DNA of 64,000 nt from Geopseudomonas sagittaria. Its GTDB lineage: Bacteria; Pseudomonadota; Gammaproteobacteria; Pseudomonadales; Pseudomonadaceae. The stretch is from assembly GCF_900115715.1 (NCBI RefSeq), contig NZ_FOXM01000009.1, forward strand, positions 1 through 64,000, read 5' to 3'. The first letter of the stretch is position 1, and each line of letters begins with the position of its first letter. Under the pieces are notes generated by a model. That model saw nothing but the letters and a program-made list of their open reading frames with translations, did not search any database and was not told the origin of the DNA. The position numbers and the translations under genes were made by a program. Below, in pieces: positions 1-64,000 of this stretch.

Positions 1-40
1 GCCAGCGTTCAATCTGAGCCATGATCAAACTCTTCAGTTC
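1..40 (-). rRNA. rrs: 16S ribosomal RNA, 5' end only
   Basis: Read on the minus strand, these 40 bases are the conserved start of bacterial 16S rRNA, including the universal 27F primer site (AGAGTTTGATCATGGCTCAG). The gene runs out of the window to the left, so only the first 40 bases are present. The mature 5' end is placed at 40 by comparison with the usual Pseudomonas start GAACTGAAGAG. The promoters and boxA lie upstream at 187-378. Confidence 0.97.
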
Positions 41-186
41 ACATCATTGCGGGTTTTGAGAAAACCCTAAACTTGGCTCAGCAATCGCAAATAAACTCAT
101 GAATTCACGAGACTACTTGTGACGCTGATAATCTTGCGACCATCAGTCTTATCTCACAAGCACCCACACGAATTGCTTGATTCAAC

Positions 187-199
187 TTGTTAAAGAGCG
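187..199 (-). promoter_or_regulatory. rrn leader boxA antitermination site
   Basis: The minus strand reads CGCTCTTTAACAA, a near-perfect boxA. In rRNA leaders this site loads the NusB/NusE antitermination complex. It lies about 150 bases upstream of mature 16S and downstream of both promoters, where a boxA is expected. Confidence 0.88.
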
Positions 200-235
200 T
201 TTCGATCAAGTCTTTCGTCTCAACCGAGGCCGCGA

Positions 236-263
236 ATTCTACAGCAGCCTTGCAACCTGTCAA
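236..263 (-). promoter_or_regulatory. rRNA operon promoter P2
   Basis: The minus strand has a consensus -35 TTGACA (258-263), a 16-base spacer and -10 TAGAAT (236-241), followed by a GC-rich discriminator. The 16-base spacing and GC-rich discriminator are typical of growth-rate and ppGpp-controlled rRNA promoters. It lies between P1 and boxA. Confidence 0.85.
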
Positions 264-350
264 GCGTTTTTCGAAATTTTCTTTTCTACTCAACCACTTG
301 CGTAACTCTTCCGCTGAGACAACCCGGGGGCCGCTGCAGCGAGGAGGCGA

Positions 351-378
351 ATAATACAGCTTGGAAAAATGCTGTCAA
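351..378 (-). promoter_or_regulatory. rRNA operon promoter P1
   Basis: The minus strand has a consensus -35 TTGACA (373-378), a 16-base spacer and -10 TATTAT (351-356), again with a GC-rich discriminator. The -35 lies only about 20 bases beyond the stop codon of the helicase gene that points the same way, so there is little room for an UP element outside that gene or for a terminator between them. Confidence 0.87.
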
Positions 379-397
379 CACCTCCCCGCATACTTTT

Positions 398-1741
398 TCA
401 GCCTTCCGCCGCACCCGGCTTCTTGCGCTTGGGTGCAGTGAAGCCATCGCCAATGGCAACCGGGGCCGGGCGACTCTTCTCGCTCTTGCGGGCCGAAGGT
501 TTGCCACTGCCCGCGCTACCCTTGGTGGCAGCAGCGGACTTCTTCACCTGCTTCTTCTTTTTGCTGCCCGCTGCCTTGCCCGAAGCCTTGAGCTTCTTCG
601 GTCCCTGATAGCTGCCCTGCAGCTCCTTGATCTGGCGGCGCTCGAACGACTGCTTCAGATAGCGCTCGATGCTGGACATCAGGTTCCAGTCGGTATGGCA
701 GATCAGCGAGATGGCCAAGCCGTCCTGACCGACGCGCCCGGCACGCCCGATGCGGTGGACGTACTCATCACCGCTGCGCGGCATATCGAAGTTGATCACC
801 AGATCGACCCCTCCAATATCCAGGCCGCGCGCCGCCACGTCGGTGGCGATCAGGACATTGATGCTGCCCTGGCGCAGGCGCTCGACGGCCAGCTTGCGCT
901 CGTCCTGGGTCTTCTCACCATGCAGCACATAGGCCTTGACCGCAGAAGCCCGCAGCACACCCGCCAGACGATCGGCCTGGACACGGGTATTGGTGAAAAC
1001 CATGGCCTGCTCGAAGGTTTCATGCGCCAGCAGCCATTGCAGCAGCCGCTCCTTGTGCTGCACATCGTCGGCCGTGATGATCTGCTGCTTGAGATTTTCG
1101 TTCAGGTCGTCACGACGGTTGAGCAGCAGCAGCTGCGGGTCGCGCAGGACCGCGCTCGCCACCTGCCCCAGTCCCCGCTCACCCGCGGTCGCCGAGAACA
1201 GCAGGGTCTGGCGCTCCTGCGGACAGGCCTTGGCAATCTTCAGCACGTCCTCGCTGAGCCCCATATCGAGCATGCGATCCGCCTCGTCGAGCACCAGCAC
1301 CTCGATGTCGCCCAGTTTCAGGCTGCCAGTCTCGAGATGATTGAGCACCCGCCCCGGCGTGCCGATCACGACCTCGGGATTCTTGCGCAGGGCCGCAGCC
1401 TGTTCCTTGTAACCTTCACCACCGGTCACCAGACCGGCCTTGATGAAGGTGAACTGGGCGAAGCGCTCGACTTCCTTGAGCGTCTGCAGGGCCAGCTCGC
1501 GGGTCGGCAGCAGGATCAGGACGCGCGCGCCGGCTTGCGGTTTGCTGTCCTGCAGCAGGCGGTGCAGCAACGGCAACACGAAGGCAGCCGTCTTGCCGCT
1601 GCCGGTCTTGGCGGTCACGCGCAGGTCGCGACCTTCCAGCGCCGGAGGAATGGCCGCGACCTGAACCGGGGTCGGCTCTTTGAAGGACAACGTCGACAAC
1701 GCCTTGAGCAAACGCTCATGCAAACCGTAATCAGCAAACAC
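398..1741 (-). CDS. DEAD-box ATP-dependent RNA helicase
   Basis: A 447-residue DEAD-box RNA helicase, expected to unwind or remodel RNA in the cytoplasm. Motifs appear in order: AKTGSGKT (44-51), PTRELA (79-84), DEAD (152-155), SAT (183-185) and HRIGRAGR (329-336). From about residue 381 the protein ends in a Lys/Ser/Ala-rich basic tail like those that help RhlE-type enzymes bind RNA. Translation starts at a GTG with an AGGT-type ribosome binding site. The gene points toward the rRNA operon and ends 20 bases from its P1 promoter. The position suggests, but does not prove, a role in ribosome biogenesis. The exact subfamily (RhlE or SrmB-like) is not settled by sequence alone. Confidence 0.93.
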   Translation of the reverse strand: MFADYGLHERLLKALSTLSFKEPTPVQVAAIPPALEGRDLRVTAKTGSGKTAAFVLPLLHRLLQDSKPQAGARVLILLPTRELALQTLKEVERFAQFTFIKAGLVTGGEGYKEQAAALRKNPEVVIGTPGRVLNHLETGSLKLGDIEVLVLDEADRMLDMGLSEDVLKIAKACPQERQTLLFSATAGERGLGQVASAVLRDPQLLLLNRRDDLNENLKQQIITADDVQHKERLLQWLLAHETFEQAMVFTNTRVQADRLAGVLRASAVKAYVLHGEKTQDERKLAVERLRQGSINVLIATDVAARGLDIGGVDLVINFDMPRSGDEYVHRIGRAGRVGQDGLAISLICHTDWNLMSSIERYLKQSFERRQIKELQGSYQGPKKLKASGKAAGSKKKKQVKKSAAATKGSAGSGKPSARKSEKSRPAPVAIGDGFTAPKRKKPGAAEG

Positions 1742-1953
1742 AGCCTACCTCGAATAATGAAAATCGCTGGCGCATAGACTACCGCGAGTCATCGCCCAGA
1801 AGTTGTTTTCCCTGCTGGCCGGCTCAACGCTTCTGCGGCAACGTTCCACGACCATAACCTTGGATATCTGGATTGGTCCCGATCATGTCATCCACTTGAT
1901 CGAGAGAAGGCAGGCCGCAACGCAAAAAATCGATAAGAAATCCGAAAAAACTA

Positions 1954-1982
1954 TTACAAACAATCATCTGAATTGATGTAAT
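1954..1982 (+). promoter_or_regulatory. Candidate sigma-70 promoter and LysR-type operator
   Basis: TTACAA (1954-1959), a 17-base spacer and TGTAAT (1977-1982) lie in an AT-rich patch upstream of the LysR gene. Within the spacer, ATCA-N7-TGAT (1963-1977) fits the T-N11-A form of LysR binding sites, so autoregulation is plausible. This is pattern matching only. Confidence 0.4.
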
Positions 1983-2030
1983 TTTATGCAAGCCCCCCCG
2001 CACAGAGTCGAGAGACAGGAGCATAGAGCG

Positions 2031-2939
2031 ATGAAAGCGCCCCGCGTGACCCTCGAGCAGTGGCGCACCCTGCAAGCAGTGGTCGATCACGGTGGCTTTG
2101 CCCAAGCCGCGGAAGCCCTGCACCGCTCGCAATCATCGATCAGCTATACCGTCGCACGCATGCAGGAACAGCTCGGCGTGCCACTACTGCGCATCGACGG
2201 ACGCAAGGCGGTGCTTACCGAAGCCGGAGCCCTGCTCCTGCGCCGTTCGCGACAACTGGTCAAGCAGGCCAGTCAGCTGGAAGAGCTGGCCCATCACATG
2301 GAGCAGGGCTGGGAGGCCGAGGTGCACCTGGTGCTGGACGCGGCCTATCCGACCCAGCAAGTGGTCAGCGCCCTCTCCGCCTTCATGCCACAAAGCCGCG
2401 GCTGTCGCGTGCTGCTGCGCGAAGAGGTGCTGTCCGGCGTCGAGGAAGCACTGATCGAAGGCAAGGCCGACCTGGCCATCAGCGGCCTGATCCTTCCCAG
2501 CCAGTTGGGCACCGACCTGGCCAACGTCGTATTCGTCGCCGTCGCCCACCCCGACCATACGCTGCATCGCCTGCAGCGCGAGCTGTCCTATCAAGACCTA
2601 GAAACCCAGTTGCAGATCGTCACCCGCGACTCCGGTCGCCGCCAGCAGCGTGACGTCGGCTGGCTCGGCGCGGAACAGCGTTGGACCGTCGGCAGCCTGG
2701 CGACCGCCGCCACCTTCGTCAGCAGCGGTCTAGGCTTCGCCTGGCTACCCCAGCACATGATCAGCCGCGAACTGGCCGAAGGCACGCTCAAGCCATTGCC
2801 GCTCAGCAACGGCGCCCGCCGGGAAATGCGTTTCTTCCTCTACCCTAACAAGGACCGCCAGATGGGCCCCGCCACCCGCATTCTCAGCGACCTGCTGCTT
2901 CAGCATGCGCAGAATTCGGCGGCGCCCGTACCGACATGA
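2031..2939 (+). CDS. LysR-family transcriptional regulator
   Basis: A 302-residue LysR-type regulator with an N-terminal winged helix-turn-helix (about residues 7-66, including [20 protein letters not shown]) and a C-terminal periplasmic-binding-protein-like effector domain. The length is usual for the family. The start at 2031 is chosen because AGGAG lies 9 bases upstream; an in-frame ATG at 1986 lacks a good ribosome binding site. It stands between the divergent helicase gene and ppiA, and its target and effector cannot be told from the sequence. Confidence 0.9.
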
Positions 2940-3030
2940 ACCGCAGCAGCGCCAACCGGTCCAACTGATCCAACCGCCACCGCGGCACGCAAAATTACCT
3001 CACTCATCCACTACCACAGGAAGTCCACGC

Positions 3031-3585
3031 ATGCTGAAAAAACTCGCCATCGCCGCCAGCACCCTGCTCTTCTCTTCCGTACTGCTGGCCGCCGAAGCCC
3101 CGCACGTAGTGCTCACCACCAGCCTCGGCGAAGTCGAGATCGAACTGAATGAGGAGAAAGCCCCGGTCAGCGTGAAGAACTTCCTCAGCTACGTCGACAG
3201 CGGCTTCTACAACGGCGTGCAGTTTCACCGGGTTATTCCCGGCTTCATGATCCAAACCGGTGGCTTCGCCGCCGACATGCAGCAGAAATCCCCCCAGGCG
3301 CCGATCAAGAACGAAGCCGACAACGGCCTGCACAACGTGCGCGGCACCCTGGCCATGGCGCGCACCAGCGACGTCAACAGCGCCACCAGCCAGTTCTTCA
3401 TCAACCTGGCCGACAACGCCTTCCTCGATCACGGCGGTCGTGACTTCGGCTATGCGGTATTCGGCAAGGTGGTGCGTGGCATGGATGTAGTCGACCAAAT
3501 TGCCCGTGTACGCACCGGCAACCGCGGCATGCACCAGAACGTGCCGGTCGAGCCGGTACTGATCGAGTCGGCCAAGCGCCTGTAA
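3031..3585 (+). CDS. ppiA: Periplasmic peptidyl-prolyl cis-trans isomerase A (cyclophilin)
   Basis: A 184-residue cyclophilin that catalyses proline cis-trans isomerisation during folding of exported proteins. The first 20 or so residues form a Sec signal peptide (KK, hydrophobic core, cleavage near VLLAAEA), which separates it from cytoplasmic PpiB. Cyclophilin hallmarks are [14 protein letters not shown] (65-78, with the catalytic Arg in FHR) and [13 protein letters not shown] precedes the ATG by 7 bases. A strong terminator follows directly. Confidence 0.95.
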
Positions 3586-3608
3586 TCCCGAGTCGGGTCA
3601 TCGACGAC

Positions 3609-3640
3609 AAAAAAGGCGAAGCCATGGCTTCGCCTTTTTA
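3609..3640 (+). terminator. Rho-independent terminator after ppiA
   Basis: A 28-base perfect palindrome (3611-3638; half-site AAAAGGCGAAGCCA) with flanking A and T runs. The symmetry means it can work in both directions, serving ppiA on the plus strand and the acetyltransferase-like gene ending at 3663 on the minus strand. Confidence 0.92.
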
Positions 3641-3662
3641 TTCGCCCGCTCACTGGACTGCC

Positions 3663-4790
3663 CTACCCCTGCCGATACGGCAACGCCTTACGCGCCTCCT
3701 CGGCATAAGCCAGCACCCCGACGCGTTCCTGCACAAGAAAATCCGCCACCGCCGCACGCAGGCCCGGATGCCGCAGATAGTGCCAGGAGCGCGTCAGCAC
3801 CGGCTCGAAGCCGCGGATCAGCTTGTGCTCGCCCTGCGCACCGGCATCGAAACGCTGGAGCCCCAGACTTATCGCCAGATCGAGGCCCTGATAGAAACAG
3901 GTCTCGAAGTGCAGACGGTCGAAATCGGCCAGGCAGCCCCAGTAGCGCCCATACAGGCACTCGCCATCCCGCAGGAAGAACGCCATGGCCACCGGCCGGC
4001 CACTCTGACGCGCCAGCACCACGCGGATCGCCTCGGGCATGCGCTCGGCCAGCAGACTGAAGAAGGCGCGAGTCAGATAGGGGCGCTGCTCGCGTACCGC
4101 ATAGGTATTGGCGTAGCAGGCGTAGACGAAGTCCCACTCCACCTCGCTCAGCTGCTCGCCCTCGCGCCAGTCGAAGTCGATGCCCTGCCCCGCCACCTGC
4201 TCGCGCTCCTTGCGCATCTGCTTGCGCTTGCGCGAAGCCAGCGCATCGAGAAAGTCCTGGAAATCCCGATAGCCACGATTGAACCAGTGAAACTGGCAGC
4301 CCAGCCGCTCCAGCCAGCCTTCGCGCCCGGCGATCACCCCATCGGCGAAGGCATCGGTGAAGTTCACATGCAGCCCAGACAGCCCCTCACCAGCCACCCG
4401 CAGGGCCAGGCCATCGAGCAACCGACCGGCATCCGCCGCGTCCCGCGCCAACAGGCGGGCACCGGCCACCGGCGAAAACGGCACTGCCGCCAGCAGCTTG
4501 GGGTAGTAGGGGATGCCAGCGCGCTGACAGGCGTCGGCCCAGGCCCAGTCGAACACGTATTCGCCGCGCGAATGGTTTTTCACATAAGCCGGCATCGCAG
4601 CCAACAGCTTTCCCTGCGTGTCGCGCAGCAATCGATGGGCCGGCTGCCAGCCGCGGCGCACAGCGACACTGCCACTGTCTTCCAGCGTCGACAGAAAGGC
4701 ATGGCGCAGGAAGGGCTGAGCATCGGGCAGCTGGCTGTCCCACTCGGAAGCGGACATATGGGTAAGGGAGTGCAGTATCTGGATCGTCAT
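3663..4790 (-). CDS. GNAT/FemAB-like N-acyltransferase family protein
   Basis: A 375-residue protein of the family known as peptidogalycan biosynthesis or FemAB-like (DUF482), which has the acyl-CoA N-acyltransferase fold. Visible features are an aromatic central region (YVFDWAWADA), a Lys/Arg-rich helix (RKRKQMRKEREQ) and the conserved C-terminal stretch with HFETCFYQGLDLAI and GAQGEHKLIRGF. The biochemical function of this family is not established. The ATG at 4790 is used, with GGAGGA 13 bases upstream; ATG at 4811 and GTG at 4817 are in-frame alternatives close to the porin terminator. It is downstream of the porin gene on the same strand. Confidence 0.8.
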   Translation of the reverse strand: MTIQILHSLTHMSASEWDSQLPDAQPFLRHAFLSTLEDSGSVAVRRGWQPAHRLLRDTQGKLLAAMPAYVKNHSRGEYVFDWAWADACQRAGIPYYPKLLAAVPFSPVAGARLLARDAADAGRLLDGLALRVAGEGLSGLHVNFTDAFADGVIAGREGWLERLGCQFHWFNRGYRDFQDFLDALASRKRKQMRKEREQVAGQGIDFDWREGEQLSEVEWDFVYACYANTYAVREQRPYLTRAFFSLLAERMPEAIRVVLARQSGRPVAMAFFLRDGECLYGRYWGCLADFDRLHFETCFYQGLDLAISLGLQRFDAGAQGEHKLIRGFEPVLTRSWHYLRHPGLRAAVADFLVQERVGVLAYAEEARKALPYRQG

Positions 4791-4818
4791 CGATACAGTC
4801 TGGTCCTCCATGCACACG

Positions 4819-4848
4819 AAAAAAAGCCCCGCCAGAAGGCGGGGCTTT
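4819..4848 (-). terminator. Rho-independent terminator of the porin gene
   Basis: An 11-bp stem (AAGCCCCGCC type, 4823-4833 with 4838-4848) and 4-base loop are followed on the minus strand by a run of seven T. It sits 30 bases beyond the porin stop codon, separating it from the acetyltransferase-like gene. Confidence 0.93.
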
Positions 4849-4878
4849 AATGGGGCTGTTGCGGATGAAGCGTACTGC

Positions 4879-6204
4879 TTAGAACACGTACTGGGCGCGC
4901 ATCACGAAGCCGTCGCCGTCGTCGTCGCCAGCGTCGTTGGTGATGCCGTCGGTCTTGACCTTGACGTAGGTGGCGCTCAGGCGAACAGCCTCGTTGGCGT
5001 ACCAGTTCACACCCAGGTTGTGGGTCTGGCCGTCGACCTCACCGATTTCGCGGATGGCGACGCCCTGAGTCAGGCTCAGACCGTTGTCGTCTTCCACAGT
5101 GAAGTCATCGTAACGGTAGAAGACTTCCCAAGCACCGATCTGCTTGTTCTCCGGCTTGATCTTGTCGAACTTGCCGAGCTTGTACTCGCGAGCCTCGCCG
5201 GTCAGGGTATAGGCAGCCTGGACATAGAAGCCGTCGGCCTCGATGTCTTCAGTGACGTCGGCATTATCACCAGCTTCCAGAGTACGCTGCATGTACTCGC
5301 CCTGCAGGGAGAACGGGCCGGTTGCCCAAGCCGCTTCCACACCCCAGGCGGTATCCTTGTCGAAGTCACCTGCATCAGCGTTGTTAAAGCCGCCGAATGC
5401 AGCACGGTTGCCGTTCTTGGCTTCGGTGCCGCCCTCGGTCGCTACACCGCGCATACCCATACGGCTGCGGAAACGACCATCGTAGCCCTCGTCGTCAGCA
5501 TTGCGCTGGGCGAAGTTGGCGCCGAGGTGCAGGACATTGCCGGTTTCATGCAGCGGGGCGAAGACACCACGCAGGTTGACCTGCTTGGTGCTCTGGCCGT
5601 TGTCGTCGCCGTTGTCCTTGGAACTCAGGGTAACAGCACCAAGCAGGGAGTCAGCATAGGTACCGACGACTTCGATACCCATACCATCCTGATGGCTGTT
5701 GACCCAGTCCATCAGGTCATAGTTGGCGTTGCGCTCCGGAGCGGTCACCCACTTGGAGCTGGTGGCCTTTTCCAGACCGAAGATCGGATCGAAGCGACCT
5801 ACCCGGATCTGTACCGGATCCCAGCCGGTGTAGGTGATCGAGGCTTCGTCGAAATAGCCGTTGTCTTCGCTGCCGGCGTTGTGGGCGAAGTCATAGTTGA
5901 TCTGGTATTTCCAGTCCTTGTAGGCAACACCGGAAATTTCCAGGAAGGCGCGACGGAAATAGGCCGCATCCTCGGTATCGCCAGACGCCGTGTAGAAACC
6001 GTCAAACTGGCTGTAGTCAGCCTGCAGACGGCCGCCCACCTTGAAGGCGAACTCCTTGTCAGCGGTAGCGACTTCCAGACCACCCTTGGTCTTGAGGACG
6101 ATATCGGCGCCATCGGTGGTCACGGTACCGGCAACGGCTTGAGCGGAAACGGCCAGGGCCAGGGCGCTGGCGGCAATGCCGGCGAAGTGCTTGCGGATCA
6201 TCAA
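4879..6204 (-). CDS. OprO/OprP-type phosphate-selective porin
   Basis: A 441-residue outer-membrane porin. It has a signal peptide of about 26 residues ending AQAVAG and a C-terminal Phe (RAQYVF), the signal for the BAM machinery. The body closely follows the OprP/OprO pattern: [66 protein letters not shown] and [11 protein letters not shown]. OprP takes up phosphate and OprO pyrophosphate in P. aeruginosa as 16-stranded trimers; which anion this one prefers cannot be decided without checking the constriction residues. It is transcribed alone, has its own terminator, and has a possible Pho box upstream at 6308-6325. Confidence 0.9.
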
Positions 6205-6277
6205 GGATTCCCCTTATACGATTTGACGTTGGTAAACACGCGGGCCTGGCCCGTTTCGATCTGGGGGGAATATTCGC

Positions 6278-6294
6278 GGCTGACTGTGTCAGCC
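6278..6294. promoter_or_regulatory. Inverted repeat upstream of porin gene
   Basis: GGCTGAC-TGT-GTCAGCC is a perfect 7-bp inverted repeat 74 bases upstream of the porin start codon. It could be a regulator site or a hairpin in the leader; the regulator is unknown. Confidence 0.4.
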
Positions 6295-6307
6295 AGGTTG
6301 CTCATAT

Positions 6308-6325
6308 GTAAAAGTTTTATTACAA
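6308..6325 (-). promoter_or_regulatory. Candidate Pho box (PhoB site)
   Basis: The minus strand reads TTGTAATAAAACTTTTAC, which matches the Pho-box consensus CTGTCATAAAACTGTCAC at 14 of 18 positions, including the AT-rich spacer. It lies about 104 bases upstream of the phosphate-type porin. The functional link supports it; I could not find a convincing -10 element after it. Confidence 0.45.
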
Positions 6326-6427
6326 CGGAACTTATTCATTCCGAATTCGCATATGTGCAACGATGCTGTTGACCGCCCCCATCCGGAGCGTCAAGGACGC
6401 GCCTCAGCGCAGAACGGAGCCCTTCCC

Positions 6428-6802
6428 ATGTCCACCCGACCACCCAAGCTCGGCCACTACGCCCTCGGCGCCATCCTCGCCTGTTCGCTGGTCAACCTGC
6501 TGGTACGCACCGTCCTCAAGGTCGGCGGGGTGTTCGCCACCCTGCTGGTTGCTGCCCTGGTTGCGTTCGGCCTGGCCCTGGTGTTTCGCTGGCGCACCGG
6601 CCGGCGACCCTATCCGGTCGAGCGCCGCGCGCTGGTCGCCTTCTACGCTCTCGGTCTCGGCCTGCTGTATGCCGGCCTGCTGGCGCTGATGTACCTCAAG
6701 GAGGAACCCGGCCTGCCCGGCCAATTGCTGTTCGCCGCCCACTACCTAGCCTACCCGCTGCTGGCCTGGATCGCCCTGACGCCGGAGCGCAACGGCGAAT
6801 GA
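6428..6802 (+). CDS. Small four-helix membrane protein, function unknown
   Basis: A 124-residue inner-membrane protein with four predicted transmembrane segments at about 9-29, 33-54, 68-90 and 98-117, and a basic loop (RWRTGRRPYPVERR) after the second. CGGAGC lies 7 bases before the chosen ATG; an in-frame ATG at 6353 has no such site and adds a non-conserved-looking leader. It is divergent from the porin and 54 bases ahead of the PhoD-like gene, so the two may share a transcript. No family recognised. Confidence 0.75.
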   Translation: MSTRPPKLGHYALGAILACSLVNLLVRTVLKVGGVFATLLVAALVAFGLALVFRWRTGRRPYPVERRALVAFYALGLGLLYAGLLALMYLKEEPGLPGQLLFAAHYLAYPLLAWIALTPERNGE

Positions 6803-6856
6803 ACCGAACGCCCGTCGCACTGACCAAGGCGAGGTCACTCGCCGCATTTGTGAAAC

Positions 6857-8824
6857 ATGAACGCCCTATCCTTGCCTGAAGCTCATACCGCCGACCTGCC
6901 CCTCGTCCTCGCCGGCCCGCTGCTGCGCCGCCTCGAAGCCCGGCGCCTGGTGCTCTGGCTGGTCGGTTCGCGCCCGCTGGACGCCCGCCTGCAACTGACC
7001 TGGGACGATCCGCAGCGCGGCATGGTTGAGCTCGACCTGCCGCTCGACGACTCCCGCTGCCAGCACCTGGCCGTCGGCCGCCACGCTTGCCTGCACCTGA
7101 TCGATGTGCAGCTGGACGAGCCGCTGCCGGCCGACACCTTCATTTATTACGATCTAGCTATAGAAGAAGACGGTGCGACCCTGGCCATCGCCGACTGGGC
7201 GCCGCATCTGTTGTATCCCGGCCAGACGCGGCCGAGCTTCGTGCGCCGCGGCCGGCTCGACCACCTGCTGCACGGCTCCTGTCGCAAGCCGCACCATCCG
7301 AGCAAGGACGGCCTGCTGCAGGCCGACGTCCTGATCGAAGCCAGCCGCGAACAGCCTGGCAAACGCCCCGCATTACTGATGCTGAGCGGCGACCAGGTCT
7401 ACGCCGACGACGTCGCCGGGCCGATGCTGGCCGCCATCCACCAGCTGATCGAGCGCCTCGGCCTGTACGGCGAACACCTCGACGGCGCCACGGTCAGCAC
7501 CAGCGAGGCGCTCTACGCCCATCCGGCCGGCTACTACCGGCGCGAGGACCTACTGCCCGCCTACACCGCCAACGCGGAACTGCGCGAACGCTTCTTCGGT
7601 GGCGTCAGGAAGCCGGTGTTCACCAGCGCCAACGCCCACAACCACTTGGTCACCTTCGCCGAAGTGCTGGCCATGTACCTGCTGGTCTGGTCGCCCGCGC
7701 CTTGGCGGCTGATCGTCCCGCGCCTGCCGGAGCTGCCCGAGCACCTCACCGCCCGCTATCACGCAGAGGAGCCGCTGATCCGAGCCTTCGTCGCCGACCT
7801 GCCGCAGGCGGCGCGCGCCATGGCCCACCTGCCGTGCCTGATGATTTTCGATGACCACGACATCACCGACGACTGGAACCTCTCGGCGCGCTGGGAACAG
7901 ACCGTCTACAGCCACCCCTTCTCGCGGCGTATCGTCGGCAACGCCCTGCTCGGCTACCTGCTCTGCCAGGGCTGGGGCAACTGCCCGGACGCCTTCGCCA
8001 CCGAGTTGCCGGCGATCCGCGACCTGCTCGCCGCGCCGGACCACCAGCAACGACTGATCGCCGAGACCCAGGACGCGATCATCGGCCGCCTGCTCGCCTT
8101 CAACCGCTGGCACTACAGCCTGCCCGCCCAGCCACTGTTATTGGTGCTCGACACCCGCACCCGCCGCTGGCGCAGCGAGAGCACCCTCAGCCGCCCCTCC
8201 GGACTGATGGACTGGGAAGCCCTCTGCGAGCTGCAGCACGCCCTGCTCGACGAGCCGGCGGTGGTCATCGTCTCGCCGGCGCCGATGTTCGGCGTCAAGC
8301 TGATCGAGATCGTCCAGCGCCTGTTCACCTGGGCCGGCTACCCGCTGCTGGTCGACGCGGAAAACTGGATGGCTCACCGCGGCGCAGCCAAGGTGATGCT
8401 CAACATCTTCCGCCACTCGCGCACCCCGGCGAACTACGTGATCCTCTCCGGCGACGTGCACTACTCCTTCGCCTACGAGGTGCACATCCGCCACCGCGAC
8501 AGCGGTCCGCGCATCTGGCAGATCACCAGCAGCGGCATCAAGAACGAATTCCCGCGACGCCTGCTCGACTGGTTCGACCGCCTCAACCGCTGGCTGTACG
8601 CGCCGCACTCGCCGCTCAACTGGTTCACCAAACGGCGCAAGATGCAGATCACCCCGCGCATCCCCAGCCGCAGTCAGCGTGGCGAACGCCTGTGGAACGG
8701 CGCCGGCCTCGGTCAGGTGCACCTCGACGAGCGCGGCCGGCCCAGCGAGATCCGCCAGCTGAACGCCGACGGCTCGACGCCGACACGCTTCGAGGCGACC
8801 GAGCGGGACGAGCTGCACGGCTGA
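6857..8824 (+). CDS. PhoD-like metallophosphoesterase family protein
   Basis: A 655-residue protein with the core motifs of the alkaline phosphatase D fold: HGSCRK near 139, LSGDQVYADD near 176, FDDHDITDDW near 331 and LSGDVHYSF near 530, which supply the Asp, His and Asn/Asp metal ligands. PhoD enzymes are normally exported by the Tat system, but this protein has no signal peptide or twin-arginine motif, so it is probably cytoplasmic and its substrate is unknown. It is longer than typical PhoD; the N-terminal 130 residues may be a separate beta-rich domain. No strong ribosome binding site precedes the ATG. Confidence 0.82.
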   Translation: MNALSLPEAHTADLPLVLAGPLLRRLEARRLVLWLVGSRPLDARLQLTWDDPQRGMVELDLPLDDSRCQHLAVGRHACLHLIDVQLDEPLPADTFIYYDLAIEEDGATLAIADWAPHLLYPGQTRPSFVRRGRLDHLLHGSCRKPHHPSKDGLLQADVLIEASREQPGKRPALLMLSGDQVYADDVAGPMLAAIHQLIERLGLYGEHLDGATVSTSEALYAHPAGYYRREDLLPAYTANAELRERFFGGVRKPVFTSANAHNHLVTFAEVLAMYLLVWSPAPWRLIVPRLPELPEHLTARYHAEEPLIRAFVADLPQAARAMAHLPCLMIFDDHDITDDWNLSARWEQTVYSHPFSRRIVGNALLGYLLCQGWGNCPDAFATELPAIRDLLAAPDHQQRLIAETQDAIIGRLLAFNRWHYSLPAQPLLLVLDTRTRRWRSESTLSRPSGLMDWEALCELQHALLDEPAVVIVSPAPMFGVKLIEIVQRLFTWAGYPLLVDAENWMAHRGAAKVMLNIFRHSRTPANYVILSGDVHYSFAYEVHIRHRDSGPRIWQITSSGIKNEFPRRLLDWFDRLNRWLYAPHSPLNWFTKRRKMQITPRIPSRSQRGERLWNGAGLGQVHLDERGRPSEIRQLNADGSTPTRFEATERDELHG

Positions 8825-8989
8825 ACGCCGAGGTAGCCACGGGTCTTTCGCCAACACGGCTCGCGCGTGTTGCCCTGGCTGCTGCGCAACACCGGGTTGA
8901 TCCAGGTCAGCCGGCGGCATGCCATGGCGCTGGCGCTGGCATTACAATGCCATCAATGAGAGCCATATAACCGCACAAGGACCTCGACG

Positions 8990-9745
8990 ATGCGCCCCGG
9001 ACTGACTGCTCTATCCCTGCTGATGCTCGGCCTGCTGCTGGTCCGGGGCGCCCATGCCGAAACCCTGCGGATCGCCACCGAGGGCAACTACGCCCCGTTC
9101 AGCTACTTGGCCGACAACGGCAGCCTGGCGGGTTTCGACGTTGAGATCGCCCAGGCTCTGTGCCGGCAGATGCGCGTCGATTGCGAAGTCCAGGCGATCG
9201 TCTGGGACAAGCTGATCCCCAGCCTGGAGTCAGGCCAGGTGGACATGATCGTCGCCAGCATGGCGCGTACCGCGGAGCGCGAGCAGCGCGTCGCCTTCAG
9301 CGACTACTACTACCAGTCACACTCGGTATTCGCCGGCAAGGCCGGCATCGCCGCCGATACCTCGCCCGGGGCGCTGGCCGGCCTGCGCCTGGCGATCATC
9401 CGCGGCACCATCCAGGCCACCTTCGCCAGGGAGCGCTATCCGCAGAGCCCACTGCTGCTGGTCGCCCACCAGGAGGAAGCCTTCGCCATGCTGTTGGCCG
9501 GCAAGGCCGACCTGGTGCTGGCCGATACCATCAACCTGCTCGATTTCCTCCAGCAGCCGAGGGCGACCGGCTACGACTTCATCGGCCCGCCCCTGCTTGG
9601 CGATACCCTGAGCAGCAAGGCGCACATTGCCGTGCGCAAGAACGACCGTCTGCTGAGTCGGGTCAACCGCGCGCTGGAAGCCATCCGCCTCAATGGCATC
9701 TACGATCGCATCAACCGCCACTATTTTCCCTTCAGCATCTACTGA
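8990..9745 (+). CDS. Periplasmic polar amino acid-type solute-binding protein
   Basis: A 251-residue family 3 extracellular solute-binding protein. A signal peptide of 23 residues ends GAHA. The mature start ETLRIATEGNYAPFSY and the motif DNGSLAGFDVEIAQAL are classic for this family, which binds amino acids and similar compounds. AGGACC precedes the ATG. No ABC permease or ATPase gene is nearby. Instead a membrane diguanylate cyclase starts 12 bases after the stop, suggesting that the protein senses rather than transports, or feeds a transporter elsewhere. Confidence 0.9.
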   Translation: MRPGLTALSLLMLGLLLVRGAHAETLRIATEGNYAPFSYLADNGSLAGFDVEIAQALCRQMRVDCEVQAIVWDKLIPSLESGQVDMIVASMARTAEREQRVAFSDYYYQSHSVFAGKAGIAADTSPGALAGLRLAIIRGTIQATFARERYPQSPLLLVAHQEEAFAMLLAGKADLVLADTINLLDFLQQPRATGYDFIGPPLLGDTLSSKAHIAVRKNDRLLSRVNRALEAIRLNGIYDRINRHYFPFSIY

Positions 9746-9757
9746 GGGCCATCGCGC

Positions 9758-11278
9758 ATGACTCACCCGCCCCCGCACGCGCACTTCCGCCCCCGCCTGG
9801 CTACCACCGTGCGGCTGGGGCTGAGCGGCCTGCTGCTGTTCAGCCTGGCCGTCTGGCTGTCTCTGCCCCTGCTCGGCGGTATCGTCGACAAGGCCAACCA
9901 GGTGCGCGACGAGTATCTGCCCGACCTGACCCGCTGGCGCTACAACACCCAGCGCACCGAGCAGCTCTACGGCTTCATCCAGACGCTCTACTGGAGCAAC
10001 GATGCCCAGGTGGCGCGCAGCAGCCGCCTGCAAGCCCAGGTGCTGCTCGACAGCTTCGCCTTCGAGCCGGGCAATGCATTGGCAGCCCAGGCCACACGGA
10101 TCCTCCTCGACATCCAGACTCTGGCCCGCCTGCGCGACAGCCAGCGCGCCACCCTGCATGAGGTGCAGACCCTAGCCGGCGCCCTGCTACGCGACGATGC
10201 CATCTCCGACGACAGCGCCCGCTTCGCCGCCTCCTGCACCCGGCTCGGCCTGATCGGTACCGACTGGCAGGCCCTGCGCCAGGAAGCCGACCAGTTGCAG
10301 ACCCGCCTCCCGGCCGGGCCTGCGAAGAATGCCCTCGCCGAGCTGCAGAGCCGCTTCACCCAACTGCAGGCGCTGGAAACCCAGGTCGGCCAGACCTACC
10401 AGCAGGCCCTCGGCCAGCAGAAGCAACTGGCCGCCACCCTCAACACCGACACGGCGCTCAAGACCCAGCAGATCGCCATGGCCGTCGAGAAGGAAGCGAA
10501 CCAGGTCCGTCACTACGGCCTGCTGACCATGCTGCTGTTCGGCGCCATCACCCTCGCCATGCTCTACGCCTTCCAGCGCTTCCTGCTGCGGCCGATCCTG
10601 CACTGCACCCAGGCGCTGGAACAACTCAACACCAGGCAAACGGTCCATCTGCCGGGGCGCACCCTGTTTCATGAACTGGACACCATCTGCCAGAGCGTGA
10701 GCCAGTACAGCGACATGACCCGCCAGCAGCAGCACGTCAACCAGGAGCTGATGCAGCTGTCCCAGCAGGATGGCCTGACCGGCCTGAGCAACCGGCGCCA
10801 TTTCGACAACGTGCTCGCCGTCGAACACGCCCGCGCCTGCCGCCACGCTCAAGACCTGGCGCTGATCCTCATCGACATCGACCACTTCAAGGCGCTCAAC
10901 GACCGCTACGGCCATCTGTTCGGCGACGACTGCCTGCGCCAGCTGGCCGGCGTGCTACGCCGCTTCAGTCGACGCCCGGGCGACCTCGCCGCCCGTTACG
11001 GCGGTGAGGAGTTCGCCCTGATCCTGCCGGGAATGAACCTGGAGCAGAGCCGGCAACTGGCCGAACGGGTGCGCCAGGCCATCGCCGAGCTGACCACCCC
11101 CACCGACTCGGGCGAGGTCGTACACTTCACAGCCAGCGCGGGACTGATCCACACTAGCAATGCCCCCCGGCACACACCGGAGAGCCTGATTCATCAGGCC
11201 GACCTCGCCCTCTACCGGGCCAAGCAACTGGGCCGCAACCGGGTGGAAGTCGCCGGGGAAGCCGTCCCGCAGAGCTGA
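9758..11278 (+). CDS. Membrane diguanylate cyclase (GGDEF) with periplasmic sensor region
   Basis: A 506-residue protein that should make cyclic di-GMP from GTP. One membrane segment lies at about 22-47, then a helical periplasmic region to about 245 with no recognised fold, a second membrane segment near 250-275, a linker, and a GGDEF domain. The active site is GGEEF (415-419), a catalytically competent variant, and the inhibitory I-site RPGD (406-409) sits exactly five residues before it, so product feedback is expected. There is no EAL domain. The tight coupling to the upstream solute-binding protein suggests the periplasmic region responds to that protein or its ligand. Confidence 0.93.
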   Translation: MTHPPPHAHFRPRLATTVRLGLSGLLLFSLAVWLSLPLLGGIVDKANQVRDEYLPDLTRWRYNTQRTEQLYGFIQTLYWSNDAQVARSSRLQAQVLLDSFAFEPGNALAAQATRILLDIQTLARLRDSQRATLHEVQTLAGALLRDDAISDDSARFAASCTRLGLIGTDWQALRQEADQLQTRLPAGPAKNALAELQSRFTQLQALETQVGQTYQQALGQQKQLAATLNTDTALKTQQIAMAVEKEANQVRHYGLLTMLLFGAITLAMLYAFQRFLLRPILHCTQALEQLNTRQTVHLPGRTLFHELDTICQSVSQYSDMTRQQQHVNQELMQLSQQDGLTGLSNRRHFDNVLAVEHARACRHAQDLALILIDIDHFKALNDRYGHLFGDDCLRQLAGVLRRFSRRPGDLAARYGGEEFALILPGMNLEQSRQLAERVRQAIAELTTPTDSGEVVHFTASAGLIHTSNAPRHTPESLIHQADLALYRAKQLGRNRVEVAGEAVPQS

Positions 11279-11314
11279 CCCGCGCGCAGACGCGTGACAA
11301 GACCGGAGAGAAGC

Positions 11315-11842
11315 ATGCTGCCCCGTACCCTCGAACAACTGGACGCCCTGCGCGACGAGTGCAAGGCCATGGTCACCAGGCGCGCCGGCCTGTCCGCCGG
11401 GGCGGCGGTGCTGCCGATCCCCGGCCTCGACCTGGGCGCCGACATCGCCCTGCTGGTCGAACTGATCCCGGCGATCAACCAGAAGTTCGGCCTCGCCCCC
11501 GAGCAGATTGAGGGCCTAGACCCGAAGCTCAAGCGGGTGATCCTGATCGGCGCCACCAGCCTCGGCAACAAGATGATCGGCAAATGGGTGACCCAGCAGC
11601 TGGTCATGCAGACGCTCCAGCGCGTCGGCATCCGCGTCACCACCAAGACGGTGGCCAAGTTCGTGCCCATCCTCGGCCAGGCCCTGGCCGCCTCGATCAG
11701 CTTCGGCGCGATGAAGCTGCTCGGCAACGCCCATGTCGACGATTGCTACGCGGTGGCGAAGAAGGCCCTGCTGGCGCAGGAGCCGGAGCAGGTAAGGGTG
11801 ATCGAGGTAACTCCGGACATGGTCGAGATCGCCCGGCCCTGA
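11315..11842 (+). CDS. Uncharacterised protein with hydrophobic Gly/Ala-rich core (DUF697-like?)
   Basis: A 175-residue protein with amphipathic or membrane-associated segments (LSAGAAVLPIPGLDLGADIALLV and VAKFVPILGQALAASISFG), reminiscent of the DUF697 domain found next to some GTPases, though this match is from pattern only. No GTPase motifs are present. GGAGAG lies 5 bases before the chosen ATG. It follows the diguanylate cyclase by 36 bases on the same strand and may be in the same transcript. Function unknown. Confidence 0.7.
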   Translation: MLPRTLEQLDALRDECKAMVTRRAGLSAGAAVLPIPGLDLGADIALLVELIPAINQKFGLAPEQIEGLDPKLKRVILIGATSLGNKMIGKWVTQQLVMQTLQRVGIRVTTKTVAKFVPILGQALAASISFGAMKLLGNAHVDDCYAVAKKALLAQEPEQVRVIEVTPDMVEIARP

Positions 11843-11952
11843 CCGCCCCGTCACACTGGACACCGCTCGCTGAAGGAAGATCAGCCGAGATCGATTTCCC
11901 TGCGCCCGACAGCGCGTGACCTCCCCCTGCCGGGCGCGGGGAAACGAGACAA

Positions 11953-12561
11953 CTACTTGGTGATCTTGGTGATCTTGGTGCCTTGGATGCCGATCCCCGC
12001 CATCAGCCCCTTCTGGCCGAAGACGAAGGCATAGATGTCTTCCTTCATGGTTGCTGTAGTGGCGTTGCGCGCCATCCCCTCGTCCACGACCACCACGGTC
12101 GGGCCGACCCCCACCTCGAAGCCCTCCGCCTTGCTGAACGCCTGGAACGCCGCGTCGGTCATGAACATCATCGCGTAGCCATACTTCTGCACGCCGGCCT
12201 GCAGGCCATAGGAGGCCCCGGCGGTGCTGTAGTAGCCGACGGTCTTGCCGCCCCGGATCAGCACACCCTCACCGTACTGACCGCCGACCACCAGCCCCGC
12301 CTTGGTGATGCTCGGGAAAACCAGGATCGCCTGCGCCCGCTCGCCCAGCGCCTTGGCGGCTGGTACGTCCGCATACAGCGACTGCAGGGCGGCATGCGCC
12401 TCCTTGCTGAGCACTGCCGCCTCCGCGGCAACGGCAGTGCTTGCTGAAAATGCCAGAAAGACGCTCATGATAGTGGCGATCAATGCCTTCCACGTCTTGC
12501 TGAAGAACACGAGCGGTTCGGTTGTCGGCAAAGCGGTTGAGACTGATTGGCCAAGCTTCAT
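11953..12561 (-). CDS. SYLF-domain (YSC84-like) secreted lipid-binding protein
   Basis: A 202-residue protein of the SYLF/YSC84 family, a lipid-binding domain found from bacteria to yeast. The N-terminus has a long n-region, a hydrophobic segment and a likely signal cleavage near STAVAAEA at about 45, so the mature protein is probably periplasmic. The domain shows AILVFPSITKAGLVVGGQYG, GYYSTAGASYGLQAG and the C-terminal QKGLMAGIGIQG. The ATG at 12561 has GAGGTG just upstream; a longer open frame to 12723 lacks support. The bacterial role is unclear. Confidence 0.85.
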   Translation of the reverse strand: MKLGQSVSTALPTTEPLVFFSKTWKALIATIMSVFLAFSASTAVAAEAAVLSKEAHAALQSLYADVPAAKALGERAQAILVFPSITKAGLVVGGQYGEGVLIRGGKTVGYYSTAGASYGLQAGVQKYGYAMMFMTDAAFQAFSKAEGFEVGVGPTVVVVDEGMARNATTATMKEDIYAFVFGQKGLMAGIGIQGTKITKITK

Positions 12562-12606
12562 GGTGCACCTCGTTGATTGTGAAAACCCACTGCGCGCCAA
12601 GCCGGA

Positions 12607-12643
12607 GCCCTTTCCCGCCGCGTCAAGGCACACGGGAAAGGGC
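12607..12643. repeat. Inverted repeat in the SYLF gene leader
   Basis: GCCCTTTCCCG (12607-12617) and its exact complement CGGGAAAGGGC (12633-12643) are separated by 15 bases. An outer pair GCCGGA/TCCGGC (12601 and 12653) extends the symmetry. There is no T run, so it is unlikely to be a terminator. Confidence 0.6.
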
Positions 12644-12777
12644 CTCGCCGCGTCCGGCGGACCGGCCTGACCGGATGAGATCCCGGTGCCTGTCACGTGC
12701 CGCACGATGAGCGCAGTGGGCATACGCTGGTGTGCGCTTCAAAAACGCTAGTTCGCGTCGGGAAGGAGGTCAATTTG

Positions 12778-12861
12778 GTGGGCAGGCCATTTGCCGCAGG
12801 CTGGAGGCGTTGCTGCCCCGCCAATCGGAGGCACGGCAAATGGAAAGGGCGAGGCGAATAA
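12778..12861 (+). CDS. Candidate 27-residue basic peptide, uncertain
   Basis: The 8-base AAGGAGGT (12763-12770) is fully complementary to the 16S 3' end and lies 7 bases before a GTG that opens a 27-codon frame ending in TAA. The predicted peptide is strongly basic (many Arg and Lys, two adjacent Cys). Nothing like it is known to me. The motif may be chance, and no promoter is obvious. Confidence 0.22.
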   Translation: MGRPFAAGWRRCCPANRRHGKWKGRGE

Positions 12862-12914
12862 CCCAGCAGGCCGGGGTGAGGCAAGCGCTGCGCCCTGCAC
12901 CTATCTCTGTGCCA

Positions 12915-12967
12915 GGGACGCGGAGCGTCCCGGACTGCATTCCCACGCCGAGCGATGGAACGATCGG
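12915..12967. repeat. Degenerate dispersed hairpin repeat
   Basis: A perfect hairpin GGGACGC-GGA-GCGTCCC (12915-12931) is followed by GCATTCCCACGCCGAGCG and GGAACGATC. This resembles a widespread gammaproteobacterial intergenic repeat whose intact form pairs TTCCCACGC with GCGTGGGAA; here the second arm has decayed. The identification is from memory of that motif. Confidence 0.45.
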
Positions 12968-12994
12968 GTCACGGCCACGGCATGTGGCGGGCCG

Positions 12995-15900
12995 TCAGGA
13001 CTCCACCGCCGCCCACTGCTTGCCCAGGCGCTTGTCCGACACCGCCATCCGGGTCCCCAGCTGCTGGGCGAACAGCGACACCCGGTACTCCTCGAGCATC
13101 CAGCGGTACAGGGTCAGCTCGGGGTCGCGCTTGCCTTCCTGCTGGTGTTTCTTCAGGCGCGTCTGGTACTGCTCCCAGTAGCCGGCCAGTTCGCCGCTCC
13201 ACACGCGGTCGCGCTGCAGCTGGCTGCCGACCTTGTCCAGACGCTGCTCGATGGCCTTGAGGTAGCGCGGGTATTCCCTGAGCCATTCGGCCGGGGTCTG
13301 GCGCACGAAGCCGGGGTAGACCAAGTGGCCGAGCTGGGCCTTGATGTCGTTGAGGGCGACGGCCATGGCCAGGTCGATGCGCCCCTTGAAGCGCTTCTGC
13401 AAGCCATGCCAGAGCTTGAGGATTTCCAGGGTCAGTTTGGCCAGGCGCTCGGCGTGTTCGGTCCAGCCGCCGCGCTTCTGTTCGGCGAGGCTGGCCAGCG
13501 CGGCGCCGTCGCGCGGCAGCGGGCTCTGCCCTTCGAGGATGCAGCTGTCCAGGCTGGCCAACAGGATGTCCTCGACCAGCGCGTCGACGCGACCCAGGTC
13601 GCGGTACAGCAGGCCCAGCTCGGTGAGCCCCGGCAGGCGGGTGCGCAGGTACTTGGCCGGCTCGGCCAGCTGCTGCAGCAGCAGGCGCTGCAGGGCGCGA
13701 CGGTGCTGGAATTCGGCCTCCATCTGGGTCGGGAAGCGACCTTCCTTGACCACCCCGCCCTCCTCGACCAGCGCCGGGTAGACGGTCAGCGACAGGCCGG
13801 CGATCTTCTGCTGGGTCTGCGCCTCGACGGCGGCGAAGTCGCGGGCGGCGACCGGCCTGGCCTCGCCCTTGCTCGCCGGTAGCGCCAGCGCGGCCTGGCT
13901 GGCCTCGGCGAAGCGCGCGGTCAGTTCGGCGAGGTCGCGGCCTTCGCCGAGGAACTTGCCGTGCGCATCGACCACCTCGATGTTCATCTTCAGGTGGCTT
14001 TCCAGCTGGGCGGCGGCGTCCGCCCAGGCCTCTTCCGGCACACGGGCGCCGGTCATGCGGGTCAGCTCGCGGCCCAGCGCCTCGGGCAGCGAGCCCTCGC
14101 CGAAGGCCAGCTTGGCCAGTGCCGCGCCGACGAAGTCCGGCACCGGCACGAAGTTCTTGCGCAGCGCCTTGGGCAGGTTGCGCACCAGCGCCACGCACTT
14201 GCTTTCCAGGAGGCCCGGCACCAGCCAGTCGAGGCGCTCGGCCGGCAGTTGCGGCAGCAATGGCGCCGGCACGCGCAGGGTGACGCCGTCACGCGGATGG
14301 CCGGGCTCGAAGTGGTAGGCCAGCGGCAGCTGCAGGCGGCCGATGCTCAGGCTGTCCGGGTACTGCTGCGCGGTGATCTCGCTGGCCTCGCGGGCCAGCA
14401 CGTCTTCCTCGCGCATGATCAGCAGCTGCGGGTTCTTCGCACTCTCGCGCTTGTACCAGGTCTCGAAGCTGGCGGTCTGGTAGATGTCCGCCGGCAGACG
14501 CGCGTCGTAGTAGGCGTACAGGGTTTCCTCGTCGGCGAGGATGTCGCGGCGACGCGCCTTGGCTTCCAGCTCATCGAGCTTGTCCAGCAGCTGGCGGTTG
14601 GCGGAGAGGCACCGGGCGCGGCTGTTGATCTCGCCGCGCACCAGGCCCTCGCGGATGAACAGCTCCCTTGCCGCTGCCGGATCGATGGGCCCGTAGTGCA
14701 CCGCACGGCGGCCGACCACGATCAGGCCGTAGAGGGTGATCTGCTCGAAGGCCACCACCTGGCCGCGCTTCTTCTCCCAGTGCGGCTCGAGGTGGTTCTT
14801 CTTGACCAGGTGCGGCGCCAGCGGCTCGATCCAGTCCGGCTCGATCTTCGCCACCATGCGCGCGAACAGCTTGGTGGTCTCCACCAGCTCGGCGGCCATG
14901 ATCCACTGCGGGCGCTTGCGCGACAGCGCGCTGGACGGATGGATCCAGAAGCGCCGCTGGCGGGCGCCGAGGTAGTCGCCCTCCTCGGCCTTCTGGCCGA
15001 CCTGGCTGAGCAGACCGGCGAGGATCGCCTTGTGCACCGCCGCGTAGTTCTTCAGCGACTGCGCCACCTGCTGGCGCTCGCCCTGGGCGGCGACCGCCTG
15101 ACGGGCGCGCTGGTCCAGCTCGCCGCTGACCTTGGCTGCCGCAGTCGGCTTGGCCGCGCTCTCCGGCGCCTCGGCCTTGTTCAGCGCCAGCTTGAGGTCG
15201 CGGCAGGTCAGCAGCAGCTGGCGGTGGGCGTCGCGCCACTCGCGCAGGCGCAGATAGTTGAGGAAGTTCTTGCGGCACCAGCTGCGCAGGGCGCTGGAGC
15301 CGAGCGCCTGGCGCTGTTCCTCGAAGCCGTGCCACAGGTTGATCAGCGCGGCGAAGTCGGAGTCGACGTCCTTCCACTGCGCGTGGGCCTGGTCGGCGGC
15401 CTGCTGGCGGTCGGCCGGGCGCTCGCGCACGTCCTGCACCGACAGCGCGCTGGCGACGATCAGCACTTCGGCGAGACTGCCCTGCTGGGCGCCTTCCAGC
15501 AGCATGCGGCCGAGCCGCGGATCGATCGGCAGGCGCGCCAGCTGGCGGCCCAGCGGGGTCAGCTGGCCCTCGCGGTTGACCGCCGACAGCTCCTGCAACA
15601 GGTTGAAGCCGTCGTTGATCGCCTTGCCTTCCGGCGGCTCGATGAACGGGAAGTCCTCGATGCTGCCCAGGCGCAGGTGCAGCATCTGCAGGATTACCGC
15701 GGCGAGGTTGGTGCGCAGGATCTCCGGATCGGTGAACTCGGGGCGGGCGAGGAAATCCTCCTCGGCGTACAGGCGCACGCAGATACCCGGCTCGACCCGG
15801 CCGCAGCGGCCCTTGCGCTGGTTGGCGCTGGCCTGCGACACCGCCTCGATGGGCAGGCGCTGGACCTTGGAACGGTAGCTGTAGCGACTGATCCGCGCGG

Positions 15901-17038
15901 TGCCGCTGTCGATCACGTAGCGGATGCCCGGCACGGTCAGCGAGGTTTCCGCCACGTTGGTGGCCAGCACGATCTTGCGCCCGGACAGCGGCTGGAAGAT
16001 TTTCTGCTGCTCGGCCGGGGTCAGGCGCGCATACAGCGGCAGGATCTCGGTGTGACGCAGGTTGGCCTTGCGCAGCACCTCGGCGCAGTCGCGGATCTCG
16101 CGCTCGCCGGGGAGGAACACCAGCACGTCGCCGGGACGCTGGCCGACGCTGCGCTCGTGGGCGGCCAGCTCGTCGAGGGTGGCGAGGATGCCCTGATCGA
16201 CCGACAGGTCTTCCTCGACGCGGTTGCCGTCCGGGTCGACCTCGGCGGTCAGCGGCCGGTACCAGGTTTCCACCGGGTAGGTGCGCCCGGACACCTCGAC
16301 CACCGGCGCCCCGCCGAAGTGCTTGGAGAAGCGCTCGAGGTCGATGGTCGCCGAGGTGATGATCACCTTGAGGTCAGGGCGGCGCGGCAGCAGGGTCTTC
16401 AGGTAGCCGAGCAGGAAATCGATGTTCAGGCTGCGTTCGTGGGCCTCGTCGACGATGATCGTGTCGTAGCGCTCGAGGTGGCGGTCGTGCTGGGTCTCGG
16501 CGAGCAGGATGCCGTCGGTCATCAGCTTGACCAGGCTGCTGTCCTTGCTCTGGTCCTCGAAGCGCACCTGGTAGCCGACCAGTTCGCCAAGCGGCGTGCC
16601 CAGCTCCTCGGCGACGCGGGTCGCCACGCTGCGCGCGGCCAGGCGGCGCGGCTGGGTGTGGCCGATCAGGCCGTGGCTGCCGCGGCCCAGCTCCAGGCAG
16701 ATCTTCGGCAGCTGGGTGGTCTTGCCCGAGCCGGTCTCGCCGGCGATCACCACCACCTGGTGCTTGGCGATGGCCGCCTTGATCTCGTCGCGGCGCGCGG
16801 CGATCGGCAGCGCATCGTCGTAGCGGATGCGCGGCACGCTGGCCAGGCGCGCCTCGACCTTGGCGGCGGATGCCTGGAAGCGCTCCAGCCACTGCGCCAG
16901 CCTGGTCTCATCCCACGCTGGCGTGCCCGACTGCTTGCGCAGCTCGTGCAGCTGGCGGCGCAGGCGATGACGGTCGGCGATCAGCGCCTGGTCGAGGTTC
17001 TTCAGCAGCTGGTCGAAGGCGGGCGTGGCATCACTCAT
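12995..17038 (-). CDS. hrpA: ATP-dependent RNA helicase HrpA (DEAH box)
   Basis: A 1347-residue DEAH/RHA helicase. Walker A GETGSGKT is at 100-107 and DEAH at 197-200, with SAT (motif III) following. Then come the helicase C domain with the QRKGRCGR motif VI, the HA2/OB domain, and a long C-terminal DUF3418 region typical of HrpA; the total length matches the family. HrpA rescues stalled ribosomes and remodels mRNA in E. coli. It appears to be transcribed alone; no strong terminator is visible downstream. Confidence 0.96.
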   Translation of the reverse strand: MSDATPAFDQLLKNLDQALIADRHRLRRQLHELRKQSGTPAWDETRLAQWLERFQASAAKVEARLASVPRIRYDDALPIAARRDEIKAAIAKHQVVVIAGETGSGKTTQLPKICLELGRGSHGLIGHTQPRRLAARSVATRVAEELGTPLGELVGYQVRFEDQSKDSSLVKLMTDGILLAETQHDRHLERYDTIIVDEAHERSLNIDFLLGYLKTLLPRRPDLKVIITSATIDLERFSKHFGGAPVVEVSGRTYPVETWYRPLTAEVDPDGNRVEEDLSVDQGILATLDELAAHERSVGQRPGDVLVFLPGEREIRDCAEVLRKANLRHTEILPLYARLTPAEQQKIFQPLSGRKIVLATNVAETSLTVPGIRYVIDSGTARISRYSYRSKVQRLPIEAVSQASANQRKGRCGRVEPGICVRLYAEEDFLARPEFTDPEILRTNLAAVILQMLHLRLGSIEDFPFIEPPEGKAINDGFNLLQELSAVNREGQLTPLGRQLARLPIDPRLGRMLLEGAQQGSLAEVLIVASALSVQDVRERPADRQQAADQAHAQWKDVDSDFAALINLWHGFEEQRQALGSSALRSWCRKNFLNYLRLREWRDAHRQLLLTCRDLKLALNKAEAPESAAKPTAAAKVSGELDQRARQAVAAQGERQQVAQSLKNYAAVHKAILAGLLSQVGQKAEEGDYLGARQRRFWIHPSSALSRKRPQWIMAAELVETTKLFARMVAKIEPDWIEPLAPHLVKKNHLEPHWEKKRGQVVAFEQITLYGLIVVGRRAVHYGPIDPAAARELFIREGLVRGEINSRARCLSANRQLLDKLDELEAKARRRDILADEETLYAYYDARLPADIYQTASFETWYKRESAKNPQLLIMREEDVLAREASEITAQQYPDSLSIGRLQLPLAYHFEPGHPRDGVTLRVPAPLLPQLPAERLDWLVPGLLESKCVALVRNLPKALRKNFVPVPDFVGAALAKLAFGEGSLPEALGRELTRMTGARVPEEAWADAAAQLESHLKMNIEVVDAHGKFLGEGRDLAELTARFAEASQAALALPASKGEARPVAARDFAAVEAQTQQKIAGLSLTVYPALVEEGGVVKEGRFPTQMEAEFQHRRALQRLLLQQLAEPAKYLRTRLPGLTELGLLYRDLGRVDALVEDILLASLDSCILEGQSPLPRDGAALASLAEQKRGGWTEHAERLAKLTLEILKLWHGLQKRFKGRIDLAMAVALNDIKAQLGHLVYPGFVRQTPAEWLREYPRYLKAIEQRLDKVGSQLQRDRVWSGELAGYWEQYQTRLKKHQQEGKRDPELTLYRWMLEEYRVSLFAQQLGTRMAVSDKRLGKQWAAVES

Positions 17039-17100
17039 CGGGCGGGAGTCGGCTTGCTATTCAGGGGGCGGCGATTGTCGCAGATTTGCTCGCCAGCGGG

Positions 17101-18303
17101 TCAGCCCTCGGCGTCGGCGGCCAGCGCGACGCCGCGCCGCCCGAGCGCCAGCCAGATCCCCAGTGCCACCACGCCCAGCGCCGCGCCGGCACTGCACACC
17201 CCGGCCCAGCCGTATGCCTCGAACAGCGCCGCCGAAGCCAGCGAGCCCAGCGCACCGCCGATGAAGTAGCCGGTCATGTAGCCGGCGTTGATACGGCTGC
17301 GCGCCTCTGGGCGCAGCCGGTAGACCTGGTTCATGTTGCTGACGTGGGTCAGCTGCACGGCCAGGTCGAGCACCACCACGCCAAGCAGCAGAGCCGCCAG
17401 CGAAGTGTCGCCGAAGCCCAGCGGCAACCAGGACAGGGCGAGCAGCAGCAAACCCAGGCTGGTGGCCTGCGCCCCACGCCCGCTGTCGGCCATGCGCCCG
17501 GCCTGGCTGGCGGCCAATGCGCCGACCGCACCGACCACGCCGAACAGGCCGATCACCCCGTCGGAATAGCCATAGGGCTCGGCCGACAGCAGGAAGGCCA
17601 ACGGCGTCCAGAGCATCGCGAACATGGCGAAGCTCAGGCCGCCGAGCAGCGTGCGCAGACGGAATTCGGGCTCGTCGCGGAACAACTGGGCCACCGAGGC
17701 CAGCAGGCGCGGATAGCCGATGCGCTCCGGGTGACGATAGCGCGGCAGGGCGAACCACAGGGCCAGTGCGGTGATCGTCATCACCGTAGCCGCCAGCAGG
17801 TACACGCTGCGCCAGTTGCCCAGCGCGGACAGCGTGCCGGCCACCGTGCGCGCCAGCAGGATGCCCAGCAGCAGGCCGCTCATCAACGTGCCGACCACCC
17901 GGCCGCGCTCGTGCGGCGCGGCCAGGGTTGCCGCGAAAGGCACCAGCACCTGGGCGACCACCGAGAACATCCCGGCCAGCGCGGTGCCTAGCAGCAGCAC
18001 TGTAAAGCTGGGCGCCAGCGCACTGAGCAACAGGCCGCCGGCGACCACCAGGGCCATGCCGACGATCAGCCCCCGTCGCTCCAGCAAGTCGCCCAGCGGC
18101 ACCAGCAGGATCAGGCCGACGGCATAGCTGACCTGAGCGGTGGTGACGAGCATGCCGGCCTTGGCATAGGAGAGGTCGAACTGCTCGGCCAAAGTCTGTA
18201 GCAGCGGCTGGTTGTAGTAGTTGCTGGCCACCGCCACGCCAGTGGCGAAGGCCATCAGCAGGACCAGCCAGCGGCTCAGAGAGGGGGTTGGGTGTGCGTG
18301 CAT
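17101..18303 (-). CDS. MFS transporter, probable drug or sugar efflux type
   Basis: A 400-residue major facilitator with about 12 transmembrane segments. The region VPLGDLLERRGLIVGMAL is the loop 2-3 motif A. The ATG at 18303 is preceded by a GAGG site; the open frame extends further upstream but into sequence that overlaps the divergent LysR gene. The substrate is unknown. It is divergent from, and probably controlled by, the LysR regulator at 18404. Confidence 0.9.
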   Translation of the reverse strand: MHAHPTPSLSRWLVLLMAFATGVAVASNYYNQPLLQTLAEQFDLSYAKAGMLVTTAQVSYAVGLILLVPLGDLLERRGLIVGMALVVAGGLLLSALAPSFTVLLLGTALAGMFSVVAQVLVPFAATLAAPHERGRVVGTLMSGLLLGILLARTVAGTLSALGNWRSVYLLAATVMTITALALWFALPRYRHPERIGYPRLLASVAQLFRDEPEFRLRTLLGGLSFAMFAMLWTPLAFLLSAEPYGYSDGVIGLFGVVGAVGALAASQAGRMADSGRGAQATSLGLLLLALSWLPLGFGDTSLAALLLGVVVLDLAVQLTHVSNMNQVYRLRPEARSRINAGYMTGYFIGGALGSLASAALFEAYGWAGVCSAGAALGVVALGIWLALGRRGVALAADAEG

Positions 18304-18364
18304 CGCGTCGGCCTCGCAGGGTGGGGAGGCAGTATCGGCCCGACGCTGTAATGACAGAAATGAA

Positions 18365-18393
18365 TTGTTAAGATCACTGCAATCGCATAACAA
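18365..18393. promoter_or_regulatory. Candidate operator between MFS and LysR genes
   Basis: TTGTTA (18365-18370) and its complement TAACAA (18388-18393) are separated by 17 bases in the AT-rich 100-base divergent promoter region, just upstream of the LysR start. The placement suits a LysR-type site; the arms are only 6 bp. Confidence 0.3.
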
Positions 18394-18403
18394 GATTAAA
18401 ATC

Positions 18404-19309
18404 ATGAACCTCAAGCAGCTCGAATTCGCCATTGCCGTCGCCGAGGAAGGCAACTTCACCCGTGCTGCCGAGCGCTGCAACGTGGTGCAGTCGGCACTCA
18501 GCCACCAGATCGCCCGCCTGGAGGAGGAGCTGGGCACGCGCCTGTTCGAGCGCCGGCCACGGCAGGTGCTGGTGACAGCCGCCGGCGAGGCGCTGCTGGA
18601 GCAGGCGCGCCTGGCGGTGGAGGCCACGCGGCGGATTCCGGCGGCGGTCGCCGCGGTAGCCGGCGAGGTGCGCGGCAGCCTGACGGTCGGGATGATCTCT
18701 TCGCTCGACCTGTTCGACATCGTCCAACTGCTGGCGGCCTTCCACACCCGCTTCGCGCAGATCGACATCGCCCTGCGTCAGGAGCACAGCGAGATCCTGC
18801 TGGAGGCCGTGCGCAAGCGCAGCATCGATCTGGCGTTCATCGGGGTGCCGGCCAGCACGCTACTGGAGGGCGTCGAAAAACGCCTGCTGGCCGAAGAAGA
18901 GCTGGTCGCGGTCCTCCCCCCCGGCCACTCGCTGGCGGGCCGCGAGCGCCTGCATCTCGAGGAGATCCAGTATTTGCCGCTGGTCGACTTTCCCGCCGGC
19001 AGCAGCGCCCGCCAACAGACCGACGAGGCCTTCGCTGCCCTCGGCCTGCCCCACCGGGTTCGCTTCGAGATCAGCCACATTGACCTGATGGCGCGTTTCG
19101 TCCGCGGCGGCATGGCGATCGGACTCGCGCCCACCAGCACCGCCGCCACCTTTGACGGCCTGACGCGCATACCCGTCTGCGACGCGCCCAAGCGCAGGGT
19201 CTTCGCCATCTGGGCGAGTACGCCGACACCGGCGACCCGAGAGCTGCTGAGCGAGCTGGAAACGCTCCTGGCGCGAACCGGCCTCACGGCAGCACCAAGC
19301 ATCCCGTAG
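18404..19309 (+). CDS. LysR-family regulator, divergent from MFS transporter
   Basis: A 301-residue LysR regulator: MNLKQLEFAIAVAEEGNFTRAAE opens the winged helix-turn-helix, followed by a linker helix and effector domain. The ATG at 18404 gives the standard LysR N-terminus; the frame is open upstream but would run into the MFS gene. By family habit it should control the divergent transporter in response to a small molecule. Confidence 0.92.
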   Translation: MNLKQLEFAIAVAEEGNFTRAAERCNVVQSALSHQIARLEEELGTRLFERRPRQVLVTAAGEALLEQARLAVEATRRIPAAVAAVAGEVRGSLTVGMISSLDLFDIVQLLAAFHTRFAQIDIALRQEHSEILLEAVRKRSIDLAFIGVPASTLLEGVEKRLLAEEELVAVLPPGHSLAGRERLHLEEIQYLPLVDFPAGSSARQQTDEAFAALGLPHRVRFEISHIDLMARFVRGGMAIGLAPTSTAATFDGLTRIPVCDAPKRRVFAIWASTPTPATRELLSELETLLARTGLTAAPSIP

Positions 19310-19321
19310 ACCGACTGCAAC

Positions 19322-21010
19322 TCAGGCCGCCGTGCGCTTCTTCAACTCCTCGTCGCGCAGCTCCCGGCGCAGGATCTTGCCGACGTTGCTGGTCGGCAGA
19401 CTGTCGCGAAACTCCACCTGGCGCGGCAGCTTGTAGCCGGTGAGGTTGGCGCGCATGTGCGCCAGCACCTGCTCGGCGCTGAGCTCGGCGCCCGGCTTGC
19501 GCACCACGAACAGCTTGACCGCCTCGCCGGTCTTCTCGTCCGGCACGCCAATGGCGGCGCCGATCTGCACCCCCGGCAGGCTGGCCAGCACTTCCTCCAG
19601 CTCGTTGGGATACACGTTGAAGCCGGAGACCAGGATCATGTCCTTCTTGCGGTCGACGATGCGGATGTAGCCATCGGGCTGGATCACCGCGATGTCGCCG
19701 GTCTTCAGCCAGCCGTCGGCGTCCAGCACCTCGGCGGTGGCCTCCGCACGCTGCCAGTAGCCCTTCATCACCTGCGGCCCCTTGACGCACAGCTCGCCGG
19801 GTACGCCGAGGCCCAGATCGTTGCCGGCCTCGTCGATCACCTTGCACAGGGTCGATGGCACCGGAATGCCGATGGTTCCGGGCTGGTTGTGCTGGCGCGG
19901 GTTGACCGCCACCACCGGGCTGGTTTCGGTGAGGCCGTAGCCTTCGCAGATGGCGCAGCCGGTGATTTCCTTCCAGCGCTCGGCGCTGGTCTGCTGCAGG
20001 GCCATGCCGCCGGAGATGGTCAGTTTCAGCCCGGAGAAGTCGAGACGGCGGAACGCCTCGTTGTTGCACAGGGCGACGAACAGGGTGTTGAGGCCGACAA
20101 AGCCGTTGAACCGCCACCTGGCCATTTCGCCGACCATCGCCGGCAGGTCGCGCGGGTTGGTGATCAGCACGTTGTGGTTGCCCATCAGCATCATCGCCAT
20201 GCAGTGAAAGGTGAAGGCGTAGATGTGGTACAGCGGCAGCGGCGTGATCAGCACCTCGCAGCCCTCGCCGAGGTTGTCGGCCATCAGCGCCTGGCACTGC
20301 AGCATGTTGGCGATCAGGTTGCGGTGGGTGAGCATGGCGCCCTTGGCCACCCCGGTGGTGCCGCCGGTGTACTGCAGCACCGCCACCTCGCCGGGCTGCG
20401 GCGCGGCTTCGCGCAGCGGCCGGCCACGGCCGCGCGCCAGCACTTCGGTGAACTTCACCGCCTGCGGCAGGTGGTAGGCCGGCACCAGCTTCTTCACGTA
20501 GCGCACCACCGCGTTGACCAGCCAGCGCCTGAGCGGCGGCAGCAGGTCGCCGACCTCGGTGACGATCACCCGGCGCACGCCGGTATGCGGCAGCACCTCC
20601 TCGGCCAGGTGCGCCATGTTGGCCAGACAGACGAGGGCCTTGGCGCCGGAGTCGTTGAACTGGTGCTCCATCTCCCGCGCGGTGTACAGCGGGTTGGTGT
20701 TGACCACCACCAGCCCCGCGCGCAGGGCGCCGAACATGGCGATGGGAAACTGGATCAGGTTGGGCAACTGGATGGCGATGCGATCGCCGGGGGCCAGATC
20801 GGTGTGCTCCTGCAGCCAGGCGGCGAAGGCACCGGACAGTTCATAGAGTTCGCCGTAGCTGAGGGTGCGGCCGAGGTTGCTGAAGGCCGGCTTGTCGGCA
20901 AAGCGCTGACAGGATTCGCGCAGCACCGCGAGGATGTGCGGATAGCGGTCGGGATCGATCTCGGCTGCGACGCCTGCCGGGTACTTGTCCGTCCAGAAGT
21001 TTTCGGTCAT
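19322..21010 (-). CDS. fadD: Long-chain fatty acid-CoA ligase
   Basis: A 562-residue ANL-superfamily ligase that activates long-chain fatty acids to acyl-CoA using ATP at the inner membrane. Motifs are YTGGTTGVAKG near 214-224 (P-loop), EGYGLTETSP (adenylation), GWLKTGDIA and DRKKDMILVSGFNVYPNE, and the catalytic Lys in NVGKILRR near the end. The length and the start MTENFWTDKYP fit Pseudomonas FadD1/FadD2. GGGGGAG precedes the ATG. P. aeruginosa has two tandem fadD genes here as I recall; only one is present in this window. It is divergent from phaJ. Confidence 0.94.
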   Translation of the reverse strand: MTENFWTDKYPAGVAAEIDPDRYPHILAVLRESCQRFADKPAFSNLGRTLSYGELYELSGAFAAWLQEHTDLAPGDRIAIQLPNLIQFPIAMFGALRAGLVVVNTNPLYTAREMEHQFNDSGAKALVCLANMAHLAEEVLPHTGVRRVIVTEVGDLLPPLRRWLVNAVVRYVKKLVPAYHLPQAVKFTEVLARGRGRPLREAAPQPGEVAVLQYTGGTTGVAKGAMLTHRNLIANMLQCQALMADNLGEGCEVLITPLPLYHIYAFTFHCMAMMLMGNHNVLITNPRDLPAMVGEMARWRFNGFVGLNTLFVALCNNEAFRRLDFSGLKLTISGGMALQQTSAERWKEITGCAICEGYGLTETSPVVAVNPRQHNQPGTIGIPVPSTLCKVIDEAGNDLGLGVPGELCVKGPQVMKGYWQRAEATAEVLDADGWLKTGDIAVIQPDGYIRIVDRKKDMILVSGFNVYPNELEEVLASLPGVQIGAAIGVPDEKTGEAVKLFVVRKPGAELSAEQVLAHMRANLTGYKLPRQVEFRDSLPTSNVGKILRRELRDEELKKRTAA

Positions 21011-21360
21011 CGCGACTCCCCCGAGCGACTGCGCCTGTCGACCGCAGCGGGAACACGAGTCCGCGCTCCCTCGCCTGCCGTGGCGCTTTGTTATGTATGG
21101 CCCGCACCGGCGCGCATCGCAAGCAGCGCGGGCCCGGCGGGTGCCGGTCGAGGATAACAGCTCCCCGCCAGCGCCAACCAGCGGCGGGCCGGGCCGCAGG
21201 GGAAGTCGGTCACAGCTTGCACTGCCTGGCCGGCCCCAGCACCCGATGTAGCGGTCGTCAGCAGCGAGTCTGTACCGTATCCTGCCAGCCGTTCGCCCCG
21301 GGCAGGACTCGCTGCCCCCAGACACGCGAACGCTAGCCACTCGATGAGCCAGGAGAATCC
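21011..21360. other. Divergent promoter region between fadD and phaJ
   Basis: This 350-base GC-rich gap must hold the promoters of both divergent genes. I looked for a PsrA-type site (GAAAC-N4-GTTTC) and saw none. A weak minus-strand promoter candidate (TTGCGA, 17 bases, CATACA) precedes fadD. No small ORF or RNA is supported. Confidence 0.5.
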
Positions 21361-21831
21361 ATGAGTCTGGTAGAAAACACCCCCTACGCTGAACTGCAGG
21401 TCGGCCAGAAGGCCACCTATCAGCGCACCGTGGAAGAGCGCGACATCCAGCTGTTCGCCGAGGTTTCCGGCGACCGCAATCCGGTGCATCTGGATGCCGA
21501 ATACGCCGCCACCACCCAGTTCAAGGAGCGCATCGCCCACGGCATGCTCACCGGTGCGCTGATCAGCGCGGCCATCGCCTGCACCCTGCCCGGGCCGGGC
21601 ACCATCTACCTCGGCCAGAACCTGCGCTTCACCCGCCCGGTGAAGCTCGGCGACGCGCTGACCGTGGAGCTGGAAGTGCTGGAGAAGCTGCCGAAGAACC
21701 GCGTGCGCATCGCCACCCGGGTACTCAACCAGCAGGGCAAGGCCGTGGTGGATGGCGAGGCCGAGGTCATGGCGCCGCAGGACAAGCTGAGCATCGCCCT
21801 GACCGAACTGCCGCCGATCAGCGTGGGCTGA
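21361..21831 (+). CDS. phaJ: (R)-specific enoyl-CoA hydratase, PhaJ/MaoC family
   Basis: A 156-residue single hot-dog MaoC-type hydratase. The signature FAEVSGDRNPVHLD carries the catalytic Asp (38) and His (43). PhaJ enzymes convert enoyl-CoA from beta-oxidation to (R)-3-hydroxyacyl-CoA, the precursor of polyhydroxyalkanoate. The sequence and length fit Pseudomonas PhaJ1. AGGAG lies 6 bases before the ATG. Being divergent from fadD places it in fatty acid metabolism. Confidence 0.92.
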   Translation: MSLVENTPYAELQVGQKATYQRTVEERDIQLFAEVSGDRNPVHLDAEYAATTQFKERIAHGMLTGALISAAIACTLPGPGTIYLGQNLRFTRPVKLGDALTVELEVLEKLPKNRVRIATRVLNQQGKAVVDGEAEVMAPQDKLSIALTELPPISVG

Positions 21832-21850
21832 ACCCGCTACGGCAGACACG

Positions 21851-21876
21851 ACAACGCCCGCAATTGCGGGCGTTGT
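21851..21876 (+). terminator. Palindromic hairpin after phaJ
   Basis: A perfect 26-base palindrome (half-site ACAACGCCCGCAA) starts 19 bases after the phaJ stop. There is no T run after it, so it is either a weak terminator or a transcript-stabilising hairpin. Confidence 0.6.
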
Positions 21877-21899
21877 GCCGTTCAGGGACTTTCTGCAGG

Positions 21900-21929
21900 C
21901 AAAAAAATAGGCGACCGAAGTCGCCTTAA
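21900..21929 (-). terminator. Rho-independent terminator of the CcoM-like gene
   Basis: On the minus strand a 7-bp stem (AGGCGAC with GTCGCCT, 21909-21926) with a UUCG-type tetraloop is followed by seven T. It is 37 bases beyond the small gene at 21966. The core GGCGACCGAAGTCGCC is identical to the terminator at 36852. Confidence 0.9.
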
Positions 21930-21965
21930 ATGCCTTGCGTGCTCGTGTATCGGGAAGGATCGGCG

Positions 21966-22082
21966 CTACTTCTTGCTGCCTTTCTGTGCGTCCTTCCAGA
22001 CGAAATATCCAAAACCTCCCAAGAAGCCGGCAGTCAACACCACGATTACGATGCCTGCGATTACTACTTCATCCATAAACAT
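21966..22082 (-). CDS. ccoM: CcoM-like small subunit of cbb3 cytochrome oxidase
   Basis: A 38-residue protein with a single transmembrane helix (about residues 6-27) followed by YFVWKDAQKGSKK. This matches the layout and wording I remember for CcoM, the small subunit needed for assembly and stability of cbb3 oxidase in P. stutzeri (short N-terminus, VVIAG start of the helix, GFGYF-WKD exit, basic tail). GGAGA lies 8 bases before the ATG. It has its own terminator, and upstream a one-mismatch Anr/FNR box spaced correctly from a -10, which fits a microaerobic oxidase subunit. The main cco operon is not in the window. The assignment rests on memory of a very short sequence. Confidence 0.78.
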   Translation of the reverse strand: MFMDEVVIAGIVIVVLTAGFLGGFGYFVWKDAQKGSKK

Positions 22083-22117
22083 GGTTTGTTTCTCCGCGCT
22101 GTCTTGCTGTTGGAGCC

Positions 22118-22123
22118 AGAATA
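22118..22123 (-). promoter_or_regulatory. -10 element of Anr-dependent promoter
   Basis: TATTCT on the minus strand, 28 bases from the centre of the Anr box at 22145-22158. That is the class II activator spacing (box near -41.5) and predicts a transcript start near 22111, about 29 bases upstream of the ccoM-like ATG. Confidence 0.6.
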
Positions 22124-22144
22124 CCCATGCGCTCGGCCGGGAAA

Positions 22145-22158
22145 TTGACCCGGATCAA
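22145..22158 (-). promoter_or_regulatory. Anr/FNR box upstream of ccoM-like gene
   Basis: The minus strand reads TTGATCCGGGTCAA, which differs from TTGAT-N4-ATCAA at one position. Anr is the oxygen-sensing FNR homologue of Pseudomonas that switches on high-affinity oxidases at low oxygen. Confidence 0.72.
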
Positions 22159-22344
22159 CAGGCACCCACGACCTTGCCGGCGAAGGCAGGCAAATCCTGA
22201 CGCAGATCAACGGAAGCACGGGCTGGCGAACGCGGCAGCCTCCGCCGATGATGGGCGCGTGCGCGCACGCCCCTGCACAGGCGGGTCGATAACGGTCATG
22301 GACGGCGCGGCGCGTCCAGGGCGGACACCGGCCGGCGAGCGGGC

Positions 22345-22506
22345 TCAGCGCTTCTTCGGCTTGCCGCGGGCCTTGCTCTTCTTCTTCGCGGTCAGCGGCA
22401 GCGCCTGCTCGAACGCCTGGCGCATGTCCTGCAGGCGCTTCTCGTGCAGGTCGTGGATGCGCCGCTCGCGCTCGGCGGCGAAGTCGACCAGGGTTTCGTC
22501 ACTCAT
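22345..22506 (-). CDS. Small basic protein of unknown function, divergent from rapA
   Basis: A 53-residue protein with an acidic start (MSDETLVDFAAERERR), a charged central helix likely to form a coiled coil, and a Lys/Arg-rich tail (KKKSKARGKPKKR). AGGAG lies 7 bases before the ATG and the codon use is normal for the genome, so it is probably real. The basic tail suggests nucleic-acid binding. It is divergent from rapA with 167 bases between; a small hypothetical gene occupies this place in P. aeruginosa as I recall. Confidence 0.72.
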   Translation of the reverse strand: MSDETLVDFAAERERRIHDLHEKRLQDMRQAFEQALPLTAKKKSKARGKPKKR

Positions 22507-22673
22507 GGCAGCGCTCCTGCGGCGGTGGATGGACTGGGCGGGCGACGGAGACTCCGTCGGTCATTCCATGATGCGCAGTTGCGCCGGCCATGACCAGCCC
22601 GCGGTTGTCTTTGGCCTGCCCGGCACGCTTCCGCTAAAATGCCGCATTCATCTTTTCGTGTCTGGAGACATGC

Positions 22674-25523
22674 ATGGCGCAGTATCAACCGGGGCAACGC
22701 TGGATCAGTGACAGCGAGGCGGAGCTGGGGCTGGGAACCATCCTCGCGCAGGACGGCCGACTCCTCACCGTTCTCTATCCGGCGACCGGCGATACCCGGC
22801 AGTACGCGCTGCGCAATGCACCGCTGACCCGCGTGCGTTTCTCGCCCGGCGACGAGATCACCCACTTCGAGGGCTGGAAGCTGACCGTGCAGGAAGTCGA
22901 GGACGTCGACGGCCTGCTGGTCTACCACGGCCTCAACGGCGAGCACGAAGCCCGCACCCTGCCGGAAACCCAGCTGTCCAACTTCATCCAGTTCCGCCTG
23001 GCCAGCGACCGCCTGTTCGCCGGGCAGATCGACCCGCTGCCGTGGTTCGCCCTGCGCTACCAGAGCCTCGAGCACAGCAGCCGCCTGCAGCAGTCCTCGC
23101 TGTGGGGCCTGTCCGGCGCCCGCGCTCAGCCGATCGCCCACCAGCTGCACATCGCCCGCGAAGTCGCCGACCGCGCCAGCCCGCGCGTGTTGCTGGCCGA
23201 CGAGGTGGGGCTGGGCAAGACCATCGAGGCCGGCCTGATCCTGCACCGCCAGCTGCTGTCCGGCCGCGCCCGCCGCGCGCTGATCCTGGTACCGGAAAAC
23301 CTCCAGCACCAGTGGCTGGTGGAAATGCGCCGGCGCTTCAACCTGCAGGTCGCCCTGTTCGACGCCGAGCGCTTCATCGAGAGCGACGCCGACAATCCGT
23401 TCGAGGACTGCCAGCTGGCGCTGGTCGCCCTCGACTGGCTGCGCGAGGACGTGCGCGCCCAGCAGGCCGTGCTCGACGCCGAGTGGGACCTGCTGGTGGT
23501 CGACGAAGCCCACCATCTGGTCTGGCATCCGGAAGGCGCCAGCGCCGAATACCGCCTGGTCGAGGAGCTGGCCGCCAACATCGCCGGCGTCCTGCTGCTC
23601 ACCGCCACCCCCGAACAGCTCGGCCTGGAAAGCCACTTCGCCCGCCTGCGCCTGCTCGACCCGGACCGCTTCCACGACCTGGAGACCTTCCGCGCCGAGA
23701 GCGCCCAGTACCAGCCGGTGGCCGAAGCCGTGCAGGAGCTGCTCGACCACGGCAAGCTGTCCAGCGCGGCGCGCGCGGCGATCCACGGCTTCCTCGGCAA
23801 CCAGGGCGACGAGCTGCTGGCCAGCGTCGAGGCCGGCGACGAGGAAGCGCGCGCACGCCTGGTCCGCGAGCTGCTCGACCGCCACGGCACCGGCCGCGTG
23901 CTGTTTCGCAACACCCGCGCCGCGGTGCAGGGCTTCCCCGAGCGCCAGCTGCACCCCTACCCGCTGCCCAGCCCGGCCGAGTACCTGGAGCTGCCGGTCG
24001 GCGAGCATGCCGACCTCTACCCGGAAGTCGGCTATCAGGCGCAGCAGGAGGACGAGAGCGACGACAGCCAGCGCTGGTGGCGCTTCGACCCGCGCGTCGA
24101 GTGGCTGATCGACACCCTGAAGATGCTCAAGAAGGTCAAGGTACTGGTGATCTGCGCCCACGCCGAGACTGCCCTCGACCTGGAGGAGGCGCTGCGCGTG
24201 CGCTCCGGCATCCCGGCCACGGTGTTCCACGAAGGCATGAGCATCCTCGAGCGCGACCGCGCCGCCGCCTACTTCGCCGACGAGGAATTCGGCGCCCAGG
24301 TGCTGATCTGCTCGGAAATCGGCAGCGAGGGCCGCAACTTCCAGTTTGCCCACCACCTGGCGCTGTTCGACCTGCCGGCCCACCCGGACCTGCTCGAGCA
24401 GCGCATCGGCCGCCTCGACCGCATCGGCCAGCAGCACACCATCCAGCTGCACGTGCCCTACCTGGAAAACAGCGCCCAGGAGCGCCTGTTCCAGTGGTAC
24501 CACCAGGCGCTGAACGCCTTCCTCAACACCTGCCCGACCGGCAACGCCCTGCAGCACCAGTTCGGCCCGCGCCTGCTGCCGCTGCTCGAGGCCGGCGACG
24601 ACGGCGAGTGGGCGCAGCTGCTCGGCGAAGGCCAGGCGGCCCGCGAAAGCCTGGAAACCGAGCTGCACAGCGGCCGTGACCGCCTGCTCGAACTCAACTC
24701 CGGCGGCGCCGGCGAAGGCGAGGCGCTGGTCGAGGCGATCCTCGAACAGGACGACGAGTTCGCCCTGCCGATCTACATGGAAGCGCTGTTCAACGCCTTC
24801 GGCATCGAAAGCGAGGACCATTCGGAAAACGCGCTGATCCTCAAGCCCAGCGAGAAGATGCTCGACGCCGGCTTCCCGCTCGGCGACGACGAGGGCGTCA
24901 CCGTCACCTACGACCGCAACCTGGCGCTGGCCCGCGAGGACATGCAGTTCCTCACCTGGGAGCACCCGATGGTGCAGGGCGGCATGGACCTGGTGATCTC
25001 CGGCTCGATGGGCAACACCTCGGTGGCGCTGATCAAGAACAAGGCGCTGAAGCCCGGCACCGTGCTGCTCGAACTGCTCTACGTCGGCGAGGTGGTGGCG
25101 CCGCGCGCCCTGCAGCTCGGCCGTTACCTGCCGCCGGCCGCGCTGCGCTGCCTGCTCGACGCCAACGGCAACGACATGGCCTCGCGGGTCAGCTTCGAGA
25201 CCCTGCACGACCAGCTGGAGAGCGTGCCGCGCTCGAGCGCCAACAAGTTCGTCCAGGCCCAGCGCGATCAGTTGAGCAAGCTGATCGCCATCGGCGAAAG
25301 CAAGGCGGCCCCCCGCCATGCCGAGCGCGTCGCCGAGGCCGCACGCCGCTTCGCCGCCGAGCAGGACGAGGCGCTGGCGCGCCTGGAAGCCCTGCGCGCG
25401 GTCAACCCCAGCGTGCGCGACAGCGAGCTGGACAGCCTGCGCCAGCAACGCGAACAGGGCCTGGCCCTGCTGGAGAAGGCCGCTCTGCGCCTGGAAGCGA
25501 TCCGCGTGCTGGTCGCCGGCTGA
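22674..25523 (+). CDS. rapA: RNA polymerase-associated ATPase RapA (HepA)
   Basis: A 949-residue Swi2/Snf2 ATPase that binds RNA polymerase and recycles it after transcription. The N-terminal Tudor-like part ([17 protein letters not shown]) is followed by Walker [10 protein letters not shown] near 179-187, motif II VVDEAHH, and motif [13 protein letters not shown], then the RapA C-terminal domain. The length matches the family. A tandem ATG four bases upstream is out of frame; GGAG precedes the start. Confidence 0.96.
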
Positions 25524-25538
25524 GCGCCACGTTCATCC

Positions 25539-25622
25539 TGTGGGAGGCCCGACCTCGGGGCGAAGCTCTTCGCTCCGTGGCGGGCCTGCGGCCCGTAGTG
25601 CCGCGAGGTCGCGCCTCCCACA
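25539..25622. repeat. 84-bp dispersed palindromic repeat, copy 1
   Basis: Imperfect inverted terminal arms TGTGGGAGGCCCGACCTCG and CGAGGTCGCGCCTCCCACA enclose a GC-rich centre with the self-complementary GGGCCTGCGGCCC. The reverse complement of the whole unit recurs at 50508-50591. It lies just after rapA in the gap before hyi. This is a REP-like, non-coding Pseudomonas intergenic element. Confidence 0.85.
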
Positions 25623-25683
25623 ACCCACCCTCAAGATCGTCCCTTCGGCGCAGCGCCGCAGGGTGGGCAACGACCGTGAGGTC

Positions 25684-26472
25684 TTATATCCCTGCAGACC
25701 GCCACTGCGCCAGCCAGCCCAGGCTGGCTGCGCTACCCACTTCCCCCGGTTTGTACTCGGCACCCAGCCAGCCGGCGTAGCCGCTCGCCCGCAGCGCCGC
25801 CAGCGCCGCCGCGAAGTCCACCTGCCCGCAGCCCGGCGCGCCGCGTCCCGGGCAGTCGGCGAACTGCACGTGACCGATGTGACCGGCCAGCGCGGCGATG
25901 CAGGCCGGCAGATCCAGGCCCTGGCGCGCCATGTGGTAGAGGTCCAGCTGCGCGGCGAAGTTGGGGTGGTCGACCGCCGCGATCAGCCCGAGCAGATCCT
26001 GCGGGGTGTTGATCAGGAAACCCGGCATGTCCAGCGGGTTGATCGCCTCGGCCAGCACCTTGACGCCCAGCGGCGCGAAGGCCTCGGCCGCGCGCCGCAG
26101 GTTGCCGACCAGGGTGGCCAGCGCCGCCTCGCGCGCCACGCCCTCGGCCAGCCGTCCGGGCAGCACGTTGACACACTGCGGCTGCAGCACCTGCGCATAG
26201 GCCAGCGCCTGCGCCAGCGCCGCAGCGAACTCGGCCTGGCGCTGCGGCACCGCGGCCAGCCCCGGCCCGCCGCTCATCAGGTCGCCGGCCGGCAGATTGA
26301 TCAGCACCAGCGGCAGGCCGGCGCGCTGCAGCGCCGCGTGCAACTGCTCGGCCGGCAGCTCGTAGGGAAACTGGATCTCCACCCCGGCGAAACCGGCATC
26401 CGCCGCCGCCGGGATGCGCTCGAGCAGCGGCAGTTCGGTGAACAGCATCGACAGGTTGGCGGCGAGCTTCAT
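25684..26472 (-). CDS. hyi: Hydroxypyruvate isomerase
   Basis: A 262-residue TIM-barrel protein of the xylose isomerase-like AP endonuclease 2 family. MKLAANLSMLFTELPLLERI is the typical Hyi start, and the barrel carries LAEAINPLDMPG and DLYHMARQG, which supply metal-binding Glu and Asp. It interconverts hydroxypyruvate and tartronate semialdehyde in glyoxylate metabolism. Its ATG overlaps the stop of the reductase gene upstream by four bases (ATGA), so they are translationally coupled. The glyoxylate carboligase gene usually nearby is absent. Confidence 0.88.
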   Translation of the reverse strand: MKLAANLSMLFTELPLLERIPAAADAGFAGVEIQFPYELPAEQLHAALQRAGLPLVLINLPAGDLMSGGPGLAAVPQRQAEFAAALAQALAYAQVLQPQCVNVLPGRLAEGVAREAALATLVGNLRRAAEAFAPLGVKVLAEAINPLDMPGFLINTPQDLLGLIAAVDHPNFAAQLDLYHMARQGLDLPACIAALAGHIGHVQFADCPGRGAPGCGQVDFAAALAALRASGYAGWLGAEYKPGEVGSAASLGWLAQWRSAGI

Positions 26473-27362
26473 GCCTCACCCTCCTGGCGGAACAGCTCGA
26501 CCAGGGTCGCCGGGTCGCGCTCAAGGTTGCCCTGGCTGCCGTGCAGGCGCATCAGCTGGGCGGCCAGACCGCTCATCGGCGTGGCAGAGCCCTGCTCGCG
26601 GGACAACTTCACTGCAGTGTCGAGGTCCTTGAGCAGGGTGCGCACGTGCCACTTGACCGGCTCGAAGCGGCTCGTGGCCATCTGCGGGGCGAGGATCTGC
26701 AACGGTTTCGAGTCGGCGAAGCCGCCGGCCAGCGCCGGGGCCAGCAGGCTGGCGTCCACCCCGGCCTGTTCGGCCAGCGCCACCACCTCGGCGATCACCA
26801 GCGCATTGCAGGCGACGATCATCTGGTTGCACACCTTGGTCACCTGGCCGGCGCCGACCTCGCCCATGCGCGTCAGGCGCTGGCCGAGGTGGGCGAGGAT
26901 CGGCCGCAGGCGCTCGATGTCGTCCGCCGCGCCGCCGGCCATGATCGCCAGGCTGCCCGCCTCGGCGCCCGGCGTGCCGCCGGACACCGGAGCATCCACC
27001 CAGCGCATGCCGCAGCGCTCCTCCAGCTCGATGGCCATCTCGCGGGTGGCGCCCGGCTCGCAGCTGGAGAAATCGACCAGCAACTGGCCCGGCAGACCCT
27101 GCTCGACGATGCCACCGGGGCCGAACACCACCTCGCGGACCGCCGCGGTATCGGCCAGGCAGAGCATGACGATGTCGGCCTCGAGGCACAGGTCGCCAGG
27201 ATGGTTGACCACCTGGGCGCCGGCATCCACCAGCGTCTCGCACTTGGCCGGGTTGCGGTTCCACACGCTCAGGGGGAAGCCGGCCGCCAGCAGGCGGCGG
27301 CTCATCGGCAGGCCCATCAGGCCGATGCCGGCAAAGGCCAGGGCGGGCAAGGTATCGCTCAT
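26469..27362 (-). CDS. glxR: 2-hydroxy-3-oxopropionate (tartronate semialdehyde) reductase
   Basis: A 297-residue beta-hydroxyacid dehydrogenase. The Rossmann motif GIGLMGLPMS is near residues 12-21, then the substrate loop DAPVSGGTPGAEAGSL and the catalytic Lys region GAGQVTKVCNQ. It reduces tartronate semialdehyde to glycerate with NAD(P)H; 3-hydroxyisobutyrate dehydrogenase is an alternative, but the coupling to hyi favours GlxR. The ATG at 27362 is used because GGAG lies 6 bases upstream; that GGAG abuts an earlier ATG at 27368. Confidence 0.86.
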   Translation of the reverse strand: MSDTLPALAFAGIGLMGLPMSRRLLAAGFPLSVWNRNPAKCETLVDAGAQVVNHPGDLCLEADIVMLCLADTAAVREVVFGPGGIVEQGLPGQLLVDFSSCEPGATREMAIELEERCGMRWVDAPVSGGTPGAEAGSLAIMAGGAADDIERLRPILAHLGQRLTRMGEVGAGQVTKVCNQMIVACNALVIAEVVALAEQAGVDASLLAPALAGGFADSKPLQILAPQMATSRFEPVKWHVRTLLKDLDTAVKLSREQGSATPMSGLAAQLMRLHGSQGNLERDPATLVELFRQEGEA

Positions 27363-27493
27363 GTCCATCTCCGCAACGGGGGGAAAACGCCATCTTAGCA
27401 ACAGATGGCCCGGCGACCGATTGGCCTTGCGGCCGATCCGCGCGGCGACGCTCGCGCACCGGCAAAAGGCGCGCAAAGCCGCGCGCTTGCCCC

Positions 27494-27499
27494 TATAAT
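27494..27499 (+). promoter_or_regulatory. Consensus -10 before the ABC transporter operon
   Basis: A perfect TATAAT 43 bases upstream of the binding-protein start codon. The -35 region is weak, which suggests activator help. Confidence 0.45.
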
Positions 27500-27541
27500 T
27501 CCGCCCCCCGAATGTTTCCGCTATTGAACCGGAGATTCACC

Positions 27542-28393
27542 ATGCTCAAGCGTACCCTGGCGCTCGCCGCCGGCATTGCCCTGTCCGTTTCCGCCCTGGC
27601 CACCCAGGCCGCCGATGTGCTCAAGGTTTCCGCCATCCCCGACGAGGCGCCCACCGAACTGCAGCGCAAGTTCAAGCCGCTGGGCGCCTACCTGGAGAAG
27701 GAACTGGGCATGCCGGTCGAGTTCGTGCCGGTTTCCGACTACGCCGCGGTGGTCGAAGGCATCGCCGCCGACCGCGTCGACCTGGCCTGGCTGGGCGGCT
27801 TCACCTTCGTGCAGACCCGCCTCAAGACCGGCAACGCCATCCCGCTGGTGCAGCGCGAACAGGACGAGAAGTTCACCAGCAAGTTCATCACCGCCGACGC
27901 CAAGGTGAACTCGCTGCAGGACCTCAAGGGCAAGACCTTCGCCTTCGGCTCGGTATCCTCCACCTCGGGCAGCCTGATGCCGCGCTACTTCATGCAGCAG
28001 GACGGCATCGTTCCCGAGCAGTTCTTCTCCCGCGTGGCCTTCTCCGGCGCCCATGACGCCACCGTCGCCTGGGTGCAGGCTGGCAAGGTCGACGCCGGCG
28101 TGCTGAACGCCTCGGTGTGGGACAAGCTGGTCGCCGCCGGCAAGGTCGACACCGCCAAGGTCAAGGTGATCGCCACCACGCCGACCTACTACGACTACAA
28201 CTGGACCGTGCGCGGCAGCCTCGATCCCGAACTGACCGCCAGGATCAAGGCCGCCTTCCTCGCCCTCGACCCGGCCAACCCGGAGCACAAGGCGATCCTC
28301 GACCTGCAGGCCGCCAGCCGCTTCATCGAGACCAAGCCGGAAAACTACACCGGCATCGAGGAAGCTGCCCGCGCCGCCGGCCTGCTGAAGTGA
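27542..28393 (+). CDS. PhnD-family oxyanion-binding protein (phosphonate or selenate type)
   Basis: A 283-residue periplasmic binding protein: signal peptide of about 24 residues (ALATQAA), then [40 protein letters not shown] and [19 protein letters not shown], the phosphonate/phosphite-binding family pattern. Close Pseudomonas relatives are, as I recall, annotated as putative selenate-binding proteins of this family. Its stop overlaps the GTG start of the ATPase gene. No C-P lyase, phosphite dehydrogenase or phosphonatase gene is near, so the substrate stays open. Confidence 0.85.
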
Positions 28394-29202
28394 GCGTGCG
28401 CCTGACCGGCGTGGGTCTGACCCACGCCAACGGTCGGCGCGCCCTGCAGGAAGTCGAACTGACGGTCGGTCGCGGCGAGCGGCTGGCCATCATCGGCCCG
28501 TCCGGTGCCGGCAAGACCACCCTGCTGCGCCTGCTGGCCACCAGCCTGCCGCCGTCCGAAGGCCGTCTCGAACTGCTCGGCAGCGAGCCGTGGCGCCTGT
28601 CCGCCGGGCAGCGCAAGCGCCTGCGCGCGCGCCTCGGCCTGGTCCACCAGAGCCCGCCGCTGCCGCCGCGCCAGCGCGTGGTCACCGCCGTGCTGGCCGG
28701 CCGCCTCGGCCAGTGGCCGCTGTGGAAGTCTCTGCTCAACCTGCTGCACCCGCTCGACCCGGCCGGCGCCCGCGACGCCCTGGGCCGCCTGGACCTGGCC
28801 GAGCAGCTGTTCGAGCGCTGCGACCAGCTCTCCGGTGGCCAGCTGCAGCGCGTCGGCATCGCCCGCGTGCTCTACCAGCAGCCCGAGCTGATCCTCGCCG
28901 ACGAGCCGGTGTCGGCGATGGACCCGGTGCTGGCCAGCCACACCCTCGGCGTGCTCAACCGCGAGGCGGAATCGCGCGGCGTCACCCTGCTGGCCAGCCT
29001 GCATGCGGTGGACCTGGCGCTGGCGCATTTCCCGCGCATCGTCGGCGTGCGCGAGGGGCGCATCGCCTTCGACCTGCCGGCCCACGCGGTGACCCCGCAG
29101 GCGCTGGACGCCCTGTATGCCAACGAGCAGCTGGACCAGCCGCTGCCGACCGCCCCGGCGCCGGCGCCGGCGCCGCACGTGCTGACCATCCCGCGATGCT
29201 GA
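28390..29202 (+). CDS. PhnC-type ABC transporter ATP-binding protein
   Basis: A 270-residue ABC ATPase. Walker [10 protein letters not shown] near 36-44, signature LSGGQLQRV, Walker [16 protein letters not shown] start overlapping the previous stop (GTGA) gives tight coupling. The C-terminus carries a Pro-Ala run ([10 protein letters not shown]) coded by a CCGGCG repeat, likely a disordered tail. It should power the two permeases that follow. Confidence 0.92.
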
Positions 29203-30050
29203 GCAACTCGCCCGCCACCGCCACGGCGTCGCCGCCGTTGCGCGACCCCGCCGCCCTGCCGCGCCTGCTGCTGACCGTGCTGGCGCTGGCCCTGCTGTGG
29301 CCGGGCCTGCAGCTCAGCGAGCTGAACCTCGCCGTACTGCTGGACCGCGGCAATGCCGCGACCATGGGCAGCTTCCTCGGCGACTTCTGGCCGCCGGCCC
29401 ACGACGGCGAGTTCCTCGCCCTGCTCGGCCGCGCCACCCTGGAAACCCTGGCCATCGCCACCGCCGGCATGGCCCTGGCCTGGCTGCTCGCCGTGCCCTG
29501 CGCGCTGCTGGCCACCCGCGTGCTGTCGGTGTCCGCGCTGGCCCGCGGCGGTCGCCCGGTCTGGTGGGCGCAGGCCTTGCGCTGGCCGGTACGCCTGCTG
29601 CTGATCGTGCTGCGCAGCATTCCCGAGATCGTCTGGGCGCTGCTGTTCGTGCGCGCCGTCGGCCTCGGCCCGACCGCCGGGGTGCTGGCCATCGCCATCA
29701 CCTATAGCGGCATGCTCGGCAAGGTGTATGCGGAAATCTGCGAATCGGTCGACCCGCGCCCGGCGCGCGCCCTGCTCGCCGCCGGCAGCCCGCGGCTGGC
29801 CGCGTTCGCCTATGGCGTGCTGCCCAACGCGGCGGCGGAGATGCTCTCCTACACCGTGTACCGCTGGGAATGCGCGATCCGCGCCTCGGTGGTGATGGGC
29901 TTCGTCGGCGCCGGCGGCCTTGGCCAGCAGATCGACCTGTCGATGCGCATGTTCGCCGGCGGCGAGGTGGCCAGCATGCTGCTGACCTTCTTCGCCCTGG
30001 TGCTGCTCGCCGACCAGCTCAGCCGCTTGCTGCGCGGCCGGCTGACATGA
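29196..30050 (+). CDS. PhnE-type ABC permease 1
   Basis: A 284-residue inner-membrane permease with about six transmembrane segments, a conserved [14 protein letters not shown] stretch and the coupling (EAA-like) loop near [15 protein letters not shown], followed by [12 protein letters not shown] typical of the PhnE family. Its start overlaps the ATPase stop by seven bases. Confidence 0.9.
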
Positions 30051-30063
30051 GGAGCAGGCCTGC

Positions 30064-30831
30064 ATGAAGCGCGCGCTCAACTACGCCCTGCTGCTGGCGA
30101 TCCTGCTCGCCGTCACCGTCTCCTTCGCCTGGCTCGGCCTGGACTTCTCCGGACTGACCAGCGCTCGCGGCCTGGCGCTGATGGCCGACTATGCCGCCGG
30201 CTTCTTCCCGGCCGACTTCTCCGCCGCGCACCTCGCCCAGATCGGCCGCGCCAGCCTGGAAACCCTGGCCATGTCGGCACTCGGCACCCTGCTCGCCGCG
30301 CTGCTCGGCCTCGGCCTGGCCCTGCCGGCCGCCGGACGCTTCGGCCGCGCCGCGGCGGCGCTGGCGCGTTTCGTGCTCAACGCGCTGCGCTCGATTCCGG
30401 AGCTGGTGTGGGCGGCGCTGATGGTGCTGGCCGCCGGCCTGGGGCCGAATGCCGGCACCCTGGCCCTGGCCCTGCATACCGCCGGCGTGCTCGGTCGCCT
30501 GTTCGCCGAGGCGCTGGAGAACACCCCGGCCGAACCAGCCGAGGCCATCCGCCTGGCCGGCGGCGGGCACGTCGTCGCCTTCGTCTACGGCACCCTACCG
30601 GGGGTATGGCCGCAGCTGATCGCCTACTCGCTGTACCGCTGGGAGAACAACATCCGCATGGCCAGCGTGCTCGGCTTCGTCGGCGCCGGCGGCCTGGGGC
30701 AGATGCTCTACGTCAGCCTCAGCCTGTTCCAGCAGGCCCAGGCCGCCACGGTGATCCTCGCCATGCTGCTGCTGGTGCTGGCGGTGGATGCGCTGAGCGG
30801 CTGGGCACGCCAGCGCTGGGTCAGCCACTGA
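30064..30831 (+). CDS. PhnE-type ABC permease 2
   Basis: A 255-residue second PhnE-like permease with the same marks (LRSIPELVWAALMVLAAG, YRWENNIRMASVLGFVGAGG), 13 bases after the first. Two different permeases imply a heterodimeric channel, as in several Pseudomonas phosphonate-type systems. Confidence 0.9.
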   Translation: MKRALNYALLLAILLAVTVSFAWLGLDFSGLTSARGLALMADYAAGFFPADFSAAHLAQIGRASLETLAMSALGTLLAALLGLGLALPAAGRFGRAAAALARFVLNALRSIPELVWAALMVLAAGLGPNAGTLALALHTAGVLGRLFAEALENTPAEPAEAIRLAGGGHVVAFVYGTLPGVWPQLIAYSLYRWENNIRMASVLGFVGAGGLGQMLYVSLSLFQQAQAATVILAMLLLVLAVDALSGWARQRWVSH

Positions 30832-30837
30832 CGGCTG

Positions 30838-31203
30838 TCAGCTTTCCGCGTTCGGGTCATGGGCGCTCAGCGGCCCGCCGATGATCGCCTTGAGTTTGGC
30901 GCGGATATCCTCGAAGGTGGCGTCGAACTCCTTGTGATGACGCAGGACCGGGCTGTGGTTGACCGGCATCCCGTGCCTGGCGGCGACCTTGCCCACCATG
31001 CTGGCGAAGTTGAACACGGTGTCGTGGGACATCTCGAATTCATCCTCGAAAGGCTTGCCGGCGATCTCGCCCGCCATGCGGAAGTGCACCACCGGCCCCT
31101 CCTTGGCGCCCGGGCGCACTTCGTAATGGAGATCGACGTTGTAGGTTGGCAGGCCCAGAGCGGCAACCGGGTTGAATACGTGTACGTGGCCTGGCTCGAA
31201 CAT
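30838..31203 (-). CDS. Conserved Pseudomonas protein, probably DUF5064
   Basis: A 121-residue soluble protein beginning MFEPGHVHVFNP and carrying VDLHYEVRPGAKEGPVVHFRM and FEMSHDTVFNFAS. The wording fits the DUF5064 family, found mainly in Pseudomonas, with unknown function. It converges on the transporter operon with only six bases between stops. Confidence 0.75.
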   Translation of the reverse strand: MFEPGHVHVFNPVAALGLPTYNVDLHYEVRPGAKEGPVVHFRMAGEIAGKPFEDEFEMSHDTVFNFASMVGKVAARHGMPVNHSPVLRHHKEFDATFEDIRAKLKAIIGGPLSAHDPNAES

Positions 31204-31273
31204 GGCGGCACTCCTCGAATCGGAACTGCAGTCAGTCTAGTCCGACTTTCACGCACAGCCCGCTGGCAGCGGA

Positions 31274-31597
31274 TCAGTGCAAGGACGGCGCCAAGCGCTC
31301 CTGCACCAGCACCCAGGGTGCCACCACGACCGCCCACAGCTGCGGATCGCGGGCCTGGTAATCCTCGGCATCCGCCACCGCCATCTTGCGCAGGCTGCCT
31401 GCGGTCAGCCAGACGCCGACCTTCGCTCCGTCATCCTCGGCCAGCGCCTCGGCCACTGCCACCAGATCCAGTTCGCCGGCCACACACAAGACGTTGCCGC
31501 CAGCGAAGAAGCGCTGCAGTTCCTGCCAGGTGATCGTGGCGGTTTCGCCAAGCAGCTTGGCATAGAGGGTGCTAGGTTCAGAATCAGGGACAGACAT
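31274..31597 (-). CDS. DUF2288 family protein
   Basis: A 107-residue protein with LYAKLLGETATITWQELQRFFAGG and the C-terminal LWAVVVAPWVLVQERL, the hallmarks of DUF2288. Function unknown. It lies upstream of, and divergent from, braC; I recall the same arrangement in P. aeruginosa. Confidence 0.83.
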   Translation of the reverse strand: MSVPDSEPSTLYAKLLGETATITWQELQRFFAGGNVLCVAGELDLVAVAEALAEDDGAKVGVWLTAGSLRKMAVADAEDYQARDPQLWAVVVAPWVLVQERLAPSLH

Positions 31598-31818
31598 GGA
31601 AGCTCACCTTCAGTCGGGGACGCCATGATAGCGATCAGCCATGGGGAGACAAGCCTGCGCAGTCGGCTGTAGTGCAGCGCAAGCTGTCGGGACGCCCTCG
31701 GGCTCTGGCTTTTTGCGTGCCGACACGGCAACTTAGCTGCGTGATCAGAAGCTTGTTGCAGATTGATGGCTGAGCACCGGTCTGCACCACATACAACGAA
31801 GACAACAGTGGAGCATTT

Positions 31819-32940
31819 ATGAGCAAAGTCACAGGGAAGCTTTCCCGGCTGTGCGCCGCCATGGCCCTCTCCGGCTTCGCCGGCCACAGCCTGGCGGCAG
31901 ACACCATCAAGATCGCCATCGCCGGTCCGATCACCGGCCCGGTGGCGCAATACGGCGAGATGCAGTTCGTCGGCGCGGAAATGGCCATAGAGCAGATCAA
32001 CAAGGCCGGCGGAGTCAACGGCCAGATGCTCGAAGGCGTGCACTACGACGACGCCTGCGATCCCAAGCAGGCGGTGGCGGTGGCCAACAAGGTCGTCAAC
32101 GACGGCATCTCCTTCGTGGTCGGCCACCTCTGCTCCAGCTCCACCCAGCCGGCGTCCGACATCTACGAGGACGAAGGCATCCTGATGATCAGCCCGGCCG
32201 CCACCAGCCCGGACATCACCGCCCGCGGCTACCAGATGATCTTCCGCACCATCGGCCTGGACAGCCTGCAGGGACCCACCGCCGGCAAGTTCATCGCTGA
32301 GCAGATCAAGCCCACCAGCATCGCGGTGATCCACGACAAGCAGCAGTACGGCGAAGGCATCGCCACCGCGGTCAAGCAGACCGTGGAGCAGGCCGGTGTC
32401 AAGGTTGCCCTGTTCGAGGGCATCAACAGCGGCGACAAGGACTTTTCCTCGCTGATCGCCAAGCTTAAGCAGGCCGGCGTCGACTTCGTCTACTACGGCG
32501 GCTACCACCCGGAGCTCGCCCTGCTGATGCGCCAGAGCGCCGAGAAGGGCCTGAAGGTGCGCTTCATGGGCCCGGAAGGCGTGGGCAACTCGGAAATCTC
32601 CGCCCTCGCCGGCCCGGCCTCCGAAGGCATGCTGGTGACCCTGCCCAAGTCCTTCGACCAGGATCCGCGCAACCAGGCGCTGGTCGAGGCGTTCAAGGCC
32701 AAGAAGCAGGACCCGTCCGGACCCTTCGTGTTCCCGTCCTATGCCGCCGTGCAGGTGATCGCCGAGAGCATCGACAAGATCGACAGCACCGACCCGGTGA
32801 AGGTCGCCGAAGCCCTGCGCAGCAACAGCTTCGAGACGCCCACCGGGACGCTGGCCTTCGACGAGAAGGGCGACCTGAAGGACTTCAGCTTCGTGGTCTA
32901 CGAGTGGCACGCCGACGGCAGCAAGACCGAAGCCAAGTAA
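31819..32940 (+). CDS. braC: Branched-chain amino acid-binding protein BraC
   Basis: A 373-residue periplasmic LIV-binding protein. Signal peptide of 26 residues (GFAGHSLAA), then [20 protein letters not shown] and the Cys pair of DDACDP and HLCSSST. It binds Leu, Ile, Val and also Ala or Thr and delivers them to BraDEFG. GGAG lies 6 bases before the ATG. A strong hairpin follows it before braD. Confidence 0.96.
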
Positions 32941-32984
32941 CGCGAGCGTCCGGCCGGCCACCCACCCGGCCGCGACATGAGCAT

Positions 32985-33018
32985 GCAGTTGCCGGCGGCG
33001 GATCCCGCCGGCAACTGC
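32985..33018 (+). promoter_or_regulatory. Intercistronic hairpin between braC and braD
   Basis: A perfect 14-bp stem (GCAGTTGCCGGCGG with CCGCCGGCAACTGC) and 6-base loop with no T run lie in the 223-base braC-braD gap. Such hairpins commonly protect the binding-protein mRNA and lower permease expression. Confidence 0.7.
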
Positions 33019-33163
33019 AGGATTCGATCTCTGCGCAACCGGACGACCGGCCCGTGCGGCCCGGTGCAGGCAAGGCTCCGGAGGCATGGACACCGGATCG
33101 GCCAGCGGCCGAGGCTTGCGTGCACCCGTCACCACTGCCGCAGCGATCCTCAGGAGAGGCGTC

Positions 33164-34083
<920 letters not shown>

Positions 34084-34087
<4 letters not shown>

Positions 34088-35355
34088 GCAGCTCCATGTC
34101 TGGCAAGAACCTCAAGACCGCCCTGTTCAGCGCGCTGCTGGTGCTGGCGGTGGCCTATCCGGTGCTCGGCCTCAAGCTGACCACCGTCGGCATCCGCGTC
34201 GAGGTGCACGGCGCCAGCCCGGCGACCCTGTGGAGCATCGCCGCCGCCGCCGTGGCCATGTTCGTCTGGCAGCTGACCCGCGCGCGCATCGCCGACGCCT
34301 GCGCCGGCATGCCGCGCCTGCCCAGCGTCCCCAGCGGCGCCGGCAACTTCCTCACCCGGCCGAAAGTCCAGCTCTGGGTGGTGCTTGGCCTGGTGATGGT
34401 CGGCCTGGTCTGGCCGTTCTACGGCTCGCGCGGCGCGGTGGACATCGCCACCCTGATCCTGATCTACGTGATGCTCGGCCTCGGCCTGAACATCGTGGTC
34501 GGCCTGGCCGGCCTGCTCGATCTGGGCTATGTCGGCTTCTACGCGGTCGGCGCCTACAGCTACGCCCTGCTTTCGCACTACTACGGCCTCGGCTTCTGGA
34601 CCTGCCTGCCGATCGCCGGGGCGATGGCCGCGCTGTTCGGCTTCCTGCTCGGTTTCCCGGTGCTGCGCCTGCGCGGCGACTACCTGGCGATCGTCACCCT
34701 CGGCTTCGGCGAGATCATCCGCATCCTGCTGCGCAACATGACCTGGCTGACCGGCGGCCCCAACGGCATCAGCGGCATCGACAAGCCGACCCTGTTCGGC
34801 CTGACCTTCGAGCGCCGCGCGCCGGAGGGCATGCAGACCTTCCACGAGTTCCTCGGCATCGCCTACAACTCCACCTACAAGGTGATCTTCCTCTACCTGA
34901 TCGCTCTGCTGCTGGTGCTGCTGGCGCTGCTGGTGATCAACCGCCTGATGCGCATGCCGCTGGGCCGGGCCTGGGAAGCCCTGCGCGAGGACGAGATCGC
35001 CTGCCGCGCGCTGGGCCTCAACCCCACCCTGATCAAGCTGTCGGCCTTCACCCTCGGCGCCTGCTTCGCCGGCTTCGCCGGCAGCTTCTTCGCCGCCCGC
35101 CAGGGCCTGGTCAGTCCCGAGTCGTTCACCTTCATCGAGTCGGCGATCATCCTCGCCATCGTCGTGCTCGGCGGCATGGGTTCGCAGCTGGGGGTGATCC
35201 TCGCCGCGGTGGTGATGATCCTGCTCCCCGAACTGGCCCGTGAATTCAACGAATACCGCATGCTGCTGTTCGGCGCCCTGATGGTGCTGATGATGATCTG
35301 GCGCCCGCAGGGCCTGCTGCCGATGCAGCGCCCGCATCTGGAGGTGCGACCATGA
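34084..35355 (+). CDS. braE: Branched-chain amino acid ABC permease BraE
   Basis: A 423-residue LivM-type permease. An N-terminal extension with two hydrophobic segments precedes the conserved core [28 protein letters not shown] and [17 protein letters not shown]. It forms the channel with BraD. Both ends overlap neighbours by four bases, so translation is coupled along the operon. Confidence 0.95.
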
Positions 35356-36119
35356 GCCGTCCCCTGCTTGAGGTCCGCGACCTGTCCATGCGCTTCGGCG
35401 GCCTGCTGGCGGTCAACGGCGTGTCCCTCGACGTGCAGACGAAGCAGGTGGTGTCGATGATCGGCCCCAACGGCGCCGGCAAGACCACCGTGTTCAACTG
35501 CCTGACCGGCTTCTACCAGCCCACCGGCGGCAGCATCACCCTCAAGGGTGAGGCGATCCATGGCCTGCCCGGCCACCGGATCGCCCGCAAGGGCGTGGTG
35601 CGCACCTTCCAGAACGTCCGCCTGTTCAAGGACATGACCGCGGTGGAGAACCTGCTGGTGGCCCAGCATCGCCACCTCAACACCAACTTCCTCGGCGGCC
35701 TGCTGAAGACCCCGGCGTTCCGCCGCAGCGAGCAGGATGCCATGGAGTTCGCCGCCCACTGGCTGGATCGCGTCGACCTGCTCGAGGTGGCCAACCGCCC
35801 GGCCGGCACCCTGGCCTACGGCCAGCAGCGCCGCCTGGAGATCGCCCGCTGCATGATGACCCGCCCGCAGCTGCTGATGCTCGACGAACCGGCCGCCGGC
35901 CTCAACCCGCGCGAGACCGAGGAGCTCAAGCAACTGATCGGCGTGCTGCGCGACGAGCACGGCGTCACCGTGCTGCTGATCGAACACGACATGCACCTGG
36001 TGATGAGCATTTCCGACCACATCTACGTGATCAACCAGGGCACTCCCCTGGCGGACGGCACGCCGGAGCAGATCCGCAGCAACCCGGACGTGATCAAGGC
36101 CTACCTGGGGGAAGCCTGA
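35352..36119 (+). CDS. braF: Branched-chain amino acid ABC ATPase BraF
   Basis: A 255-residue LivG-type ATPase: Walker [10 protein letters not shown] near 39-47, [12 protein letters not shown]-loop region, signature [10 protein letters not shown] and Walker [14 protein letters not shown]. The degenerate signature (AYGQQ) is normal for LivG. Confidence 0.95.
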
Positions 36120-36122
36120 GCC

Positions 36123-36824
36123 ATGCTGAGTTTCGACAACGTCTCCACCTGCTACGGCAAGATCCAGGCGCTGCACGGGGTCAGCCTGGAGGTGCGCAAG
36201 GGCGAGATCGTCACCCTGATCGGCGCCAACGGCGCCGGCAAGTCCACCCTGCTGATGACCCTGTGCGGCTCGCCGCGCGCCTCCGGTGGCAGCATCCGCT
36301 ACGAGGGCGAGGAACTGGTCGGCCAGGACTCCTGCGAGATCATGCGCAAGAGCATCGCCATCGTCCCCGAGGGGCGGCGGGTGTTTGCCCGCCTGACCGT
36401 GGAGGAGAACCTGGCCATGGGCGGCTTCTTCACCGCCAAGGGCGACTACCAGGCGCAGCTGGACAAGGTCGTCGAGCTGTTCCCGCGCCTCAAGGAACGC
36501 TACGCCCAGCGCGCCGGCACCATGTCCGGCGGCGAGCAGCAGATGCTCGCCATCGGCCGGGCGCTGATGAGCAAGCCGCGCCTGCTGCTGCTCGACGAGC
36601 CGTCGCTGGGCCTGGCGCCGCTCATCATCCAGCAGATCTTCGACATCATCGAGCAACTGCGCGAGGATGGCGTCACCGTGTTCCTGGTCGAACAGAACGC
36701 CAACCAGGCGCTCAAGCTGGCTGATCGCGGCTACGTGCTGGAGAACGGCCGCATCGTCCTGCAGGACAGCGGCGCGGCGCTGCTGGCCAACCCGGAGGTG
36801 CGCAAGGCCTATCTCGGCGGCTGA
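36123..36824 (+). CDS. braG: Branched-chain amino acid ABC ATPase BraG
   Basis: A 233-residue LivF-type ATPase: Walker A GANGAGKST near 35-43, IVPEGRRVFARLTVEENL, signature MSGGEQQML and Walker B LLLLDEPSLGLAP. It pairs with BraF and closes the operon before a two-way terminator. Confidence 0.95.
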   Translation: MLSFDNVSTCYGKIQALHGVSLEVRKGEIVTLIGANGAGKSTLLMTLCGSPRASGGSIRYEGEELVGQDSCEIMRKSIAIVPEGRRVFARLTVEENLAMGGFFTAKGDYQAQLDKVVELFPRLKERYAQRAGTMSGGEQQMLAIGRALMSKPRLLLLDEPSLGLAPLIIQQIFDIIEQLREDGVTVFLVEQNANQALKLADRGYVLENGRIVLQDSGAALLANPEVRKAYLGG

Positions 36825-36851
36825 CCGCACGAGCACACAAATCCCAGGCAC

Positions 36852-36880
36852 AAAAAAGGGCGACCGAAGTCGCCCTTTTT
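36852..36880 (+). terminator. Bidirectional terminator between braG and rpsA
   Basis: A 12-bp stem (AAAAAGGGCGAC with its complement, 36853-36864 and 36869-36880) and CGAA loop, with A and T runs at both sides. It ends the bra operon and, on the other strand, the rpsA transcript. Confidence 0.94.
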
Positions 36881-36896
36881 CATGAACAGTCAGAAC

Positions 36897-38573
36897 TTAG
36901 TTCTGGTTGCTCATCTGCGCCTTGATCAGGTCGCCGATGGTGGTCGGGCCTACGCTCACGTCTTGCTTGCGCAGTTCCTTCATCGCTTCCTTCTCTTCAG
37001 CCACGTCCTTCGACTTGACGGACAGGCTGATCACGCGGCTCTTGCGATCCACGCTGATGATCTTGGCTTCGATTTCTTCGCCTTCCTTCAGCACGTTGCG
37101 CGCGTCTTCAACGCGGTCACGGCTGATTTCGGAAGCCTTCAGAACGCCTTCCACTTCGTTGGCCAGAGTGATGATGGCGCCCTTGGCGTCAACTTCCTTC
37201 ACGGTGCCACGAACAATGGTGCCTTTCTCGTTCAGGGCGGCGTAGTTGGAGAACGGATCGTCTTCCAGCTGCTTGATGCCCAGGGAGATGCGCTCGCGCT
37301 CCGGATCAACCGACAGGATCACGGTGTCCAGCTCGTCGCCCTTCTTGAAGCGACGCACGGCTTCTTCACCCGGCTCGTTCCAGGAGATGTCGGACAGGTG
37401 AACCAGGCCGTCGATGCCGCCGTCCAGACCAATGAAGATACCGAAATCGGTGATCGACTTGATGGTGCCGGAGATGCGGTCGCCCTTGTTGAACTGACCC
37501 GAGAACTCTTCCCACGGGTTGGCCTTGCACTGCTTGATGCCCAGGGAGATACGACGACGCTCTTCGTCGATGTCCAGGACCATGACTTCCACTTCGTCGC
37601 CGACGTTGACGACTTTCGACGGGTGGATGTTCTTGTTGGTCCAGTCCATTTCGGACACGTGTACCAGACCCTCGACGCCTTCTTCCAGCTCTGCGAAGCA
37701 GCCGTAGTCGGTGAGGTTGGTGACGCGCGCCTGAACGCGGGTGCCTTCCGGGTAGCGCGCCTTGATGGCGACCCACGGATCTTCGCCCAGCTGCTTCAGA
37801 CCCAGGGAGACGCGGTTGCGCTCGCGGTCGAACTTCAGCACCTTGACGTCGATCTCGTCGCCAACGTTGACGATCTCGGACGGATGCTTGATGCGCTTCC
37901 AGGCCATGTCGGTGATGTGCAGCAGACCATCGACGCCGCCCAGGTCAACGAACGCACCGTAGTCGGTGAGGTTCTTGACGATACCCTTGACCTGCTGGCC
38001 TTCCTGCAGGGACTCGAGCAGAGCTTCGCGCTCGGCGCTGTTCTCGGCTTCCAGCACGCTGCGACGGGAAACGACAACGTTGTTGCGCTTCTGGTCGAGC
38101 TTGATGACCTTGAACTCGAGTTCCTTGTTTTCCAGGTGGGCGGTGTCGCGCACCGGACGCACGTCGACCAGCGAGCCCGGCAGGAATGCGCGGATGCCGT
38201 TGATGTCGACGGTGAAACCGCCCTTGACCTTGCCGTTGATAACGCCCTTGACCACTTCTTCGGCAGCGAACGCAGCTTCCAGAACGATCCAGCACTCGGC
38301 GCGCTTGGCCTTCTCGCGGGACAGCTTGGTCTCGCCGAAGCCATCTTCCACGGCGTCCAGCGCGACGTGAACTTCGTCACCAACCTTGATGGTCAGTTCG
38401 CCCTGCTCATTGTAGAACTGCTCGACCGGGATGACGCCCTCGGACTTGAGGCCGGCATGCACGGTGACCCAGTCACCGTCGATGTCGACCACGATGCCGG
38501 TGATGATGGCACCCGGCTGCATGTCGAGGGATTTAAGGCTTTCTTCAAAGAGTTCTGCGAAGCTTTCGCTCAT
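36897..38573 (-). CDS. rpsA: 30S ribosomal protein S1
   Basis: A 558-residue ribosomal protein S1 with six S1/OB repeats, marked by [33 protein letters not shown] and [17 protein letters not shown]. It brings mRNA to the 30S subunit. The start [14 protein letters not shown] at 38573 matches other Pseudomonas S1 proteins and has AGG 7 bases upstream; an ATG six bases earlier is possible. It lies downstream of cmk, as usual. The ihfB gene that commonly follows rpsA is replaced by the convergent bra operon. Confidence 0.97.
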
Positions 38574-38693
38574 GTTCATACCTGTTGATCAAGGGCACAG
38601 GAAATATGCCCGATCCGCACCCCAGTCGGCACGGGTTCGTTGTCATATGGAGGTGGACGGCATGGGACTGGTTTCCCGCCCACCTCATCTGGC

Positions 38694-39386
38694 TCACCCG
38701 GCCAGGTCGCGTGCGGCGACCTCGGCGAGGATGCGTTCCAGTACCTGCTCGATGGAGAGTTCAGTGGAGTCCAGCAGGATGGCGTCTGACGCCGGTTTCA
38801 GCGGAGCCACTGTGCGCTGCGTGTCGCGTTCGTCACGCGCGCGGATCTCTTCCAGCAGACTTGACAGATTAACACCAGCTACCTTGTCCTTCAACTGCAG
38901 GTAGCGCCGCCGGGCGCGTTCCTCGGCGCTGGCGGTGAGGAAAATCTTCAGCGGCGCGTCGACGAACACCACGGTGCCCATGTCGCGACCGTCGGCCACC
39001 AGACCGGGCGCGACGCGGAAGTCGCGCTGGCGCTGCAGCAGCGCCGTGCGCACGCCGGGCAGCGCGGCGACCTGCGAGGCGCCGGCGCCGGCCTGCTCGG
39101 TGCGCAGCTCGTCGCCGACCTCCTCGCCCTCGAGGAGGATGCGCTGGCCGTGCAGGCCCTCCTGGGCGGCGACGAACTGCACGTCCAGATTGGCGGCCAG
39201 GGTTTCCAGGGCCGTCTCGTTGTCCAGGCCGATGCCGTGGCGACCGGCGGCCAGCGCCAGCAGGCGGTACAGCGCGCCGGAGTCGAGCAGGTGCCAGCCC
39301 AGCTGGCGGGCCAGCCGGCTGCACACCGTGCCCTTGCCCGAGCCGCTTGGCCCGTCGATGGCGATGACCGGCGCCAGGGCGATCAT
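38694..39386 (-). CDS. cmk: Cytidylate kinase
   Basis: A 230-residue (d)CMP kinase that makes CDP and dCDP. P-loop [10 protein letters not shown] (11-20), [17 protein letters not shown] and [10 protein letters not shown] lid residues are all present. Its ATG overlaps the stop of tyrA-aroA by four bases, and rpsA follows 120 bases later. Confidence 0.96.
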
Positions 39387-41614
39387 TGCTCGCCTTCCTT
39401 GGCCACGCGCACGCCGACCTCGGCGCACAGGGCGAGGAAGTTGGGGAACGAGGTGGCCACGTTGGCGCAGTCGTGGATGCGGATCGGCGCCGTGGCGCGC
39501 AGCGAGGCGACGCTGAACGACATGGCGATGCGGTGATCGCCGTGCGCCCACACCTCGCCACCGCCGATCGGACCGCCGTCGATGACGATGCCGTCCGCGG
39601 TCGGCTCGGCCTTGACGCCCAGCGCCTGCAGGCCGTCGGCCATCACCTGGATGCGGTCGGACTCCTTGACCCGCAGCTCCTCGGCGCCGCGCAGCACGGT
39701 GCGCCCTTCGGCGCAGGCGGCGGCGACGAACAGCACCGGGAACTCGTCGATGGCCAGCGGCACCAGGTTCTCGGGGATCTCGATGCCCTTGAGCTTGGCG
39801 CTGCGCACGCGCAGGTCAGCCACCGGCTCGCCGCCGACCAGGCGCTGGTTTTCCAGGCTGATGTCGCCGCCCATCAGCTTGAGGATGTCGATCACCCCGG
39901 TGCGGGTCGGGTTGATGCCGACGTGCTCGAGGACCAGCTCGGAACCTTCGGCGATGCTCGCCGCGACCAGGAAGAAGGCCGCCGAGGAAATGTCTGCCGG
40001 CACCTCGATCTGGGTGGCGGTGAGCGTGTGGCCGCTCACCACCCTGGCGGTCGAACCCTCGACGCTCACCGGGTAGCCGAAGCCCTGCAGCATGCGCTCG
40101 GTATGGTCGCGGGTCGGCGCCGGCTCGGTCACCGAGGTTTCGCCGGCCGCGTACAGGCCGGCGAGCAGCAGGCAGGACTTCACCTGGGCGCTGGCCACCG
40201 GCATGTCGTAGTGCATGCCGGTCAGCTTCTGGCCGCCCTTGATGGCCAGCGGCGGGCGGCCGTCCGGACCGGTGTCGATCACCGCGCCCATCTCGCGCAG
40301 CGGCCTGGCGACGCGGTTCATCGGCCGCTTGGACAGCGACGGGTCGCCGGTCAGCACGGTGTCGAACGGCTGGGCGGCGAGCAGGCCGGAGAGCAGGCGC
40401 ATCGAGGTGCCGGAGTTGCCCATGTACAGCGGGCCGGCCGGCGCCTTGAGGCCGTGCAGGCCGACGCCATGCACGGTGACGCGGCCGTGGTGCGGGCCCT
40501 CGATGACCACGCCCATGTCGCGGAACGCCTGGATGGTGGCCAGGGCGTCCTCGCCCTCGAGGAAGCCTTCCACCTCGGTGGTGCCCTCGGCCAGCGAGCC
40601 GAGCATGATCGAGCGGTGGGAGATGGACTTGTCGCCCGGAACGCGAATCCGTCCGTTAAGGCTGCCGCCCGGCTGGGCCAGGAAAATCAGGTCGTTGGAA
40701 TGCATGGCGTCCACATAGGCCCGACGGGCCAGAATTTTGCTGAAATGCTCGCGGGCGACGCGGGCGCGGGTGAACACGCCCAGCAGTCGATGCCCGTCTC
40801 CATGATCGATCGCCTCGCGCAGGCCGTCGAGGTCACTGCGGAAGCGGTCGAGAATGCGTAGCACCGCCTCGCGGTTGGCGAGGAAGATGTCGTGCCACAT
40901 CACCGGATCGCTGCCGGCGATGCGGGTGAAGTCGCGAAAGCCGCCGGCAGCGTAGCGGAAGATCTCGAGGTTCTCGCTCTGGTGGGCCAGCGAGTCGACC
41001 AGGCCGAAGGCCAGCAGGTGCGGCAGGTGGCTGGTGGCGGCGAGCACCTCGTCGTGATGCTCGACGGCCATGTGCTCGACGTCGGCGCCCAGCGCGCGCC
41101 ACAGACGGTCGACCAGCGCCAGCGCCTGTGCATCGGTCTCCGCCAGCGGGGTGAGGATCACCTTGTGGCGGCGATACAGCTCGCCGTTGGCCGCCTCCAC
41201 GCCGCTCTGCTCGGAGCCGGCGATCGGGTGGCCGGGCACGAAGCGGATGATGCGCGCGCCGAGCACCTGGCGCGCCGCGCGCACCACGTTGCCCTTGGCG
41301 CTGCCGGCGTCGGTGAGCACCGCGTCGCCCAGCTCGAGGCCGGCCAGTTGCGCCAGCACCTTCTCCATGGCGAGGATCGGCACCGCCAGCATGATCACCT
41401 CGGCGCCGACGCAGGCCGCAGCCAGCTCGCTCTCGCAACGGTCGACCACGCCGAGCTGCACCGCCAGGCGGCGCGACTCGGCGTCCAGGTCGACGCCGAC
41501 CACCTCGCGGCACAGCCCCCGCTCGCGCAGGCCCTTGGCGAACGAGCCGCCGATCAGGCCGAGGCCGACCACCACCAGGCGGCCGACGAGCGGCTCAGGC
41601 TTGCGTTCAGCCAC
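39383..41614 (-). CDS. Fused prephenate dehydrogenase / EPSP synthase (TyrA-AroA)
   Basis: A 743-residue bifunctional enzyme. Residues 1 to about 290 form the NAD-dependent prephenate dehydrogenase ([44 protein letters not shown]) of tyrosine synthesis. From about 310 on is 3-phosphoshikimate 1-carboxyvinyltransferase ([51 protein letters not shown]) of the shikimate pathway. This fusion is normal in Pseudomonas. GTG start within the end of hisC. No ACT domain is visible in the TyrA part. Confidence 0.96.
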
Positions 41615-42719
41615 GGCCGAGCACCTGGGCCAGCGCTTCGAGGAAGCGGGCGTTCTCCGCCTCGGTGCCGATCGACACGCGCAGGAAGGTCGGCATGCCG
41701 TAGCCGGCCACCGGGCGCACGATCACGCCACGCTGCAGCAGGCCCTGGTTGATCGGCGCGGCATCGACGCCGAAATCGACGGCGAGGAAGTTGCCGCGCG
41801 AGGGAATCCACTTGAGGCCCAGCGCGGCCAGGCCGGCTTCCAGCTGGGCCATGCCGGCCTTGTTGACCCGGCGACCTTCGGCCAGGTAGGCCTCGTCGTC
41901 GAGCGCCGCGCAGGCGGCGACCAGGGCCAGGCTGTTGACGTTGAACGGCTGGCGCACGCGGTTGAGCACGTCGGCCACCTGCGCCGAGGAGGCCGAATAG
42001 CCCACGCGCAGGCCGGCCAGACCGTAGGCCTTGCACAGGGTGCGCGAGACCAGCAGGTTCGGATAGCGCGCGAGGTAGTCGAGGCCGTTGGGCAGCTCGC
42101 CGCCCTCGGTGAACTCGATGTAGGCCTCGTCGAGCACCACCAGCACATGGGCCGGCACGCGCGACAGGAAGGACTCCAGCGCGTCCGGGCCGAACCAGGT
42201 GCCGGTCGGATTGTTGGGGTTGGCGACGAACACCACGCGGGTATTGGCGTCGATGGCCGCCAGCATGGCCTCGAGATCGTGGCCGTAGTCCTTGGCCGGC
42301 ACGGCGCGACCCTCGGCGCCGACCGCCTGGGTGGAGATCGGATAGACGGCGAAGGCGTACTGGCTGAACACCGCGTTCAGGCCCGGCGCCAGCCAGGCGC
42401 GGGCGACCAGGTCGAGGATGTCGTTGGAGCCGTTGCCCAGGGTGATCTGCGCCGGATCGAGGCCGAAGCGCGCGGCCAGCTTGGCCTTGAGCTTATAGCC
42501 GCTGCCATCCGGGTAGCGGGTGATGTCGCCCAGTTCGGCGCGGATCGCCTCCAGAGCCCTGGGGCTCGGGCCCAGCGGGTTCTCGTTGCTGGCCAGCTTG
42601 ACGATGCCGGCCGGGTCGAGGTTCAGCTCGCGGGCCAGTTCGTCGACCGGCTTGCCGGGCACGTAGGGGGAGAGTTTCTGTACACCCGGCACGGCCAGGG
42701 CGAGGAAATCACAGCTCAT
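41607..42719 (-). CDS. hisC: Histidinol-phosphate / aromatic aminotransferase
   Basis: A 370-residue PLP class I/II aminotransferase: NENPLGPSPRALEAI, ITLGNGSNDILDLV, NPNNPTGTWF and the PLP-binding Lys in RTLCKAYGLAG. Its place between pheA and tyrA-aroA points to a role in aromatic amino acid synthesis (the hisC2 copy in Pseudomonas) besides or instead of histidine. It overlaps the next gene by eight bases. Confidence 0.93.
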   Translation of the reverse strand: MSCDFLALAVPGVQKLSPYVPGKPVDELARELNLDPAGIVKLASNENPLGPSPRALEAIRAELGDITRYPDGSGYKLKAKLAARFGLDPAQITLGNGSNDILDLVARAWLAPGLNAVFSQYAFAVYPISTQAVGAEGRAVPAKDYGHDLEAMLAAIDANTRVVFVANPNNPTGTWFGPDALESFLSRVPAHVLVVLDEAYIEFTEGGELPNGLDYLARYPNLLVSRTLCKAYGLAGLRVGYSASSAQVADVLNRVRQPFNVNSLALVAACAALDDEAYLAEGRRVNKAGMAQLEAGLAALGLKWIPSRGNFLAVDFGVDAAPINQGLLQRGVIVRPVAGYGMPTFLRVSIGTEAENARFLEALAQVLGRG

Positions 42720-42785
42720 CGGTATGTCTCCGGCAAGGGTCGCCGGCCGCGGGGCAAAGGCGACCCGGGCCGGCGCAGACGCGGT

Positions 42786-43883
42786 TTACAGTACGGCGTT
42801 GGGGTAGGAGCCGAGCACCTTGACGGCCACGGTTTCCTGACTGATCTGCTCGAGCACGTCCTTGACCAGCGGGTCATGCTGGTGGCCGACGAAGTCGATG
42901 AAGAACACGTAGGTCCACTTGCCGCTGCGCGACGGGCGGGTCTCGATGCGGGTCAGGTCGATGCCGCGGGCCTGGAACGGCACCAGCAGGTTGTGCAGCG
43001 CGCCGGGCTTGTTGTTGGTGGAGACGATGATCGAGGTCTTGTCGTCGCCGGTCGGCGGCACGGCCTGGTTGCCGATGATCAGGAAGCGCGTGGAATTGTC
43101 CGGGCGATCCTCGATCTTCTCGGCCAGCTTGGTCAGGCCATACAGCTGGGCCGCCATGTCGCCGGCGATCGCCGCGCTGTTCCACTCGCTCTTCACCCGC
43201 TTGGCGGCATCGGCGTTGCTGGACACCGCGACGCGCTCGACGTTCGGGTAGTGCGCGTCCAGCCACTTGCGGCACTGGGCCAGCGACTGGGCGTGGGAGT
43301 AGATGCGCGAGATCTTGTCGGTCTTGGTGTTCTCGCCGACCAGCAGGTGGTGGTGAATGCGCAGCTCGACCTCGCCGCAGATCACCAGATCGTGCTCGAG
43401 GAAGCTGTCGAGGGTGTGGTTGACCGCACCCTCGGTGGAGTTCTCCACCGGCACCACGCCGAAGTTGACCGCCCCGGCGGCCACCTCGCGGAACACCTCG
43501 TCGATCGCCGCCATCGGCTGGCTGATCACCGCATGGCCGAAGTGCTTGAGCGCCGCAGCCTGGGTGAAGGTGCCTTCCGGGCCGAGATAGGCGACCTTGA
43601 GCGGATGCTCGAGGGCCAGGCAGGACGACATGATCTCGCGGAACAGCCGGGCCACTTCCTCGTTGCCGAGCGGCCCCTGGTTGAGCTCCATGATGTGCTT
43701 GAGCACCCAGGCCTCGCGCTCGGGACGATAGAACACCGGCTTCTCGCCTGGCTGCAGCGAGGCCATCTTGACCCGCGCCACTTCCTCGGCGCAGCGCGCG
43801 CGTTCGCTGATCAGGCCGAGGATCTGCTCATCGAGGTTGTCGATGCGCACGCGCAGGGCCTGCAGCTGCTCCTTCTCGCTCAT
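42786..43883 (-). CDS. pheA: Chorismate mutase / prephenate dehydratase (P-protein)
   Basis: A 365-residue bifunctional enzyme converting chorismate to phenylpyruvate. AroQ chorismate mutase spans about 1-90 (RVRIDNLDEQILGLISERA), prephenate dehydratase about 95-275 (YLGPEGTFTQAAALKHFG, VPVENSTEGAVNHTLD, NSTRFLIIG with the catalytic Thr), and a C-terminal ACT domain (KPGALHNLLVPF, TRIETRPS) gives Phe feedback. Its ATG overlaps the serC stop by one base (TGATG). Confidence 0.97.
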   Translation of the reverse strand: MSEKEQLQALRVRIDNLDEQILGLISERARCAEEVARVKMASLQPGEKPVFYRPEREAWVLKHIMELNQGPLGNEEVARLFREIMSSCLALEHPLKVAYLGPEGTFTQAAALKHFGHAVISQPMAAIDEVFREVAAGAVNFGVVPVENSTEGAVNHTLDSFLEHDLVICGEVELRIHHHLLVGENTKTDKISRIYSHAQSLAQCRKWLDAHYPNVERVAVSSNADAAKRVKSEWNSAAIAGDMAAQLYGLTKLAEKIEDRPDNSTRFLIIGNQAVPPTGDDKTSIIVSTNNKPGALHNLLVPFQARGIDLTRIETRPSRSGKWTYVFFIDFVGHQHDPLVKDVLEQISQETVAVKVLGSYPNAVL

Positions 43884-44968
43884 CAGCCGTGCTCCTTCTC
43901 GAACTCGGCCATGTAGCCGACCAGCGCCTGCACCGCGTCGAGACCGACCGCGTTGTAGATGGAGGCGCGCATGCCGCCGACCGAGCGATGGCCCTTGAGG
44001 TTGAGCAGGCCGCGCGCCTCGGCGCCGGCGAGGAACACCTTGTCGAGCTTCTCGTCGGCCAGGCGGAACGGCACGTTCATCCACGAGCGGGCGTTGCGGG
44101 CAATCGGGTTGGTGTAGAAGTCGCTGGCGTCGATGGCACCGTAGAGCAGCTCCTGCTTGGCGCGGTTGCGCCGCTCCATTTCCTCGACGCCGCCCTGCTC
44201 CTTCAGCCACTCGAACACCAGGCCGGACAGGTACCAGGAGAAGGTCGCCGGGGTGTTGTACATCGAGCCGTTGTCGGCGGCGACCTTGTAGTCGAGCATG
44301 GTCGGGCAGATGCTGCGCGCCTTGCCGAGCAGGTCCTCGCGGATGATCACCACCACCAGGCCGCTGGGGCCGATGTTCTTCTGCGCGCCGGCGTAGATCA
44401 TGCCGAACTGCGACACGTCGATCGGCCGGGAAAGGATGTCCGAGGACATGTCGACCACCAGCGGTACGTCGCCGAGATCCGGCACCCAGTCGAACTGCAG
44501 ACCGCCGATGGTCTCGTTGCTGGCGTAGTGCAGGTAGGCGGCGTTCTTCGACAGCTGCCAGTCGTTCTGCCCGGGAATGGCGAAGTAGTCGTAGGCCTTG
44601 GCGCTGGCGGCGACGTTGACGTTGCCGAAGCGTCGGGCTTCCTCGAGGGACTTCTTCGACCAGATGCCGGTGTCGACGTAGTCGGCGATGCCGTCTTCGG
44701 GCAGCAGGTTCAGCGGGATCTGGGCGAACTGCTGGCTGGCGCCGCCCTGCAGGAACAGCACCTTGTAGTTCGACGGAATGGCCAGCAGGTCGCGCAGGTC
44801 CTGCTCGGCCTTCTCGGCGACGGCGACGTACTCGTCGCTGCGGTGGCTCATCTCCATCACCGACAGGCCCTTGCCGTGCCAGTCGAGGAGTTCGGCCTGG
44901 GCCTTTTGCAGAACGGCTTCGGGCAGCGCGGCCGGGCCGGCGCAGAAATTATGGGCTCGCATGCTCAC
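43883..44968 (-). CDS. serC: Phosphoserine aminotransferase
   Basis: A 361-residue PLP enzyme that makes phosphoserine for serine and 4-phosphohydroxythreonine for vitamin B6. NFCAGPAALP, FLQGGASQQFA, the PLP Lys in GAQKNIGPSG, and GHRSVGGMRAS are clear. The GTG at 44968 is chosen because it aligns with the usual MSxRAxNFCAGP start and has GAGAG 5 bases upstream; the ATG at 44962 is nearly as good. It opens the serC-pheA-hisC-tyrA/aroA-cmk-rpsA run. Confidence 0.95.
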   Translation of the reverse strand: MSMRAHNFCAGPAALPEAVLQKAQAELLDWHGKGLSVMEMSHRSDEYVAVAEKAEQDLRDLLAIPSNYKVLFLQGGASQQFAQIPLNLLPEDGIADYVDTGIWSKKSLEEARRFGNVNVAASAKAYDYFAIPGQNDWQLSKNAAYLHYASNETIGGLQFDWVPDLGDVPLVVDMSSDILSRPIDVSQFGMIYAGAQKNIGPSGLVVVIIREDLLGKARSICPTMLDYKVAADNGSMYNTPATFSWYLSGLVFEWLKEQGGVEEMERRNRAKQELLYGAIDASDFYTNPIARNARSWMNVPFRLADEKLDKVFLAGAEARGLLNLKGHRSVGGMRASIYNAVGLDAVQALVGYMAEFEKEHG

Positions 44969-44986
44969 ATCCACTCTCAGTTGTTG

Positions 44987-45013
44987 GGCGAAGAGCGCCC
45001 CGCGCCCTTCGCC
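44987..45013 (-). other. Hairpin 1 in the gyrA-serC gap
   Basis: In the minus-strand transcript a 12-bp stem (one G-U pair) with a 3-base loop forms just upstream of serC. The same sequence on the plus strand would have an A-C mismatch, which supports function in the gyrA-serC transcript. There is no U run. Confidence 0.6.
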
Positions 45014-45027
45014 GACATTGCTGCGAC

Positions 45028-45049
45028 CGCAGGCGGCGAGCCGCCTGCG
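45028..45049 (-). other. Hairpin 2 in the gyrA-serC gap
   Basis: A perfect 9-bp stem CGCAGGCGG/CCGCCTGCG with loop CGAG, nine bases beyond the gyrA stop. With hairpin 1 it makes a tandem structure without a U run, suggesting partial termination or mRNA processing between gyrA and serC. Confidence 0.6.
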
Positions 45050-45057
45050 CCTGCTTA

Positions 45058-47823
<2,766 letters not shown>

Positions 47824-47959
47824 GAGAAGCCTGGTTCCTTTGTTCTAGGCAGGTGCCAGCAGAGTGGCATCGCGCGCAATCTGGAAGGCCCTTGCGAGCC
47901 TTTTAAAAAGAGGCAGGAGCTTACCACAAGCGTCCCCGCCGGACATCCGCCAGCCCGCG

Positions 47960-49036
47960 TCAGTGCAGGCGCTTGCGGCACATCAATTGGGCCATTTTCT
48001 TCGCGTCCGGACGCTCGACCACGCCCTTCTCGGTAACGATGGCGTCGATCAGGTCGGCCGGGGTGACGTCGAACACCGGGTTGACCGCATGCACCTCGGC
48101 GGCCACCCGATGGCCACCGACTTCCAGCAGCTCGCGACCGTCGCGCTCCTCGATGGGAATGTCGTCGCCGCTCGAAAGATTCATGTCGATGGTCGAGCTG
48201 GGCGCCACCACCATGAAGCGCACGCCGTGGTGCATGGCGTTGACCGCCAGCTGGTAGGTGCCGATCTTGTTGGCCACATCGCCGTTGGCGGTGATGCGAT
48301 CGGCACCGACGATCACCCAGCTGATGCCTTCGGTCTTCATCAGGTGCGCGGCAGCGGCGTCGGCATTGAGGCTCACCGGGATGCCCTCGCCGGCCAGCTC
48401 CCAGGCGGTCAGCCGGGCGCCCTGCAGCCAGGGGCGGGTCTCGTCGGCGAACACCCGCTCGACCAGGCCGGCGACGTGCGCCGCACGGATCACCCCCAGC
48501 GCGGTGCCGAAGCCGCCGGTGGCCAGGGCGCCGGTATTGCAGTGGGTCAAGAGCTTCTGCGCGCGGCGGTCGTGCTTGCGGATCAGCTCGACGCCGAGCT
48601 GGGCCATGGTCAGGTTGGCCTCGCGGTCGCTGTCGTGGATGCCGATGGCCTCGGCTTCCAGCGCGGCCAGCACGTCGTCGCCGTCCTGCAGGCGGGCCAG
48701 GCGCTCGCGCATGCGCTCCAGCGCCCAGAACAGGTTGACCGCGGTCGGCCGCGACGCGGCCAGCACCGCGAAGTCCTCCTCCAGCGCCGCCCGCCAGTCG
48801 CCACCGGCGGCCAGCCGCGCGCGGGCGCCGAGCAGCACGCCGTAGGCGGCGCTGATGCCGATCGCCGGGGCGCCGCGCACCACCATCAGGCGGATCGCCT
48901 CGGCCACCCCGGCGGCGCTGTCGTAGCTGCGCCAGGTTTCCTCGAGCGGCAGCACGCGCTGGTCGAGCAGATGCAGGACGCCGTCATGCCAGTCGATTGC
49001 CTTGACCTTTTCCGCCGCCAGCAGTTGCTCGCGCAT
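47960..49036 (-). CDS. mtnA: 5-methylthioribose-1-phosphate isomerase
   Basis: A 358-residue eIF2B-like sugar isomerase of methionine salvage. [36 protein letters not shown] (catalytic Cys) and [21 protein letters not shown] (catalytic Asp) are all intact. GAGGT precedes the ATG by 9 bases. It is divergent from the MTA deaminase gene, which supplies an earlier step in the same pathway. Confidence 0.96.
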
Positions 49037-49166
49037 GGGGAATACCTCACCGATACCTGAAAAACCGCCGAGTATACCTGCTTGCCCGAGCCCGCGGCCG
49101 CTTCAAGACCGGCGTCGCAGCCGCTACACTCGCAGCCTCTCAGACGTCGCACCGGAAGCCTCGCCC

Positions 49167-50492
49167 ATGCCCAGCACCGCCGCCCCCCTGGACCTGCTCC
49201 TGCTCCCCGAATGGATTGTCCCGGTGGAGCCGGCCGGCGTGGTCCTGCGCGGGCACGCCCTGGGCATCCGCGACGGGCGCATCGCCCTGCTCGCTCCGCG
49301 CCAGCAGGCGCTGGCCATTCCCGCCCGCGAACGCCGCGAGCTGCCCGGCATGCTGCTGGCCCCCGGCCTGGTCAACGCCCACGGCCACGCGGCGATGAGC
49401 CTGTTCCGCGGCCTGGCCGACGACCTGCCGCTGATGACCTGGCTGCAGGAGCACATCTGGCCGGCCGAGGCCAAGTGGGTCAGCGAGGACTTCGTCCGCG
49501 ACGGCACCGAGCTGGCCATCGCCGAGCAGATCAAGGGCGGCATCAGCGCCTTCTCCGACATGTACTTCTTCCCCGCGGTGGCCAGCGAAGTGGTGCACGC
49601 CAGCGGCGTGCGCGCGCAGATCACCATTCCGGTGCTGAACTTCCCGGTGCCCGGCGCCCACGACACCGACGAGGCGCTGCGCCATGGCCTCGAACTGTTC
49701 AGCGACCTGCGCCACCACCCGCGGATCAAGGTCGCCTTCGGCCCGCACGCGCCCTACACGGTCAGCGACGACCGTCTCGAGCGCGTGCGCGTGCTGGCCG
49801 AGCAGCTCGACGCCGGCATTCACATGCATGTGCACGAGACCGCCTTCGAGGTGCAGCAGGCCCTCGAGCTGCACGGCGAACGGCCGCTGGCCCGCCTGGC
49901 CCGCCTCGGCCTGCTCGGCCCGCGCTTCCAGGCGGTGCACATGACCCAGATCGACGACCATGACCTGGCGCTGCTGGTGCAGCACAACAGCAGCGTGATC
50001 CACTGCCCCGAATCCAACCTCAAGCTGGCCAGCGGCTTCTGCCCGGTGGAACGCCTGTGGCAGGCCGGGGTCAATGTCGCCATCGGCACCGACGGCGCGG
50101 CGAGCAACAACGACCTCGACCTGCTCGGCGAGACCCGCACCGCGGCGCTGCTGGCCAAGGCGGTGGCCGGCTCGGCCACCGCGCTGGATGCCCATCGCGC
50201 CCTGCGCATGGCCACCCTCAACGGCGCCCGCGCGCTGGGCATCGACGACGACTGCGGCTCGCTGCAGGCCGGCAAGAGCGCCGACCTGGTGGCCTTCGAC
50301 CTCAGCGGCCTGGCCCAGCAGCCGGTCTACGACCCGGTCTCGCAGCTGATCTACGCCAGCGGCCGCGACTGCGTGAAGCACCTGTGGGTCGGCGGCAAGG
50401 CGCTGCTCGAGGACGGCCGCCTGACCCGCCTCGACGAGGACGCGCTGCGCGGCAAGGCCCGCGCCTGGGGCGCGAAGATCGCCGGCGTCTAG
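49167..50492 (+). CDS. mtaD: 5'-methylthioadenosine / S-adenosylhomocysteine deaminase
   Basis: A 441-residue amidohydrolase (TRZ/ATZ family). Metal ligands are in NAHGHAAMS (His72, His74), HVHETAFEV, and GTDGAASNN (Asp). In P. aeruginosa the gene at this position encodes a 5'-methylthioadenosine deaminase, giving methylthioinosine for salvage; some homologues act on S-adenosylhomocysteine instead. The ATG at 49167 begins 130 bases from the divergent mtnA start; an in-frame upstream ATG overlaps mtnA and is rejected. Confidence 0.9.
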
Positions 50493-50507
50493 GACGACCG
50501 CCCATTC

Positions 50508-50591
50508 CGTGGGGGCGCGCCCCCGCGGCGAAGCGGGCCGCAGGCCCGCCACGGCAGGCAGAAGCATCGCCCCGAGGTCGGACCTCCCACA
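50508..50591. repeat. 84-bp dispersed palindromic repeat, copy 2 (inverted)
   Basis: The reverse complement of the element at 25539-25622. Its right end (50567-50591) matches the left 25 bases of copy 1 at 24 positions, and the centre shares the exact 21-base block at 50534-50554. It lies in the mtaD-ubiG gap. Confidence 0.85.
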
Positions 50592-50706
50592 GATCCGCCT
50601 GCCAGCCGGCGTGCCTCCTGCGCGACACGCCGTGCGCCCCCAATCCGTGCGAAAACTGGCAAGATAGGCGTCTGACGCAACCCGCCTTGCCAATGGAATC
50701 CACACC

Positions 50707-51405
50707 ATGAGTAACGTCGACCACGCCGAAATCGCCAAATTCGAGGCCCTCGCCCATCGCTGGTGGGACCGCGAGAGCGAGTTCAAGCCGCTGCACGAGA
50801 TCAACCCGCTGCGGGTCAACTGGATCGACGAGCGCATCGGCCTGGCCGGCAAGCGGGTGCTCGACGTCGGCTGCGGCGGCGGCATCCTCAGCGAGTCGAT
50901 GGCCCTGCGCGGCGCCAGCGTCACCGCCATCGACATGGGCGAGGCGCCGCTGGCCGTCGCGCGCCTGCACCAGCTGGAATCCGGGGTGAGCGTCGACTAC
51001 CGGCAGAGCACCGCCGAGGCGCTGGCCGCGGAAATGCCCGGCCAGTTCGACGTGGTCACCTGCCTGGAGATGCTCGAGCACGTGCCCGACCCGGCCTCGG
51101 TGATCCAGGCCTGCCAGCGCCTGGTCAAGCCCGGCGGCCAGGTGTTCTTCTCGACCATCAACCGCAATCCCAAGGCCTACCTGCTGGCGATCATCGGCGC
51201 CGAATACCTGCTGAAGATGCTGCCGCGCGGCACCCACGACTTCAAGAAGTTCATCCGCCCCTCCGAGCTGGGCGCCTGGTGCCGCGGCGCCGGCCTCGCG
51301 GTGAAGGACATCGTCGGCCTGACCTACAACCCGCTGAGCAAGACCTACAAGCTGGGCAACGACGTCGACGTCAACTACATGATCCAGACCCTGCGCGAGG
51401 AGTGA
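50707..51405 (+). CDS. ubiG: Ubiquinone biosynthesis O-methyltransferase UbiG
   Basis: A 232-residue SAM-dependent methyltransferase that performs both O-methylations in ubiquinone synthesis. [21 protein letters not shown] is the typical start, [14 protein letters not shown] binds SAM, and [12 protein letters not shown] follows. mupP begins five bases after its stop. Confidence 0.96.
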
Positions 51406-51410
51406 GTCGC

Positions 51411-52082
51411 ATGCGTTTACGGGCGGTTCTGTTCGACATGGACGGCACGCTGGTGGACAGCGCGCCGGACTTCATCGCCGTGTGCCAGGCCATGCGCGCC
51501 GTGCGCGGTCTGGCTCCGCTGGATCCGCAGCGGATCCGCGATCAGGTGTCCGGCGGCGCACGCGCCATGGTGGCGTGCACCTTCGGCCTCGACCCGGAAC
51601 ATCCCGAGTTCGACGCCCTGCGCCGCGAGTTCCTCGAGCGCTACCAGGAGCACTGCGCGGTCCTCACCCGCCCGTTCGACGGCATCCCCGAACTGCTCGC
51701 CGACCTCGAGCGCGCGCGCCTGCGCTGGGGCGTGGCGACCAACAAGCCGCTGCACTACGCCGAGCCGATCATGCGCCAGCTGCAACTGGCCGAGCGCGCC
51801 GCGGTACTGGTCTGCCCCGAGCACGTGACGCGCAGCAAGCCCGACCCGGAGATGCTCCTGCTGGCCTGCCAGCAGCTCGGCCTCGATCCGCGCCAGGTGC
51901 TCTACGTCGGCGACGACGCCCGCGACATCGAGGCCGGCCGTGCCGCCGGCACGCGCACGGTGGCGGTGCGCTACGGCTACATCCACCCCGACGACAACCC
52001 GGGGCACTGGGGCGCCGATCTGGTGATCGACCACCCCAGCGAACTGCGCGACGTGCTCGACCGCGCCCTGTGCGGCTGCTGA
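51411..52082 (+). CDS. mupP: N-acetylmuramic acid 6-phosphate phosphatase MupP
   Basis: A 223-residue HAD phosphatase with nucleophile motif [10 protein letters not shown] (8-17), TNKP motif II region, and [14 protein letters not shown] motif IV. In Pseudomonas the HAD gene directly after ubiG is MupP, which dephosphorylates MurNAc-6-phosphate in peptidoglycan recycling and thereby lowers fosfomycin susceptibility. Phosphoglycolate phosphatase is the alternative name in older annotation. Confidence 0.88.
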
Positions 52083-52144
52083 CGGTCGCTAAGACTTCCG
52101 GCGCATAGCCGCTGCCCGGCGGCTGCGCCACACTCGCATGCAAA

Positions 52145-52244
52145 CGTAGGGTGGGTTAGCCGCTTGCGGCGTAACCCGCCATCGGCACCGGTAGGTGCCG
52201 CCTGCGGAGCAATGGTGGGTTACGCTGCGCTAACCCACCCTACG
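52145..52244. repeat. 100-bp nested inverted repeat between mupP and yciK
   Basis: Perfect 16-bp terminal arms CGTAGGGTGGGTTAGC (52145-52160) and the complement at 52229-52244 enclose a second pair (CGTAACCC with GGGTTACG) and an inner hairpin GGCACC-GGTA-GGTGCC. It is a common GTAGGGTGGGTTA-type intergenic repeat of Pseudomonas, as I recall. It has no coding content. Confidence 0.88.
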
Positions 52245-52288
52245 CTCGGCACCGGTTCCGCGCTTTCCGATTCAACGAGGCTCTACCC

Positions 52289-53029
52289 ATGTTCCAATAT
52301 TCCGCCCGCCCCGACCTGCTCAAGGATCGGGTGATCCTGGTCACCGGCGCCGGTCGCGGCATCGGTGCCGCCGCCGCGCGCAGCTTCGCCGCCCACGGCG
52401 CCACGGTGATCCTGCTGGGCAAGACCATCGAGCACCTCGAGGAGGTCTACGACCAGATCGAGAAGGCCGGCGGCCCGCAACCGGCGATCTTCCCGTTCAA
52501 CCTGGAAACCGCCCAGCCGCACCAGTACGACGAGCTGGCGGCGACCATCGAGCGCGAGTTCGGCCGCCTCGACGGCCTGCTGCACAACGCGGCAATCCTC
52601 GGTCCGCGCACGCCGATCGAGCAGTTCTCCGGCGAAAACTTCATGCGCGTCATGCACGTCAACGTCAACGCGGTGTTCATGCTCACCAGCGTGCTGCTGC
52701 CGCTGCTCAAGCTGTCCAGCGACGCCTCGGTGGTGTTCACCTCGAGCAGCGTCGGCCGCAAGGGCCGCGCCTACTGGGGGGCCTATGCGGTGTCCAAGTT
52801 CGCCAACGAGGGCCTGATGCAGGTGCTGGCCGACGAGGTCGACGGCACCAGCGCGGTGCGTGCCAACAGCATCAATCCCGGCGCCACCCGCACCGGCATG
52901 CGCGCCCAGGCCTACCCGGGCGAGAATCCGCTGCAGAACCCGACCCCGGAAGAGATCATGCCGGTCTACCTGTACCTGATGGGCCCGGACAGCAGCGGCG
53001 TCAACGGCCAGGCCTTCGACGCCCAGTAG
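52289..53029 (+). CDS. YciK-family short-chain dehydrogenase/reductase
   Basis: A 246-residue SDR with cofactor motif VTGAGRGIGAAAARSFA, NAA in LLHNAAILGP, catalytic Ser (TSSSVGRKG) and YWGAYAVSK (Tyr and Lys). The family member in E. coli is YciK, of unknown physiological substrate. It follows mupP, as in P. aeruginosa, but the 100-bp repeat lies between them, so cotranscription is uncertain. Confidence 0.9.
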   Translation: MFQYSARPDLLKDRVILVTGAGRGIGAAAARSFAAHGATVILLGKTIEHLEEVYDQIEKAGGPQPAIFPFNLETAQPHQYDELAATIEREFGRLDGLLHNAAILGPRTPIEQFSGENFMRVMHVNVNAVFMLTSVLLPLLKLSSDASVVFTSSSVGRKGRAYWGAYAVSKFANEGLMQVLADEVDGTSAVRANSINPGATRTGMRAQAYPGENPLQNPTPEEIMPVYLYLMGPDSSGVNGQAFDAQ

Positions 53030-53213
53030 TCCGTAAGCGGGCGTCGAAGACGACGCCCGCCTCTCTCCCGCCTCCCTCGCCCGTCCTCGCTTCGCCCCGC
53101 TTGCAACCCGCAACGCAGAGCCGTTGTCGCGCCTCCACGACCTTGGTCGCAAGGGCCTGACGGCGCAGCACTTTGCTGCCAAACTCTGCCGATCCCGATA
53201 CACCGGAGTTCGC

Positions 53214-56200
53214 ATGTCGCTGTCCAGCGGGCTGATCGCCGCGGTCGCCCTGGCCTACATGGCCATCCTGTTCGCCATCGCCTTTTACGGCGACCGTCGC
53301 CAGACCACCGGCGTGAGCCGCCCGCGCCTGCGCGCCTGGGTCTACAGCCTGTCGCTGGCGGTGTACTGCACCAGCTGGACCTTCTTCGGCGCGGTTGGCC
53401 AGGCGGCCGGCCAGCTGTGGTCGTTCGTGCCCATCTACCTCGGCCCGCTGCTGCTGCTACTGTTCATGCCGCAGATGCTGGCCAAGATGATCCTGATCAG
53501 CAAGCAGGAAAACATCACCTCGATCGCCGACTTCATCGCCGCGCGCTACGGCAAGTCGCGCTCGCTGGCCATCGTCGTGGCGCTGATCTGTCTGGTCGGC
53601 GTACTGCCCTACATCGCCCTGCAGCTCAAGGGCATCGTCCTCGGCGTCAACCTGCTGACCGGCGCCGACGCCGGCGCCAACGGTCTGCGAGCCCAGGACA
53701 CGGCGCTGATCGTGTCGCTGATCCTCGCCCTGTTCACCATCCTGTTCGGCACCCGCAACCTCGACGCCACCGAGCACCACCGCGGCATGGTCATGGCGGT
53801 GGCCTTCGAGTCGATCGTCAAGCTGCTGGCGTTCATCGCCGTCGGCGCGTTCGTCACCTGGGGCCTGTACAACGGCTTCGACGACCTGCTGGCCAAGGCG
53901 CAGGCGTCACCACGCCTCGAGGAGTACTGGCAGCAACCGGTCGACTGGCCGGCGATGATCGTGCAGACCGGGGTGGCGATGATGGCGATCATCTGCCTGC
54001 CGCGGCAGTTCCACGTCACCGTGGTGGAGAACATCGAGCCGCAGGACCTCAACCTGGCACGCTGGGTGTTCCCGCTGTATCTGCTGCTGGCGGCGCTGTT
54101 CGTGGTGCCGATCGCCCTGGCCGGACAGCTGCTGCTGCCGGCCGGCGTGGAGCCGGACTCCTTCGTCATCAGCCTGCCGCTGGCCGAGGCGCATCCGGCG
54201 CTGGCCCTGCTGGCCTTCATCGGCGGCGCCTCGGCGGCCACCGGCATGGTCATCGTCGCGGCGGTGGCGCTGTCGACCATGATCTCCAACGACATGCTGC
54301 TGCCCTGGCTGCTGCGCCGGCACAGCGCCGAACGGCCCTTCGAGGAGTTCCGCCACTGGCTGCTGTCGGTACGCCGCATCGCCATCATCGCCCTGCTGCT
54401 GATGGCCTACGTGATCTACCGGCTGATCGGCCCCAGCATCAGCCTGGCCAGCATCGGCCAGGTCGCCTTCGCCGCCATCACCCAGCTCGGCCCGGCGATG
54501 TTCGGTGCGCTGTACTGGAAGCAGGCCAACAGCCGCGGCGTGTTCGCCGGCCTCGCCACCGGCGCGCTGCTGTGGTGCTACACCCTGCTGCTGCCGCTGC
54601 TCGCCGGTGGCCTGGGCTGGTCGCTGCACCTGTTCCCCGGCCAGCAGTGGCTGGCCGGCAACCCGCTGGGTCTGCCCATGGACGCCCTGACCCAGGGCAC
54701 CCTGCTGTCGCTGACCGGCAACTTCCTGGTGTTCGTGCTGGTGTCGTGGTTCTCGCGCACCCGCGTCTCCGAGCACTGGCAGGCCAGCCGCTTCGTCGGC
54801 CAGGAAGCCTCGGTACGCCCCAGCCCGCGCCTGCTGCTGGCGGTGCAGGTGCAAGACCTGCTCAACCTGGCCGCCCGCTTCGTCGGCGAGGAACGCGCCA
54901 GGCAGAGCTTCATCCGCTTCGCCTACCGCCAGGGCAAGGGCTTCAGCCCGAACCAGACCGCCAGCAGCGAGTGGATCGCGCATACCGAGCGCCTGCTCGC
55001 CGGCGTGCTGGGCGCCTCCTCGGCGCGCGCGGTGGTCAAGGCCACCATCGAAGGCCGCGACATGCAGGTCGAGGACGTGGTGCGCATCGTCGACGAGGCT
55101 TCGGAGGTCCTGCAGTTCAACCGCGCGCTGCTGCAGGGCGCGATCGAGAACATCTCCCAGGGCATCAGCGTGGTCGACCAGTCGTTGCGCCTGGTGGCCT
55201 GGAATCGCCGCTACCTGGAGCTGTTCGAATACCCCGAAGGGTTGATCAGCATCGGTCGACCGATTTCCGACATCATCCGCTACAACGCCGAACGCGGCCT
55301 GTGCGGCAAGGGCGACCCGGACATCCACGTGGCCAAGCGCCTGTACTGGATGCGCCAGGGCACCGCGCACACCTCCGAGCGCACCCTGCCCAACGGCCGG
55401 GTGATCGAGCTGGTCGGCAACCCGATGCCCGGCGGCGGCTTCGTCATGTCGTTCACCGACATCACCGCCCACCGTCAGGCCGAGGACGCCCTCAAGGAGG
55501 CCAATGAGAGCCTCGAGCAGCGGGTTGCCGAGCGCACCCACGAACTGTCCGCCCTCAACGAGCAACTGTCCGAGGCCAAGGCCCGCGCCGAACTGGCCAA
55601 CCAGTCGAAGAGCCGCTTCCTTGCCGCGGTCAGCCACGATCTGATGCAGCCGCTCAACGCCGCGCGGCTGTTCTCCGCCGCCCTCGCCCACCAGGAGGCG
55701 CTGCCGGGCGAGGTGCAGGAACTGGTCCGCCACCTCGACTCCTCGCTGCGCTCGGCCGAGGACCTGATCGCCGACCTGCTGGACATCTCGCGCCTGGAAG
55801 GCGGGCGCTTCACCCCCGAGCGCAGCGCCTTCGCCCTCGACACCCTGTACGACGCCCTCGGCGTCGAGTTCCGCGCCCTGGCCCAGGAGCAGGGCATCGA
55901 CCTGCGCATCCGCGCCAGCAAGCAGCGCATCGACAGCGATCCCAAGCTGCTGCGCCGGGTGCTGCAGAACTTCCTGACCAACGCCTTCCGCTACGCCAAG
56001 GGCAAGGTGCTGCTCGGCGTGCGCCGCGAGGGCCGCCACCTGCGCCTGGAAGTGTGGGACCGCGGCCCGGGCATTCCGGCCGACAAGCTCAAGGTGATCT
56101 TCGAGGAGTTCAAGCGCCTGGACAGCCACCAGACCCGCGCCGAGAAGGGCCTGGGTCTGGGCCTGGCGATCGCCGACGGCCTCTGCCAAGTGCTCAAGCA

Positions 56201-56696
56201 CCGCATCGACGTGCGCTCCTGGCCGGGCAAGGGCAGCGTGTTCAGCGTGCGCGTGCCGCTGGCCCGCGGCCGCGCCGTGCCGTTGGCCCGCCCGCAGACG
56301 CAGAGCACCGCCGGGCAGACCATGAACGGCGCGCGGGTGTGGTGCATCGACAACGAGGACAGCATCCTCACCGGCATGCGCAGCCTGCTCAGCCGCTGGG
56401 GCTGCCAGGTGCAGACCGCGCGCAGTCGCGAGGAATGTGCGCAGCTGCTGGCCAACGACAGCCCGCCGGAGCTGGTGCTGGTCGACTACCACCTCGACGA
56501 CGGCGAGACCGGCCAGGCACTGATGGGCTGGCTGCGCGCCCGCCTCGGCCAGCCGGTGCCCGGGGTGGTGATCAGCGCCGACGGCCGCGCCGAGCTGATC
56601 GCCGAGGTGCACGCCGCCGGTCTCGACTACCTGAGCAAGCCGGTCAAGCCGGCGGCGCTGCGCGCCCTGCTCAGCCGCCACCTGCAGCTGCGCTGA
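53214..56696 (+). CDS. Transporter-like hybrid sensor histidine kinase
   Basis: A 1160-residue membrane sensor. Residues 1 to about 520 form a sodium/solute symporter-like domain with about 13 helices. Then follow a PAS domain (ENISQGISVVDQSLRLVAWNRRYLELF), a coiled coil, HisKA with His808 (LAAVSHDLMQPLNAARL), HATPase (GLGLGLAIADGL) and a C-terminal receiver with Asp1091 (LVLVDYHLDDG). It belongs to the CbrA/PutP-like group of kinases. GGAG lies 6 bases before the ATG. No response regulator gene is adjacent; signal and partner are unknown. Confidence 0.93.
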   Translation: MSLSSGLIAAVALAYMAILFAIAFYGDRRQTTGVSRPRLRAWVYSLSLAVYCTSWTFFGAVGQAAGQLWSFVPIYLGPLLLLLFMPQMLAKMILISKQENITSIADFIAARYGKSRSLAIVVALICLVGVLPYIALQLKGIVLGVNLLTGADAGANGLRAQDTALIVSLILALFTILFGTRNLDATEHHRGMVMAVAFESIVKLLAFIAVGAFVTWGLYNGFDDLLAKAQASPRLEEYWQQPVDWPAMIVQTGVAMMAIICLPRQFHVTVVENIEPQDLNLARWVFPLYLLLAALFVVPIALAGQLLLPAGVEPDSFVISLPLAEAHPALALLAFIGGASAATGMVIVAAVALSTMISNDMLLPWLLRRHSAERPFEEFRHWLLSVRRIAIIALLLMAYVIYRLIGPSISLASIGQVAFAAITQLGPAMFGALYWKQANSRGVFAGLATGALLWCYTLLLPLLAGGLGWSLHLFPGQQWLAGNPLGLPMDALTQGTLLSLTGNFLVFVLVSWFSRTRVSEHWQASRFVGQEASVRPSPRLLLAVQVQDLLNLAARFVGEERARQSFIRFAYRQGKGFSPNQTASSEWIAHTERLLAGVLGASSARAVVKATIEGRDMQVEDVVRIVDEASEVLQFNRALLQGAIENISQGISVVDQSLRLVAWNRRYLELFEYPEGLISIGRPISDIIRYNAERGLCGKGDPDIHVAKRLYWMRQGTAHTSERTLPNGRVIELVGNPMPGGGFVMSFTDITAHRQAEDALKEANESLEQRVAERTHELSALNEQLSEAKARAELANQSKSRFLAAVSHDLMQPLNAARLFSAALAHQEALPGEVQELVRHLDSSLRSAEDLIADLLDISRLEGGRFTPERSAFALDTLYDALGVEFRALAQEQGIDLRIRASKQRIDSDPKLLRRVLQNFLTNAFRYAKGKVLLGVRREGRHLRLEVWDRGPGIPADKLKVIFEEFKRLDSHQTRAEKGLGLGLAIADGLCQVLKHRIDVRSWPGKGSVFSVRVPLARGRAVPLARPQTQSTAGQTMNGARVWCIDNEDSILTGMRSLLSRWGCQVQTARSREECAQLLANDSPPELVLVDYHLDDGETGQALMGWLRARLGQPVPGVVISADGRAELIAEVHAAGLDYLSKPVKPAALRALLSRHLQLR

Positions 56697-56775
56697 CCCC
56701 CGCAGCCACGCCCGGGGCCGCAGTCCCGGACGTGGCTGATAGACTCAGGGGCATGCATCCGCCAGGGAACCGCCG

Positions 56776-58032
56776 ATGACCCCCAACCTCGAAATTCTCC
56801 TCGATCTGGCCAGCGCACTGGCCCTCGGCCTGCTGATCGGCGCCGAGCGTGGCTGGAGCGCGCGCGACAGCGACGACGACCAGCTCGCCGCCGGGGTGCG
56901 CACCTTCGGCCTGGTCGGCCTGCTCGGCGGCCTCGCCGCCCTGCTCGCCAGCCATCTGGGCGCGGGAGTGTGGATCGCCCTGCTGCTGGCCCTCGCGGTG
57001 CTCAGCACCAGCGCCTACGTGGTCGGCCTGCGCCACAGCAGCGACCACGGCCAGACCAGCGAGATCGCCCTGCTGCTGACCTTCCTGCTCGGCAGCCTGG
57101 CGCTGGCCGACAGCCGCCTGCTGGCCGCCGGCTGCGCGGTGGTGGTGGCCCTGCTGCTGCGCCTCAAGGAACCCATGCACGCGGCGCTCAGGCGCCTGTC
57201 GGCCGGCGAGCTGTCCGGCACCCTGAAGCTGCTGTTCATCTCGCTGGTGCTGCTGCCGGCGCTGCCCGACCGCGGCTTCGGCCCCTGGCAGGTGTTCAAC
57301 CCCTACGTCACCTGGTGGATGGTGGTGCTGATCGCCGGGCTGGGCTTTGCCGCCTACGTGGCCATCCGCCTGGTCGGCACCCGCCACGGCCTGCTGCTGA
57401 CCGCCCTGCTGGGCGGCATCGTCTCCTCCACGGCGATGACCATGACCCTCGCCCGCCTGCACGGCCAGCGCGAGTTGCACGCGCTGCTGGCCGCCGGGCT
57501 GCTGGCCACCTCGGCGCTGATGTTCCCGCGCGTGCTGCTGGAAGTGGCGGTGGTCAACCCGCAGCTGGTGGCGGACCTGCTCTGGCCACTGGCAGCCGCG
57601 GCGCTGGTCTACGCCCTGGGTGCGCTGCACTGGTGGCAGAGGGCCAGCAGCGGCGAACTGAGCGCCGAGGCCGAGCCGCCGCTGCAGAATCCCTTCGAAC
57701 TCGGCCCGGCGCTGCGCTTCGCCCTGCTGCTGGCACTGATCCTGCTGCTGGTCGAGATCGCCCGCCGCGAGCTGGGCGACGTCGGCGTCTACCTGGTCGC
57801 CGCCCTGTCCGGACTGACCGATGTGGATGCCATCACCCTGTCGCTGTCGCGCAGCGCGCTGAGCGAGCTGGACCCGCAGGTGGCGGTACGCGGCATCGCC
57901 CTGGCGGTGGTCAGCAACAGCCTGATCAAGGGCGTGCTAATCGCCCTGCTCGGCGGTGCCCGCCTGGCGCTGATGACCCTGCCGCTGATGGCCGCCGGCC
58001 TGGGGCTGGGCCTCGCTCTGGTGCTGATCTGA
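56776..58032 (+). CDS. MgtC/SapB-like membrane protein with DUF4010
   Basis: A 418-residue integral membrane protein with about 12 hydrophobic segments. The N-terminal half has the MgtC/SapB mark LGLLIGAERGW and GVRTFGLVGLLGG; the C-terminal half fits DUF4010 (GLTDVDAITLSLSR, ALAVVSNSLIKG). MgtC-type proteins are linked to magnesium and phosphate stress, but this two-domain form is not characterised. It follows the sensor kinase by 79 bases. Confidence 0.87.
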   Translation: MTPNLEILLDLASALALGLLIGAERGWSARDSDDDQLAAGVRTFGLVGLLGGLAALLASHLGAGVWIALLLALAVLSTSAYVVGLRHSSDHGQTSEIALLLTFLLGSLALADSRLLAAGCAVVVALLLRLKEPMHAALRRLSAGELSGTLKLLFISLVLLPALPDRGFGPWQVFNPYVTWWMVVLIAGLGFAAYVAIRLVGTRHGLLLTALLGGIVSSTAMTMTLARLHGQRELHALLAAGLLATSALMFPRVLLEVAVVNPQLVADLLWPLAAAALVYALGALHWWQRASSGELSAEAEPPLQNPFELGPALRFALLLALILLLVEIARRELGDVGVYLVAALSGLTDVDAITLSLSRSALSELDPQVAVRGIALAVVSNSLIKGVLIALLGGARLALMTLPLMAAGLGLGLALVLI

Positions 58033-58085
58033 ACAGACCGGCGCCGCACGCACCGCCGTTGCCCCCTGGCCGCGCTTCCGACGCC

Positions 58086-58111
58086 TGGATAACCGCGCGA
58101 GGTTATCCACA
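58086..58111. promoter_or_regulatory. Inverted repeat containing a perfect DnaA box
   Basis: TGGATAACC-GCGCGA-GGTTATCCA is a perfect 9-bp inverted repeat; its right arm extends to the consensus DnaA box TTATCCACA (58103-58111). It lies between the convergent stops of the MgtC-like gene and rmuC. It could be a weak terminator hairpin or a DnaA-binding site. Confidence 0.55.
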
Positions 58112-58119
58112 GCGCGCCG

Positions 58120-59595
58120 TCAGGCCGGATCCTCGTCCAGCGCCAGCGGCAGGCTGGCCGAGCGCTCCAGCCAGTCGGCGGGCAGGCTCTTGCTGGCGCG
58201 CGCGCCGAGCAGCCTGAGCTGCTCGCTGCGGCTGATCAGGTCGCCGCGCCCGGCAGTGAGCTTGTTGCGCGCGCTGGCGTAGGCCTTGTCCAGCTGCTGC
58301 AGGCGGCTGCCGATCTCGTCGAGATCCTGCACGAACAGCACGAATTTGTCGTACAGCGCGCCGGCACGCTCGGCGATCTCGCGGGCATTGAGGTTCTGCC
58401 GCTCTTGGCGCCACAGGCTGTCGATCAGGCGCAGGGTGGCCAGCAGGGTGGTCGGACTGACGATCACGATGTTCTGCGCGAAGGACTCCTCGAACAGCCC
58501 CGGCTCGGCCTGCAGGGCGGCGGAGAAGGCGCCCTCCAGCGGCACGAACAGCAGCACGAAGTCCAGGCTGTGCAGGCCCTCGAGGCGCTGGTAGTCCTTG
58601 CCGGAAAGCCCCTTGAGGTGGCTGCGCAGCGACTGCACGTGCTGCTTGAGCGCCTGCTGGCGGCCGCCCTCGTCCTCGGCGCCGACGTACTGCTGGTAGG
58701 CGGTCAGACTGACCTTGGCGTCCACCACCACCTGGCGCTCGCCGGGCAGGCGGATCAGCACGTCCGGCTGGAAGCGCTCGCCGCCGGCGCCGTGCAGGCT
58801 GACCTGGGTGTCGTACTCGCGGCCCTTCTCCAGCCCGGCATGCTCGAGCACCCGCTCGAGCACCAGTTCGCCCCAGTTGCCCTGGGTCTTCTGGCCCTTG
58901 AGCGCGCGGGTCAGGTTGGTCGCCTCGTCGCCCAGGCGCTGGTTGAGCTGCTGCAGGCGCTCCAGCTCCTTGCCCAGCGAGAAACGCTCGCGTGCCTCCT
59001 GTTGATAACTCTGCTCGACGCGCTGCTCGAAGCTGTGCAGGCGCTCGCGCAGCGGGTCGAGCAGCTGACCGAGGCGCTGCTGGCTGCTCTCGGCGAAGCG
59101 CTGCTCGCGCTCGTCGAAGATCTTCCCGGCCAGCTCGGCGAACTGCGCGCGCAGCTCGTCGCGCGCGCCCTGCACCTCCTCCAGGCGCTGGCGATGGCCC
59201 TGCTGCTGCTCGCGCAGCGCCGCACTCAGCGCCGCCCGCTCGGCCGCCAGGTCGCGCAGTTCCTCCTCGCGCTGCTGGCGCTCCTGCCGCCACTGCCGCG
59301 CCGCCTCGGCGGCCTGCTGCCGTTCAGCGCCGAGCAGCTGTACCTCGCGGCGCAGCCCCGCGGTTTCGCCCTGCAGGCTGAGCAGCAGGCGCTGCTGGGC
59401 CTGGTTCTCGCCACGCGCCTGCTCCAGCCGGCCGGCCAGCTCGCTGCGCGCCTGCTCGCTGCCGGCCAGGCGCTCCTCGAGCAGGCCGACCTGCTGCTGC
59501 AGGCGACTGCGCTGCTGCAGGGACCACAACAGCGCGGCCAGCGGCAGGGCCGCGGCGACAACACCGAGCAACAGGCTGGACAACTCGAAGGGCAT
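58120..59595 (-). CDS. rmuC: DNA recombination protein RmuC
   Basis: A 491-residue RmuC. One N-terminal membrane helix (LLLGVVAAALPLAALLW), a long Gln/Glu/Arg-rich coiled coil from about 25 to 190, and the RmuC nuclease-like domain (KGQKTQGNWGELVLERVLE, VVVDAKVSLTAYQQY, VLLFVPLEGAF, NIVIVSPTTLLATLRLI). In E. coli it limits recombination at inverted repeats. GGAG lies 7 bases before the ATG at 59595. Confidence 0.94.
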   Translation of the reverse strand: MPFELSSLLLGVVAAALPLAALLWSLQQRSRLQQQVGLLEERLAGSEQARSELAGRLEQARGENQAQQRLLLSLQGETAGLRREVQLLGAERQQAAEAARQWRQERQQREEELRDLAAERAALSAALREQQQGHRQRLEEVQGARDELRAQFAELAGKIFDEREQRFAESSQQRLGQLLDPLRERLHSFEQRVEQSYQQEARERFSLGKELERLQQLNQRLGDEATNLTRALKGQKTQGNWGELVLERVLEHAGLEKGREYDTQVSLHGAGGERFQPDVLIRLPGERQVVVDAKVSLTAYQQYVGAEDEGGRQQALKQHVQSLRSHLKGLSGKDYQRLEGLHSLDFVLLFVPLEGAFSAALQAEPGLFEESFAQNIVIVSPTTLLATLRLIDSLWRQERQNLNAREIAERAGALYDKFVLFVQDLDEIGSRLQQLDKAYASARNKLTAGRGDLISRSEQLRLLGARASKSLPADWLERSASLPLALDEDPA

Positions 59596-59683
59596 GACTG
59601 AACTCCGTGACTGATAGCGACGAGTATAACGGTCTTGTCCACAGCCACAGCGCTGGACAAGGCCAGGTTCAATCCACAATTAC

Positions 59684-59692
59684 TGTGGATAA
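59684..59692 (-). promoter_or_regulatory. Consensus DnaA box
   Basis: TTATCCACA on the minus strand, a perfect match to the high-affinity DnaA site, 89 bases upstream of the rmuC ATG and within a cluster of weaker matches. Confidence 0.55.
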
Positions 59693-59957
59693 CTGGGTGG
59701 ACAAATTCCGGACAGATCGTCCCGCCCCCTGCCGCACATGGCCTGCAGACAAACTGATCATTTTTTGCTCAGCATTTTTTCTGCTTGATTTTCAATGAAT
59801 TAGTTATTAGCGACAGCGCGCCCGGGACGCACCACCGAGGGGCGCAGGGATTTGCCGAGGAACCCGGAAATTGTGCACAAGTTCGCGCCCGGATGGCGAC
59901 AGGCACCATGGCGGCACCCTGCCGACGGCACGCGCCGGCCCGTTGTGGTGCAGCAGC

Positions 59958-59991
59958 AAAAAGGGCCGGCTGCTTGCGCAACCGGCCCTTT
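59958..59991 (-). terminator. Rho-independent terminator of thrC
   Basis: On the minus strand a GC-rich stem (AAAGGGCCGG with CCGGCCCTTT) and short loop are followed by a T-rich stretch, 23 bases beyond the thrC stop. It ends the dsbC/hom/thrC side of the window. Confidence 0.88.
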
Positions 59992-60014
59992 CTGTGGACA
60001 ACCCGCAGCGGAAC

Positions 60015-61424
60015 TTACAGCGGCTTGCCGCGGTTGCCGTGCTGGCTGACGAAGTCCTGCACGGTCTTCAGGTCGTTGGCCAGCACCGTGCAGCGCTCCT
60101 CGCGCTGGAACAGGTCGGCCAGGTGCGGCGGCAGCTGCGGCACGGCGGCGATGCCGGCCTTCTCCACCGCTTCGGGGAACTTGACCGGATGCGCGGTGCC
60201 CAGCACCACCATCGGCAGCGCCTGGCTGCGCCGGCAGTCGCGCGCGGCCTTGACGCCGATCGCGGTGTGCGGATCGAGCAGGTAGCCGGTCTGCGCGTGC
60301 ACCTGGGCGATGGTCGCGCAGGTCTGCTCGTCGTCCACCGCCAGCGAGTCGAACAGGCGGCGCGCCTCGGTCCAGCGATCGTCCGCGACCGACAGCTTGC
60401 CGGTGGCCTTGAACTCGTCCATCAGCGCGCTGACGGCGAGGCCGTTGCGGCCGTGCAGGTCGAACAGCAGGCGCTCGAAGTTGGAGGAAACCATGATGTC
60501 CATCGACGGCGACAGCGACGCGTGCAGGGTGTCCTTGTCGTAGCGGTTGCCGGACATGAAGCGGTGCAGGATGTCGTTGCGGTTGGTGGCGACCACCAGC
60601 TGGTTGATCGGCAGGCCCATGTTGCGCGCCAGGTAGCCGGCGAAGATGTCGCCGAAGTTGCCGGTCGGCACCGAGAAGGCCACCGAGCGGTGCGGCGCGC
60701 CGAGCTGCAGGGCGGCGTGGAAGTAGTAGACGATCTGGGCCATGATCCGCGCCCAGTTGATCGAGTTGACCGCCACCAGACGGGTGCCCTTGAGGAAGCC
60801 CTGGTCGGCGAAGCTGGCCTTGACCATCTCCTGGCAGTCGTCGAAGTTGCCTTCGATGGCGATGTTGTGGATGTTCTCGCCGAGGATGGTGGTCATCTGC
60901 CGGCGCTGCACCTCGGACACGCGGTTGTGCGGGTGCATGATGAAGATGTCGACGTTGTCGCAGGCCTTGCAGCCTTCGATGGCCGCCGAGCCGGTGTCGC
61001 CGGAGGTGGCGCCCATGATCACCACGCGCTCGTTGCGCTTGGCCAGCACGTGGTCGAGCAGGCGGCCGAGCAGCTGCAGGGCGAAGTCCTTGAACGCCAG
61101 GGTCGGGCCCTGGAACAGCTCGAGCACCCACTCGTTGGCGCCCAGCTGGGTCAGCGGCGCCACCGCCTGATGAGCGAATACGCCGTAGGTTTCCTCGAGG
61201 ATGCGCTTGAAGTCGGCATCGTCGATGCTGCCGGCGACGAACGGGCGCATCACCCGGAAGGCCAGCTCGTGGTACGGCAGGCCGGCCCAGGAGGCGATCT
61301 CCTCGACGGTGAAGCGCGGCAGGTTTTCCGGCACGTAGAGACCGCCGTCACTGGCCAGGCCGGCGAGCAGCACGTCTTCGAAGTTGAGGGCCGGCGCCTG
61401 GCCGCGGGTACTGATATAGCGCAT
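60015..61424 (-). CDS. thrC: Threonine synthase
   Basis: A 469-residue PLP enzyme of the long threonine synthase class. MRYISTRGQAP start, the PLP Lys in GPTLAFKDFALQ, ATSGDTGSAA and SVPTGNFGDIFAGY are clear. It converts phosphohomoserine to threonine. It lies 53 bases after hom with a hairpin between. Confidence 0.97.
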   Translation of the reverse strand: MRYISTRGQAPALNFEDVLLAGLASDGGLYVPENLPRFTVEEIASWAGLPYHELAFRVMRPFVAGSIDDADFKRILEETYGVFAHQAVAPLTQLGANEWVLELFQGPTLAFKDFALQLLGRLLDHVLAKRNERVVIMGATSGDTGSAAIEGCKACDNVDIFIMHPHNRVSEVQRRQMTTILGENIHNIAIEGNFDDCQEMVKASFADQGFLKGTRLVAVNSINWARIMAQIVYYFHAALQLGAPHRSVAFSVPTGNFGDIFAGYLARNMGLPINQLVVATNRNDILHRFMSGNRYDKDTLHASLSPSMDIMVSSNFERLLFDLHGRNGLAVSALMDEFKATGKLSVADDRWTEARRLFDSLAVDDEQTCATIAQVHAQTGYLLDPHTAIGVKAARDCRRSQALPMVVLGTAHPVKFPEAVEKAGIAAVPQLPPHLADLFQREERCTVLANDLKTVQDFVSQHGNRGKPL

Positions 61425-61444
61425 GGGGACAAACCTTCGGTGCG

Positions 61445-61468
61445 GGCTGCCGGCACGCGCCGGCAGCC
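61445..61468 (-). other. Intercistronic hairpin between hom and thrC
   Basis: A perfect 10-bp stem GGCTGCCGGC/GCCGGCAGCC with loop ACGC and no T run lies in the 53-base hom-thrC gap. It probably tunes mRNA stability or partial readthrough. Confidence 0.6.
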
Positions 61469-61477
61469 GTTGACGGA

Positions 61478-62782
61478 TTAGTTGAGCGATTCGACGCGGA
61501 TGCGCACGACCTTGCCGGCCACGCCTTCCAGGCCTTCCAGCGCGGCGATGGCGTCGTTCATGTTCTGCTCGCGCACGCGGTGGGTGACCAGGATCATCGG
61601 CACCAGGCCGTCGTGCTCCTCGGCTTCCTTCTGCATGATCGACTCGATGTTGATGCCGCGCGCGGAGAGGATGCTCGCCACCTGGGCCAGCACGCCCGGA
61701 TGGTCCTTGGCCTGGATGCGCAGGTAGTAGGCGCTCTCGCAGGCCTCGATCGGCAGGATCGGGTGGTCGGACAGCGCGTCCGGCTGGAAGGCCAGGTGCG
61801 GCACGCGGTTTTCCGGGTCGCTGGTCAGCACGCGGGTCACGTCGACCACGTCGGCCACCACCGCCGAGGCGGTCGGCTCCATGCCGGCGCCGGCACCGTA
61901 GTACAGGGTGCTGCCGACGGCGTCGCCGTTGACCATCACCGCGTTCATCACGCCGTTGACGTTGGCGATCAGGCGGTCGGCCGGGATCAGCGTCGGGTGC
62001 ACGCGCAGCTCGATGCCGGCGTCGGTACGGCGGGCCACGCCCAGATGCTTGATGCGGTAGCCCAGCGCCTCGGCGTAGTTGACGTCGGCGGTGGTCAGCG
62101 CCGTGATGCCTTCGGTGTAGGCCTTGTCGAACTGCAGCGGGATGCCGAAGGCGATGGAAGCGAGGATGGTCAGCTTGTGCGCGGCGTCGATGCCCTCGAC
62201 GTCGAAGGTCGGATCGGCCTCGGCATAGCCCAGCGCCTGGGCTTCCTTGAGGACGTCCTCGAAGGCGCGGCCCTTCTCGCGCATCTCGGTGAGGATGAAG
62301 TTGCCGGTGCCGTTGATGATGCCGGCCAGCCAGTTGATGCGGTTGCCGGCCAGGCCCTCGCGGATCGCCTTGATCACCGGGATACCGCCGGCCACCGCCG
62401 CTTCGAAGGCGACGATGACGCCCTTCTCGCGGGCCTTGGCGAAGATCTCGTTGCCGTGCACGGCGATCAGCGCCTTGTTGGCGGTGACCACGTGCTTGCC
62501 GTTCTCGATGGCCTTGAGCACCAGCTCGCGGGCCACGGTGTAGCCGCCGATCAGTTCGATGACGATGTCGATTTCCGGGTTGCAGGCCACCTCGAACACG
62601 TCACCGGTGATGGGGGTACCGGTGGTATCGCATTGCGGGTTGGCGTCACGCGCGGCAATCTGCGCCACTTCGATGCCGCGCCCGGCACGGCGGGCAATCT
62701 CCTCGGCATTGCGCTTGAGCACATTGAAGGTGCCGCCACCGACGGTTCCCAACCCACAGATACCTACTTTGACCGGTTTCAC
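61478..62782 (-). CDS. hom: Homoserine dehydrogenase
   Basis: A 434-residue monofunctional homoserine dehydrogenase of the aspartate pathway. Rossmann motif GICGLGTVGGGTF, catalytic-domain NGTGNFILTEM and GYAEADPTFDVEGIDAAHK, and a C-terminal ACT domain (HPGVLAQVASILSARGINIESI) for threonine feedback. There is no aspartokinase domain. It feeds threonine and methionine synthesis and sits ahead of thrC. Confidence 0.97.
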   Translation of the reverse strand: MKPVKVGICGLGTVGGGTFNVLKRNAEEIARRAGRGIEVAQIAARDANPQCDTTGTPITGDVFEVACNPEIDIVIELIGGYTVARELVLKAIENGKHVVTANKALIAVHGNEIFAKAREKGVIVAFEAAVAGGIPVIKAIREGLAGNRINWLAGIINGTGNFILTEMREKGRAFEDVLKEAQALGYAEADPTFDVEGIDAAHKLTILASIAFGIPLQFDKAYTEGITALTTADVNYAEALGYRIKHLGVARRTDAGIELRVHPTLIPADRLIANVNGVMNAVMVNGDAVGSTLYYGAGAGMEPTASAVVADVVDVTRVLTSDPENRVPHLAFQPDALSDHPILPIEACESAYYLRIQAKDHPGVLAQVASILSARGINIESIMQKEAEEHDGLVPMILVTHRVREQNMNDAIAALEGLEGVAGKVVRIRVESLN

Positions 62783-62811
62783 TCTGAATTCCCCATCATC
62801 ACAACACAGAA

Positions 62812-62830
62812 CGGCCGGACATGCCGGCCG
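62812..62830 (-). terminator. Weak terminator-like hairpin between dsbC and hom
   Basis: A perfect 7-bp stem CGGCCGG/CCGGCCG with a 5-base loop is followed on the minus strand by TTCTGT. It may attenuate transcription from dsbC into hom. Confidence 0.45.
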
Positions 62831-62891
62831 ATGAAAAGATCAGCACATTACGAAGCGCTTGATTGTTAGTCAATCGGCAGCTGCCCGCCGC

Positions 62892-63626
62892 TCACTTCGC
62901 CGCCAGCGCCGCCTCGGCCAGCTGTGGTGCCGGCTGGTAGCCGGGGATCATCTGGCCATTGGCCAGCACGATGGCCGGGGTGCCCTGCACGCCGATCATC
63001 TGGCCGAGCTGGTACTGCTTGGCCACCGGATTCTCGCACTGCGCCGCCGGCACATCCTTGCGCGCCTTGGCCAGGTTCATGGCTTCACGCGGATCCTTGG
63101 CGCACCACACGCTGACCAGGGTGTTGTAGCCGTGGCTGCCGGCACCCTGGCGCGGGAAGGCGACGTAGCGCACCTCGACACCGCGACGGTTGAGCTCGGC
63201 CACCTCGCTGTGCAGCTTCTGGCAGTAGCCACAGTCGGTGTCGGTGAACACGGTGATGTGGGTCTTCTGCGCGGCCTTGGCGTCGGCCGGGAACACCACC
63301 ATCTCCTTGCTCGGAATGGCGTTGATCACCTTGGCCACGCCTTGGCTCTCGGCCTGCTCGGTGAGGTTGACGGTCTTGCCGTCCTTGATCTGGAACAGGA
63401 AGCCCTGCAGGACGAACTGCGCGTCGGCGCTGGTGTACAGCAGGCGGCCGCCCTTGAGCTGCACCTGATACAGACCGGGCATCGGGCTTTCGCTGATCGC
63501 CTCGATCGGCAGGTCCGGCTGCAGCGCCTTGAGGGCCTGGCGGATCGCCTGGTCCGGGTCGGCGGCCAGGGCGATGGAGCTGGCCAGGCCGAAGGCGGCG
63601 GCAGCGAGGAAACGGGACAGACGCAT
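62892..63626 (-). CDS. dsbC: Thiol:disulfide interchange protein DsbC
   Basis: A 244-residue periplasmic disulfide isomerase. Signal peptide of 21 residues (LASSIALAA), an N-terminal dimerisation domain, and a thioredoxin domain with active site CGYC (132-135); a second Cys pair (WCAKD and AAQC) is structural. It is reduced by DsbD. The ATG at 63626 has an AGGAG site. The order xerD-dsbC-hom-thrC is that of P. aeruginosa as I recall. Confidence 0.96.
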   Translation of the reverse strand: MRLSRFLAAAAFGLASSIALAADPDQAIRQALKALQPDLPIEAISESPMPGLYQVQLKGGRLLYTSADAQFVLQGFLFQIKDGKTVNLTEQAESQGVAKVINAIPSKEMVVFPADAKAAQKTHITVFTDTDCGYCQKLHSEVAELNRRGVEVRYVAFPRQGAGSHGYNTLVSVWCAKDPREAMNLAKARKDVPAAQCENPVAKQYQLGQMIGVQGTPAIVLANGQMIPGYQPAPQLAEAALAAK

Positions 63627-63722
63627 GGAAACTCCTTGAGCGCGAGGAAGCGGCTTTAACAATGGATAAAGCCTAACATACCCACCCGCCGCCACTGCTG
63701 CAGCGGCGCACAGGGCCGACGA

Positions 63723-64000
63723 TCAGCCGCGCGGATGGTGCTCGGCGTGCAGCGCCTGCAGGCGGGCGCGCGCCACGTGGGTGTAGATCTGCGTGGTCGA
63801 CAGGTCGCGGTGGCCGAGCAGCATCTGCACCACGCGCAGGTCGGCGCCGTGGTTGAGCAGGTGGGTGGCGAAGGCGTGGCGCAGGGTGTGCGGCGACAGC
63901 GGCTTGTCGATGCCGGCGGTCCGCGTGTGCAGCTTGATGCGGTGCCAGAAGGTCTGCCGGGTCATCTGCTCGCCGCGCAGGCTGGGAAACAGCACGTCGC
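63723..64000 (-). CDS. xerD: Tyrosine recombinase XerD, C-terminal part
   Basis: The last 91 codons of a tyrosine recombinase; the start lies beyond the right edge. [15 protein letters not shown] supplies His and Arg of the active site and [16 protein letters not shown] the second His and the nucleophilic Tyr. XerD with XerC resolves chromosome dimers at dif. The assignment to XerD, not another integrase, rests on its place before dsbC and on the family-typical C-terminus. Confidence 0.9.

Follow-up and report, generated by a model that had tools for sequence, protein, structure and literature searches.

Within the 64,000-nucleotide stretch of Geopseudomonas sagittaria DNA analysed here (the window), positions 21966–22082 of the minus strand carry an open reading frame with an ATG start that encodes 38 amino acids, a single hydrophobic stretch followed by a basic tail. 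A ribosome-binding site, GGAG, is present in the sequence at 22092–22095 of the same strand, 9 nt 5' of the ATG. The position of the ORF, its one membrane helix and its tail are as an earlier note on this DNA had given them, and so is the strong terminator said to follow the gene: an intrinsic terminator at 21901–21926 (minus strand), with a 7-pair stem (21926–21909) and then a run of T, folds as such. Upstream, a minus-strand gene (22345–22506) encodes a 53-aa basic, lysine-rich protein and is syntenic in 77 of the 80 homologous loci described below. The neighbour on the other side, which we take to be the helicase gene rapA, is divergent here; it was found in 71 of the same 80 loci, and in all but one of them (70) it is divergent too.

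Sequence comparisons support the identification of this ORF as ccoM, which encodes the cbb3 oxidase small subunit CcoM; the earlier note had suspected this likeness and suggested a search against CcoM. In that search the 38-aa product passed the cut-off of the NCBIfam CcoM equivalog NF041600 over its full length (65.5 bits, cut-off 40), and its sole convincing match in the PDB is chain N of entry 5DJQ (5djq_N; residues 1–35 of 36, E 5e-11). That chain is labelled 'putative uncharacterized protein' in its own PDB entry, and we take it to be the CcoM chain of the Pseudomonas stutzeri cbb3 oxidase. The paper that discovered CcoM is said to give it a role in assembly or stability of the cbb3 oxidase. 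In the relevant passages of two other papers, the P. stutzeri subunit has 36 aa (PMC10433244) and CcoM is stated to have been predicted initially as an ATP-dependent helicase (PMC9264385). Resemblances of the product to NapE, YLATT and other Pfam/NCBIfam entries (E 0.014–0.15) fall under the cut-offs of those entries and were rejected, and PHROGs gave no match at E 0.1. The likeness to CcoM is further borne out by purifying selection on the ORF and by its co-occurrence with ccoN.

For the measurement of selection and conservation, the best 80 of 148 loci collected by protein match alone were used. The 71 distinct ORF sequences among these 80 loci have a median dN/dS of 0.14 (239 usable of 300 sampled pairs), which indicates purifying selection, and the ccoM frame has 3125 synonymous codons among the 5796 that differ, compared with 540/5866 and 683/5736 in the two other frames.

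The promoter region contains an Anr box, TTGATCCGGGTCAA, at 22145–22158 (minus strand), with one mismatch to TTGATNNNNATCAA and none to TTGATNNNNRTCAA, and a -10 element, TATTCT, at 22118–22123 (minus strand; columns 35–40 after the start of the box are partly conserved in the 80 loci). The earlier note had paired this one-mismatch Anr/FNR box with this -10 element, and the pairing stands: 28.5 bases separate the centre of the box from the first base of TATTCT, and if transcription starts at 22111 (minus strand), as the spacing of the Anr box and the -10 element predicts, the box is centred near -40.5. TTGATNNNNRTCAA occurs 18 times in the 4.6-Mb genome when both strands are counted (12 places), against 2 for the reversed control, and TTGAYNNNNRTCAA starts 70–87 bp 5' of the ATG in all 80 loci (the best 80 of 148), so the proximal box is not a chance occurrence. 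A second set of 56 genomes includes 30 with CcoM over cut-off, and TTGAYNNNNRTCAA is exact in 29 of these and has one mismatch in the other. The conserved box, the two Fnr-family regulators over cut-off in this genome, and the requirement of Anr for the P. aeruginosa PhrS transcript, which section 2.10 of PMC8395346 describes together with a PhrS peptide of 37 aa, support control of the ccoM/phrS transcript by Anr, as far as sequence can tell. A generic sigma-70 scan found no promoter at the locus, as expected for an activator-dependent -10 element.

The interpretation offered by the earlier note, CcoM under Anr control, is thus supported in both of its parts; it is incomplete in that the transcript is also PhrS and that CREG and the tandem arrangement of Anr boxes had been missed. 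The Rfam model of the PhrS RNA (RF01673) matches the minus strand at 21900–22124 over the whole model (1–212 of 212) with 144 bits (gathering score 37, E 7e-37); phrS of P. aeruginosa PA7, which has a 37-codon ORF inside, scores 204 bits. The predicted transcript, about 22111 to 21901 (minus strand), has 211 nt, and the folding of the predicted 212-nt RNA has no special stability (z -1.0). The 12-mer GCACGCAAGGCA at 21931–21942 (minus strand), 3' of the ccoM ORF and at +170 to +181 from the predicted start, was assigned as CREG, the PhrS seed, from its position and the PhrS model. RNase MRP and H19 were also returned by Rfam, far under their gathering scores, and were dismissed.

In the passages of the literature that deal with it, PhrS is an oxygen-regulated sRNA with reported roles in quorum sensing, biofilm formation and CRISPR immunity, and is given as 213 nt long with CREG at +169 to +182 (PMC9308961) or as 190 nt long (PMC8545117). 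The function of its peptide is called "elusive" in the PhrS section of a 2021 review (PMC8395346), and a 2022 review likewise gives the peptide no known function (PMC9308961). Text searches for PhrS with CcoM, judged by title, and for PhrS with cbb3, judged on the PhrS passages of PMC12491237 and PMC3272035, showed no paper that connects the two (the CcoM discovery paper and the 2011 PhrS paper were outside their reach).

RF01673 scores over cut-off in 31 of the 56 genomes, and its score is partly driven by the ORF. The score is 67.4 bits for G035 and 44.6 for G039, two genomes of other families with no CREG in view, and the ORF-less G012 and G028 reach only 27.8 bits, under the gathering score; it is therefore CREG and the terminator that give independent evidence for the RNA. 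At one locus (L338, genome G161) residues 1–35 of 5djq_N are encoded unchanged, CREG is present and PhrS scores 158.9 bits, so in at least one genome the crystal subunit has its coding sequence within a PhrS homologue.

Could this be an ordinary protein gene, with CcoM as its sole product and with CREG and the terminator forming a conserved mRNA 3' end? The strong purifying selection on the ORF would fit such a gene, as would the CcoM genes of other families (G035, G039 and G041) that have no CREG within 70 bases after the stop, two of which still score as PhrS. We nevertheless think it unlikely, given the full-length PhrS match at this locus, the exact CREG 12-mer GCACGCAAGGCA in 68 of the 80 loci (core CGCAAGGC in 77) where most of the preceding 3' UTR columns carry less than 0.6 bits (77 loci, aligned on the core, whose invariance there is by construction), and the 13 genomes described below that keep the Anr box, CREG and terminator and have neither a CcoM ORF nor ccoN.

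If the transcript is both mRNA and sRNA, as we prefer to think, CREG would be its pairing seed. In 9 of the 80 loci (L119, L121, L122, L124, L137, L148, L150, L164 and L170) CREG reads GCTCGCAAGGCC with the core kept, a variant that may mark a changed target; these nine come from two Halopseudomonas, one Pseudomonas saliphila and six metagenome bins. The exact complement of CREG, TGCCTTGCGTGC, is found in 45 of the 56 genomes, where many of the matches are phrS itself; the G. sagittaria genome has one such site besides phrS (C38:75784). A single exact 12-mer scan of the 56 genomes found no conserved CREG target.

The earlier note had remarked that the gene stands alone, away from any cco operon, and indeed its contig (C20) has no match to either ccoN or ccoO. 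Fragments of both are present on other contigs: a ccoN piece at a contig end (C42:95159–95950, 439.8 bits, under cut-off because it is cut there) and a ccoO piece that covers only model positions 94–176 (C44:52383–52631, 121.9 bits). Perhaps the assembly broke in tandem cco operons. The ccoN match is preceded, at a distance of about 100 bp, by an exact FNR box, TTGATTTGTATCAA.

Among the 56 genomes, 29 of the 30 that have CcoM over cut-off also have ccoN over cut-off, and the remaining one is G. sagittaria with its 439.8-bit piece. In one member of another family (G039) CcoM lies about 9 kb from ccoNO. A further 15 of the 56 have ccoN over cut-off and no CcoM over cut-off (13 of them from other families; G009 and G032 are from the same family), so that cbb3 oxidases either can dispense with CcoM or carry one that has diverged beyond recognition. 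We then counted 158 Pseudomonadaceae genomes, in which the CREG-terminator pattern is present in 119 and ccoN in 140 (called at E 1e-60; 136 are over the curated cut-off). The CcoM ORF, for which 20 bits against an HMM of alignment A1 were required, is present in 102 of 104 genomes with ccoN and in 2 of 15 without it (Fisher p 1.4e-13, which is not to be taken literally, since the genomes are related and the losses few). This count takes in all 119 of the 158 genomes with an exact CREG-terminator pattern and leaves out 39 (36 with ccoN, 3 without), with the two copies in G016 counted as one genome. G076 and G019 each have a second match to the pattern, but the 350 bases upstream of it contain no Anr box; these two matches were taken for chance and dropped.

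Seen from the RNA side, the CREG-terminator pattern is kept in 15 of the 18 genomes that lack ccoN (the three without it are all of genus g12), which suggests an old base-pairing target for CREG outside P. aeruginosa. The exact CREG pattern is absent from 36 of the 140 genomes that bear ccoN. On this evidence from sequence comparison, the best explanation would be that the ORF and RNA functions are both old in the Pseudomonadaceae and separable. The protein gene may reasonably be seen as the older part, to which CREG would have been added within the Pseudomonadaceae.

All 13 of the genomes that have neither ccoN nor a CcoM ORF keep CREG, the terminator and an exact upstream Anr box. The two genomes that lack ccoN and keep the ORF, G111 (L277) and G123 (L280), have it in a diverged form, with 41.0 and 43.9 bits against NF041600. 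ORF loss or shortening is seen in three genera without ccoN (g6, g10 and g13). In genus g6 there are two diverged ORFs (G111 and G123), one relic (G105, L279; recognized by eye, PhrS at 63.6 bits) and ten genomes without an ORF; this genus is possibly a series of stages of ORF loss. A short RNA of 69–75 nt, with Anr box and -10 element, is predicted in the ten ORF-less g6 genomes. These short forms consist of a 5' hairpin, CREG and the terminator, and at least three dissimilar hairpin sequences occur among them. Some g6 forms, such as that of G012, have an Anr box that extends into the 3' part of an upstream ORF, which makes the role of the box less certain there. In the genome G016 (L243, no ccoN) about 500 bp separate two PhrS-like copies (C2:162403–162589 and 163085–163314), each with an Anr box, a short hydrophobic peptide (22 and 28 aa), CREG and the terminator; one scores 54.1 bits against RF01673, over the cut-off, and the other 35.2, just under it.

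The two exceptions that have ccoN and CREG and no CcoM ORF, G009 (L245) and G074 (L258), indicate that a genome can have cbb3-type genes and no visible CcoM. G074 would also make a short RNA of the same make-up as those of g6, about 75 nt long as judged by sequence, with Anr box and -10 element. G032, which has ccoN and lies outside the 119, has tandem Anr boxes and a 22-aa remnant of the ORF (23.5 bits, under the CcoM cut-off).

Such ORF-less forms would suit the opposite simplification, in which the gene is mainly an sRNA and its ORF incidental, much as the PhrS literature, in its passages on the transcript, mostly treats it. It would agree too with the work on CRISPR control in P. aeruginosa, where, in the relevant part of PMC6700203, CREG is required and works without the ORF, and the ORF has no effect and alone fails to restore control. 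An incidental ORF would hardly show a dN/dS of 0.14, encode residues 1–35 of a crystal subunit inside a PhrS homologue, or be lost in step with ccoN, and we regard this reading as very improbable.

A second, Anr-like box, TTGATCTGCGTCAG, lies farther upstream at 22197–22210 (minus strand; centre about -92.5). A distal box of this kind is present 50–52 bp upstream of the proximal one in 65 of the 80 loci (60 of the 65 end in G instead of A), and the other 15 have no distal box with fewer than four mismatches; mononucleotide shuffling gives an expectation of 0.07 of 80 loci with such a box at no more than one mismatch. Among the 36 columns that immediately precede the proximal box, 32 have less than 0.6 bits, and invariant positions in the two boxes go up to 2 bits. 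The tandem pair occurs once in the G. sagittaria genome, at ccoM. It is present in 24 of the 56 genomes and, by coordinates, is at the phrS locus in 22 of them (20 genomes that have CcoM over cut-off and the two genomes G016 and G032); in G040 and G045 it is elsewhere, and G023 has one additional pair elsewhere. The distal box is absent from 10 of the 30 CcoM genomes. CREG loci with a CcoM of at least 25 bits have the exact proximal box in 103/103 cases and the distal box in 98/103.

What the distal box might do depends on which precedent is followed. It could be a second activating site, as in class III promoters, of which E. coli ansB is an example; the spacing of about five helical turns would, on general knowledge, also suit contacts with the alpha subunit of polymerase. 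This possibility concerns the promoter only and is compatible with a dual-function gene. The parts of the E. coli literature that bear on such positions speak against it and lead us to rate it as the less probable of the two precedents, short of even odds: a second FNR site at -85 to -95 represses strongly, and the -93.5 site of the yfiD promoter down-regulates (PMC11264516), where the other yfiD site is at -40.5 (PMC3688515). By analogy with that repressing upstream FNR site, whose position is like that of the distal box, we infer that the distal, weaker box probably tunes the output of Anr, and most likely damps it when Anr is fully active, which would give a peak of expression at low, non-zero oxygen; the damping is the weakest step of the argument.

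We conclude, at a probability of roughly 0.85, that the locus is one dual-function gene, phrS/ccoM, with an Anr-switched transcript that is both the mRNA for CcoM and an sRNA; the identity of the ORF and of the RNA, the boxes, the selection and the joint loss with ccoN are all read directly from the genomes. At low oxygen, Anr bound at the box near -40 would switch on a transcript of about 210 nt, which ribosomes would translate into CcoM, a single-helix subunit of the cbb3 oxidase, and the same RNA, ending in the CREG seed and the terminator, would act as an sRNA through base pairing, which is published for CREG of P. aeruginosa PhrS, with putative targets in this species. Lineages without ccoN would mostly have shed the ORF and kept the Anr box, CREG and terminator. 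One observation runs against this low-oxygen model: according to PMC10433244, P. stutzeri CcoN and CcoP are more abundant aerobically than at low oxygen. More broadly, we lean towards the view that the orphan peptide of PhrS is CcoM; that in most Pseudomonadaceae one Anr-driven transcript is the source of a high-affinity oxidase subunit and a low-oxygen sRNA; that tandem Anr boxes give it a micro-oxic peak; and that with the loss of cbb3 the gene has been stripped repeatedly, in its most reduced form to just a 5' hairpin with CREG and a terminator, an RNA of about 70 nt that is purely an sRNA.

CcoM was found as an oxidase subunit, independently of PhrS, and each of the two is known; what is new, as far as literature searches show, is that they come together in one gene, that its boxes stand in tandem and that it has ORF-less forms. 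If they are one gene, the PhrS peptide gains a function, a phrS deletion may damage the oxidase and a ccoM deletion may remove an sRNA, so that the phenotypes of both need re-reading, and two simple point mutants would be enough to tell the functions apart.

Three known systems may be compared with this locus. The P. stutzeri CcoM is alike in its equivalog-level, full-length match and in the identity of residues 1–35 of 5djq_N inside another PhrS homologue; it differs in that it is described as a protein, and the passages concerned do not speak of a regulatory RNA when they deal with it. The P. aeruginosa PhrS shares the whole-model match, the Anr box, CREG, the terminator and very nearly the length (211 nt predicted here vs 213 nt in the PhrS passage of PMC9308961), and differs in the activation of pqsR, which is described for P. 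aeruginosa. The promoter of E. coli yfiD, as described in the papers cited above, has its two boxes at -40.5 and -93.5, much as they are here (about -40.5 and -92.5), in front of an unrelated gene and with FNR as the regulator there and Anr here.
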